Shown here piece after piece: positions 1 through 64,000 of a stretch of 64,000 bases of DNA (positions are counted from its first letter, which is position 1; every line of letters begins with the position of its first letter). Source of the DNA: Erpobdella octoculata (Eukaryota > Annelida > Clitellata > Hirudinida > Erpobdellidae); NCBI GenBank assembly GCA_963978895.1, contig OZ022247.1, positions 9,969,456 through 10,033,455 of the forward strand. Reading direction: 5' to 3'. Both the position numbers and the translations under genes were made by a program. The notes below the pieces were generated by a model that was not told the origin of the DNA, ran no database searches, and saw only the letters and a list, made by a program, of their open reading frames with translations.

Positions 1-126
1 CCAAATTTGCGCCTTATCCAATTTGCGTTATAGTGAATCACAAGACATATTGTGCTTTTTTGGGGATCCATCATCCAATCGGCGTTATAATCGACTGCGC
101 GCTTTATCCACAGGCGCAATATCAAG
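1..126. other. unassigned AT-rich sequence
   Basis: No reading frame or RNA motif is visible. It directly precedes a dispersed repeat and may be part of it. Confidence 0.3.
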
Positions 127-530
127 GGTCCAGTGTATATGGAAAAACTTGTGTTCTAAACTCGCACGAACTTAATTTTTCTTAAAAATAATTATAAACA
201 ATGCCAGCAAACAACGATAAATAGAAAACCCGAAAACAACTGAATGAAAATCACCTTATCATTTATAAATTGCTAGTTGCAGCCTGCAGGACATAATCAC
301 CTTGGGTTGGTCAAGCATATCTTACTTAAGTTACTTAGGTGTAGTAATGAGATATTAATTGCGCATTGCTGATGCCAACAGATTTCTTTATATTTTATAA
401 GTGTATCTATAGGTACTTGTTTGCGGCGGGCTGTTTGGTAATACGTTTAACTTTATTTATCCATTGAAAAAATTGAGCACTTAGGCTAGTGTGGTGATGC
501 ATCTCCAGCATCTCCAATGGTGGGAGTGGA
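127..530 (+). repeat. dispersed repeat, inverted partner at 53990-54365
   Basis: About 400 bp that reads almost the same as the reverse complement of 53990-54365. Shared blocks include TCAAGCATATCTTACTTA, TGAGATATTAAT, CCCGAAAACAACTGA and CGTTTAACTTTATTTAT. No coding potential is seen. It is probably part of a non-autonomous DNA transposon, because the partner copy ends in a G/C-run border (GGGATGCTGGGAATGCATCC) inside a hAT-like element. Confidence 0.75.
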
Positions 531-884
531 ACTTTTCAAACATTTATTATAAGTAAAACGTAAAATCAAACATGCAAAAATAAACCATAAATAAATACTT
601 TCAACTCTATAAAAATGATTACAAAACTGTATGATCAGGTCAAGTTGATATTGTTACCGTGATAGAAACATGCGCATGTAGATATATAATGCATGTTGTT
701 ATGAAGTTTAATTTGTACAACTATTTTATGCATTCTATTTTAATTATCTTACATTAATGTATTTATCTAACAATAAGAAGCCAACAACACTGTCTCACTC
801 ACTGACTATATGCCAATCAAATAAGTGAAGCCTGTCGGACAATAATTTGGGAATGGAGCTTTATTGGGGATGGAGTATTACTTT
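531..884. other. unassigned AT-rich sequence
   Basis: I see no gene, tRNA or repeat structure here. Confidence 0.3.
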
Positions 885-1154
885 ATATCTAAATAATTAC
901 TATTTCTCATTTTAATTCTATTTTAAATCAGAAAATAATTTCTACTTCCCATTCTAATTCTATTTAAATCGGAAAATAATTACTATTTCTCATTTTAATT
1001 TCATTTTTTTAAAGAAATAATTTCTACTTCTCATTCTAATTCCATTTTGAATTGAAAAATAATTTCTCCTTCTAATTCTAATTCCATTTTTTCACGTGAT
1101 TTCCATTCCTATTTCTAATTCCATTCCAAATTTAATTTCTATTTCTAATTCCCA
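885..1154. repeat. degenerate tandem array, ~60-bp units
   Basis: Four to five diverged units built around AAAATAATTTCTACTTCTCA and TTCTAATTCTATTTTAAAT. The array resumes after the mobile element at about 2476-2600 (AAAAAATAATTTCTATTTC), so the element was inserted into it. TTCCCA flanks both sides of the insertion and may be its target duplication. Confidence 0.6.
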
Positions 1155-1177
1155 TCTATATATATAAAAATGAATGT

Positions 1178-1499
1178 TTGTATGTATGTATGTATGTATG
1201 TATGTATGTATGTATGTACGTACGTATGTATGTATGTATGTATGTATGTATGTATGTATGTATGTATGTATGTATGTATGTATGTATGTATGTATGTATG
1301 TATGTATGTATGTATGTATGTATGTATGTATGTATGTATGTATGTATGTATGTATGTATGTATGTATGTATGTATGTATGTATGTATGTATGTATGTATG
1401 TATGTATGTATGTATGTATGTATGTATGTATGTATGTATGTATGTATGTATGTATGTATGTATGTATGTATGTATGTATGTATGTATGTATGTATGTAT
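1178..1499 (+). repeat. (TATG)n microsatellite
   Basis: About 80 units, broken once near 1217 by two CGTA variants. It forms the microsatellite part of copy A of the surrounding element. Confidence 0.95.
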
Positions 1500-1645
1500 A
1501 TATATATGTTATTCATCCATTGCTACACCATTCATCCGATCGTAATGAAATTTTCACACAACCTTGAGAGTCAAAGGGAATCAAATATAGAGATAAAAAA
1601 ATTTGAAATCCGACACAAAATAAGCGGAGCGAGTGAGCGAGCGGG

Positions 1646-1829
<184 letters not shown>

Positions 1830-2006
1830 GTGAATGTTTGTATGTATGTATGTATGTATGTATGTATGTATGTCCTTTATGCATTGCTACACCATTCATC
1901 CGATCGTAATGAAATTTTCACACAACCTTGAGAGTCAAGGGGAATCAAATATAGAGAAAAAAATTCGAAATCCGTCACAAAATGAGCGGAGCGGGTGAGC
2001 GAGCGG

Positions 2007-2042
<36 letters not shown>

Positions 2043-2044
2043 CA

Positions 2045-2412
2045 TAAATGAGCGAAAACGAGAACGGAAAGCCAACTGAGAGCGAAAGATTGAGCGGGAA
2101 AGGGAAAGCGACCGAGAACGGGAAAGCGACCGGGAACGGGAAAGCTACCGGGAGCGGAAAAGCGAACGAGATAAGGAAAGTGACCGGGAGCGGGAAAGCG
2201 ACCCGGAACGGGAAATGACCGGGAACGGGAAATGACCGGGAACGGGGAAAAAATCGGATGCGGGAAAGCGTCTGGGAAAACGGCCTGGAGCGAAAAACCG
2301 ACTGGGAACGAGAAAGCGACCGGGAGCGAGAAGCCGATCGAGAACGGGAGAGCAAGCAGGAACGGGAAAGCGACCGGGAGCGGGAAAACAAGCTGGGAAG
2401 GAAACGGGAGCT
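2045..2412 (+). repeat. purine-rich minisatellite, ~18-bp unit
   Basis: Roughly twenty units around CGGGAACGGGAAAGCGAC, nearly all purines plus C on this strand. Its translation is Arg/Ser/Glu-rich in every frame, which is an artefact. The same minisatellite occurs in other copies of the element and as CCGCTCCCGATCTCTATC units at 5400-5625. Confidence 0.85.
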
Positions 2413-2475
2413 AGAGAGACAAGCATTAGAGAAACCTTTAAAAACCCTGGGCAACGCCGGGTACCTCCGCTAGTT

Positions 2476-3428
2476 CCCAATAAAAAATAATTTCTATTTC
2501 AATTCCTAATTCAATTACCTTTAATGGAAATAACACTGGGTTCTCGTTCTAAAATTTTGGCTTGAGTTCGGTTCAATTCCCATCTCTAATAAAACGATAG
2601 TGTGAATTTTCATTGTGGATTAAATATTTATCCTCTCCACTAAATTAATCACCAAATTTTCGAAATAGCTTCTTTACTTTACTACAAATAAACTTCAGTG
2701 CTTCTGAAGCAGCAGATATTAGGTTCATGTCCCTTTCTGTCTCAGTGATGACATCAGAAATAGATTGAAGCAAATTTTTAATAACCCGAGTTGCAACCCA
2801 GAAACATGAATCCAACACATTTTTTCAAGTGCATTATCGCTGACATTTTAAATTAAAATAAATTTTATTAAATTATTTTTTTGTGAAAAATATCACTAAG
2901 TGAAAATTTTCACTGATGGAAACTTTCCGGACGAAAATTTCCTAAACGTTTCCGGAATTTGTCAACACTGCCTACCGGATAGATTTCAAGAGATTTAGAT
3001 TTACAGACAGGAAAGGAAAATTATTTTTAATTGGAAAATGTTAAAGAATGAAAAGGAATTTCTCAAATTTTGAATGGGCCTTAAAAATTGACCCCCGGTA
3101 ATGTTGCTTAACCAATAGCACGAATTCATTGAAATATATCAAAACCACCCTGTAACTATAAAAAAACATTTAAGGCAAGAAATAAAATACAAGTAACAGC
3201 TATAATTTAATTTTGATAATATTCAACTTGGCAGAATGTCGATTGACTTCTAAGCCACGAACTACTAGTGAATGTTGTTAACTCACTAAAGCACACTCCA
3301 GATCGACAAAAACCCCGACCCGACAACACTAAACAAGAAAATTAGATTAAATCGGTCGGTGTGAAATAGTCACGCACAAACCCGACGCGACATGCACGTT
3401 GAAGTCGTGTGTATTAAATTTTGAATTA
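2476..3428. other. unassigned AT-rich sequence
   Basis: The first ~120 bp are the tail of the degenerate array split by the upstream element. The rest shows no convincing ORF, RNA or repeat. Confidence 0.4.
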
Positions 3429-3600
3429 ATTTGTATGAAAAAACTAGCATGGTACCCGGCGTTGCCCATGGTTTTTAGAGGTTTTTCTGTCGTTTTTCTC
3501 TCACGCTCCCGTTTCCTTGCCCGCTTGCTCTCACGTTCCCAGTCGCTCTCCCGTTCCCGCTTGTTTCCCGTTCCCAGTCGCTTTCCGGATCTATGTTCTA
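3429..3600 (-). mobile_element. end fragment of the minisatellite element
   Basis: AACTAGCATGGTACCCGG, then CGTTGCCCATGGTTTTTAGA, then C/T-rich minisatellite units, is the reverse complement of the 3' end seen at 2300-2475. It is truncated near 3600. Confidence 0.75.
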
Positions 3601-3706
3601 AAATACAAATTTAAATTATTAAGGATTGATAAAGAAATCTGTTTTAAGCATGGCTCTAACAAAGCTTTGCAAAAATATTGCGAAAAATATTACGGGAAAA
3701 TTTAAT

Positions 3707-3802
3707 CGCCCGATATGGGACTCGAACCCATGACCCTCAGATTACTACTTGAGGAAATCAGCTCTTAAAAGTCTGATGCTCTACCGACTGAGCTAACCGG
3801 GC
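3707..3802 (-). tRNA. tRNA-Lys-TTT: tRNA-Lys(UUU) with 23-nt intron
   Basis: Read on the minus strand this folds as a full cloverleaf. Acceptor GCCCGGT pairs with ATCGGGC, the D arm is GCTC/GAGC, the anticodon stem is TCAGA/TCTGA with loop CTTTTAA, and the B box is GGTTCGAGTCC. Discriminator is G. A 23-nt intron (starts AGAGCTGATTTCC) lies between loop positions 37 and 38. Without it the tRNA is 73 nt. A second copy at 30208-30303 keeps the intron, with two changes, in the same place. Likely functional. Confidence 0.92.
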
Positions 3803-3845
3803 TCACAAACAAATTATGAGTTATTAGAAACAAAGGAATGTATTT

Positions 3846-4250
3846 TTTACACACTTTTACTTAATTTTACTTCTCTGTCTGTCTGTCTGTCGTCAAATTT
3901 TGCAATCGATTTCAAACTAACTTCCCGATGAGCTAGAGACTTAAAAATTTAAACATACCTCAGAACTGATTAACGATGCATTTTATCAAATTTTCGAATC
4001 GATTGGACAAAATTTAATTAAATCATTATTTGTGATGTTTTCGTTTAAATTATTTAATTAAATATTATTTTTTATATTTTCGTCGAACTATTTATTGTCT
4101 ATGCTAATATGATCGTTGTTTATGTAACATATATAATTTTCGGATCGATTGGACAACATCAACGTCCAAAGGATGTCAAATGATCACTTGAGTAGTGTAA
4201 AAATACAGACAGACAGAGAGAGAAAGAAACAGAGTTGAATTAAACCACCG
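3846..4250. repeat. dispersed repeat with (CTGT)n tract
   Basis: TTTTACTTAATTTTACTTCT followed by (CTGT)4 and CGTCAAATTTTGCAATCGAT. The start recurs reverse-complemented at 24285-24345. A GACAGACAGAGAGAG tract lies at 4206. It is probably a non-autonomous element whose borders I cannot fix. Confidence 0.5.
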
Positions 4251-4599
4251 TTTTCTACAAACTTTTATTTAGGTTACAATCTCTGTTTGTGTGTGTGGCT
4301 TTCTCTGTACGCAAATCTTGCAAGTAAAATTTAACCTGCTTTTTGACTAACTAGAAAGCTGAAACTTTCAGCATAGCTTTATATTGAATGACAATACATG
4401 ATTTAATTTGAAAAAAAACTGAATTTGAACATCTTTCGTATTTCTAAATCGAGTGTAATTGAAATTAAAGTTTATGTTAAAAAACTCGTTTTTTCTTTAC
4501 TTGTTAATGTTGTAAAATGTAACTAATAAAGTAAATAAAGTGTTTAACATTCAAAAATTATAAATTTAAGTGTTTTGAAAAGCACAACTTTATTCCAAA
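4251..4599. other. unassigned AT-rich sequence
   Basis: Nothing recognisable apart from A+T-rich runs. Confidence 0.3.
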
Positions 4600-4925
4600 T
4601 TACTGTAGTTAAGCTGGCAGACTCGCTTAGTATGGGATTAGGTAGAGTGAATGTATGGGTGAAGCTAGCAGACTCGGAAACAAAATTCACTTTAATAAAA
4701 AAAAAACATCGGTAATAAAAGATACAGGCCAATAAGTTATAATATGCACTCAAATTCAATACACCCACAGAAATTCCGAAGAAATCGAGTTGGTTCTAAA
4801 CGTAAACACTAGATACACGTAAAGCGCTATATCTCAGTAACTATCCACTATTAAGCAATCATTTAAAGTGTCACACAATCATCTAGTGGTCTTTTAATGA
4901 ACATCCAAAAATCTTTACTCCACAC
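4600..4925 (+). repeat. dispersed repeat (~190-bp family)
   Basis: The motifs TTAAGCTGGCAGACTCGC (4613) and CGCTATATCTCAGTAACTAT (4826) recur: the second at 6980, both in reverse orientation at 13620-13735. The copy is cut at 4925 by the hAT insertion and resumes at 6886 (CTAAGTTTAATG). The uninterrupted arrangement is visible at 7060-7095. Confidence 0.8.
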
Positions 4926-5306
4926 CAGTGATATTTCAGTTACAACTTTTCAGTTACAGTTACAGTTACAGTTAAAGTTACAACATTTTTCAGTTTCAGT
5001 TAAAGTTATTTTTCCACAAACATTTTTCAGTTACTATTACACTTATTTATTTTTAAGTTAAAGTTACAGTTAACTGTAGATTCTATACACAGCCAAAAAA
5101 ATTTTTTTTTATTTATTTATTTACAAAATGGTAAAACTTCGAGTTCATTTTTAAAAAAACACGAGTTTCTAGATTCTTGGAGAGCCTGTTTCCTTTTCCT
5201 GCAGTCATATCACTGCAAACCGAGAAGTTGCGCTCCACATATGCTTCTGAAGCAGGTGCAGAGATAAGGTATTTAGCGAAGGCCGCTATTAGAGGATATA
5301 CTGTCT

Positions 5307-5985
5307 TAGGGATGTCGAAAATGAAAAAAATATCGATATTTAAAAAAATATCAATATCGACGTCGATATATCGAGTAAAAATATCGATACATTGATATAT
5401 CTCTTTCCCGCTCCGCTCCCGGTCGCTTTCCCGCTTCCAGTTGCTATCCCGCTCCCGATCTCTATCCCGCTCCCGATCTCTATCCCGCTGCCGATCTCTA
5501 TCCCGCTGCCGATCTCTATCCCGCTCCCGATCTCTATCCCGCTCCCGATCTCTATCCCGCTCCCGCTTGCTCTCCCTTTCCCGGTCGCTTTCTCTTTCCT
5601 GCTTGCTCTTTCGCTCAATTTTTTATTAGGCAATATTTACAAAAATATTAAAAACTAAAAAGCTGTCTTTTAACTAATATTTTTAAACTTATTTATTGTA
5701 TCATCATGTAAACCAGTATTGCCACTAGTTTTATAGCTGTTACCACACAGATTGCAAGTAACATTATCTTTACTGGTTTTTTTACGGGGCGGGTCGCTAG
5801 TTAGTTACATAGATAAATAAAAAATTAATCGTTTTTCATAAAATTTTCAATATTGGAAATTTTGTATCGATATATCGGATCAAAATATATCGGCTAAAAA
5901 TATCGATATATTTGAATAAAAATATCGATATATTTGAATAAAAATATCGATACATCGATATATCGATATTTTTTCGACATCCCTA
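5307..5985. mobile_element. nested 679-bp hAT-like element
   Basis: The ends are TAGGGATGTCGAAAA and TTTTTTCGACATCCCTA. TACTGTCT is repeated at 5299-5306 and 5986-5993. Both ends carry many ATATCGATA subterminal motifs. It has no coding region; the interior is filled largely by a minisatellite. It interrupts the transposase frame of the surrounding hAT, so it is the younger insertion. Confidence 0.92.
5400..5625 (-). repeat. 18-bp minisatellite inside nested hAT
   Basis: Units of CCGCTCCCGATCTCTATC, with a CCGCTGCCG variant, flanked by related CCCGGTCGCTTTCCCGCTT sequence. It is the pyrimidine strand of the minisatellite seen at 2045-2412, so a fragment of that element probably inserted here, giving a third nesting level. 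The unit length is a multiple of three, so several frames stay open, but it does not look coding. Confidence 0.85.
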
Positions 5986-6472
5986 TACTGTCTCTGAGGC
6001 TGTCCAGAAACTTAATCCAGTTTGATTAGCAGCTAATCTTTTTGAAGCCCCAAGATAAGCATTAAGTTTTTCCTCAACAGAACTTCCGTGCCTATATTGC
6101 TTGCTCGGAGAACTGGAAGCTTCAGTTTCTTGGGCAAGCCTCTAAATCTTTTTAAAGGAGGTTGGCAGAATTCATCAGAAGACGATTGCAACAGCACTAT
6201 CAACTATCAATAATAACAAAAGGCCGCGAATAACTCAACAGCGCCATATATACTATTTCTTAGGTAACACCAAAGAACTCGATTTTTATCTTTAGATAAA
6301 AAAATAAATCTAATTATTAATTTATTTAGAAAAAAATTACATTAAAAATATTTTTCAGTTATTAATTATTTTTGTATTATTTAACTGAATTTATTATTTA
6401 GTTACTATTACAGTTAGAGTTATTCGCCGTATTTCAGTTACTATTACTATTACACTTAACTGACCATTATTA

Positions 6473-6793
6473 CCAATGCTTTTATTAACTCGTCGTCTCT
6501 GTTTGTTTCTCTGTCTGTCTGTTTGTTTCTCTGTCTGTTTCAAATCTTGCAATCAATTTTTGAGTCACTTCCTGATAATAGATTTTTTTCAAATTTTGCA
6601 TACATGCTCAAAATAGAAGACAATGCAATATTCAATTATTAGTTTTACAATAAGTCAATTAATTTAGTTAATTTTAATTAATTTCGATATTTCGATATAA
6701 TTAAGATATTTCGACTTTAATATAAAATAAAAGAGTAATATAAAAAACAATTGATTGCAAAATTTGTGTTTTAATTACATATAAAAGCATTGG
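6473..6793. mobile_element. 321-bp MITE, CCAATGCTTTTAT family
   Basis: CCAATGCTTTTAT at the left end is matched by ATAAAAGCATTGG at the right end. A (CTGT)n tract lies just inside the left end. Copies occur at 51921-52235 and 52461-52691 in the opposite orientation, sharing AAATCTTGCAATCAATTTTT and CAATGCAATATTCAATTATT. It has no coding capacity and lies inside the hAT element. Confidence 0.85.
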
Positions 6794-6885
6794 GTTTTAA
6801 AAATTCGTTTTTAATTTACTTGTTTTTCTATTATTTTCCGATATCAGTTAGTGTTACAGTTAACTTGAATATCACTGCTCCACAC

Positions 6886-7152
6886 CTAAGTTTAATGTTT
6901 AATAAGTCGTCAGGAAAAGACGCGAATTGTACTGATATGTTATATAGTATAATTGAGAAAAATACTCCTTACGTCAACCGCTATATCTCAGTAACTATCC
7001 ACTATTAAGCAATCATTTAAAGTGTCACACAATCATCTAGTGGTCTTTTAATGAACATTCAAAAATCTTTACTCCACCCCTAAGTTTAATATTTAATAAG
7101 TCGTCAGGAAAAAACGCGAATTTCCTTGATATTTTATATAGTAGAATTGAGA
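6886..7152 (+). repeat. tandem duplication in ~190-bp dispersed repeat
   Basis: CTAAGTTTAATGTTTAATAA and AAGTCGTCAGGAAAA at 6886 recur at 7080, about 192 bp later. Between them is a copy of the block seen at 4826-4925 (CGCTATATCTCAGTAACTAT). The second copy shows the junction ACTCCACCCCTAAG that the hAT insertion destroyed in the first. Confidence 0.85.
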
Positions 7153-8895
7153 AATCTATATATATAAAACTAGCAGTGCCCGTAGCGGCTTCGCTCGCAT
7201 GAAATTAGAGAATTTGAACCGTGCATACATAGTAGAGTACTGCACGGATCAATTTTTTAGGTCTCGGCTCGGCCCGTCGACAACTTGGCCCAGCCCGTTT
7301 CAAAAACCGAAATTCCTGGCCCGGCACGACCCGTCTAATATGGGCCCGGCCCGTTTTTACAGGCCTAGAAGTTCTATATACTTGATGAAAAACTTCGGCC
7401 CGTCCCACCTTGACTTCAGGTTTAGACCGGCTCGTCTGAACACCCTAAAATCACTAAAATGTCTATATACTTGGTTAAAAATCTCGACCCGTCCCACCTT
7501 GATTTAAGGTCTGGGCAGGGCCGTATGAAGACCCTAAAATAACGGCTTGTCCCGTCCGTCTGGTGATAAACTGAACTCATCTACTTTAAACCGGCACAAA
7601 ACCTCAAAATACTAATTTTCACATCTGTAGCACTTACAGTTTTTGCGTAGCAGATATTTTAAAATCAAACAACCCTTTTTCCAAATTTAAAAAAAATGGT
7701 AAAACATGTATATCTTTATTTTTAGAATAGAAACTAAATACTAATTTTTACATCTGTGGTATTTACAGTTTTTGAGTAGCAGTTACTTTAAAAAACAAAT
7801 AACTCATATTTCCACCCCACATTTGAAATCCTGGATACCAAATTCTCAAAAAATGCTAAAACACGTATTTCTTTATTTTTGGAGTAGAAACTAAATACTA
7901 ATTTTTACTTCTATAGCATTAACAGTTTTTGAGTAGCAACTACTTTAAAAACCAAATAACCCAAAAAATGATGAAACACGTATATCTTTTTTTTTTTGAG
8001 TAGATACTAAGTATTAATTTTTACATCTGTGGCAATTACAGTTCTTGAGTAGCAGTTACTTTAAAAACCAAATAACCCTCTTTTTCACCCCACATTTGAA
8101 GTCCTGGAAACCAAATTTTCAAAAAATTGTGAAACCCGTATATCATTATTTTTAGAGTAGAAACTAAATACTAATTTTTACTTTTGTAGCATTAACAGTT
8201 TTTGAGTAGAAGCTACTTTAAAAACCAAATAACCCAATTTTCTAACCCACATTTGAGGTCCGGGAAACCAAATTTGTAAAAAATGGTGAAACACGTATAT
8301 CTTTATTTTTAGAAAAGAAACTAAATAATAATTTTTACATCTGTGGTATTTACTGTTTTTGAGTAGCAGTTACTATAAAAGACAATTAGCCCTATTTTCC
8401 ACCCCACATTTGAAGTCCTGGAAACCAAATTTTTAAAAAATGCTAAAACACGTATTTCATTATTTTTGGAGTTGAAACTAAATACTAATTTTTACTCCTG
8501 TAGCATTAACAGTTTTTGAGTAGAAGCTACTTTAAAAACCAAATAACCCAATTTTCCAACCCACATTTGAGGTCCGGGAAACCGAATTTTCAAAAAATGG
8601 TGAAACACGTATCTTTTTATTTTTCAAAAAGAATCTATATACCAAATTTCAAAATCTCCTCATTTTTGGTTTTCGAGATATACATTGTTTTAGAAAAAAG
8701 TTTGTTTTCTAGTTTTTTCTCCTCAGGAGCAAAATTTTCAAAAATCCTTTCTTAGCGGATGTTTTCGCTCTAAATGTAATATAAGTTCCAAATTTCACGT
8801 TTCTAGGATGAGGCGTTTGAGCTCGGCGTTGATTATCAGTCAGTCAGTCAGTCAGTCAGTCAGTCAGTCAGGACATGTTCTTTTATATATATAGA
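7153..8895 (+). mobile_element. 1.74-kb element with TIRs, internal tandem repeats and (CAGT)n
   Basis: It begins TCTATATATATAAAAC and ends TTTTATATATATAGA, 15-bp inverted ends. After a GC-rich head (AGCAGTGCCCGTAGCGGCTT) come about six units of ~155 bp at 7733-8640, alternating between two subtypes (ACATCTGTGG and ACTTCTGTAGCATTAACAG). Near the right end is (CAGT)8 at 8836-8870. No ORF of note. The shared AACTAGC head links it to the composite element at 1155, though the bodies differ. It is a non-autonomous element of uncertain superfamily. Confidence 0.75.
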
Positions 8896-9832
8896 TGAAT
8901 GTTTCTATGTATGTATGTATGTATGTATGTATGTATGTATGTATGTATGTATGTATGTATGTATGTATGTATGTATGTATGTATGTATGTATGTATGTAT
9001 GTATGTATGTATGTATGTATGTATGTATGTATGTATGTATGTATGTATGTATGTATGTATGTATGTATGTATGTATGTATGTATGTATGTATGTATGTAT
9101 GTATGTATGTATGTATGTATGTATGTATGTATGTATGTATGTATGTATGTATGTATGTATGTATGTATGTATGTATGTATGTATGTATGTATGTATGTAT
9201 GTATGTATGTATGTATGTATGTATGTATGTATGTATGTATGTATGTATGTATGTATGTATGTATGTATGTATGTATGTATGTATGTATGTATGTATGTAT
9301 GTATGTATGTATGTATGTATGTATGTATGTATGTATGTATGTATGTATGTATGTATGTATGTATGTATGTATGTATGTATGTATGTATGTATGTATGTAT
9401 GTATGTATGTATGTATGTATGTATGTATGTATGTATGTATGTATGTATGTATGTATGTATGTATGTATGTATGTATGTATGTATGTATGTATGTATGTAT
9501 GTATGTATGTATGTATGTATGTATGTATGTATGTATGTATGTATGTATGTATGTATGTATGTATGTATGTATGTATGTATGTATGTATGTATGTATGTAT
9601 GTATGTATGTATGTATGTATGTATGTATGTATGTATGTATGTATGTATGTATGTATGTATGTATGTATGTATGTATGTATGTATGTATGTATGTATGTAT
9701 GTATGTATGTATGTATGTATGTATGTATGTATGTATGTATGTATGTATGTATGTATGTATGTATGTATGTATGTATGTATGTATGTATGTATGTATGTAT
9801 GTATGTATGTTTTTTTTTTTTTTTTTTTTTTT
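8896..9832 (+). repeat. ~905-bp perfect (ATGT)n followed by T22
   Basis: From about 8906 to 9810 there are roughly 226 uninterrupted units, then 22 T residues. All three plus frames are open, which is a repeat artefact. It starts TGAATGTTTCTATG, like the heads of the composite element, so it is an expanded microsatellite of that family. Confidence 0.97.
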
Positions 9833-9979
9833 TATAATAGTTTATAGTCCTTTACACCAAGTGTTTTAAGACTGAAACGGCTGTGTCAGAAGCACCTAAG
9901 TACTACCAGTCGTGGATCATAATTTGATCCTTTTAACTTTTCCCTCCTTTTTCCAGGCTTGGGACTGGCTTGCAAAAGC
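9833..9979. repeat. fragment of a dispersed repeat
   Basis: TATAATAGTTTATAGTCCTT and TTACACCA recur nearly unchanged at 49099-49130. The rest (CAGGCTTGGGACTGGCTTGC) is unassigned. Confidence 0.5.
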
Positions 9980-10325
9980 AAGGCGGAGTTGATGATGTAT
10001 GTATGTATGTATGTATGTATATATATATATGTTATTCATGCATTGCTACACCATTCATCCGGTCGTAATGAAATTTTCACACAACCTCAAGGGGAATCCA
10101 ATATATAAAAAAATGTGAAATCCGACACAAAATGAGCGGAGCGGAGCGGGTGAGCAAGCAGGAACTATATATATATATATATCATTATCAACCTACGCGG
10201 AAAAGCGACCGGGAACGCGACGGGAACGGGATGGGAAAGCGGAGAAGGAAACGGGAGCGAGAGAGACAAACATTAGAAAAACCTCTAAAATCCCCGGGCA
10301 ACGCGGGTGCCCCCGCCAGTATATA
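9980..10325 (+). mobile_element. compact copy of the composite minisatellite element
   Basis: (TATG)n, the core CACCATTCATCCGGTCGTAA, GAAATTTTCACACAACCT, AATGAGCGGAGCGGAGCGGG, a short (TA)n, a few minisatellite units and the end CCCCGGGCAACGCGGGTGCC. It abuts the 5' end of the MULE-like sequence at about 10330. Confidence 0.8.
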
Positions 10326-10329
10326 TATA

Positions 10330-13300
10330 AGTTTTACAGAGATTCGGTATACCAGTCAATCCAAGAAATCTAAAATATGGAAGAGTTATTTACGATCGTT
10401 TCTGTAAAAGTCTCGATGGAAAAAACATTGAAGAAAATAATGCCGGCCCAGCTTCAACTATTATCAAGAATTCCCCTATCACTGATGAATCATTTCCAAC
10501 TTCAAGTGACGGTTATTTTAAGGCTCTCCTTGATTTTCCAAGTTCTACAGATGAACCATTATCAACCTCTTTAGATGTTTTAGCAACCCAAGAAGAAGCT
10601 CTGTCTTCCATGTATACGGATGAAAGTTTGACCTCGAAGGTTTGGACAACGCCTATGCAAGGAACTTCTCCATTTACTATGGAAAAAGACGAATGGAAGT
10701 CTCTAAGGGCTTTCCAACAAGGAAAAAACTTTGAAATGAATTGGATGGAAGTATTCCAACAATATATCAAAATCAACAATCCTTACTGTTGTTTCGCCTT
10801 CCGTTGGCACAGGGTAAAACCATTAGAATCCAGAAAACACGGTTTACTTTTCAACACAAAAGGAAATTGTCGTTTTGATGGATGAGAAATCCAAATAAAA
10901 ATGCAGATATCAAATGAAATAGGGCTCAAAGGACACATGACTTTTTTCGGAGGAGGCGGCGAATGTCGGCACCCAGTCGATAAACAACTTTGCCGATATA
11001 TTCGTAGTACTGAAAGAGACGAAATAGCCAAGACACTGGAAGATAACAATCTTCAATCCAGAGTAAGATATCTAAAAACATTGGATGGGATGGAAGCAGA
11101 TGTTTTTGATTCTGGCAATAAAGATGATGCCCCAAATCCTCAAGTTTTGAGAACGATTTCCAGCCAGTATCGGAAGAAAAGAAGGAGCCACAAACTGGAA
11201 ATAGAAAGTTTGTTGTTGCTAAAAAAAAGCACAGGCAAATGACAATTTTGCCTGCCTACAGGTAGTTATTGCTGTTCCTCTGGGTATTATGCTGTGGTCT
11301 CAAGAAAGTATTAGAATATTTCATGAGTTACGACAGAGGGATATTGTTTACTTGGACGCCACAGGAAGCATAGTGAAAAGACGGGGATCTCCCTTTTACA
11401 TCTACGAACTTGTTGTCCGCAATCCCGTAGAAGGAGGTCCACCTTTTCCCGTGGCAACCTATGTCACATGCAGTCACACGACGGCATCAGTGAAAAATTT
11501 TTTAAATGAGTTCAAGAGCACTTACAGTCAACGATATGAAGGGCGAAATAACAAACGTCCTAAACTCATGATATGTGATGGGTCAATTGTTATCCTGAGA
11601 GCCCTATGTGACTCCTTTTGCGACGCATGCCCAGAGATTGTTTTGGAGGCATATTATAGAATTGTGACTGGGGCAGCAACGGAAGAGGATCTCACAACAC
11701 CCGTTGTCCATCGATGTTTCAGCCTTATAATGAAAAACGCAAAAATATTGTGCAAGAAAACGCTATCAACAAATTGGAAAATCGGAATGAGTTACATTGG
11801 ATGCCTCGCCACCACGTCAACGCTAGAGGAGTTGTGTAGTTTATTGATAACGGGACAAGTAGTCTTTGGGAGTAAATGGGTTGGACCGTCGTTAAAAGAA
11901 CACGTTGAGTAACTGGAAAAATTCATTAATTTCACTAATGATGAACAATGCAAACAGATGACTGAAACTGAAGACCATGAAGAACCTTACGAAGTTTTTC
12001 CCAGTTTCCTCTTTTGCCAAAGACATCGAAAAAGCAATTTCTTCAGCACCGGTGGTTGAATAAAGAGAGGTTGAAAATTGTTTCTACAGTGAAACTTTCA
12101 TGAAACTCCTGGAAAAAGATTTCTTACCCAATTCACCTTTTTGGACGGGTATACTACTAGACGATTTGGGAAGACATGCCACTAATAACAGCACTCCGGC
12201 CTATATCAATTATTCGAAGTGGTACAAAAGGATATCCAGTCTTCCATATAAAAACATTTCAAAAAATAATAGGACCCAAGGAATAGTTGAAAAGAATCAG
12301 TGAGATCTTAAACATCGTAGGATAAAAAAGCAGCTAGGACGGCTGGATGATTTTTTTATTCTATACAAAGAAAAATACCGGGGTTTATTACGCCATTTCA
12401 ATTCCGTAAGGCATGACTCAAAATTTCTAAATAAGAGAGAAAGATCAAAGGCCAGTGGACATTTGAAAGCCGCACCGCTGAAAAAGCGCAAAATTGAACT
12501 TGAAGTATGGGCCAACAAGAAACCATCTAAAAAACGGGGAGTTTACGTTCAGCCACCAGTCACAAAAATTGATTTAATCAATAAAATTGACGAAAAAGCT
12601 GCAACTTGAATGAAAAGTTGGCCATTTCAAATAGTATTTCCAACGTTCTCCGAGGAAGCGGTTGGTTCAGTTCTGAACCGATAAACAGGGCCCTTAATAT
12701 TCTAAGTCAGCAAAATCCAAACCAGGGTGGATTCATGGACGTTGACTTTCTAACCAATATAAAAGTCACGGCATCTGGAGAAACCCCCTCCAAAACATTT
12801 ATTCAAATAATAAACCAAGGTGGTGATCACTGGATCACAATCAGCAACAGATTTTGCAAATCCGGTCAAGTGGACGTTTATGACAGTCTAGGAAGAACGC
12901 TCAATTCTTCAGATATCAGAACGATTGCTTTCTTAACGAAAGGACGCTGGTAATAAAACATCAGAACGTTCAGCGTCAAGAATGTGGAAATGATTGCGGT
13001 CCCTTCTCAATAGCATTCGCTGTCACTCTGGCACTGGGAAAAGACTCGGCAACGTGCAAGTACCACCAAAAGGATTTGAGGCAGAAAATTGAATTTGCCT
13101 TTAATGAAAGCAAGTTCTCTACGATGGATTGCCTTGATAAATTGTCAAAACCGGAGCCGATGGAGGAAACTATTGAATTGTACTGCCACTGCAAGTTAAA
13201 TTTTATTAAGGACAACGGCACGGAGGAGGACATGATCACATGCGATAAATGCGACCAATGGTTCCACAGAAGTTGCGAAAATGTGTCCCAGAAGTCTTTT

Positions 13301-13375
13301 GATTCGAAATGTTATATTTGTGAATCTTGTAGAAAGAATATGGTGGCATTGGCTTCACAGACCATTACGGCATAG
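10330..13375 (+). pseudogene. MULE-like transposase with Ulp1 protease and PHD finger, decayed
   Basis: The protein is spread over three frames. Frame 2 (10332-11240) starts VLQRFGIPVNPRNLKYG and has a TGA at 10883. Frame 3 (11289-11912) holds the probable DDE core with DIVYLDATGSIV and PKLMICDGSIV. Frame 1 (12100 on) follows. Frame 3 (12606-12953) and frame 2 (12962-13374) give a Ulp1/C48 protease with DHW, VYDSLG and QECGNDCGPF, so the His, Asp, Gln and Cys of the active site remain. A C4HC3 PHD finger follows (CDKCDQWFH, CYICESC). At least three frameshifts and several stops make it dead. Ulp1-bearing MULEs are known from plants; the superfamily call here is inference. The 5' end is cut by the neighbouring element, and I found no TIRs. 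Confidence 0.72.
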
Positions 13376-13787
13376 TCGTTGATGTACATTTACGAGTGTT
13401 TGCAGTTTAATAAAAAAAAATTAAAATATTGTGTCACACATTAAATATTATTTTACTAGTGCATAGTTACTGAGTTCCTTTAGATTTTTAAATCAAATAA
13501 TCAACGCAAGTTAGTTCGAAAACTCAGATATAATAAATCATTTTTGTTTAAACTCAAGATTATAATATAAAGGATTTAATTTACAGCAAGGAAAGGTATT
13601 ATACATTTACTTTAAATAATTGCTTAATAGTTGACAGTTACTGAGATATAGCGCTTTAAGTAAGCGCTATAGAATGCTATGTGTACCTAATCCCATACTA
13701 AGCGAGTCTGCCAGCTTAACTCCAGTTCCAAATTATGGTAAAATTTTAACATACTGTCCCGATCTCAACTATGCCTCAGAGCCTGAG
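13376..13787. repeat. transposon 3' flank and dispersed repeat copy
   Basis: 13376-13610 is AT-rich and unassigned. 13620-13740 is a minus-strand copy of the ~190-bp dispersed repeat (TACTGAGATATAGCGCTT, GCGAGTCTGCCAGCTTAA). Confidence 0.6.
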
Positions 13788-14750
13788 TTAATTTTTTTGA
13801 AAAGCAAAAACTAAATATATGCTGGTTGCTTCCCATTCAGAAAATGAGAGTGATGCCACATTCATTTTTTGCAATAAAATTTGGCCTTTTTCTTTCCTGG
13901 CATGTTTATCAAAAAACTCTTCAAAAGTCATGCAAAACAAAAGTTTCATGTTGTGCTTTGATGCCATTTTCTCTAAGAGTGGAAAGTAAACTAGATACTC
14001 AGGGCAGTTAACTACTCCATCAAGAAAGAAGTTGTACTTCGCTCCAAACAACGGTATATCAGTCTTGCTTTTCAAGTCAAAATCGACCTTGTAGATATCG
14101 TTCTGAAAAGACATGTGTTCAGCTTTTCTCAATCTTTCAACCATTTCATGCCAACTTGTTGTTGTTCCAATAAATATCCCTCCAGGTTTGAGACATTCAC
14201 AGGCATTCTCGATAATTCTCTCGGCTTGAGCAATGCTTCCAAAAGAATAATGAATTGCAAACTGACAACTCGTTATGTCAAATTGCTGATATTTGTTTTT
14301 ATACATTGCTTTCAACCTCTCTTTTGAGCAATCAGCTACAACAAACTCAGCTTTAAAAAGAGGTTTTGGATTTCTGTCTTCTGATTTCCGCACATACAAT
14401 GAGTTGGTTGAACGGATTTTTGTCCGTTCAACCAACTCATTGTATCGGCCTTTACTTTGTTCAACTGAAGTCTCTGCTATATCAGCACAAACCAAATAAT
14501 CAATGTTTCCATATTTCCATTTAGAAAGATCCCCTCCTTTGCCAGAACAAAGGTCTAAAACATCAAGTGATTCTCCCCTTTTCTTTTTTAACTTACCCAA
14601 TGCCTCATTAATTAGCATAGTTTTCACCCAGTTGTTAAAATTTCTCATGGAAATGATTTTGCTTGTGTTTCTTTTGGTAAGTCCATAATTTCCAAGCTGG
14701 TTGTAATACGAAGCAACAGAATTTGCAGCTTTTATATTAAATCTTTCCAT
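13788..14750 (-). CDS. RNMT: mRNA cap guanine-N7 methyltransferase
   Basis: Transfers a methyl group from S-adenosylmethionine to N7 of the cap guanosine of nuclear mRNA. The 320 residues cover the catalytic domain: SVASYYNQLG (11-20), MRNFNNWVK (35-43), SAM motif DVLDLCSGKGGDLSKW (63-78), VCADIAE (87-93), CQFAIHYSF (162-170), LKPGGIFIGTT (187-197), a LVYFPLLEKMA segment, and the typical C-terminus SEWEATSIYLVFAF. Most homologues read LGCGKGGD where this has LCSGKGGD. A 23-bp perfect hairpin is translated as residues 102-119. The reading is intronless over this domain. The frame stays open upstream of the chosen ATG to a possible acceptor (TTTTTTTAG, ~14784), so a variable N-terminal extension on an upstream exon is possible. 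A retrocopy cannot be excluded, but the frame is intact. Confidence 0.9.
   Translation of the reverse strand: MERFNIKAANSVASYYNQLGNYGLTKRNTSKIISMRNFNNWVKTMLINEALGKLKKKRGESLDVLDLCSGKGGDLSKWKYGNIDYLVCADIAETSVEQSKGRYNELVERTKIRSTNSLYVRKSEDRNPKPLFKAEFVVADCSKERLKAMYKNKYQQFDITSCQFAIHYSFGSIAQAERIIENACECLKPGGIFIGTTTSWHEMVERLRKAEHMSFQNDIYKVDFDLKSKTDIPLFGAKYNFFLDGVVNCPEYLVYFPLLEKMASKHNMKLLFCMTFEEFFDKHARKEKGQILLQKMNVASLSFSEWEATSIYLVFAFQKN
14394..14445. repeat. 23-bp perfect inverted repeat inside RNMT
   Basis: ATACAATGAGTTGGTTGAAC at 14394-14413, continuing to 14416, is matched exactly in reverse complement by 14423-14445, with a 6-nt spacer TTTTTG. On the coding strand the first arm reads RYNELVER, as expected for the family. 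The second arm supplies IRSTNSLY. Confidence 0.97.
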
Positions 14751-14863
14751 TTTCGAAAATGTTGTTCTTGTGTTTGGGCGTCTAAAAAAACTTGAGTTCT
14801 TCTATGAAGAATGAAAATTTAAAGACGAGTACAGTGTATTCTTTAATGAGGTTCCAAAATGGG

Positions 14864-15355
<492 letters not shown>

Positions 15356-15361
15356 TTTTTG

Positions 15362-15752
15362 GTGATGGTCGGTGGCTCAGTTGGTAAGAGCGCTTGCATT
15401 TAGGCGAGGCGGTGTTGCCGTAGACACGTGGGTTCGATTCCTAGTAGAGTCTTATAAATATTTGCGTTTCTTGTGGTGACAGTTAGTCATCCTATTTGTA
15501 GGCTCTTGAAACATTTCAACGCAATGTTTCACTTCATAAATTATCTATCTGGCAGCAGAATAAGCTGTCGAGCCGAAGTAAGGAGTTCTGAACCTATCAT
15601 AGTCGTAGTCTAATGTTAAGTAGCTCCGAAAGACTGAGACTTCTAGCCATCCTTTTTTGGGGATGGTCGGTGGCTCAGTTGGTAAGAGCGCTTGCATTTA
15701 GGCGAGGCGGTGTTGCCGTAGACACGTGGGTTCGATTCCTAGTAGAGTCTTA
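15362..15752 (+). mobile_element. tRNA-Leu-like SINE, full unit plus second head
   Basis: 15362-15455 carries RNA polymerase III boxes (A: TGGCTCAGTTGG, B: GGTTCGATTCC) in a tRNA-like fold with a TTTAG anticodon loop and a long variable arm, pointing to a tRNA-Leu ancestor. A ~200-bp body follows, ending CCATCCTTTTTTGG. At 15659-15752 the head recurs with identical boxes, then runs into (TA)n. The unit length is about 297 bp, so this is a tandem dimer with the second unit truncated. The acceptor stem does not pair well, so it is not a working tRNA. Confidence 0.75.
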
Positions 15753-15757
15753 TATAC

Positions 15758-15829
<72 letters not shown>

Positions 15830-16009
15830 ATATATATTTATATATACATATTTAATATATGTATATATATGTATTTATATATACATACATGCACATGCAC
15901 GTACACGTATATATATATATATAATATACATATATACATAAACATGCAGATGTACATGCACATGCACATACACGTACACGTATACATATGCATATACATA
16001 TACATAAAC

Positions 16010-16040
<31 letters not shown>

Positions 16041-16187
16041 TATACATGCATATTGTAAGATGAAATAGCTCACCTTACGTATATTTGTGTAAATAGCTTA
16101 TTTTATTATCTCTTATTATGGTAATTTGTGTATATGTATATATACGTTTGTTTATATATATGTATATATATCTGTGTTTTGTATATA

Positions 16188-16271
<84 letters not shown>

Positions 16272-16345
16272 TGTATATATATATATATATATATATATTT
16301 TTATACATATATATATATATATGTATATATATATAAAAAAAAAAT
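15753..16345. repeat. (TA)n with (CA)n/(CATA)n blocks
   Basis: Long mixed TA, TATG and CACATA tracts. A short unique island at 16049-16130 (GTAAGATGAAATAGCTCACC) is unassigned. Confidence 0.9.
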
Positions 16346-16383
16346 ATTTTAAAATATTTTAATAAAACATAAATATTTTTGAC

Positions 16384-19690
<3,307 letters not shown>

Positions 19691-19711
19691 TTGTTTGTAT
19701 ATATATGTACA

Positions 19712-20112
19712 CTTCGATGTCTGCCTTGACCGATTTGTCCGATTTTATCTGTCTCGTTATGAGCAAGACCCAAACTTTGACCGATTTCGTGAACCATCAA
19801 TAAATATAAATTTGTGCCTGAAATTGAATCAACTATAATAGTAAAATGCTTAAAAAGTTTCAAGGATTTAAAATTAAAATAAGACATTTTTAATTGTTTG
19901 ACATTTACAATTGCTTAAAACCAACCAGTACTATCAGCTGTCCAGTTTGCCAAATTGCAAAGACTAATTTTTCCAGAAGGTGGATATTCAGCTTGACCAA
20001 CCATACCATTTGTGAATTCTTTACCATCGAGGTTTAGAAATTCAAAACTCACTTTAATGTCTGCCTTGATTTTAGTTTTATAAAAAGTTAAATTTGCCAC
20101 ATCTGCCCACGT
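19712..20112 (-). pseudogene. matrix metalloproteinase catalytic-domain exons, zinc ligand lost
   Basis: Exon A (20112-19932) follows a TTTTTTATTTCAG acceptor and codes [20 protein letters not shown], then [13 protein letters not shown]. It ends at GATA|GTACTG. Exon B starts at 19817 after ATTTCAG and continues [20 protein letters not shown]. The splice joins in frame. The fold is the M10 catalytic domain, which should read HExxHxxGxxH; here it is [11 protein letters not shown], with the second zinc-binding histidine replaced by Gln (CAA). Just downstream (19712-19742) a second copy of the KADI-V motif appears and is cut by (TA)n. No other exons are found, because LINEs lie on both sides. It is a gene remnant or an inactive MMP. 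Confidence 0.75.
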
Positions 20113-20880
20113 CTGAAATAAAAAAGAGGTGTCAAAGTATTTCCAAATTAACTTCTTAGTTATGACATGAACGGTCGAAGATTTTGAAAATCTACGTAAA
20201 TTCATTGTTAAAAGCCACCAAGAATAAACATCCATGCATACATATAAACATACATACATCCAGCCATCTATACTTCCCTTCATCCACCCATCCATCCATC
20301 CATCCATCCATCCATCCATCCATCCATCCATCCATCCGATTCCATCCATCACTCACGCGCAAGACTCAAACACTGACAAAGTTTTACTTCAATATTTGCG
20401 TTACAACATTTGAAATGCAAGTGACATTTAAATGTTAAAATAACCTGGAAAGCTTTGTCAATCTCTTTATTGATATCTTTTAGACTAAGCTTATGATATT
20501 TCTTTTAATGGAAATTTTAAAATTTCATAACTCAGATGATTTCTATGAAACTTTGAGCCCGCAAAAAATGTATATTAGTACGTTTATCAACAAATGTTTA
20601 CATTTATTTATGCTTGCAAATATGTACTTGAATTTCAATAACTACACTATATAACACAAATTTTGTATCACCACTGATTAGTACAAATGACACTAGTTAT
20701 TGTTAAGAGCTTACAAAAATCTAAAATCTAAGATATAGAATATATAAAATCTATAATATATAATATATAAAATATATAAAATAAAGTGAAAGTTAAAAAA
20801 AAAAGTTTTTTAAAAGCACACTTTTATATTTTTTAAATTATGCAAATCGATTTCTAAATGCAATGATAGTTTTTACCATT
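20113..20880. other. unassigned sequence with (ATCC)n at 20279-20338
   Basis: A perfect (ATCC)n microsatellite and flanking AT-rich DNA. No further MMP exon was recognised. Confidence 0.6.
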
Positions 20881-21003
20881 GTTATTATTATTATTATAAA
20901 CCAGGCACGGGCAAGCCCCTCGCCGAACAATATAAACACAAACTGAACGCGCAAACAAATACAACAAAAAATAACGAAAAATAAACAGAGCAAAATAAAA
21001 ATC

Positions 21004-23927
21004 CTAAGCAAAATCAAATTGCATATCACCAAAAAAATCATCCAAAAGTGATTTGAACAAAGACAACGATTCAGCAGACACCACCGGCCCAGGGAGCCGA
21101 TTCCAGTCGTCCACCACTCTGTTACTGAAGTAATACTTCCTGCAATCTTTATGAGCCAACCTAGTAGCTAACTTAAACTCGTGTCCCCTAGTTCTTTCGT
21201 CAGGGCAAAGGGTCAACCCCGGACAGTGGCAATCCATCAACTGACCAGACTTCATTTTATACAGAAGAATTAGGTCTGCTCGCTTTCTTCTATATGTCAG
21301 GGAAGGCAATCTGAGTTTCTTCAACCTCTCCGTATAAATGAGACCTTTGCATGACCTGACCATTCTGGTAAACCTTCGCTGAACCCTTTCGAGTTCTTCA
21401 ATCAGACCACGCCCGTGAGGACTCCAAATCTGAACTCCGTACTCCAATTGAGATCTAATCAGAGATTTGTACAATGTTACAAAAGCATCATCAGGCAGAT
21501 ATTTTAAAGTTCTTCCAACTATACCCAACAAGGAATTGGCCTTTTTGATTCTAGAGAACACATGGTCTCTGAATTTCAATTTTGAATCCAGTATGATTCC
21601 TAGATCAGTAACCGAGCTAACTTCAGGAACCACAACAGACAAACCTGATGTATCTTGCATATAGTAATCCGCTGCAAAACGATTACCTCCAACCTTTAAA
21701 ACACAACATTTAGATGGATTCACTGTCATTTGCCATCTTGTGAACCACTGCTGCAATTTATAAATGTCGGACTGCAGTTCCCGAGTGTCTTTGAAGTCCG
21801 CGATCGGTCTAAACAACTTGGCGTCGTCCGCGAAAAGGTAGATGTTTTCGCTAACACCACAAATATCATTGATATAGATCACAAATAACAATGGACCTAA
21901 CACGCTTCCCTGAGGAACACCACTCAACACGGGAAAGGAATCAGAGAGTCCTCCCCTCAACTGAACTCTGAATGATCTCTCCGTCAAGTAACTTCTGATC
22001 CATTCTATCAATATTGGATGAACTCCATACTCCTTCATCTTAAACAAGAGTCTCTTGTGTGGAATTCTGTCAAAAGCTTTTTCTAAGTCGGTGTAGATTG
22101 TATGCACCTCCAACCCAGAGTCAACCGAGAGAGTAACTTCGTCCAGGAACTTCAGCAACTGCAGGACCGTAGAGCGTGAAGGAAGAAATCCAAACTGTCT
22201 ATGAGTGAAGATATCATATTGCAAAAAGTAGCTCATAATGTGGTCTTTAATTATTGACTCGAGAATTTTGCAACATACTGATGTCAAAGCTATTGGCCTG
22301 TAGTTCTCGACCTTAGCTTTGCTACCTTTTTTATACAACGGAACCACAACACTTGACTTCCAATCACATGGAACCACCCCCGAAGCCAATGATGTTCCAA
22401 AAATCCTCAACAAATGTTCATTTAAAACCAGTCTTGTTTCGCTTAAGATTCTTGAATGTATGCCATCCGGCCCCGCAGACTTTCCCCTGTTCAAGGCCAT
22501 CAATTTTTTCTCAACAATGCCACTATCAATTTTCAATTCTGTCATTCCACAAGCCGGCACAATTGGGTGAAATGTATCATCGCCTTCAAAGAGATCTTCC
22601 CGTACATAAACCGACGAGAAGAATTTAGCGAGTGCTTCTGCTTTATCTCTGTCACACATTAAGTCAGTTCCATCAACATTTAGAACACCAATACTCTCTT
22701 TAACCTTGGTAATTTTTTTAACACGGCTCCAAAACAACTTTGGACAGGTTCTATACTCTGAGGCAATACGGCTCTGACTCTCGATGTTGAGCTGTTTTGA
22801 CAATCTCTTGACTTTATCTCTGGTTACTCGGAACTCAGTCATTATGTCATCTCCATATTTGTAAATCCTTCTCCAAAGCTGATGTTTTAATTCAATGAGA
22901 CATTTCAGCTCAGGTGTCATCCGAAAGGTAAACTTCTTGTAAATCTGCTTTTTAGGCACAAATCGACTTGTAAGTTCATTTAGAGTATTGCGAAAAAACC
23001 TCCATTCGGAATCCACAGAGGACTCCAGAGGTCTGTCAGTGTTAGACAAACACTCATCCAGAGCCATGCTAAGACCACCATAATCACCCAGTTCATAACA
23101 AAACCTCTTTTCGTCCGGCCTCAAATTCTTTGTGAAACCAACCAATTTAAACCCCAAGATTGAATGATCACCATTCCCCAGCGGAGAGTAATATTGAATG
23201 TCAGTGATGTTGTCGCCAGACGTAATCACCAGATCCAGGACGCTTGAAGTTTGATTGGCAGCCCTCCTAGTAGGCTCATCAACATGTTGAAGCAAAAACT
23301 GTCATTTAAGAAATTAAGAAATTTATTTTCAATCTTCTCAGCTGAACCGTTGCAACTAAAGGTATTCCAGTTAATGTCCGGGAAGTTGAAATCACCAATA
23401 ATAACATGTTCACCTCTCAATAAAATGAACTCCTCAAGTAACTGGATGAGAAGGTCATTATTCGCACCACTGGAATTGGGACTTCTGTATACTGACAATA
23501 AATTCATCGTCTTGTTGGTTAGGGCCAGCTTTATGCACAAAGCTTCCTTAAATGGTGTACACAATGTCACTTCTGAGATATGGAGTTCTTCCTTGTAATA
23601 TGCCACAATACCTCTGCAGGACTGACTAGCAAACCCACTCGTTAAGACCTGGTACCCATCAATCTGAAACTCTGAAATACTCAATGGCTTGGTAAAGTGC
23701 TTAGGATTGGTCTCCAACAAAACAATTACATCTGGAACTTCAATCAATGACTTTAAAACAAACAAAAACTCCGTAAACTTATTTGTTAAGCAGTCAACAT
23801 TATTAAAAAGAATTGAAACAATGTCTTTTGGAGCACTTAAACTTGAACAGGACAATTTTATAAATTTTGTCTTCTGTGGGTTACCACATAGAAACCTCCT
23901 GGCTGCCCTCTCAATCTGAAAACCCAT
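21004..23927 (-). pseudogene. LINE endonuclease-reverse transcriptase with one frameshift
   Basis: Endonuclease in 23927-23226: NNVDCLTNKFTEF, CRGIVAYYKE, VYRSPNSSG, IIGDFNFPDINW. The frame shifts near 23280-23300 (FCFNMLMS against MLQHVDEPTR) and continues through SVLDLVITS, GDHSILGF, the YRPIALTSVCCKILE block, FLPSRST, TDLEKAFDRIPH, GVPQGSVLGPLLF, LFADDAKLF and LEYGVQIWSPHGRGL. The catalytic residues are present; the single frameshift disables it. Confidence 0.88.
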
Positions 23928-24103
23928 TTATCAATATCATCTTTTGTACTGATTTCCTTTTTCTTCTCTCCTATCAGCTTCCTGCACTCCTCTCTGTCCT
24001 CTTTGGACAAGTCGTGGCTCAAAATAACCTTCATGTATAATTCAGATTTTTTAAGCTTGAAACTGTTCTCTAGAATCATGTTTTTAGCATTCATTCCAAT
24101 CAA
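23858..24103 (-). pseudogene. C-terminal part of LINE ORF1
   Basis: 81 residues including VILSHDLSKEDREECRKLI and WVFRLRGQPGGFYVV, which resembles the C-terminal part of ORF1 nucleic-acid-binding proteins of CR1/Jockey elements. It overlaps the endonuclease ORF by about 70 bp in another frame. It lacks its N-terminus. Confidence 0.6.
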
Positions 24104-25406
24104 CTTGATAAGAACTGGTCTTGGCTTCTAATAGTAATAGTAATATTTTAGTCAACATTTTAATAAGTTTTTGTCACAGTCATGATTACCTAAAAGTTCA
24201 TTTAAATACGCTAGCGCAATCTAGTGAATAATTTTGAATGAGTTAAAAATAACTATTGAATAAAGTTGGTGAACAATCAATTTAAAAATTTTGACGACAG
24301 ACAGACAGAGAAGTCAAGTTAAGTAAAATTGTGTAATAAAATCTAGTTCTTTCTACCTTGCAAGTAATATCGTTTTGACAAAAATATATTTTTGTTCACA
24401 AAACTTTCCACGCCACACTTTTTAATAACACGTTTAGCAGCTGAAAAATAACAATGTAAAATTGTTTTTTTAAATGGTTAATTAAATCTTTAATTAAAAT
24501 ATTACTCACTTGATGTCTCTGGCTGATTTTCAAATTTTCCTGTAGATACTTTGGTAATTAAATGCTATTAAAATATAAATTTTATGTTTGTGAAAGACAA
24601 TTTCACCGTTTAACAAACATTAAACTGTTCAAAACAAAAATGTATTTTGAAAAAATATTTGAAGTAAGTATTTGAAAATAAAGTTTTTCATAAATTTTTT
24701 TTTAATTGAAACAGTTTACCTGGGGATTGAATTCATTATATTTTCTGATTCTTTTTTCTGATAAAACTACAGAAAACGAAATCCACGCAAACCAAACCAG
24801 GAAAATATTTAAGAAGTTTACAAACAGAATTATTTTTATTATTTGCCCAGAAAACTACTGAAATGTTGAAGTGACAGACTTACTGTTCTTCTGACTCTTA
24901 GCGTTTTATATACTGGTTATTTATACAACAAAAATCAACTTAAGTAATAATTTTGTATTATAATAAAATGATAACATTATTAATTATATAATAAAAACTA
25001 ATTGAATAGGCGTTTATAAACATTTTGGAAACATGAGATAATGTAGAATAACTTTAAATAAAAATGGTTTAATTGCTCCTTTAGGCGCAATTTGGTATAA
25101 TTGGCTTCGTAAAATAATTGTGTGTCACCAAATACATTATTACACTTGAATAATATTATTCAGGTTTTTATAAAGCGCTTTTTAAAAATAAAAGTCACAA
25201 AAGCGCACTGCACAGTTAAACGGACAAGAACAAATAGATACCCTTGAACTTATTATAGTTATTAGACCATTATTTCTTGAGTCGTTTAAAAAAGTAAATG
25301 ATGCCGAATTATAAAATAAAGAGAATTAGTAAAAAACACAGTTTTTAATGGTTAACTTGTTAAATCCTATATATTACTTTGCTTGCTTGATATTGCCGTA
25401 TGGACC
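24104..25406. other. intergenic AT-rich sequence with one dispersed repeat
   Basis: 24285-24345 is a reverse copy of the (CTGT)n repeat at 3846 (GACGACAGACAGACAGAG). The rest shows nothing I can name. Confidence 0.5.
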
Positions 25407-25409
25407 CTA

Positions 25410-28400
25410 TAGTCCAGGAGAATTAAAAAATTTCCTTGTTGTACCTAGACAAAATTTGCAGCAAGCTGATTTTTGGATATTTTGTTTGTAATACGTTTAT
25501 GATTCTTCCTGCAAAAATCGGTTGAAATCGTCAAATAGGAAATTGGTTTTTTGACGCTTTTTTGAAAGAGATTTACCGTAGTGAGCGATAAGTTAGTATT
25601 TTCGTAAATTGTCGTAAAACATTGAATTTCTAAGTTAGTATTTTGTAAAACATCTATTTTTTGGAGTTTTTATTGTTCTTTTTCGAAATGGGTGAACTAA
25701 ATGAAATTGTATGTTTAATTTGTCGAGCTGAATTCCGTTCCGACAACGTCTCTGATACAGTCAAGTTGGTTACACTAGGTGTTAAAGGTATTAAAACGTT
25801 ATGCCAATTCAGCGTTTTACGTGGTGATGAACAGTTAACAGAGTATCTGTTAAATAAACCAAATGTAGCTAATGGTCGTGATCATTGCCGGAGAGACTAC
25901 ACTAACAAAAGAAGTTTCGATCAATTGAAACGAAAGAATGAGCAGCATGCAGAAGGTGTTGGTGTTGATCAAGAGAATTTTAAGTGTAAATTATTACGAT
26001 CGTCTGTCAACACTTTCAATTGGAAGCAACATTGTTTTTTGTGTGGAAAAATAGATTTTGGAGAAAGTAAAAAACATTTAAAAGGAGAATCAAGTACTGT
26101 GATGACATTGAAATTCAGAGAAACTATAATTGAAACTTGCCACAAAAGAAATGATGCATGGAGTGTAGAAGTTCTTGGTAGGTTAAATTCATGCAATGAC
26201 TTACCAGCTGAAGAAGCTCGTTACCACAGAGTGTGTCTTTCGGTGTTCTTAAAATGTAGATCATCACATGTCGGAGATAATACCGCTGGCCGAAACCATC
26301 CAGATAACGACATGTTAATTACTTTTGAAAAACTGTGTGACTGGTTAGAAGAAGAAGATCAAGGAATTTATACAATAGCTGAATTACAAATTAAAATGCA
26401 AGAATTATCGGAAGATGGTGAAGTGTATTCATTAAAACATATAAAACGAAAGCTGGAAGAAAGCTACGCTGAGCACATATTTTTTGCCGAAGTTTGTGGT
26501 CGGAAAAATGTTATTTGCTTCCGTAACATGGCAACTCACATTATAACTAACCAATGGTATGCTGAAAAAAAGAGTAGCATAGAAGATGAGAGTGAACGTA
26601 TCATAGTGGCAGCAGCAAAATTGATAAGAGCTCAAATAAGAGAAATATCCTCAAATAATGAAACATATCCAGGAACTGATGATTTCTCAAATATTGAAAA
26701 TGCCAAAAGGTGGATTCCTAGTTTGTTGAAAATCCTAATAGAAAATATTGTTTGTAATGAAATAAAACAAGTTTCCATATGTCATTCTATTGTGCAGGGG
26801 GCAAGACAAAGATCTCTTATCTCTCCAATTTTGTTTGGAGTCGAAGTTAGTTTAGATCACGCCTTTGGATCTAGATGGCTTCTTGATTTGCTGTCACAGT
26901 TGGGATTTTCAATTTCATATGATGAAGTTAAACTTTTTAAACAATCAGTGGTTCAGAATGACTTCCCTGATACTCCTCAGTCTTTTCCTCAATGTTTTAC
27001 GCAATGATCTGGTGATAATCTTGGCCACAACATTATCACTTTAGATGGAAGTGGTACGTTTCACGGTATGGGCATCATATCAATGTCTATTCCGTGTAAT
27101 CGATTAGGGTCAGGACACTTTGCTGAATCAGCTGTACCTCGATTGTCACGCCTAAAATCCAGTTGTGTTGTGAAAAACCGAGGTATTCCTATATTGGGAT
27201 ACACATTCCCCGACAAGTCATCATTATCATTGATGTCTTTCAAGCCCATCTCTCACTTAAATTTTCCTTCTGTGTTGCCTCCTTCTTTAAACTTGGAACT
27301 TGGCTGAAAAATTGGTATCTTGTGCTTAGATGAAGATCAGCAAAGGCCAAATTGGTCCGGCTTTATGGAACATGCTTGTAAACCTAACGGAGATTTCAGA
27401 TCATCATCAGACATAAGGATGCTTCCAATTATTGATTTGAACTCTAATAACATGTCTTGTATTTTATCCACTTTAACTTTCATTAGAACGCCAGGCTTAA
27501 AAGCTCAACATTCCAACGGCTTGTGTGACTTTCGACCAGCCGCTGTGGTTAAAGGCTGTTGATATTATGCATTCATCCAAACTGAACATAGTATGTCGTC
27601 TAGGTTGGTTTCATGTCTTGATGAATTATTTGGGCAGCATTGGTCATGTCATGGCCGGCTCAGGTTTGACAAAAGCGCTGCAGTGCTGTTATGGACTCAT
27701 AGCCATAACTCACATGATGACAGGGAAGGCAATGGCTAGAGCACTACGCGGCCACTTTTTAGTAGAGTCAGCTTTGTTTGCTTTGCTTTTAGAATCAATA
27801 TTGAAAATGGAGTTTTTGACTACTTCTGATATTGATGATCTGAGGAATCTCTACAAAGGACACAGGGCGGGAAATAAAGAAATTGTTATTTTTAGGTGTT
27901 TTTGTTGTTTTTCTGTTTGTTTTTTTTTTATTGTATGTTGAAATTGGAAATTATTTATGGATTTATATGTAGGCTTTTTAATATGTGTATATTAAATAGT
28001 ATGCAACAAGCAATTTTCATAATAATCTTAATTTATTTTGCACATTTAGTCAAAAACGGCACAATAAAGTAGTTTATTTGTATCCGTATATAATGTTGCG
28101 AGACAAATTTTAACTTATGTATATTTTGCATTAGGTAGTTTTCATCTATAGATTGAGTTATTTTTATTTAAATGGATTTTAAGAGCTGATATATTGTATA
28201 TTTTAAGGAAAAACGGCTCCATAAATCAGTTTATTTGTATTTATTATTTTTTTATTGATAATTTTTAATGTTTGTATATCATGCAATAAGTAACAATAAA
28301 GCATTCAGCTTAAACTTTAGTTATTTTCATCTAATTGGATTAAAAGAGCTGGCATATTAAATTATTTTACCGATTTTAAGGCCGATTTTGAAAATCGTCT

Positions 28401-28532
28401 GTAATTTTTTTATACGATGAGTTGGAAGGGTGGATTTTTAACTAATTGTTGCTAACACATATACCTACAAAACAAAATATCTAACTGCTTTGCTTCCAAT
28501 TATGCCAGCTTTTTTTTAATTCTCCTGGACTA
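25410..28532 (+). mobile_element. 3.1-kb TIR transposon, superfamily unassigned
   Basis: The 21-bp perfect terminal inverted repeat starts TAGTCCAGGAGAATTAA at 25410-25430, and its reverse complement lies at 28512-28532. CTA flanks both ends (25407-25409, 28533-28535) and may be a 3-bp target duplication. The only coding content is one long protein, now broken. About 570 bp of AT-rich DNA separates the end of the frame from the right TIR. Confidence 0.85.
25688..27925 (+). pseudogene. putative transposase of unassigned family, two TGA stops and a frameshift
   Basis: The frame likely starts at MGELNEIVCLIC (25688). It runs to TGA at 27005, continues in the same frame to TGA near 27304, then to about 27560, and shifts to the third frame (27525-27925). 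Visible features: two cysteine pairs suggesting zinc binding (CLIC, then WKQHCFLCG with ARYHRVC), a Glu/Lys-rich middle, a serine/Asp-rich turn ITLDGSGTFHGMG, MLPIIDLNSNNMSC, LTFDQPLW, RLGWFHVLMNYLGSIGHVMA and THMMTGKAMARALRGH. Three acidic residues at LDG, IDL and FDQ lie in strand-like settings and could form a catalytic triad; this is inference. I have seen similar repeated proteins in invertebrate genomes but cannot give the superfamily. Confidence 0.7.
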
Positions 28533-28535
28533 CTA

Positions 28536-29361
28536 TGACGCATAAAAAACCAACTTTCCATTATTCAATCAAGCTGAAATTTTGTAGGTTATTTGTCGTG
28601 AAGGATTTTACATTTTAATAAATGTTCAGATAAATTAGACACAATTTGAATGAATTATAAAACAAACTTAATTGCAAATTTTTAAATTTAAACAAAAATT
28701 CAATTTGTAGAGAAATGAACCACCAGTTTTTAGTAATGACCGGACTAGTCAGTTCTTCTGTAGCTACGATCTCAGAAGCAACTCTAGAGTTTATTGCCGT
28801 GGTTGAATAAAAGTCTTTGTTTTAAATTGTCTATATAAACGGGTAGGAAATAAAAAAAGTAAAGCAATGAGAAAAAACTTGTCTTTTCACAAAAAACACC
28901 TGCAGGTGCTGCTCATGGTGGGAAAAAATTTTTATTTAAAAAATTGTCTGAAGTTACCTACGGCAAGACAAACTTCAGGCAAATTTCCAGGGGTGATGAC
29001 CCTGGACCCCCACATAAAAGGGTAGAGAGTAAAAGCAAAAAAATGGTTCCCCAATATTTGACATAAATTACCGCTCTTGCTCTTCAACCCATTTTGATGT
29101 TTTTTAATTTTTTTTTGTTAAACAACTTAATTAAACAACACTAAAAAACGTAAAAATTGTACAATTTTTTTTCATTAATATTATTATGAAATGACACTGC
29201 ACAAAGTCAAAAGTTTAATGTAACAATGTAAGCTTTTAAAATTTGGTTATTTTTGGATATAGGACAAACATTAACTGCAACGTCTTCTTTTGTCCTTAAA
29301 AGGATTATAATCGACACAGAACTTGCACGTTCTTTTCAATTTAAGACAGGTATATGTCAAT
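28536..29361. other. intergenic AT-rich sequence
   Basis: GAAATGAACCACCAGTTTTT at 28711 recurs at 31287. The rest is unassigned. Confidence 0.4.
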
Positions 29362-30107
29362 TAGAGAGTGACACGGGGACAACATTTCTTCCCCATCCCC
29401 ACCCCGCAAAGAAAACTTTCTTCCCGTCCCCTCACTGTCCCCTCGCCCCATGTCCCCATCCCCACAATATATGTCCCCATCCCCTACCCATCCCCGCAGC
29501 TATCATTCCCAAACCCTCATTGTCCCCGCATTTTAAATTTTTATGCAAGTTTATTTTGAAGTTATTTATTAAAAAAATTTGCAAAAAGATAGTTATGTTT
29601 TAAATGAAATAAGAAAGTAAAAAATATTAGTTCTTCAATCCATGAGTGCCTTGACATTTGTCGAATCGCAAGCGTTCACTTTTAATTGAAATAAATTTTT
29701 CGATGTCGCATTTTCCCATTTCCATGTTATTTAAAACTACAAGCGAAAATGTACTATTGAAATTAAACCGATTCAAGACCAGGACATTCAACCAAAATGA
29801 AATAAAAAAAAAAGATAGTCCGGTTGAATTAGCTAAACAAAGTACAAAGACGATTAAACAAAGTACAAAGACGATAAAACAAAGTACAAAAATTTTTTTT
29901 TTGATTTTTCAAAAATTAGTTTAAAACTTCATTACCGTTCCCGCGGAATTACCGTCAACATTTTCCCCATTACCGCAAATTTTCCCCCGATTTTTTCCCC
30001 GTTACCGCGCGGTAATGGTGAAATTATTGAAATTTGTTCCCGTTACCGCGGTATAACCGCGGTAACCGCGGTATTTACCGCGGTCGGTATTACCGTGTCA
30101 CTCTCTA
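29362..30107. mobile_element. 746-bp non-autonomous hAT element
   Basis: The ends are TAGAGAGTGACACGG and CCGTGTCACTCTCTA. ATGTCAAT is duplicated at 29354-29361 and 30108-30115. The left part is a C-rich strand (CCCCATCCCCACCCCG). The right part is full of CCGCGGTAA repeats. A small 18-bp repeat (AAAGTACAAAGACGAT) lies at 29836-29890. No transposase is present. Confidence 0.93.
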
Positions 30108-30207
30108 ATGTCAATGTCAGTTTTACAAATATAAAATCTATTGTTTACTACACTGTCCAATTGTCGAAGCTTTGATTGTAAACAACGATGAAACAAAAAA
30201 CAATAGC

Positions 30208-30303
30208 CGCCCGATATGGGACTCGAACCCATGACCCTCAGATTACTACTTGAGGAACTCAGCTTTTAAAAGTCTGATGCTCTACCGACTGAGCTAACCG
30301 GGC
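30208..30303 (-). tRNA. tRNA-Lys-TTT: tRNA-Lys(UUU) with 23-nt intron, second copy
   Basis: Same mature sequence as 3707-3802, with the 23-nt intron at 37/38 differing in two bases (starts AAAGCTGAGTTCC). A Box TAGCTCAGTCGG and B box GGTTCGAGTCC are intact. The flanks are unrelated beyond a few bases, so these are two separate genes and not one recent duplication of a long segment. Confidence 0.92.
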
Positions 30304-31434
30304 TCACAGGCGGGTGACAGAATAAAGCGACAACAAATTTTTCAAAAACAATAGAAAACTGCGTTGCTTTACTTTGTACTTTCCAACGTATTTTGCTGAT
30401 TTTTTAAATTATGTCAACGCCACTTAACCATCCCTAAAAACATAAAAACTGTACACAATCTTTTTTATTATAATGAAAACACACAAGGAAAAAAGTTGAA
30501 CGCAAGCTCTTTGAAAATCCACTTTAATGTTTTTTTTGCTTTAGAGGAATATAGATAAAGACTACACGTTATCTTTAATTTAGCTGGCTTAAAACATCTT
30601 CTTGTCTCAGTTTTAAAAACATAAAAATTTTTTCGAATGCCAAAACTTTGCAGACAAACTGCAATGAAACACGAAAAATTCATTCCCCAATATGCAATCC
30701 AATTCATTACCATCAGATTAGGCCAGGGGAGACGGGGCTGTATGTTACAACTTCGATATTTCTGCTAAGAATAACCAGTAGCGGATCCCCCCCCCTTAGA
30801 CGTTTAAAAAAAATTAATTTTTTAATTAGCTTGCAATTTTATTCTCTTCGTCTGTATCCTGAGGCTTTATCTTTACTAAATTCACCTCTCGACCATCAAT
30901 AGTTCTGATAATTGGCAGATCTTTAAGAATTTTTTGCTTTTTTTCAAACCAATTCAATACAAATTATAATTCAAATAATATCTCAAAAAACATTTAGACT
31001 TTTACGGGCAGGTCCAGCAAAAAAGTTGAAAAGCACACCTTCTTTTTTCTAAATAGGTTTAGACGGCCCAACAACAAGTTCTTAAAACAGTAATCACTTG
31101 TAATATGAATAAAAGCTGTAAGTTCAGGGACGTCAATTTGGAGGTAGCAGAGAGGGTATTTTCCTTCTGACTTTCAGTGGGCCCCCTGACGTTGTTTTGG
31201 GTCTCCAAAAAATAGAAATGAGGCCCAAAAATTGGCCTAAAAAGTGTAAAGTTGAAGATTCCGAGGTTTGAACTATTCTGTAAAGAAATGAACCACCAGT
31301 TTTTAGTTTATTTAAGAAAAGCGATATTTGATTTTTTAAAGTAAAAAGTTATAATAAAAACTTAGTTTTTTCCATATTGATTCGAAAGTTTCTTATATTT
31401 TCAATTTACACATATTTCACATATCAAGTATTTA
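30304..31434. other. intergenic sequence, possible transposon end at 31124
   Basis: No gene. TTCAGGGACGTCAATTTGG at 31122 resembles hAT termini seen elsewhere in the window (CAGGGACGTAAATT at 53695), but I find no partner end. Confidence 0.4.
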
Positions 31435-31719
31435 CAGTGTTGGGTAAAATACTGTCCAAATGTAATTTAAATTCAAAATACAAATACTTTGTTAAAAAGT
31501 ATTTAAAGTACAAAATACAAGTAGTTTTTTGAAAATATTTCAAATATAAAATACAAAATGCATTAAAGTATTTTACTGCAAAATACTAAAATACGTTTTA
31601 TAACACTTGATGCTGATACATCATTATCATCAACACGCATCTCTAGCAGTTTTTAACAAAAACAAGTCAACAGGGTAAATCTTTTGTTACTGTAAAATAA
31701 ACAGATTAACAGATTCAAC

Positions 31720-32234
31720 TTTTAAAATGAGAATTTGCTTTTAAAATTAGTAATTGTTCAAAAGTTTCATCAGTCAAACGGTAAGGGGTCATTATTTTCC
31801 CCCCGGTGCTGAACAGGCGTTCCACTGGAGCCGAAGATGGGATGACAGTGTTGTACCGCTTAGACATGTTTAAAACACATGTTTTCCAAAAATGCTGTGG
31901 CCTCTGAATTGTTGACTGTCACGGATGTAGCTGATTCAAAAGAGAAAAAATCGTCTTCTTCATCATGTTGCTTTAAATGAGAATCTATCACCACATCTGT
32001 TTTAGGAAAAATTCAATCTTGTGACTATCAAATTTTTTCATCAAACAAGGATGGACACGTTTCAAGTGAGCCAATAAATTTGTTGTTGCAGATATTAAAC
32101 CTGAATGTTTTATTCGAAGCGCATTTCATGCACTTGGCCACAACCTTATCCCCGTCTCGGCTAACAATTTTGAAGAATTCGCCATCTAATATGGCCGGCA
32201 TTCGACCACCACTGCCTAAATTATCTGCCATCTT
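31720..32234 (-). pseudogene. hAT transposase remnants: BED-like finger and C-terminus
   Basis: 32234-32028 reads MADNLGSGGRMPAILDG, then DKVVAKCMKCASNKTFRF, a BED-type zinc finger start in which the expected HxxxH end is CPSLFDE. 31867-31720 reads VIPSSAPVERLFSTGGKIM and PYRLTDETFEQLLILKAN, the hAT dimerisation box. The several hundred residues between them are missing, so this is an internally deleted, non-autonomous derivative. Confidence 0.82.
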
Positions 32235-32238
32235 AGTA

Positions 32239-32950
32239 ATAAAAATAATAATAATAATAATACGGAATTTATCAAGCGCCAAGGCACGCAACTGAGGCGC
32301 CCTCGGATAACCTAAAAATTGCATCGTTCAAAGGCTAATTTAAAATAAAAGGTTTTAAGTTTAGTTTTAAAGGAAGCGACGGATCCACAGTTTCGAATTT
32401 CGGCTGGCAGTGCATTCCAAACGATTGGCGATGCGTGTCGAAAGGATCTCGCACCGATATTGTTGTTAGCTTTTGGAGCTGTGGATGAGCGGAGCGGTCT
32501 TTGGATGGTTCTGTTGTGAAGGAGTTGGTGAAGATATGTGGGCGATGAACAAAACCAAATTTTGTACGTTATCAGAGCGATTTTGTACAAAATTCGATAG
32601 TGTACCGGCAGCCAGTGAAGTTTGAAAAGACGGAATGAAGACGACGACGATGACAGAGATGAAGACGACGATGGCAGAGATGACGACGACGACAGAGATG
32701 ACGACGAATCCAAAGGGTAGACTCCAAGGACCACTTTAGCAGCCCTATTCATCATTCTCTGGAGACGTTTTTGGTGGTTCAGAGGAATGCCAAAAAGAAG
32801 GGAGTTACAATAATCGAGCCTTGACAAGATCAAACAACAAGCCAAGGAGTTGGCGTTTTCCTTTAATTCTAACGACAACGACCTACTTTTACTACAAACT
32901 CTAAAATCCAAACTCGCGCTAAGCTTATGAAACAAAAGGAAGTACATTAA
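32239..32950 (-). mobile_element. L2-like LINE 3' end inserted into hAT
   Basis: The minus strand codes the C-terminal part of a reverse transcriptase: LSRLDYCNSLLFGIPLN, LQRMMNRAAKVVL, LHWLPVHYRILYKIALITYK, ASPIVWNALPAEIRN and SFKTKLKTFYFKLAF. The tail is GCGCTTGATAAATTCCG followed by (TAT)n. It is 5'-truncated. Codons for about 25 serines (GACGACGAC on the plus strand) have expanded inside the coding region. Confidence 0.88.
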
Positions 32951-33237
32951 CTAAACATCGATAATGGTATAAAACCACGATATAAACATTATTATAACAC
33001 TTATTTATTAATTTTAAAGTTTCCCAAACTTTATATTTTTGGAAATATCGAAAATGTATTTGGTATTTTATTTGTTGTTCAAAATATTCAAATTATTTTT
33101 CAAAATTATTTAAAATAAAAATACTAAATAAATTTTCTAAAAGTATTTAAAATCAAAATACAGAAATACTTAAAATTATTTCAAATACGTATTTCAAATA
33201 TAATGTATTTGAAATATTACCCAACACTGAGTATTTA

Positions 33238-33743
33238 GAAGAATGTGGTCAAGGTTTTTCTATTTTATAGACTTATTATCATCAAAAAAATTGCAAACAA
33301 TTAGTAGCCGCCTAATTACAAAAGTTTTTCATGGTTCACTTAATTTTAGCTTTTAAGTGTCTGATGACCTTACTCTAACTCTATGATGAAAAAAGAAATG
33401 TTTTGTGTTGTGTTTGGAGACATGTTTGAGTTAACAATTATTTTGCAAATTAAATATTTAATAAGTTATAAAAAATGTTAGGACCAGAGTTGTCCATGGG
33501 TCCAATTTTGAAGACCGGACCCGCCAGAAAATCTGACCCGACCCAACCTATTTTTTTTTATTTTGTGACCTGACGGCTTGCTGCTGTTCGTGACAAACTG
33601 AAAATCAACCTTAAATTACCACGACGTGTAGGAAAACAGATTAACCGTGAAAACGATCACAAAACATCTCCTTAGGAGTAGGAGTAGGTACTACAGGTAT
33701 GTAGAATTTAATGATTTCATCCGTCATGTGATATATTTTTAGA
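33238..33743. other. intergenic AT-rich sequence
   Basis: No gene seen. Its end is the left flank of the LTR element (AGAGTAAC). Confidence 0.4.
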
Positions 33744-33748
33744 GTAAC

Positions 33749-34326
33749 TGTAAACGTAGAGGAATATGCTTTCTAGCGATTCGTAACGTTAAAGTCGAAG
33801 TTATTTATAACACAATATTTCTCGAATTTATTTTAACTTTATTATTCTTCCTTGAATATAATCCTTTTCTTGACTCTAAACTGAATTATATCACTTTGCA
33901 GAAGTTAGCCCGGTTCTGACAAATCTTTTTATAATTCCAATTTCTCTACTCAACAACCTTACTTTTTCTACTGAGGACCACAAAAAGGAAAAAGACCAAT
34001 ACCAATTATATATATATATACACATATATATATACATATATATATACATATATATATATACATATACATACATCCATCCATGTATATATACACTCAAACA
34101 CACATATACACATATATACACTAATGATACAAAAATTATACGCACACACAATGTCACAGGAGCACAAATATACACATATACATACATATACATATATATA
34201 TACATATATATACACACATATACACACATATACATTCATACATAAATGACTATTGTTTCAACACAACCAAAATATGCACACATAATAAAATAAAATAAAC
34301 AAATACTATGAAAATACGTAAGATGA
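33749..34326 (-). repeat. 3' LTR, truncated at its inner edge
   Basis: Starts TGTAAACGTAGAGGAATATG on the plus strand and matches 35833-36426. It ends at TAAGATGA, where the full LTR continues ATCATCTTCATCTTACA. The missing bases, and the polypurine tract expected next to it, were lost in the internal deletion. Confidence 0.93.
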
Positions 34327-35734
34327 GATCGCAAAGTAGGTTTTTCATGCACACCACCTCTCTAGTTCCTCTGAACCAGCCTGTTTTGATTTTTACCACT
34401 GCTGTTGGAGCTACCCGAACTGTGCCGTCGATCAAAACACAAGGTCTTGTTCTTCCGGTCATCTGACGCGGGTGCACTAATGATTCCTTTACTATTATGG
34501 AAGTACAGCCAGTGTCCCTCAAAACTTTTACCGGTTTTCTGTTCACAAACCCTCTGGTTAAATTAAACTTTTCCCCGGAGTGCAAACAACCATCCGCAAT
34601 GACAGGCAAAACGCATCCACACTTCAATTCCACCTCATCCATTTTTCCTTCCATCACCATGGCAGCGCATGCATTCACAACGCCGGAATCCTTGCATGGT
34701 GCTGACGTAGTCGTCTCTTTCCGTGTTTGGCAAAATACAGGATTACTAGGGCTACTCTGCCGACACTCTCTTGCTATGTGCCCCGTTTGATGACAGTTGT
34801 AGCAGCGAGGTTCAACCATTTTGGCGTCACTGACCGACTGACCCCAGTTCCAACCCATCCTGCTATTGCTGTCCAATTTTGCCAACCTCTTCTCTGGGTG
34901 GGCTTGGCTGTACTTGTTGACCCAAAGGCACAGCTCATTGACATCTCTGCTCTCTTTCTCCAACAAGTACTCGACCATTCCCGCCGGGCACTTTCCGAAA
35001 AACTGCTCTTTCAGAAACAAAAACAACAGATTTTGTTTGCCCGCGAGATCTACCCAGCGCCTGAGGTGGCTATCTAGCCGCACTAGATAATGTTCCCAGG
35101 TCTCCTCCGGTTCAGGCTTTGACTCTCGAAACATTATGCGATAGTCTTCCGCTGACTTCCCAAAACGACGAAGGAGTGCCTCCTTTGCCGTTCTGTAGTC
35201 CTGCATCTGACTATCGCTAAGTTGGCCAAACACTTCCAAAGTCTTCGCACTAAGCAACGACCCTAGAAGCATTCCCCAATCCTTCTGAGGGTGACATTTG
35301 GCTTTTGCCAATGACTCAAATCTCAGCAAAAATGCGTCGATGTCATCACCTTCAGAAAACTTTGGATAAGGGATCTTAGTAGCCTCCGCCGACGGTTTTG
35401 GCTCTATTTTTTTTTGGCCCTCCAATTCCAGCTTCTTCAATTCCAATTCATGCTGGCGTTGTTCGCGCTCACGTAGAAGTTGAATTTCCCGTTCTTCTTT
35501 AGCTTGTTGAAGTTGGAGTTCTCATTCTTCACGTTCCCGTTCTTGTTGTGCTATTTTATCTTCACGCTCCTGCTGAGCCTTTTTTTCTTCACGCTCCTGC
35601 TGAGCCTTTTTTTCTTCCCGTTCCTCCATTCTCTTAACCCTTTCTTCATCCTTCAACTCTTTGACATAACTCCTTAAATCCACTCCGGAATAGCCGAGAG
35701 CCTGTCCCATCGCAATGAATTTCTCGTCAGACAT
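34250..35734 (-). pseudogene. Gag-protease polyprotein with one TGA
   Basis: Start MSDEKFIAMGQALGYSG at 35734. A Glu/Arg-rich coiled stretch is interrupted by TGA at 35522-35524 and continues in frame. The Gag core reads FSEGDDIDAFLLRFE through WVNKYSQAHPEKR. Then a CCHC knuckle CYNCHQTGHIAREC and an aspartic-protease site LRDTGCTSIIVKE. The protease ends CDLIL and reads straight into LTR sequence (RIFIVFVYF), stopping at 34250. The TGA stands in an Arg-rich run (EREREE*ELQ), so CGA to TGA is likely. The structural part is otherwise intact. Confidence 0.88.
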
Positions 35735-35832
35735 CTTTAACAAAAGAAAAAAAAAATTTGGTCACTTGTGATCAAACAACTTCAGAAAATATATTTACGG
35801 ATGAAAATGCGTAAATACGTCGGGGTCACCAA

Positions 35833-36121
35833 TGTAAACGTAGAGGAATATGCTTTCTAGCGATTCGTAACGTTAAAGTCGAAGTTATTTATAACACAAT
35901 ATTTCTCGAATTTATTTTAACTTTATTATTCTTCCTTGAATATAATCCTTTTCTTGACTCTAAACTGAATTATATCACTTTGCAGAAGTTAGCCCGGTTC
36001 TGACAAATCTTTTTATAATTCCAATTTCTCTACTCAACAACCTTACTTTTTCTACTGAGGACCACAAATAGGAAAAAGACCAATACCAATTATATATATA
36101 TATATACACATATATATATAC

Positions 36122-36152
<31 letters not shown>

Positions 36153-36437
36153 CATATACATACATCCATCCATGTATATATACACTCAAACACACATATA
36201 CACATATATACACTAATGATACAAAAATTATACGCACACACAATGTCACAGGAGCACAAATATACACATATACATACATATACATATATATATATACATA
36301 TATATACACACATATACACACATATACATTCATACATAAATGACTATTGTTTCAACACATCCAAAATATGCACACATAATAAAATAAAATAAACAAATAC
36401 TATGAAAATACGTAAGATGAATCATCTTCATCTTACA
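35833..36437 (-). repeat. 5' LTR, full length (605 bp)
   Basis: TGTAAACG to ATCTTACA on the plus strand. It contains (TA)n/(CATA)n tracts, which also occur in the other LTR with small length differences. Confidence 0.93.
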
Positions 36438-36442
36438 GTAAC

Positions 36443-37150
36443 CATTGCTTAGGAATATTAACTTTTTATATTGCAGACAGGCCATTTACATCCTTTATCT
36501 TGAAAACTTGGTCAACCGGTTGAAAGAACGATTTGCCCCAAACGAGCGAGTCTGCATTCAGATTCAACATCTGCTTCCAAGGTTTCTTGACCAAGGATCT
36601 TTCATTGACTCAAGTACTATGCCTGCGACCTTGGTCACATATCTGCTTTTCGTGGGGAATACTTCCGCTAAAGTGGCCGAATGTCCAATTAGCAGAGCAG
36701 CCACATACGCAGTTGATGTTCAACAACATTTTCAAGATTGTATCTATCCTCAGATAAATACGTTGCTGAAACTCTTCATCACGTTGCCTTTTTCTTCCGC
36801 GACAGCCTAGAAATCCTTCTTAACTATGCGTTGACTCAAATCTTATCTACGCACCACAATGGGTCAGACAAGGCTGAATGGGCTTACCCAGATGACCATC
36901 AATCGCGACCTCAACATGAATGAAGAAACTGTCATCGACATTTTTTCGCAGAAAAAACGTCGGCTGAATTTCATATTGTAATTTACTGTTCCAAATTAAA
37001 TGTCTTATGGTTTGTTATTATTAATTAATGCTGAAGCTGTTGTTAAGCTTTGACTCTTGTGGGTCGTATATTTTTCAGTAAAACTTCTTACTAATCCGTT
37101 TCTCTCCCCCCGGCCTCCCCTCGAAAAAAATTTATAGCTGCGTCCCTGGT
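36443..37150 (+). pseudogene. hAT transposase C-terminus (ZMYM1-like type)
   Basis: After a possible acceptor (TTATATTGCAG) the frame reads YILYLENLVNRLKERF and IQIQHLLPRFL, then LLKLFITLPFSSATA, a stop (TAG), MR, a second stop (TGA) and LKSYLRTTMGQTRLNGL with TINRDLNMNEE. This is the hAT dimerisation region. The second stop stands where the family has Arg. AGCTGCGTCCCTG at 37138-37150 looks like the transposon's right end. The LTR element inserted just upstream. Confidence 0.75.
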
Positions 37151-37491
37151 CCTCATGCTGTAACATTTTAAATAAATAATTGGATACCGTTGTGAATGTA
37201 TAAAAATATAAAACCCATAGGTTTATACTTTTATACTGTTAATATTAACCTCACATGGGGTAAAAATTAGCATGTTAATAATTGCACCGGTTGTTTTGTT
37301 AATTTTAGTTTCAACGATACTTTTTCAATAAAAAATTTTAAAGTTAGTAAAGTTACATAGCATTATCACGACACCAAAAACTTTACATTAAAATTAAATA
37401 TTAAACAAATAAATCAAAAAATTGTAACGTGAAAATGTTCGTTACCTTGCCAAAATAGACCCACATCACAGAACTCGCTTCCACAGTTTAG
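37151..37491. other. intergenic AT-rich sequence
   Basis: No gene or repeat recognised. Confidence 0.3.
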
Positions 37492-37855
37492 TAAGTGACG
37501 TGTTGGTCTAGTGGTATAGACACCGGCTTTGAGAGTCGGAGGACCTGGGTTCGATTCTCCGTCCGGGCACGTAATTTCCTTGAGCAAGAAACAACTCACT
37601 AACTCACATGTGCTCACGTCAACTCAGCGTTTCATCTTTTAGTGGTCGATAAATGAATGAACACCAACTTCGGTTGGGGGTTAAAATCCTTCGTGCACTT
37701 GTGGAGCTAGCGAGTAGTATGCGGGGCTGCCAGTGGCGCCGTAAAACACCGCATACGCTGTTAGCCTTATCTGCAAGTTTCCAACATTGTAAAGCGCCCT
37801 TAAAGCAGCTTCTGCTGCATACGGCGCTATATAAATTGTCGTATAAAAAAAAGTA
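37492..37855 (+). mobile_element. tRNA-derived SINE
   Basis: The tRNA head has A box TGGTCTAGTGG and B box GGTTCGATTCTCC, with anticodon stem CCGGC/GTCGG. A conserved-looking central part, CCTTGAGCAAGAAACAACTC, resembles the core domain shared by many metazoan SINEs. The 3' end GGCGCTATATAAATTGTCG and an A-rich tail follow. AGTAAG lies on both sides and may be the target duplication. It appears full length. Confidence 0.85.
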
Positions 37856-38435
37856 AGACGGACTGACGAATCTGTACAGCATGGTCACAAAACAAATTAT
37901 AGAAATCGTTATTGATGTTTTTTTTTTATAGTTTCTTAGAAATTTGCTTGTTAATACTTACTTATTTACCCCTGTTAATTCAAGCCCCGGTCTCCCCTAC
38001 ACACATACATATCTATTATTTTCAAATTAACCAACAGGTAAACCAAGGAATTCTAGACATCCATGGGTAAACTTACACACACATGTTTATTGTTTGTGTG
38101 TACGATGCCTTATGAAGAAGAAAGAATGGGCTTCAATAAATATTTTAAATGTAAAAAAACAATTGCTATGCAGCTTGTTTAGTCATGTGCGTGTGTACTT
38201 CTGGTTACACTGCTCCTTGATTGCATAAGGATGGGCTTAGTGACTCTGTTAAACCACGTGTCAGCGTTCCTGAGTGAGACTGGGAAATTATATAAGTAGA
38301 TCATCGGATTTTTCCTAAAAGCCTACTCTAATTTTTGGCCGCTATTTTTTGTTGTAAACGGCGCTCAAAATGACTGTCTAATCTCATATATTAATTAGTT
38401 TATGTTCTTTAAAAACCATCTCGCAAAATTGTTTT
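37856..38435. other. intergenic sequence
   Basis: Nothing recognisable. Confidence 0.3.
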
Positions 38436-38587
38436 TTCATTAGTAGGATTAAGATAAAACCTAATGTAATTTTCCATAAATTGGAATAAGATAAAATCTA
38501 ATGTGGTTTTCCATTAAATGGAATAAGATGTAATCTAATGGGGTTTTCCATTAAATGGAATAAGATGTAATCTAATGGGGTTTTCCG
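38436..38587. repeat. ~37-bp minisatellite, four units
   Basis: Units of TTTTCCATTAAATGGAATAA plus GATGTAATCTAATGGGG. The last two are identical and the first two are diverged. Confidence 0.85.
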
Positions 38588-40084
38588 GACAGTTCTTCAC
38601 GAGGCAGCATTGTTAGAAATTACATACATGTCAGCCACGTGCAAAACCATGCGTTTTTCCCTTCCTCGAGCAGTTACTATGACAACCAGGTCATGGTTCC
38701 AACAACAAATTCATACTTTTTGGTTGTTTAATTAGTACGCCTAAATTTAAATTATAAAATATTAAGCTCCCAAACAAACGTAATTTTTAAGTCGCATGGC
38801 AAACATTTAAAATGAGATGGCGTTACGGAAATATGCAATGAAAGCTTCTTTTAGTACCTTAAATAACCTTTAGTACCTTTAGTACCTACCTACCTTTTAA
38901 TCCACTCCTGTTCCAGACAATGCAAATATGAAATTCAAACAAACGACTTTATAGACAGAAAAAAAAGTTCAACTGTTCTTGATATGTGAATTCCAGTAAA
39001 TTATAGATTTGACATGTTAAAGTATGCAATTCATATCTTGTAGAATGTGGCATTTTAGCTGTCAGGAAAGAAATTTCTAACACGTAAAAATAAAAACAAT
39101 GAATAAAATAACTAAAATTATTTCATAATATCAATTAATTTGTAAATTCAAAGGCGCTTTGCGATAAATTTATTAAATAAAAATGTTTTTAAACCATTAC
39201 CAAAATAGGAAATATAAATAAATAAATAAATACAGTGATGTGCTGTTCGATCTTATTCTTCCACGCGTTCTCTCAAAAATTACAAACAACCTAAGGGTGG
39301 CGATAATACACCATCTTATCCCATATAACAAGTAAGCCGTAAAAAATTAAAATTTAGATAATGTAATTAATGAGAAATCATTAGAATTAATTTTAGTATT
39401 ACTACTGTTATTTTTAATATTCGTATTGTTAATAAAGTTAAAAAAGTAATAAAAAACTTTGATCTTATTATTTCACCTTGCTTACTATATACCTAATTAT
39501 GATACTTTTATGCAGACAAGGGTGTAGGTGGTGGTTTTTGCATAACAGTGTAATAACTTTAGAAACGCAGACCAGCGATTTTTAAATATATGCTGGTGTG
39601 ATTTAATGATTAAATCAATTTATTGGTGGCTATTTATTTATTATGAGGAATTATTATTTGTTTTTTAGCCATATCTTCAATTCTTCACCATTTCAAAAAC
39701 ATCCGCAAAAATGAAATAGAAATACAAAATTGTTTGGAATTTATTTTAAGCTGCACTAAAATTAAGTCGCTTTTTAAAAAATAATGCGAATCAAGAATAC
39801 TCAGCGAGCCTAACTTTTTATATGGGAAGCATTTCAACTGTTTGGTATTCAGCTTACAATCTAATCGAGTTTCAAAAACTCATTAAATTTAGTTTTTAAA
39901 AACATTGAACGTCAAAAAACATAAATACAGTCTAACCTCTTATTTGACAAAGTCGAGCAGCAATAAAATGTAAGAAAATTAAACTCTGAAAACTTTTTAT
40001 TTTTGTTCTGCAGTGGTCATAAAAACCTTTCTCTGCAGGGAAGCCTTCGAAATATATCAGCAAAAAAGTCACGGCTTTACACAT
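38588..40084. other. intergenic AT-rich sequence
   Basis: About 1.5 kb without a gene, RNA or repeat that I can name, apart from a short (AAAT)n at 39216. Confidence 0.4.
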
Positions 40085-40091
40085 GCTATAA

Positions 40092-40097
<6 letters not shown>

Positions 40098-40166
<69 letters not shown>
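40098..40166. repeat. (TA)n microsatellite
   Basis: About 34 TA units forming the left border of the Penelope-like fragment. Confidence 0.95.
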
Positions 40167-40172
<6 letters not shown>

Positions 40173-40960
40173 GTCAACACAACATTCAATCAAACCATCA
40201 CATAAATTTCTAATTGATAACACCAGTATACTAATGAAAGAAAATCAACCCATTAAGTTAAAATTAAAAGAAGCTTTAGCTATTAATAAATGTAAGCCTT
40301 TAATTAATAAACAATGGTATTCTTTTGATTTAACTCTTAAACTTTTTGGTTCTTTAAATAGTAATAAAACTAATAATAATAATAATAATAATAAATGTTT
40401 TAACTCATTTACAACTTCTGTTAAAAATATGCATGTTAATAGTGCCAATGTTTCTTCAGGTATTTCTTCGTTGAATGAATGTTTTGTACCAGACGTTTGT
40501 GTTTCAAAGGTTATAGATAATGTATGGGATTCTTCTTCCAGTCACGTCCTTGAAGTTGACTGTAATTCCGTTGTTAAAGGCTTTACTAACTGATCTTAAT
40601 TATTTAGTTATTACTGTTATAATTATAATTATTTTAATTTAAATATTTTTTATGTTGTTACATTTGTATATAATGAATTTAAATTTTATTTAAATTGTAT
40701 TTTAATTCCTTTCAATTAGTTGTATCTTTTACCATTTAGTCACTGCATTTTATTTTAAAAAGTTAAACGGCTCTGATGATGGCAAAAAATTGCCGAAATA
40801 GATCTATTAGCCTATAAGATTATGGAGTTTGTGTTTGGGAATAAATTATTTTTAAACCGATTTAGAGTATTGGAAAAAATTAAAAATAAAATCGATTCAG
40901 CCAAGTGCGCCACTTTTTTCAATCGAGTTTGCCTAAAAGAACATATAGCGCCGAAGTATT
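40167..40960 (+). mobile_element. Penelope-like element, tandem junction of two copies
   Basis: 40171-40592 codes the end of a Penelope-like polymerase. NTSILMKENQPIKLKLKEAL and CKPLINKQWYSF match the last part of its GIY-YIG domain, and a low-complexity Asn tail follows. After a 240-bp AT-rich spacer there is a hammerhead ribozyme (40769-40812). From 40822 a new frame starts, VLEKIKNKIDSAKCATFF and LKEHIAPKYSK, resembling the N-terminus of the same protein. This head-to-tail order is typical of Penelope-like elements. Both copies are cut by (TA)n, so no full polymerase is present. Confidence 0.75.
40769..40812 (+). ncRNA. hammerhead ribozyme, type I
   Basis: Stem I GGCT pairs with AGCC. The conserved core CTGATGA is followed by one extra T, stem II GGCAA/TTGCC with an AAAA loop, then GAAA. 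A three-pair stem III (ATA/TAT, loop GATC) leads to the cleavage site after TATT. Short stem III is usual for the motifs in Penelope-like elements. The single unpaired T before stem II departs from the strict consensus. Confidence 0.75.
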
Positions 40961-40962
40961 CA

Positions 40963-40980
<18 letters not shown>

Positions 40981-41054
<74 letters not shown>
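40981..41054. repeat. A-run and (TA)n microsatellite
   Basis: A17 at 40963-40980, followed by about 37 TA units, cutting the N-terminal Penelope frame. Confidence 0.95.
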
Positions 41055-41056
<2 letters not shown>

Positions 41057-41059
41057 AAA

Positions 41060-41430
41060 TAACTGGTGATCTCATTATAAATTCAGTCAATAATATAATA
41101 GAGCAATGAACTGTCATGTTAATAATAATAATTAAAATTGCTTATTGTAACAGTTCATTTCATTTTAACATCTCATTCTATAATCTACTATAACTCTTAT
41201 TGTATGTATTTCCACTGTTGATCAATGAACTTACATTGATACAGTTCATTGTAACATAATACTTGATCTGATTTGATTATATTTTATTTTGTCTGTTTTT
41301 ATTTTTATCTTATATTTATCTTTATTTCACACTAACATCTCATTTACTATAATTCATATTATGTGATTTCCTATTGTTCTAATCCAGCTTTTTGGCTGCA
41401 ATACAAATACAATTTATATCTCTCTCTATA
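41060..41430 (+). mobile_element. possible LINE 3' UTR
   Basis: A short C-terminal frame (DLIINSVNNIIEQ) ending at 41109 is followed by a T-rich stretch and GCTTTTTGGCTGCAATACAA, a form common at CR1/L2-type 3' ends. Weak evidence. Confidence 0.35.
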
Positions 41431-42451
41431 TACTGCGTATGGGATCGTATAGGCTCCACTACACCACTGATCATCTGTGAGCTGATAAAAATAATTTAAA
41501 ATGAATTGGAAAAATCTTGGTAAGAAAGCTCAGGCAACCGGGTACGATAAGAATATGCTTATTGTTTGTCAAGCTAAGACAGATACACTGCTTTTATCAA
41601 TTAATCTAAATACCTACTCAATCATGTGTGAGTTAGAAAATATATTTTTTCTCTTTGATGTAAAAATCTTGGGGGCCGTATCCCCCATCAGTTCCCCCAA
41701 TCCACGCCTCTGCTGGATAGGCGACGGGCTGAAAAAGAAAGACTCGGGCCCTCCACAAAGTTAGCGATCTACTTTCGTAAGTTTTCTAATCCGTTTTGTA
41801 AACCCAACTCTCATCCAATTTGCTTAACCAAAGAAATAAATAAATTTGTCGATAAAGTTTATTTTCATATGTTTCCGTAAGTTCTTGTTGTCCAAAAAAA
41901 ACCTTAGTTTTGCGTAGTAAGTGAATGTTTTTTGGCAAGAATGATTAATACCAAATACATTTTAAGTAAGATTATCAATTGTCATATATGGAGTTAGTTA
42001 GAAGTAGGTATCGTCGTGGGTTGTTTGGGCATCACAAAATTCTCATGTCGACTTGAATGATTTTTTTAGCTAGCTACTAAAATTTAGATATCCAGTCGTA
42101 ATGTCCGTTATATTTAAGTGCAGTAGGCTGTATGCTGTTTAACTCAATTGTATGATAACGTTTTGGTTTGCCTTACATTTTCATATAGATGTTTTTATTT
42201 TATTTATTTATTGGTTCAAATTTATTATAAAAAAATTTGAAATGTTATTGGAACTGTAGTCTTTTGTATAAATAACTTTGTTCATTAGTTGGCACTAATA
42301 TAACTAATAAAATTATTCTTAGTATATGAATTAGGATTCCTAAGGATTCTTTGATTTGATTTGATTGATTGCAGAAATTACTAAAATGTAATGTAACAGA
42401 TTCAGATTCAAATAATAAGAATCTGTTATATTTGTTTCTTCTAGTTTGTAG
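41431..42451. other. upstream region of the VWFC gene
   Basis: Either intergenic or intron of the gene at 42452. I could not find its first exons (signal peptide, N-terminal domains) here. Confidence 0.4.
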
Positions 42452-44240
42452 AAGTCCGAAGAAGATTGCTTTCTGATGAGTGCACCCTGTTATGATTTCA
42501 AGTTAAAGCGTGTGCCCTCAGGGAACCCGTACAGACCTGATCGCCATGACCCATGCAAAATTTGCCATTGCTCAAATGGTACATCCCTGTTTTGTACCAC
42601 TGTTATGTGCTCTCCACCTCCCAACTGCACAAATTTTATACAGGTAATAAAATTGTAATGCAGGTCCAGTTCTACCAATCTGTTTCTGGAACGAATTCAA
42701 TATGATATATGCTAAAAATTTTTACATTTATAAAGAATCTGGATAGATCAAAATGTGGAGATGCATTATTTTTAATTATATGCTTTTATTAATTTTCATT
42801 TGTTAAGCATATAATCAAATATTCCACTTGCATTTTAAATTCTCAGAGGCTGGATGAGTGCTGCAGCTTTGACTGCAAGTTGACTTCAGAAAAACCACGC
42901 ATAAAGTTGATAAGATTCGGTAAGTGTTTTTGTTTAGTAGGAATTATTGTCAATTATCCAGATTGATTCAATAAGTGTGGAATGAATATATTTTTATGGC
43001 AGCTATTATTTCATTCATCAATTTTATATAAACTGGAAATAATTTTATATAAACTGGAAATAATTTTATATAAACTGGAAAATATTTTATTGTTTTCTCC
43101 TAGAAACAGATTCAGTAAAGCAAGGAGCTAGGTTTGGAGCAACTGCTCTCACAGTTTCTCTCATTATCTCTATATTTATATTCATGATTATGAGGCTCAA
43201 AAGAAGACAAGCCTTCATCAATTCTCTCAGTCAGCAGATTAATATTTTTATTGTAATATATTACATTTGATCTTGAGTACCTTGATTAATTTTTGTGGCC
43301 ATAATTTGCAGTCTTTATCAGGCAAGAAAACCTGATTTGAGATGCTTAGCGACAACATCAACACATACTTATTTGGAAAACCATTATTGGTTTGGAGATA
43401 TATATGTATATATGACTCAGTCATTGATTTATAGTGTGGTAAATTAACATTTCTCTCCCTAGACATTTTAAGGAAGATATTTTTAAAAATCGGGTTATTT
43501 TCTGGTGTCCTTGCAATTTAAAAAATTTCTTATCATAATTACAACTGAAAGATTATTTCTGTTTTTTTATTCCGTGCATGCCAGCTTTTGGAAGTTGTTA
43601 GTTATTCTGTTAAATCTATTTCATAGGTCAGAGATCAACAATTCCCAGGGATAACCTTCTGTGGTTTTCAGACAACAACAACAATTTGGATAACTTTGAT
43701 GATCTTTCAAACCTACGTCACATCATCATCAACAGCAGAGGGTGTGATCTACCACGTAGCTTGCCGAGTACTTCTGATTTTAGTCATCACTTTCTTCCTA
43801 TTTCATCATTTTGCCTGCCAAGTAGTGAGGCCTCAACTATTTCTGGTGACAGAAGGAGACTTCACGACCCAGAAGATTTAAGTTATGTTTCTCCCCCGAA
43901 TGATTCAGACAATCTTGCATCCTTCACATTGTATGGCCTTGATCTTCCTGCCTATGAAAAGGGTGAAGATGAGCCTCCACCCTACGAAGCTCCTCCTCCG
44001 TACATGGAGGAATGCACCAATGGTGAAGAAATAGCTCAAGCCCAGCTAATTGAAAGTTACACCAGTAGCAGAAGTGAGTCCATAGATGGAAACAGCAGAG
44101 TTACACTTGCTCAGACGTCTTCTGTTGATGCGGAAATGAATAATATAGTTGAGGGTGGCAACACTTATTTTAGGCCTGGTTGTTCCCTTCAATTGGAAGT
44201 TGAATCTGCCGAGTTGAAGAACCCAAACAGTTCAGCATAA
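42452..44240 (+). CDS. VWFC-domain single-pass membrane protein with PPxY motifs (5' incomplete)
   Basis: Four exons: 42452-42643, 42847-42919, 43104-43252 and 43632-44240. Exon 1 holds a von Willebrand C-like domain with regular cysteines (DPCKICHCSNGTSLFCTT, CSPPPNC). Exon 2 adds ECCSFDC. Exon 3 is a membrane segment (LTVSLIISIFIFMIM) followed by basic RLKRRQ, so the N-terminus is outside. Exon 4 is a ~200-residue cytoplasmic tail with EPPPYEAPPPYMEE, two PPxY motifs that usually bind WW domains of NEDD4-type ligases, plus acidic and Ser-rich parts. The order VWFC, membrane span, PPxY tail recalls DGCR2, but that identity is a guess. The exon 3/4 splice choice (ATT|GTAATA, GGTCAG|AGA) keeps frame; a donor at CTCA|GTCAGC is an alternative. 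Confidence 0.75.
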
Positions 44241-45177
44241 TTGGCAGTGCATCTATATTCGGTGCTGCTTTAGAATTTTTTTTTGCACTGGCTTACACCT
44301 TGAGGGCTGGCAGGGATGTATTTATACCCTGGTGTCAAAGACCTTGGTTGGCTTTCTTAATTTTTTCATCTTGTTCATTTAGTCCTATTTTTGCTCTTTA
44401 TTTGTATAATTTTTGTGTTTTAAACAATCTTGAAATGACTTTATTTTATCATAATTTTTTTAAGTTATCACCCACTAATTAAAATTTAAAAACTATCCAC
44501 AATTTTCAAGTGCCTATGGTGCACTCTCACCAATTGTTGCATAACAATACGTCAAATCTGCAATTTCCGTTTTTTGTATCCAGTATTCAACTTTCTTATC
44601 TTTTGATGGTTTGAAAACAATTTCTTGTTTTGAAAATTTGTCACCTTTTTAATATCATTTTATGTATAAAGATAATAAACACAATTTTTGAAATAAACCT
44701 ACAAAAAAACAAATATAAACTATACAGTTTCTTAGACAAATATACATTTTCAAGAATATATACAAAGCAGTTTAGTGAATATATGTGCACTTGAAAGATA
44801 TAGATTTCTATGAATAAATAAAGAATATACACTTTCTTGGATAAAGATGATACAGTTTAAAAAAAACCCATTTGAAGGTTCATTGACAGAAAGACTTGAA
44901 GATGTAAGAGACAAAATAAGATTGAATCTAGAAGTTTTAAAGTACTCTCTCGAGATTCTTGGACCACTCAGTAAATTCATCATCCTAAAAAATAAATTAA
45001 ATATCCATCATTTAAATATCAGTAAGTAGGATTAGCTTTTTTCAGTAGTTTATTATGGTGAAGATGAATGCCTTAAACATTTTTAATGACCATTCACGAT
45101 GAGCATGCCAATATACAACATTTTAGGAAGATGAAATTAAAAATTTTTTGTAATACAATAAATATTCCAGTTAGTAA
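44241..45177. other. 3' region between convergent genes
   Basis: Contains the likely 3' UTR of the VWFC gene, with AATAAA at about 44673. A short open stretch at 44847-45029 has no recognisable content. Confidence 0.5.
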
Positions 45178-48100
45178 TTATTGAAATGTAAAAAATGTCC
45201 ACTGTACCTTCAGTCCATCATCTTCGGCTGTTTCATCCATTTTATTGCTATGGTAACAGCCTCTTTTATAGCGAATCAGATCTCCCCACAGTATCTCTGA
45301 TTTACAAACAGGACATATTCCTTCAACTGGTAGAAGTTGTTTGTCACTTGATTTAGACGTTGTTTTCAGAAAATGTTCGGCCAGACATATTGTGTGAAAC
45401 TTTGTGCAGCAGCTTAGACAGGAAATTGACTCTTCTGAATCATTCTAGAAGTAAATTTAAAATATTGATTATTAGCTGTGAATGAACAACTTTATAAAAT
45501 AGCTTTATATCACTTATATGCAAAATGTTTTGGTTTTCAATCATTTCGGTTAGAAGTATTTTTGTCCTCACCCAATTCTGCCTTAATTCATCAAAACATC
45601 CAGTAGCAAGTGAGTAAAAATATGAAGTCTAAAGCTGTGTTGTGCTTATAAAATATGACTTATGCTGAATTCCAGATAAGATGTCACTGGTCAAACAGGT
45701 ATTATGACTAGTGTAACATAGTTGTATTAGCTGTGTCATTATGTCCCGCTTTGTTCAAGACTTTGGGTCACCTGAAGACAGCTTTTTAACATTCTTTCAA
45801 TCAAGTGTCTTTATCAACATTTCAGATACAGCTTATGTAATATAAAAGAACTTAAAATAACTCACACCAACTGTAAATGAGCACAATATGCAAGAGACTT
45901 CAGTACCAGGCACATCTGGGATTTCGTTTTCAATGGACTTTACTTTTACACACTTCACAGGACCATATCGTATGGACATGTGATATGGTGGATCCAAAAT
46001 GGAACTTAGGTCTCTCTGGATAAAAATGATGAAAAAGCATTAAAAAAATTTCACATTATGATTTAATTTTATATTAAAGTAGCTAATATTAACAGTGTGT
46101 TTATATCGAAGTATATTAATCAGTTCTGCCACACACAATGTTAATACAATCAAAATTTAAAAAAAAATTAAAATATTATATGAATGTACTAAAAACTGAA
46201 AAATAATATAAAAGTTTAGCGAATAAAATTTTTCAAACCAAACTTGTTTGCTTCGTTCGGAAGATAAAAGCATTGGGCGTTAGTTGAATACAGTAAAAGT
46301 CCTTAAGAACGGCTGCTTAGTGCAACGGGCACATTTGCACGGAACGGAATTTCTTATATCTGTATCTTGCCTACAGTAGCTTATCCCCAAAGAATGGACA
46401 GATGCGAGAAGCAGACACTTTTGCTCTTCCCGAAGGCATCCACTCTACAGGATGTCTATTGTATATATTTATATATAGATCACAGATTGTAGTTGTTGTG
46501 CCCCACATTTTAATCATCCAAAAGAAGCAAAAAAGTTTGGTTCAAAAATTTGTTTAAATGTTTAGTACATTTATATTTAAACGTTTATAAAAATTGTTTT
46601 AATTTTTTTTATTGTTGAACAAATCTTGTCATAGACCAGATTACATATAAAGTTTATTTATTTAAGTGTATTGGATTTATTATAACTTAATTCATTCGTA
46701 GCTTCACATTCTGCAGGTGCGAACGTTCCACTTCCAGAAACTGGTAGAAGCTGCTCCTACTTATATGTTTTTCTATGTTTAAATCTTTACTTTTAATTTT
46801 TTTAAATCTGGAAACGGATTAATGTATTGTCACCGGATATACACCTGCATGAAAAAATCAACTTCTTACAACCATTAGAAGTGCTTTTAAAAAGCTTTAG
46901 AAACAAATAACAAACAGTGCAAGCTAATACTAATATAAGTGCTGTAAAAAGAAGAAATTTTGATTTCCCCTAAGCTTCGATATTTATTGGACTATATTGT
47001 AATTTCAAATAGTATAAATTAATTTGTATATTAGTTTAATTTTAAAGTAATTTCTTATCAATAAATTAAATATTATCATCAAAAACTAATATGCAGGCAA
47101 ATTTTCAAGTCAATCTGAAAACGGGAAGTAAGTTAAAAATCGATCATAAAATTAACCGGTAGCACACACCGTGACAAAGTTAAGTAAAAGTGTATAAAAA
47201 AGGAAAGCTATAAAAATGATTTGAAATATAAACAATAGCATAATGCTATGTTTATTGCTAGCTTTAGAATGCAACAATACAAAAATGTTCATCAACATGA
47301 GACTAAACAATTCAGAAAAAAACTAACCCATAAAAACAAAGTTTTTATTATAAATCCTTTATATACGATCCTAGATTTTTATTTTATTTGAATTTTTGCA
47401 ATCGTTTTAGTGCCAATTGTGCGATGGCTTTTCGCAGCTACTTGTACCAGTTTTTAGATATATTCGCTAGGTGTCACTTCAATTAAATGTAGCGACATCT
47501 ATCGAATGAATTATATATTTTCAGATTTCGATTTTCTAGAATTAAAACTTTAAATCGCTCTAGCGCCTAAACGGTGCGTCCTAGAGCAAAACGGACGTCA
47601 TTTTTGGGGCTTTCAAAGGGCGGTATGGAATCGGCCCAAGATTAAGTTAGTCCAAAAAAAAAAAAATTTCGTTTTTTTTTTTTTTTTTTTTTATCCGATC
47701 AAACTGAAATTTTGATAGATTCAATTGTCTCGCAGCCCAAGTCGATGTGCCAAATTTCAGCTCGATCGGATAACGGGAAGTGAGTTAATTTTGAGACTCA
47801 AAGTTTGTGACAGGAAGACAGACAATCGAAAATAATATAAAGGATTTAAAAAACAAAAAGAAATAAGCTGATGGTTGACAGTATTAATTAAGAAAAACCT
47901 TCAACGTAATATTTGATTCGTAACTTTAGAACAAGTGCAAATCTTCCTAGCATTGCATTAGCACTTAGCAGTAGTAATATAAAATATTTTCTTTGGGGGT
48001 TAAGCAAACTAATGTGATATAGAGATAAAAAATCTAAATGTATATCTCTTTAATGGTAAATAAATTCATAAACGAATCTATAAATAAATTTTTCTAAGGT

Positions 48101-51100
48101 TACAGTACTATTTTGTCATTACTCCAGATAAGTTTAACCTGGTATTCTTGTTTAAGCCATCTGATTGTAAGCGGTAAACGATTCCAGGGACCAGTGGACA
48201 GCATGTAGCTCAGGACTTTTATGCAGTAGTCATACTTTTTCTCTTTGTTTTTCTTTGCTGGAAGGTGTCGAAGTCTCCGAGACATGTTTGGTTTTGTCCA
48301 TGCCCATTCAAACTGGAAATAATTAATTATTAGATAATATCCATGCACATTCAAACTTGAAATAATTATTTATTTGATAATGTGCAAAAAAGTAACGTTG
48401 AGGTTGATTATTACGGTTAAAGTTCTGTTGAGTTGAATATAAGTGACAATTAAAAACATGATATGAATTGTCAGAAAGATGTAAATGCAGAAATGGAATA
48501 CCCGCAGTGCTGATATCATGTTGGGAAAGCCATGAATGATTGCAACCATATCCCTTGAAACATAAATTTCAAAATGTTCATCACATGAAATAAATCTTTA
48601 ATATGAAGCTATTGATTTAAAACATATAAAAAAATATGTACATAAATAAAAGAATTAGATAAATAACAACTTTCTTAAATGCAGTAAAAAAATCAGCAAC
48701 ATAAAATTAACCCACAATAAATTAATTTTTTATTTGGTTATTACAAAAAGTTATTATCATAACCTGAAAAACAGTTAAAAATTGTAATACGATATCAGTA
48801 GCATTTATTTTAAAACATACATATCTCAAAAGCAATATGAAAGACCAAAACTCGTGTTTCTTCAGACTCTTTAAGAAATTGATGGAAATTTAAAAAAGGC
48901 TCAATTCTCTACTATTACCATTGCCAAAAATCAGAAAATAAACAATCGGTGATGGCTCCACAATTGGTTGTTCTTACAATCAGGACAATCGCCTACTAGG
49001 AATCGGTAAAGCTCTAGTCTTACTTTAAACTACATTGATAAAACAGTTGCTGTATAGTGTAAAATCATGCGGTGCAGCTACTGTATAAATGTTTCTTTAT
49101 AATAGTTTACAGTCCTTTACACCAGGTAATTTTTCGTCCTTCCCTTCGCTGCATCACGTGATTTTACCATCATGTATATAGCCGTTCCTTCAATCGGATT
49201 TGTACGACCACCGTGTATATAGCCGTTCCTTCAATCGGATTTGTACGACCACCATGTCTATAGTCGTTCCTTCAATCGGATTTGTACGACCATCATGTAT
49301 ATAGCCGTTCCTTCAATCAGATTTGTATGATCACCATGTATATAGTTGTTCCTTCAATCGAATTTGTACGACCATCATGTATATAGCTGTTCCTTCAATC
49401 GGATTTGTACGACCATCATGTATATAGCCGTTCCTTCAATCGGATTTGTATGATCACCATGTATATAGTTGTTCCTTCAATTGGATTTGTACGACCATCA
49501 TGTATATAGTTGTTCCTTCAATCGAATTTGTACGACCATCATGTATATAGCCGTTCCTTCAATCGGATTTGTACGACCACCATGTATATAGCCGTTTCTT
49601 CAATCGGATTTGTACGACCATTATGTATATAGCCGTTCCTTCAATCGGATTTGTACGACCATCATGTATATAGCCGTTTCTTCAATCGGATTTGTACGAC
49701 CATCATGTATATAGTTGTTCCTTCAATCGGATTTGTACGACCATCATGTATATAGCCGTTCCTTCAATCGAATTTGTACGACCATCATGTATATAGCCGT
49801 TCCTTCAATTGGATTTGTACGACCATCATGTATATAGTTGTTCCTTCAATCGAATTTGTAGGACCATCATGTATATAGTTGTTCCTTCAATCGAATTTGT
49901 ACGACCATCATGTATATAGCTGTTCCTTCAATTGGATTTGTAAGACCATCATGTATATTGCTGTTCCTTCAATTGCATTTGTACGACCATCATGTATATA
50001 GCCGTTCCTGTTATCAGATTTGCACAACTGTCGTGCGTATAACATCAGCCTTAATAAAATTCATATATGTTATACACTTTATAATATAAAGAAACTAGTG
50101 AAGTACCCGGCGTTGCCTGGGGTTTTCAGAGGTTTTTCTACTGTTTTTCTCTCGCTCCCGTTTCCTTCCCCGCTTGCTCTCCCGCTCCTTGTCGCTTTCC
50201 CGTTACCACTCACTCTTTCGCTCGCTTTCCCATTCCCGCTCATTCTCCAGTTTCCGTTTCCACTCGCTTTCCCGCTCCGCTCATTTTGTGGCGGATTTCA
50301 TTTTTTTCACAAAAACCTTCCTTCATTGACTCTTAAGGCTGTGTGAAAATTTTATTACGATCGGATGAATGGTGTGGCAATGCATAAAGGAGATACATAC
50401 ATAGAGAAAGACAGTCATTTATATATATAAATGACTGTCTTTCTGTATGTATGTATCTCTTTTATGCATTGCTACCCCCATTCATCTGATCGTAATGAAA
50501 TTTTATGACTGGCCTTATTCGCCCTCCGGAGGCCGATTGCTTTTTCTCGGCCTATTCGCACCTCGTAGGGTGATTATTTTTAATATTCAACTAAATAAAA
50601 AAATTTCAATAAGTAAATAAATAATTTCTTTGGTATTTCCAAGTAAAAACAATATGTTTAGCTTTTACGCAATGGTTCCCCTTTTACAGACTGTTTCGTC
50701 ACAAGTCGACTTAGCTTATATTTTAGAACTAAGTTGTGCTGGTATTGTTATTAGGCTACACACTAGAGGTGTGCATGGTAAGGGCGCATTGTTTTTAACC
50801 GGATTCATTTGACACAGCTTTGCTTCTATTGGTCCAGGCTCACGCCTTCTTAATACCGCTGTACTCTTACGCTTGACTGCTACTTAGAGCAGGAGCTACT
50901 GAGGTTAACACCTCACTCTTATGGGGACAGCGGGAATCCCACGAAAATGGGGACGAGTCCTTCGGGAATACCTCGTAAGGGGAATGACGTTGCGGGATTA
51001 CCGCGGAGATGGAAATATGCAATTTGGATAAAATGACATGCTGAAAAATAATGACCACTACAGGACCAGGACTGCTTGAAAGTGGAGATAGCAGTGAGGG

Positions 51101-51791
51101 GATGAGTGGGGACGAGACTGCTGAGATGGTTATGGGAATGGGAAGATACTGGCGGAGATAGATGGAAATGAAACTAGCTGGGATGGATGGGTATGATACT
51201 TGCGGGGATAAGGACAAAAAGTCGTCCCCGTGCACACCTCTAGTGCGGCAAATCATGGTACGCCACAATTTTTACATTGATAGACCAGATAAGGCCACTT
51301 CAAACAGTCATTATACTTGATTGATTTCTTGTTGACCGCTTCAACGCATTTTTACTTTTATTTGTATTTTTTTATATCTAATTATTATTTATGTCTTATG
51401 TGCTCTCTAAAAAAAGTAATTTTCTCGAAGTTTGTACATATCAATGAACTCAACGTTGATTTGCAGAGCGCGAATAGGTGTCTGTTAGTTTAGATTTAGG
51501 TATGTGCCCGGAGGGCGAATAGACACTTTCAAATTTTATATAATTATATATAGACAGCAAATCCAATATCTGGAAAAAAACTCCTCAGCTCATAAAAGTC
51601 AGAAATTGTTTATCGTACCATGGTCCCCTGCCGTGAGTCCTTTTTGCACCACCAGCCTGTTTTCCTCTGTTATGCTGCTGTATTCGTCTGTTGGGATTGA
51701 CGGTGAAACCTATGTATGTCCTGCCTTCATATTTTGGGTTTAGACAATATAACAAATACACGCCATAAAAATTTTCAATTTCATGAACCAT
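45178..51791 (-). CDS. SLX1: structure-specific endonuclease subunit SLX1
   Basis: Catalytic subunit of the SLX1-SLX4 nuclease that cuts Holliday junctions and flaps in the nucleus. Five exons: 51791-51619, 48553-48502, 48312-48109, 46015-45868 and 45434-45178; all junctions keep frame. Exon 1 has the GIY-YIG core ([26 protein letters not shown]) and [12 protein letters not shown]. Exon 2 gives [17 protein letters not shown]. Exon 3 begins FEWAW with the catalytic Glu and ends with [12 protein letters not shown]. Exons 4-5 make the C-terminal zinc finger ([38 protein letters not shown]). It ends VQWTFFTFQ. All family blocks are present. The last exon uses the CAG at 45435-45437, because the nearer TAG would give a stop. 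Confidence 0.93.
46016..48108. other. SLX1 intron 3 with repeats
   Basis: 46264-46480 shares blocks (ACAGTAAAAGTC, GGAATTTCTTATATCTGTATC, CTTTTGCTCTTCCCGAAG) with 63700-63890, so it is a dispersed repeat. 47500-47850 has GATTTCGATTTTCTAGAATT, an A13/T22 pair and a GACAGACAATCG end, probably a non-autonomous element. The rest is AT-rich. Confidence 0.5.
49165..50010. repeat. 41-bp minisatellite, about 20 units, in SLX1 intron 1
   Basis: The unit is ATCATGTATATAGCCGTTCC followed by TTCAATCGGATTTGTACGACC. Two main variants (GCCGTTCC and GTTGTTCC) are interspersed, as expected from unequal exchange. It is preceded by the repeat TATAATAGTTTACAGTCCTT (49099) also found at 9833. Confidence 0.95.
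50092..50507 (-). mobile_element. two head-to-head copies of the minisatellite element
   Basis: 50092-50430 is a compact, apparently complete minus-strand copy: CTAGTGAAGTACCCGGCGTT, a C/T-rich minisatellite, CCGCTCCGCTCATTTTGTGG, the core GTGTGAAAATTTTATTACGA and AATGCATAAAGGAGATACAT. At 50430 a plus-strand copy begins (ATGACTGTCTTTCTGTATG) and stops in the core at about 50507. The junction is a palindrome with arms of about 55 bp. Confidence 0.85.
50516..51521. mobile_element. 1.0-kb TIR element in SLX1 intron 1
   Basis: TATTCGCCCTCCGG at 50516-50529 is matched by CCGGAGGGCGAATA at 51508-51521. A second inverted pair lies inside (CCTATTCGCACCTCG, GAGCGCGAATAGG). No coding capacity and no clear target duplication. 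A smaller element is nested at 50761-51245. Confidence 0.75.
50761..51245. mobile_element. nested hAT-like element, GGGGAC-rich
   Basis: The ends are CACTAGAGGTGTGCATGG and CCGTGCACACCTCTAGTG. The interior has GGGGACGAG and GGGGATGAG motifs like the hAT at 29362. No 8-bp duplication was found, so the call rests on the ends. Confidence 0.6.
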
Positions 51792-51920
51792 CGCGTAAAG
51801 TCTATAGTAAAGCTTTTTATGTAACTTTAAAAGTTAATCAGTAAAACCTATAAACTGTAACCATAGAATATGGGTATAAACAAAATATAAACAAGTAAAT
51901 TAAAAACGAATTTTTAAAAC

Positions 51921-52235
51921 CAATGCTCTTATATGTAATTACAACACAAATTTTGCAATCAATTTTTTCTTATATTACTCTTTTATTTTATGTTAAAGTC
52001 GAAATATCTTAATTATATCGAAATATCGAAATTAATTAAAATTATCTAAATTAATTGACTTATTGTAAAACTAATAATTGAATATTGCATTGTCTTCTAT
52101 TTTAAGCATGTATGCAAAATTTGAAAAAATCTATCATCAGGAAGTGACTCAAAAATTGATTGCAAGATTTGAAACAGACAGAGAAACAAACAGACAGACA
52201 GAGAAACAGAGACGACGAGTTAATAAAAGCATTGG
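51921..52235. mobile_element. MITE copy, CCAATGCTTTTAT family
   Basis: Starts CCAATGCTCTTATATG and ends AATAAAAGCATTGG. Same body as 6473-6793 in reverse orientation, with GACAGACAGAGAAACAGAG microsatellite near the end. Confidence 0.85.
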
Positions 52236-52379
52236 TAATAATAATAAAAATATCATCAAAAAGCATCGAATTTAAATATCTCAACTATTTTCATGAAAAT
52301 TTCGTACACGCTTGAGAATCGCGGTCAGTGAGTGTGGTTCGTGTTAACTTGGTAAAATAGTCTGCCAGTCGGTTAGCGT

Positions 52380-52691
52380 TTTGTGGTCAAGAAAACCCTC
52401 AAGAAAACCCTCCAGAAAACCCTCAAGAAAACCCTCAAGAAACCCCTCGATAAAATCCTCAAGAAAATTAACTAAATTAATTGACTTATTGTAAAACTAA
52501 TAATTGAATATTGCATTGTCTTCTATCTTGAGCATGTATGCAAAATTTGAAAAAAATCTATCATCAGGAAGTGACTCAAAAATTGATTGCAAGATTTGAA
52601 ACAGACAGAGAAACAGACAGAGAAACAGACAGAGAAACAGACAGAGAAACAGACAGAGAAACAGAGCCGACGAGTTAATAAAAGCATTGGT
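52380..52691. repeat. 12-bp tandem repeat and third MITE copy
   Basis: 52391-52470 has about six units of AAGAAAACCCTC with variants. 52461-52691 is a 5'-shortened copy of the CCAATGC MITE with (GACAGAGAAACA)n. Confidence 0.85.
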
Positions 52692-53435
52692 AAAAAGCCT
52701 CAAGCTACACCTGCAGGTTTAAAAGCAGATTTGCTTTGTAATAAAATGTTTTTAAAATTTACTAGTTTACCAATGAATAAATAAATTATTAAAAAAAACT
52801 AAAATTACATGTTGTTGTATTTTGCGCAAAAAAATTAAAGAATTTGAACACTGTCAAATTTCGTTCAAATTGGTCCTGCAGTTCGGATTGGTATAAAATA
52901 CAGAAACATTTAATATTTAATTATTAATTATCGTGGTTTAGAGTGGTTCAAGAGACTGAAGCCTGTGAGAGAACCACTGCAAGAGGTCAAGGCATGGTAC
53001 GTGAGGCTGGTGAGGCGGCCCTATATTCGAACCACCGTCCTATAGGCTAGAGGAGATGGGGGATATTTGATCTCTGGGGCACATTGATCTTTTGGCAATA
53101 ACGTAATAACTTCTAAATAAAAATGCAATGCATAATTGTTTATGGTCTTTAATTGTTTTCCTTCTAATTTTAGTCCTATTTTCTTTTAAACAATCCGCCG
53201 TTGAAAGTTGAATAATACGAACTGGATGTGGGATCGTATTGAATTATACCTAGGATCAATGTGTCTTTTTTAGGGCTTGCACCAAGATTCTATTTAACAA
53301 TAGTTCTCTTACATTATAAAATGTCAAACTGAATTGAATACATAAAAGAGATGTTTTTTTATGTAATTAAAAAAAGCAGATTTTTTGAACGGCTTGACTG
53401 TTATCGTCAAAAAACCTCAAAAGAGATCAAATAGC
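52692..53435. other. intergenic sequence
   Basis: GAGAACCACTGCAAGAGGTC and CGAACCACCG at 52970-53030 look tRNA-like at first, but no cloverleaf forms. Otherwise nothing. Confidence 0.35.
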
Positions 53436-53690
53436 CCCCATCTCCCCTACTGCAATTCTATATTATTGTCTCCCTGACACTACCCCTGCCTTCATCCTCT
53501 ATCTAAATCTTTAAATTCTGCTGCAAGCTTAGTTTCTCACACCTCTTACTTTTCTCACATCTCTCCATCTCTTATTCTTCTCCACTGGCTTCCTCTTAAA
53601 TATAGGGTGATTTTTAAAATTTGCATACTAATATTTAAGATTAAAAATTGCCCTTCTCTACTCTACCTAACTTAGTCTAACTAACTTAAT
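53436..53690 (+). mobile_element. L2-like reverse transcriptase C-terminal fragment
   Basis: YCNSILLLSP, then LILLHWLPLKYRVIFKICIL and FKIKNCPSLLYLT, with stops. This is the conserved C-terminal region of L2/CR1 polymerases. A continuation (SLWNSLSTSLTNSTSLTVF, GLKRICLMS) lies at 56098-56255, so the copy was split by the transposons in between. Confidence 0.7.
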
Positions 53691-53696
53691 ACACAG

Positions 53697-55113
53697 GGAC
53701 GTAAATTCAGCATTTTCAGGGGGGATCAAAATTTTCCCGCCATTATATAGCTTTCTGACAGGGTTACCCGTTTTGCCCGGGTTTTTTGCTTATTTTTCTT
53801 TCTTTTTGCCAATGAAGCGTCAAATAAATGACAAACTTTTTTAATTTTTCAAAATGTTCTCATCAATGGTCCACCACCTGCATGCCAAATGTTGTTTAGA
53901 TTACTCCTGCGGCTTGGATGGGATAAGCGAATGCTCTCAAACACACGTATTATTTTTTTAATGGTTTATAGTCAGGCGCGGTCATATTATTGGGGATGCT
54001 GGGAATGCATCCCCCCACCAGCCTCAGAGCTCAATTTTTTCAATGAATAATAAATAAAGTTAAACGTACTCCAAACAACCCCCCGCCGAACACCAACTAT
54101 CTATCTAAACTAGATAATTATAAAATCTGTGGGCATCAGTATTGAGCCATTAATATCTCATTTCTATACCTAAGTAAGATATGCTTGACCAGCCGAAGGC
54201 GATTATGTTCGGCCAACTAGCATCTTATAAATGAGGATATCCAGCTAAAGCGATTCTCATTCAGTTTTCAGTTGTTTTCGGGTTTTCTATTCTTCGTTGT
54301 TTCCTTGTTTAAGAAAAATTGAGTTCGTGCGATTTTAAAACACTAGTTTTTTCATATACCTATATTAATCGAAAAGGAAAAATACCCACTGTTTTCTGGG
54401 AAGTCTAAAGGTGGTTAAGTACTTAATTTGTTTTTCCTAAATCAATATTTGTTTTACCAATTTAACTGCACAAACTCTAATTATTGTGTTGAAGATGTCA
54501 AGCAAAAATCTTGAACTTCCAGCAAAAAAATGCACTGCAGCCACTTCATTAGGATTACGTCATTCTTTAAATCGGCACCCACTGAGCATTTGAGAATGCA
54601 AAAGTTCTAGCCAAACTTCAAACCCTGAACAACAAGATTGTCATTTATCTACTCGTTATGGTTCTATCGAATTCTCGACGAACGAAAATAAATTTGATTG
54701 AGTCGAACTTTACCAACAAAACTCTCAAATTTTCGTTTACCGAGGTTGAATGAGAGTAAAAAGTAAATGTTCGTTGTTCTACAGACATTAAAGAATTTAA
54801 AATTAAGCTAAAGACATATATTTTAATAAGTTTTTTTGATTAGGAGATGTTGATGAACTGCGCGCCTTTGCAAAAGAATTGTTTTTTTTTTATAATGGCA
54901 CGATATAAATGTTATTTTGTATTGTATTTGTATGGAGATTGAATAGGAACATACACATTTCTTATGCTCAAAAACGCAATTTTCTTACAACACACCCATT
55001 ACTTGATGATAACTTTAAAATCTATAAAAACATATAATATAAGACTCCCAATCAAAAATTAAATTCTGAAAATTAGGGGGAATGCCCCTCTGCCCCCCGC
55101 AATTTACGTCCCT
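53697..55113. mobile_element. hAT-like non-autonomous element with nested repeat
   Basis: AGGGACGTAAATT at 53697 and AATTTACGTCCCT at 55101-55113 form inverted ends, each next to G/C runs (CAGGGGGGATC, GCCCCCCG). No target duplication is clear. 53990-54365 inside it is the inverted partner of the window-start repeat at 127-530. A second right-end-like sequence (GCCCCTCCAATTTAAGT) lies at 56085. Confidence 0.6.
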
Positions 55114-55479
55114 TTCATCACCTTCTTTGAAGAGAATGTGAAAAATTTCTAAAGTTCCACGAGTTTGCTGATTGTATTTTCAAAGTATTTTGGCACAGAA
55201 AACAGCTAAACTTTGGACCAGCGCTGATACACAATTTATTACTCTGCAGTTATTGGTAAATCTAGCATCGAACTAAGATATAAAATTTTCAAGACACGCT
55301 GAAAGGATTCCAATACGCATTGAATCATCACAAGATTAAGTAAAGTTAAAATTAAAAAATTATATAGTAAACTACAAGTAAAAAATAAATTTCGTAAATC
55401 AGGGAAGGCAAATTGTCTACACTCGCCAGAAGGATTCCAATACGCATTGAATCATCACTAGATCACGCGTCTGTGCTTC

Positions 55480-55950
55480 ATGATGCTGCGACAAATCAAG
55501 GCCGTCGCAGCATCCCTTCCAGTGCCTGGCCTTAGCTTTAGTCGGTCTTCCCAAGTCCTCAACTCGATGTATTTAATCTGTCGTCAATGCTGCCGCCAGG
55601 CTTGCGCACGAGCACGACCATATTTCACCAATCCTCCAGCGACTTCACTGGCTGAAAATATATAATCGCATTAAGATTATGACTTTGATGTGTTTTTACA
55701 AGATGGCTCACACATATCTAGCATCTAGTTTGAAAAAAAGTGCAGGAAATCCCGGCTCGAAAAAAAACTGAGATTATCATCATCATCTCAACTCATCGTG
55801 CTGGCGGTGAGAGAAAAGAGTGCCGGAGATAGAAGATTTGCGATTGCTGGCCCAAGAGTATGAAATAATCTTTCTCCGTCCAGAGGTCACCTTCGCAACA
55901 ACAGTTGAAGGCTTCAGGAAAAGACTCAAGACGCATCTGTTCAGTGGCCT
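55480..55950 (+). mobile_element. second LINE reverse transcriptase fragment
   Basis: With frameshifts it reads HISPILQRLHWLKIYNRIKI, MCFYKMAHTYLASSL, FAIAGPRVWNNLSPS and GFRKRLKTHLFSGLAF. This is the C-terminal end of a CR1/L2-type polymerase, distinct from the fragment at 53436. Confidence 0.7.
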
Positions 55951-56255
55951 AGCCTTTATGACTTTAAGCCACTTTAAATTTGTCAAACATTATTATTTAG
56001 TAAAGTTAAAAATTAAAAAATATAGTGAACTCTAGGCAAATAATTTCAAATTTTGAAAATCAGAGAAGGACAATGCCCTCTTTGCCCCTCCAATTTAAGT
56101 TCTTTCTCTGGAACTCTCTTTCTACATCTCTTACTAACTCTACTTCACTCACTGTTTTCCGTCGTGGACTTAAACGTATCTGTTTGATGAGTTTATATCA
56201 GAGCGCTATTGAACGCCACAGAAATACCACTATATAAATAAAATTGATTGATTGA

Positions 56256-56863
56256 GCAGGCGAACGCTTTACCCAGGATTATCTTGATATATCAAGATAT
56301 CCTTGTTTTACCGCAATACAACCAGCGTCCTATTATATAGAGATTTGTTAACGCTTGCATACAATTTAGGGACATGTTGTTACTAAGCTAAAAAATTTAA
56401 GAATGTCTTTCTGTTAGGTCCATACCATAGATATTTATATTTAGAAAATGTATTATAAGTCTGTGGTAAAATATAAATATTTTGAATACCAAAAATTGTT
56501 GTTTCCGCTGCTCTGCTGATTTCGGGTCGGGATTTGGAATTTTTTCGACCTCCTTTTATTTTCGTAGTATATGTAAGCCGTTGTGTAGTTGTGTAATATC
56601 TATTAAGATTCCGTATTAATTTATAAATTGTTGATTTTTAATCAACTGCTTTGACTGACTCAAAAACAAAACAAAACGAAGATCTCCATCATTGTATCAA
56701 TATCAAATCAAAGAAAGTCATAACATCGACAAGCTAGTAATCTAGTTATTGGCTGACAAGAGAACTCCCAAAGCAACATTTATTTAACTTACTAAAAGTT
56801 CTAAGTTTTTAGATTTCAAATTTAGATAGTAAACCAGTCAAAGATTTTTTGAAAGTTTTAGAA
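56256..56863. other. 5' flank of the NDE1-like gene
   Basis: AT-rich; probably holds the promoter and 5' UTR, but I see no decisive signal. Confidence 0.4.
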
Positions 56864-59800
56864 ATGACAACAGAAATAGGAGATTATTGTGGACCTAAAG
56901 AAGATCTTGTACATTGGAAAAATATAGCTCTTGATTACAAATCCAGGTAAAATTCTAATAGTTGATGGTATTTTTAGCATCGCTGTTTTACCACTTTGGC
57001 CATTTCCTATTTTGTATGACTGTTTTTTTCATATTTTTCAAGCAGATGACATAGCTTATAAAGCCTGGACAAGATTCTAGATGCTATTAATTTAAAACGT
57101 TCTATAATAGGTAATCATGTAGAATAGGTCCAGAAATTATTTTCGGTGTTTTTAATTATTTTTTTAATATAAAATTAATATAATTAGAAACAGAATAAAA
57201 TTACCAATCGGATGATCCAAATAATTTATTGAAAATATAATTAAAGAAGAAGTTAATGACAGAAAACCGCCAGGTAGTAGGAAAAACTAGGTTCATAAAC
57301 AGTAAACTAACTAAAGGCGAAGCGAAATGAAATGTCAAATAAATTAGTTGTCAAATAAATGTATTGTGCGAGTTTTTATAAAACAATTTAAAAAAAAATT
57401 ACTTATTTTTAAAAAAAGTATGAATTAATTTGTATGCCTTAATTGAAAACTATCGCGTTTAACATTCTATGAAGAACAGTTCGGACTTGAATAAACTTAC
57501 ATTTTTTTTGTAAATAATGTTATTTTGACTGCGTGAATACTATTTCTTGTGTTACTTTTGCTAATAATTTTTTTTTTAAGCGCTGTTAATATTTCTTGTC
57601 TGCGCTATAAATAGTAATTTCTGTTTGACTTCGCTTAACTTCGCTATTCATAGTTTTTGTTGCTGTTTTCTTGCGCGTTTTGCGAGTTTTCCGAGAAAAT
57701 TTTATTATCAAAAATTAATAAACTGCTTGGATCATTAAATTGGAGTTATTATTGTGATTACAAATATATAATTATTATTGCGGGAAAATAATTAAAAACA
57801 CCGAAAATAATTTCTGGACCTATTCTACATGATTACCCTATAATATTCTATATTTATACATTTTTTAGTTTAATATCAATTATTTCAATAAACGGATGAT
57901 GATAATTTTATGAAACTCTTCTAATTTAAATTAAATCTTGAGTAGCTTATTTAAGCTATCTATCTAAGCTGATTTCTAAAGATTTAACCCTCAATGGATT
58001 CATATTTAAAAGTAACCTTCCAGGTTTTTGAGGTTCAAATTGCACCACTATTTGTATGCACATATAAGTCGACGGTATGAAGCTAAAATTGAATGAACTA
58101 ACTACAGTTAAAAATTTTTGAGTAGTTTACTGTGTGATGCATGCACTGTATAATACTGTATATGTTTATCATTGATGCGATGTACACGCCATATAAGTTT
58201 AAAGATCATAATGAAGTTTCAAAATGAAAACATGCATTATCTCATCATTTAAATGCATTTCAAAGTTTTAAATCGTAAAGTTATATGTATTTGTTACACA
58301 GTACAGTTGCTCTATTGACACAGTGTGCTGAAGCAGGCCTAGAGCAGTTGTCACAGAATTTGAGCATCTTTTTGTCAATCTAACACCGGCACAGGTGTTC
58401 ATGAGTCCTCTTTTCAGCTGGTTTCTTACTTGCTCTTTCAAAATTTCAAGAGTCCAGCTGTAGGAACTGAATTGCATCCACAGTTGATCGGCTGAGCAGT
58501 GCTGCATTCACCAAACGTTTTCTAATCCGTTTGCAAAAGACTCCTCGAGACTCACGATGAACTGGTGACAACGTATCGCTTTGTACAATTTGTTCCAACC
58601 GGGTTATCGCACATCTAGTGTCAGTGGCCGCGCTTCAAGTTCACTGACTCAAACTTGACAACAAAAGACCACAGATCGTTAGGAAGCTTATTGAGATAAC
58701 AATAACTAATATTAGATGTAATAATAATAATAAAGATTTATTGAATAATTGTCAACTGAATGAAACACGCCACCTAACTACAATCTATTCTCTCTTCACT
58801 GCAGTGCTCTGGTCTCCATATATAGCATGAAACGGGACCAAGTGTACTAAGACAGTATGCACTCCAGCAACGCACGCCAGACAATACATGCACATAGACA
58901 CACATATGTACTCCTGCGCAAAGGTCAAACACTGACACACCTCCCACCTCAAAAGACGTTAAACCGTATCTGCTTAATGGCAATTACAACAACAAAAGCA
59001 AGTTATTCTCTTGACGAATTTTGAAGAAGCAAGGTCATCTTCATTGAAGAACGGATGATACGGAAGATAAGATGGCAACTATGCAGACTGAAGATACGCA
59101 ATGCAGGTGATGATTCATCTGACTTCCATGAAAATCTAAATGAAAAGTTAAATTAGCCTACATGAGATTCATTCCAGTAACAATTGCCCTTCTACAACTT
59201 TATATTATCTAAGAAAAGACTTAACAATCAAATATTATTATGACAACACTTGGACAGTGTTTACTGAATGTAATGCTTTCTAAGCCTCTAAACAAGAGAT
59301 TAACGTCAACATTGAACTGTCTGACTTCTTCAAGTGTCAGCTCCTCTTCTCTGCACTGCCACTGAAACATACAACTTTTTTATAAACCTCCCTGAGCTTC
59401 AGCCTCTCCCGAAAGTTCTGAATTGCCCACAACCTCATTTTTACCAGTAGAATCATTTTCAAACACTCCAAATTCGATAAAACAGCCATTTCAACATTCA
59501 TGTTTCCACATCTTATAGCAGCACTTTCATGGACTTCCTCAACACATTCTGCAACATGTAGGATAGCAACCTTTTTAACTAATTTATTTGCAGCAGCTTT
59601 GTTCTCCCAAGGGTTCAGATCATTGGGCATCACTTCGAGTTCTAGTCTACATTTTTGACAGCTATTTCATTTTTAGATCAAGTTCTCCTCAATTGCCCAA
59701 AACTGACGATCACTCAGCAAATTTGGCCTTTCATGCTGTAGCTCTGGAACATCTGTGTCACGAGTGTCATCAGCACACAACTCTTTTATCACGAGTTTTA

Positions 59801-62800
59801 TCATTACACAACTCCACTTTAACCCGCTGTTTAACTGCAAATCAAAGCATGTACTTGTTTTGGCTTTAATAAAATTTTCAACTCTTCAGTCTGTTTTCTT
59901 TCATTACCATCATCATTACCGTTTTTATCATCACCATCGTGAAAAACTTCCAGACTCTTACACTCAGGTAAGCCATTGCCGGAGGATCCTCCGTTTCCTT
60001 CCATTTCATTGTTGTTCACTGGCAGCATCTCTTCACCGACCTCAGCCACTTCGTCTTTAGTGGACACCTGATCGTCATGAAATAATTGTAATAGTCTTTT
60101 CAAACAGTTTGTCAAGACTTCATCCATGTCCAACTAGTATTCGTCCGGATCAAAACCGTTGCTCTACAATGTCAAACTGGAGGCGATCCACGAGCTCAAG
60201 CTGTCCTTTATTGTTCCGTCTTTGTTTTCTTAGCTCCCACCTTAACTCAGGCACAGAAAGTTCTTCCAATATTTTCAAAACAATTTTTTTCAGATCTGCT
60301 TCTGACATCAAATGTTCCAATATTGGCAACCGTATTCGGGGTATTCGGGTTCTTTAGAATGGTTTTAGAATTTTTTGGAAAACAGTAACCACTTACCTAA
60401 ACCATGTAAGTTTCATTACCTGTAATTGAAACTCGTCTAATCAAACACTCACATAATCTACATACAATAGTTAATAATTATTAAGGACTTCTTATCCCTG
60501 TATGAATACTATTTTCTCAGAACCCTTTCAGGCAGATCATTCAACAGGAAAATGGTACCCTAGATATATAATAATTAATTAAAATAATTGTAAATAAGAT
60601 AAGATGCATAACATTAATTTCCCTAAATTATAAATATTTCATCTTCAATTTCAGAAAGTGTAATATGATGATAAAGCATGTACTTAAACTAAAATATTAA
60701 GCATGCTGTGTTAATAAAAGTGGTGTCGTCATGCATTTATGTGATCTAGCATATGCATGTTGTTTAGTTTTTGTATTCTAATCTCATTACCTATAATTGT
60801 TTTTTTTGCTTTAAACTTTCTTTTTGAATAACTTATATCAGACATTAAAGTTTAACAAACATCTGGTTAAAATTGTGTTTGATAAATTTTTCCGGTTGTG
60901 ATATGTTTTAGTTTGTAATTTTGGTGTAAGATAATATCCCGCATCAAATACAACAATTATCTAAATTCACTTTTATTTTTTGTATAAAGCAAAAAAGTTT
61001 TTTTCAAGTTAGTTCAATTTTTAACTCTGTTCAGGTGGACCCAATTACAAGAAGAGTTTGCAGATTTTCAAGCTAACAGCAAAGAACTTGAGGATGAATT
61101 TGAGTCTCAAATCAAAGGACTGGAAAAGAAAAATAAAGAATTGATGAAGCTGTATGAACAGCTTAAATTTGATAGCGAAAATGCTTATGTAAGTAGTCAC
61201 AAATGTTTATTTAATAATATTTTTGTATAGTTTTTTAGGTCGTTCTTAAATATTCCTATGTTGTGCTATATAATATGATGTTTCATGTATTTTATTATGT
61301 TGTACTGCATCATATGATGTTTCATGTATTTTATTATGTTGTACTGCATCATATGATGTTTCATGTATTTTATTATGTTGTACCACATCATAATATGTAT
61401 CATGTATTTTATTATTTTGTACTGCATCATATGATGTTTTATGTATTTTATTAAGTTGTACTGCATCATATGATGTTTTATGTATTTTATTAAGTTGTAC
61501 TGCATCATATGATGTTTCATGTATTTTATTATGTTGTACTGCATCATATGATGTTTTATGTATTTTATTAAGTTGTACTGCATCATATGATGTTTTATGT
61601 ATTTTATTATGTTGTATTGCATCATATGATGTTTTATGTATTTTATTATGTTGTATTGCATCATATGATGTTTTCACATATATGAATTTGCATTGTATTT
61701 GATCATAAAACTTTTAATCATCTGTTTAACCCTTGGAGGGCCGTGGAGAAAAAAAACTTATCTGAAATTTCCTTGTGATAAATTACAGGAAATTAGTGGC
61801 TTTGGAGGCTGCTAGTTTCATTGCCCCATCTATTTTTTTGTCTAATTTAACACTCAAAAGTTTTTCTCTGCATGAGTCTAGAAGCTTGTTTAGAAAGATG
61901 TTCTTAATTAAAATCATATTTCTAACTAAAAAAAAGTTTGTATTTATTTTTAAACTTTATGTTTAATTTCAGGAAAGATCATCGAAACAGAGACAACAAG
62001 ATTCAAAATTAATCAACGAACTTCAATCTCGACTTTCGATAGCTGAAGACAAACTTGCAGAGCAGCACACCTACATCACCAAGCTTGAAATTGACAACGA
62101 CAAACTTGAAAATGCTCACAGGTTGTTCCAGGCATTTTTGTATTTGAAGAAGCCTCAAAATTGATTTAACAAATTTTAAAAATGAAAATAAATTTTTTCA
62201 GAGCTATAGCATCTTCGTTAGAATACGCACAACAAAAACTTGATGAGGTGATCATGTCTTTATTATTGAATAGAAATATTTTCAAGTTGAAAGTTAGGCG
62301 TGCATTAAATGCTGACTGCTTGCATTAAATTCTTTTTGTTGAAAGAAAATCGGTTGTAAAAACAATGGTAATTGTATTAGCAAAAAATGTCATTATAAAA
62401 TTAAATGTTTTAAGTTTTCAAATTTCAACTTTAAAATAATGTGATGAATGACTATGAACAATGCAATTAAAACAAAAGTTGAGCAATTAGTTGGCAAAAT
62501 TATATACGATACTATTTCTTAATTTTCTTATTGAAAATTATTTCATTTTTCAATCTAAGGGGCATCAATTATCTTCGACATATAGCTGGTATCAATAGAT
62601 CATTATCAGTCTTTCTGCTTAAAATTAGTATCAACTGTTTTGCCTATGATTGGTATCTACTAATTAACGAACTTTAAGAAATCAAGCGTATTATCAGCTT
62701 GTATGACTCTAATATGACTATGAACAATGCAATTCAAACAAAAGTTGAGCAATAAGTTGGCAAAATTATATACAATACTGTTTCTTAATCTTCTTATTTA

Positions 62801-63587
62801 AAATTATCTCATTTTTCAATCTAATTGAACTTATTGCTCAACTTTTGTTTGAATTGCATTGTTCTTAGTCAAATAGTCATATTAGAGTCACACAAGCTGA
62901 TAATACGATTGATTTCTTAATGTTTGTTAATGTGCAGATACCAATCTTTTTATAAATACCAAACTTTTGTTTTAATTGCATTGTTCATAGTCATATTAGA
63001 CTCTAATTTTAAAAAAATTTTAAAACCATTTTCTTTATTAGTTATAATTTCAAAATCATATTTTTATTAGCTTTTATATTTTTACATTGCTCTGCCCAAA
63101 TTTAGTTGGTTTTTTATTTTTTTATTTGCCGTCCGGTCTGTGGCCGAACATTTTGGCAGACGACGTTTTTGTTGTATTGGATTACATAATTAATAATTAA
63201 CTTTTCTTTATTTGAATTTGTTATGACTCAGCAAACAGAAAAGGTTGTCTTCTTAACATTTGAGAATGAGGATCTAGCTGTTTCAGAAAAGACACTTAAG
63301 AAACAGTTAAAAGGTTAGAATCATGATTAATTGTATTTTAAGAATAATAACTCCAAGGAGTTACGTATACAAACTAATTTAATCTTTATTTTGATCAGAA
63401 TTGAAATACCATACGGCCTGTCATGAAGTTGCCAGTGGTGGCGATGAAAAAGATACAATGTCGACATCGATAGAGGCGGATTCCTGTTCTATCGCGACTC
63501 CGATCAGAACTAAAGAAGTTGTCGATAAAAACATCATTCCTAATCATTTTACAGAATCACTAGAAAATACACCTCTCCAATCAGCTA
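56864..63587 (+). CDS. NDE1: NudE/NDE1-like dynein regulator, exons 1-6 (3' incomplete)
   Basis: NDE1/NDEL1 proteins form a long coiled coil that binds LIS1 and dynein at centrosomes and kinetochores. Exons: 56864-56946, 61035-61188, 61973-62121, 62202-62247, 63233-63313 and 63399-63587, running off the window. Exon 1 has LVHWKNIALDYKSR. Exon 2 is heptad-rich (WTQLQEEFADFQANSKELED). Exon 3 has KLEIDNDKLENAH. Exon 4 has RAIASSLEYAQQKLDE, close to the family's R-A-K-R-A-T-I-V-S-L-E. Exon 5 has NRKVVFL and KTLKKQLK. Exon 6 is the Ser/Thr-rich region with ATPIRT and ENTPLQS, where CDK sites lie in vertebrates. Exons 1-4 and 5-6 join in frame; exon 4 (phase 0) to 5 (needs one more base) does not, so a tiny exon or unusual donor is missing here. 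Confidence 0.85.
57110..57837. mobile_element. 728-bp MITE with 53-bp TIRs, in NDE1 intron 1
   Basis: The perfect 53-bp terminal inverted repeat starts GGTAATCATGTAGAATAGGT. CTATAATA is duplicated at 57102-57109 and 57838-57845. No coding region. The 8-bp duplication fits hAT or related types, but the long TIR is unusual for hAT. Confidence 0.95.
57846..58267. other. NDE1 intron 1 sequence
   Basis: AT-rich, nothing identified. Confidence 0.3.
58268..60308 (-). pseudogene. broken SAP-domain gene inside NDE1 intron 1
   Basis: From 60308 the minus strand reads MSEADLKKIVLKILEELSV and PELRWELRKQRRNNKGQLEL, followed by VDRL, a SAP DNA-binding motif, then TGA at 60150. After a shift, LDMDEVLTNCLKRLLQLFH and an acidic Gly/Asn-rich part follow to 59831. 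Further open pieces are 59633-59337 (MPNDLNPWENKAAANKLVKK) and 58420-58300 (FCDNCSRPASAHC, B-box-like). Frames change and stops intervene, and no clear splice sites separate them, so it looks like a decayed gene or retrocopy. I cannot identify the parent. The piece at 58619-58937 may be a solo LTR inserted into it. Confidence 0.5.
58619..58937 (-). mobile_element. possible solo LTR
   Basis: Ends TGTCAGTG and CACTGACA form an 8-bp inverted pair with TG/CA borders. On the minus strand a TATA-like CTATATATGG and AATAAATCTTTATT follow in promoter and poly(A) order. No matching 5-bp duplication was found (TCTAG against CACCT). Confidence 0.35.
60360..61034. other. NDE1 intron 1, 3' part
   Basis: AT-rich, ends with the acceptor AACTCTGTTCAG. 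Nothing else seen. Confidence 0.4.
61255..61675. repeat. 39-bp minisatellite, ~11 units, in NDE1 intron 2
   Basis: The unit is TTGTACTGCATCATATGATG followed by TTTTATGTATTTTATTATG. Because 39 is a multiple of 3, frames on both strands stay open as repeats such as KTSYDAVQHNKIH. The location between two NDE1 exons, and the lack of any other coding sign, argue against a real protein. Confidence 0.92.
62648..62946. repeat. foldback with ~110-bp arms in NDE1 intron 4
   Basis: 62648-62758 (GATTGGTATCTACTAATTAA to GAGCAATAAGTT) is mirrored by 62827-62946. Arms are about 90% alike with a ~68-bp loop. Part of the arm recurs at 62446-62530 (CTATGAACAATGCAATTAAA) and 62963-63000 in reverse. It looks like a MITE or a product of repeated inverted duplication. 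Confidence 0.88.
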
Positions 63588-64000
63588 GTAAATTTATTTA
63601 TTTTACTTTTGCTTCTTCATAAATTTTTATTTCTTACGAAACAAAGAAACTTAAAAAGCACCTGATTGCATACATAAAAAATATCTTTATCTAACCAAAG
63701 AAAATGTACAGTAAAAGTCTTCTAGAACTACACTTACAAGAGCGGACAATAAAAGCAATGGGTGCTTTAGTTCGGCATGGAATTCTTTAAATCTGTATCG
63801 GTAATAGTAGCTTTTACTCGAGGAAGGGATAGCTACTTTTGCTTTTCCCTGAAGTTGTGCGCTCCTCAAGACTTTTTCTATATTAAGTATTCACCACCCA
63901 CAAAAAAATACCTAAACAGCCCTAAATGATTAACTAAATTTGTGAAAGCTTGTTAGATTTTTTCTAGTGTTTTTGCTTCATTGATCATCGACCAATAAAC
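63588..64000. other. NDE1 intron 6 with dispersed repeat
   Basis: 63700-63890 carries ACAGTAAAAGTCTTCTAGAA and GGAATTCTTTAAATCTGTAT, related to 46264-46480. The next NDE1 exon lies beyond the window. Confidence 0.5.

Follow-up and report, generated by a model that had tools for sequence, protein, structure and literature searches.

The element described here, an insertion in the 64,000-nucleotide stretch of DNA analysed (hereafter the window), is very probably a cut-and-paste transposon of the AcademX lineage (Academ superfamily), in the form of an internally deleted, non-autonomous and decayed copy; the host is probably an animal. It was placed by comparison with the published description of that group. 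We made this assignment because the combination of transposase and nuclease, the 3-bp flank match, the protein length and the host range fit the description, apart from a host range that is wider here. The features of the element are listed in Table 1.

Table 1. Coordinates of the element's features within the window
Feature	Position	Strand	Evidence
Candidate left target-site duplication, CTA	25407..25409	.	Flank comparison; equals the right flank at length 3 only
Left terminal inverted repeat (TIR), 21 bp	25410..25430	+	Arm complementarity, window search, shuffles
Open N-terminal part of the transposase, 439 codons (two zinc-binding modules, winged-helix-like and helical regions)	25688..27004	+	ORF; homology; motif coordinates; predicted fold of relative P0030
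First in-frame stop, TGA	27005..27007	+	Translation, alignment to relatives
DN-x-x-H-N motif, first candidate catalytic Asp	27014..27031	+	Alignment of relatives, motif coordinates
Second in-frame stop, TGA	27305..27307	+	Translation, alignment to relatives
Frame change, approximate	27482..27486	+	P0130 and P0134 exit the first frame at 27484 and re-enter in the second at 27483
Last recognisable transposase stretch, second frame, up to the start of the helical insertion	27483..27890	+	Alignments to relatives
Third stop, TAA, second frame, within the region that relatives cover	27498..27500	+	Translation, alignments
TFDQPL motif, second candidate catalytic Asp	27528..27545	+	Asp in 53/53 rows with a letter; motif coordinates
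AT-rich non-coding stretch; full-length relatives carry the catalytic Glu, FEN-like nuclease and Cys-rich tail at the matching place	27941..28511	+	Sequence, C-terminal homology search
Right TIR, 21 bp	28512..28532	-	Arm complementarity, window search, shuffles
Candidate right target-site duplication, CTA	28533..28535	.	Flank comparison

Relatives of the transposase

The first-frame part of the protein, with the TGA codons read through, was used as the query for relatives, and 175 of 4969 candidates were accepted at E ≤ 1e-3. Among the 120 matches listed, the nearest was P0001, which is 95% identical over 84% and stands for 26 sequences clustered at 90% identity. Most of the named entries among the matches listed are annotated as hypothetical or uncharacterised, and they come from limpet, mussels, clams, a leech and a sea spider. 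A single sea-spider entry, labelled as a solute carrier, has the corresponding Pfam domain (PF00892) and is presumably a fused gene model. A profile search retrieved proteins of up to 1567 aa, the named long relatives coming from the sponge Dysidea avara (1522 aa), Littorina saxatilis (1558 aa) and Patella caerulea (1461 aa), and it also found a Daphnia pulex entry of 685 aa. The initial annotation had expected intact relatives to exist, and these long, apparently intact proteins (1400-1567 aa) agree with that expectation.

Searches with two short peptide patterns, over collections that may not include the genome of the window itself, gave 2 pattern matches in viral contigs and 135 in bacterial and archaeal genomes, with no confirmed relative in either. 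Relative P0004, 55% identical to the window protein, lacks the region from D2 to the Glu, so that its nuclease motifs (DGG at 631) follow immediately on the transposase front, and is another internally deleted or spliced form.

Truncation and decay of the window copy

A single protein had been reported between the TIRs, and we likewise found one broken transposase gene there, on the + strand. Its first-frame piece is 30-54% identical to the 17 relatives compared, and 99 further codons lie between the two TGA stops. Past the TAA, the second frame stays open through TFDQPL. The gene had been described as broken by only two TGA codons and one frameshift. All three lesions are present, but they are joined by a third stop and by the loss of the C-terminal half. 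Homology to relatives ends at about 27790-27890: six relatives of 1516-1567 aa align to the window copy only up to their residues 697-759, and the same proteins extend 800-864 residues past the end of this homology. When the C-terminal parts of 26 relatives (Glu block, nuclease and tail) were searched against 27880-28535, only 3 rows were obtained at E ≤ 1, the best at 0.10 and all of 19-24 aa. Since homology stops there, the relatives continue and no trace is left on the 3' side, the gene is truncated. The AT-rich stretch in its place contains a tandem duplication (28052-28205 and 28209-28369, 69% identical).

The second Asp of the DN-x-D-H-N motif, which is Asp in 56/56 aligned relatives and in 199 of the 202 proteins in which a looser form of the motif was found among 245 relatives, is Gly in the window copy. 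In the first zinc site the His is missing (RDHC versus the consensus H-x-x-C). With no Glu block, nuclease or tail and with Gly in place of the conserved Asp, the copy would not be autonomous even if the three stops and the frameshift were absent. It is thus internally deleted and non-autonomous, and more damaged than first described.

Domain architecture and predicted fold

The long relatives (1400-1567 aa) carry two C2HC-type zinc sites at the N-terminus, a winged-helix-like region and an RNase H-like DD..E core that contains a helical insertion. A FEN1/EXO1/XPG-type nuclease follows at the C-terminus of the same protein, mostly with a cysteine-rich tail. The N-terminus, where cysteine pairs had been noted initially, would be zinc-binding. 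One member of the 56-member A1 set gave a zinc knuckle match at 2e-4. The C-terminal domain of the relatives resembles FEN1/EXO1/XPG nucleases in fold and in the order of its acidic motifs, but differs from them in being fused to a transposase; it is absent from the window copy.

The best structural matches of the P0030 transposase model were the P element, Hermes and RAG1, with modest scores and Z values. This placing rests on a second look with VIA, as Foldseek alone returned nothing below E 0.001. The predicted RNase H-like core would share with the P element, hAT/Hermes and RAG1/Transib a helical insertion that splits it before the catalytic Glu. In sequence, however, no match to these groups was found: no such Pfam family appeared at E ≤ 0.1, and the A1 profile had no meaningful PDB match (2 rows, best E 0.88). 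To our knowledge, none of them has a FEN-like nuclease fused to the transposase. The P element and hAT make 8-bp target duplications; the flanks here differ at length 8.

None of the 17 Pfam families hit at E ≤ 0.1 by the 56 A1 members, or of the 24 hit by the 42 A2 members, is a transposase family, and single relatives scanned separately against Pfam did not reach a cutoff. The commonest weak match was DUF6589 (PF20231), found in 10/56 A1 members (best E 9e-4) and 5/42 A2 members (best 0.0018), and at E 0.035 in the window ORF at 27525-27941. It covers the block after the second Asp and scores 12-15 bits where a score is given, against a cutoff of 27. On this sequence similarity, DUF6589 may be a distant part of the present transposase family; it was not mentioned in the literature searched.

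Candidate catalytic residues

All of the motifs named in the initial annotation are present in the window: TFHG at 27056-27067, PIIDLN at 27425-27442, GSIGH at 27633-27647, THMMTGKA at 27708-27731, and TFDQPL. Among aligned relatives (P0030 numbering, rows with a letter), Asp was conserved at D443 in 54/55, at D446 in 56/56 and at D614 in 53/53, and Glu at E900 in 21/22, with 34/56 rows having no letter at that last position. Three catalytic candidates emerge from the model and alignment: one of the Asp residues in DN-x-D-H-N (443 or 446), the TFDQPLW Asp, and the Glu within the D-L-V-I-E-Q block, a block lost from the window copy. E900 is the putative catalytic Glu because the aligned ends of the three structural matches, counted back to their catalytic residues, fall on model residues 902-904. 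For this count we took the catalytic Glu to be E572 in Hermes and E531 in the P element, while RAG1 E962 was given in the structural match output.

The initial annotation asked whether three Asp residues sit in an RNase H-like core. Such a core is predicted in a relative and the TFDQPLW Asp is a candidate within it, but on the model the other two are probably not catalytic. The PIIDLN Asp is conserved (52/55 rows) but lies just past a later strand in the model, and the Asp of DGSGTFHG, although the majority residue, is Thr in P0030.

Element ends and superfamily assignment

The two TIR arms were complementary at 21/21 positions. With up to 3 mismatches allowed, the 21-mer occurred at 2 sites in the 64-kb window, both of them its own arms, and in 100 shuffles of the sequence it had no match, which bears out the perfect 21-bp TIR claimed previously. 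With TAGTCC taken as the TIR start, the flanks of this single insertion were identical (CTA/CTA) at length 3 only when lengths 2-10 were compared. The 3-bp CTA duplication proposed earlier is accordingly likely, as read from one insertion with CTA on both outer sides, where TA/TA is also readable. A paralogous empty site was sought within the window: the joined flanks resemble 47752-47852 (70% over 102 bp), but the similarity breaks down right where the flanks meet, and this place is not counted as an empty site. A search of viral contigs with the first 18 TIR bases gave 2 single-ended matches, which lacked an inverted partner in the stretch available (≤ 3 mismatches) and were taken as chance.

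The original source for Academ and AcademX is Kapitonov and Jurka 2010, as cited in the available part of PMC4455052. In the portion of PMC10045372 available to us, target duplications are 3 or 4 bp long for AcademX and 9 or 10 bp long for AcademH, a difference linked to the encoded nuclease or helicase. According to the corresponding portion of PMC10294476, Academ elements average 5565 bp and occur in bivalves, and a few Academ ORFs are present in Capitella and Helobdella. The present family shares with AcademX, as so described, TIRs, a likely 3-bp duplication and, in the relatives, a transposase with a nuclease. It is also alike in its presence in bivalves and a leech and in full length, about 5.5 kb being implied by the ~1500-aa protein of the relatives. 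The DDD/E transposase with an RNase H-like core, a trait of Academ, was found in the relatives, the Glu being missing from the window copy, and the element-encoded nuclease of AcademX was found in the relatives only. The window copy differs from AcademX in being 3.1 kb long, broken and without the catalytic Glu and nuclease. The relatives also span a wider host range (sponge, sea spider, Daphnia, limpet, periwinkle) than that reported in the available part of the mollusc survey (PMC10294476). The words Academ, XPG and transposon were not found together, as whole words, in the literature searched. AcademH was rejected: the flanks differ at lengths 9 and 10, and none of the 56 A1 and 42 A2 members matched a helicase motor family at E ≤ 0.1. 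The sole match with a helicase-type name, in one member of each scan, was PIN-like_DDX60, a PIN-like domain.

The strongest rival is that the family belongs to a still unnamed superfamily, AcademX-like only in its nuclease and 3-bp duplication, as the absence of any Pfam transposase match among the 56 A1 and 42 A2 members might suggest. We consider this unlikely. The fused FEN/XPG-type nuclease, 3-bp duplication, size and mollusc and annelid range together match the available descriptions of AcademX and Academ, and families so abundant in animal genomes would probably not have been overlooked by Repbase. If the TIR is instead taken to begin GTCCAGG, two bases shorter, the flanks of this one copy read as a 2-bp TA/TA and the element could be one that duplicates TA. 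We regard that as quite improbable, since the longer reading accounts for three flanking bases and all 21 TIR bases, and the transposase size and Pfam content are not Tc1/mariner-like.

EnSpm makes 3-bp duplications, EnSpm/CACTA termini are CACT(A/G), and we know of no fused FEN-like nuclease described for EnSpm/CACTA or Zator. An EnSpm/CACTA or Zator element is the least credible assignment and very improbable, for despite the 3-bp flank match the termini here are TAGTCC and Pfam gave no transposase match at E ≤ 0.1 for the 56 A1 and 42 A2 members. Zator is described with 3-bp duplications and an ISAzo13-like transposase in the available part of PMC10045372; the same members gave no row for an ISAzo13-like Pfam match, though Pfam models may not reach so far.

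AcademX remains our preferred assignment. The transposase that had been left unassigned can thus be placed, as the transposase and nuclease architecture of its relatives and the likely duplication length are AcademX traits in the available text of PMC10045372. On this assignment, the element is a decayed member of a known group and not a new type, so a candidate new superfamily is struck off and given a name. The members scanned match no Pfam transposase model, even though animal data contain many relatives. The predicted fold beside the P element, Hermes and RAG1 provides a testable position for the catalytic Glu. That placing, the missing Pfam transposase model and the possible DUF6589 link are the only points that might deserve specialist note.

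Proposed mechanism and the open N-terminal ORF

In intact relatives, one protein of about 1,500 residues would perform all steps of transposition. The zinc sites and winged-helix-like domain would bind the 21-bp TIRs, and cutting and joining would fall to the predicted RNase H-like DD..E core, in which a helical insertion separates the second Asp from the Glu. The fused FEN1/EXO1-like nuclease may trim flaps or ends left by cutting or integration, and insertion with a 3-bp stagger would duplicate CTA. The window copy kept both TIRs, on which an intact protein could act, while losing the second half of its gene and gaining stops and a frameshift. It makes no such protein itself and could be mobile only with protein provided in trans by an intact copy.

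P-element KP is a repressor of full-length copies. By analogy, the 439-codon ORF might have been kept because its product binds DNA and represses full-length AcademX copies. It is open up to a point just before the catalytic core, whereas the roughly 300 codons behind its TGA hold two further stops and the frameshift. A young dead copy could show such an ORF by chance, however, and the first zinc site lacks its His, which makes a repressor role a long shot. If true, the truncated copy would be more than debris, a counterpart of the KP repressor in its host.

Neighbouring features in the window

An intact single-exon ORF of 320 aa at 13788-14750 (-) has an mRNA cap guanine-N7 methyltransferase domain (PF03291, E 5e-102) and is, by this match, either a housekeeping gene of eukaryotes or a retrocopy of one. 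ORF sets resembling non-LTR retrotransposons, with endonuclease-like and reverse transcriptase-like parts by eye, lie at two places, 16492-19260 (+) and 21004-23927 (-), with long ORFs of 734 and 763 aa. A Gag-like ORF at 34250-35446 (-) contains a CCHC zinc knuckle, matches an aspartyl protease weakly and is probably an LTR-type element. The 207-aa ORF at 11289-11912 (+) resembles a transposase fragment by eye and had no Pfam match at E ≤ 0.1. Two tRNA matches, at 3707-3802 (-) and 30208-30303 (-), are both 96 bases long with scores of 62.1 bits and lie 26.5 kb apart; they are a duplicated intron-bearing tRNA gene or a tRNA-derived repeat.
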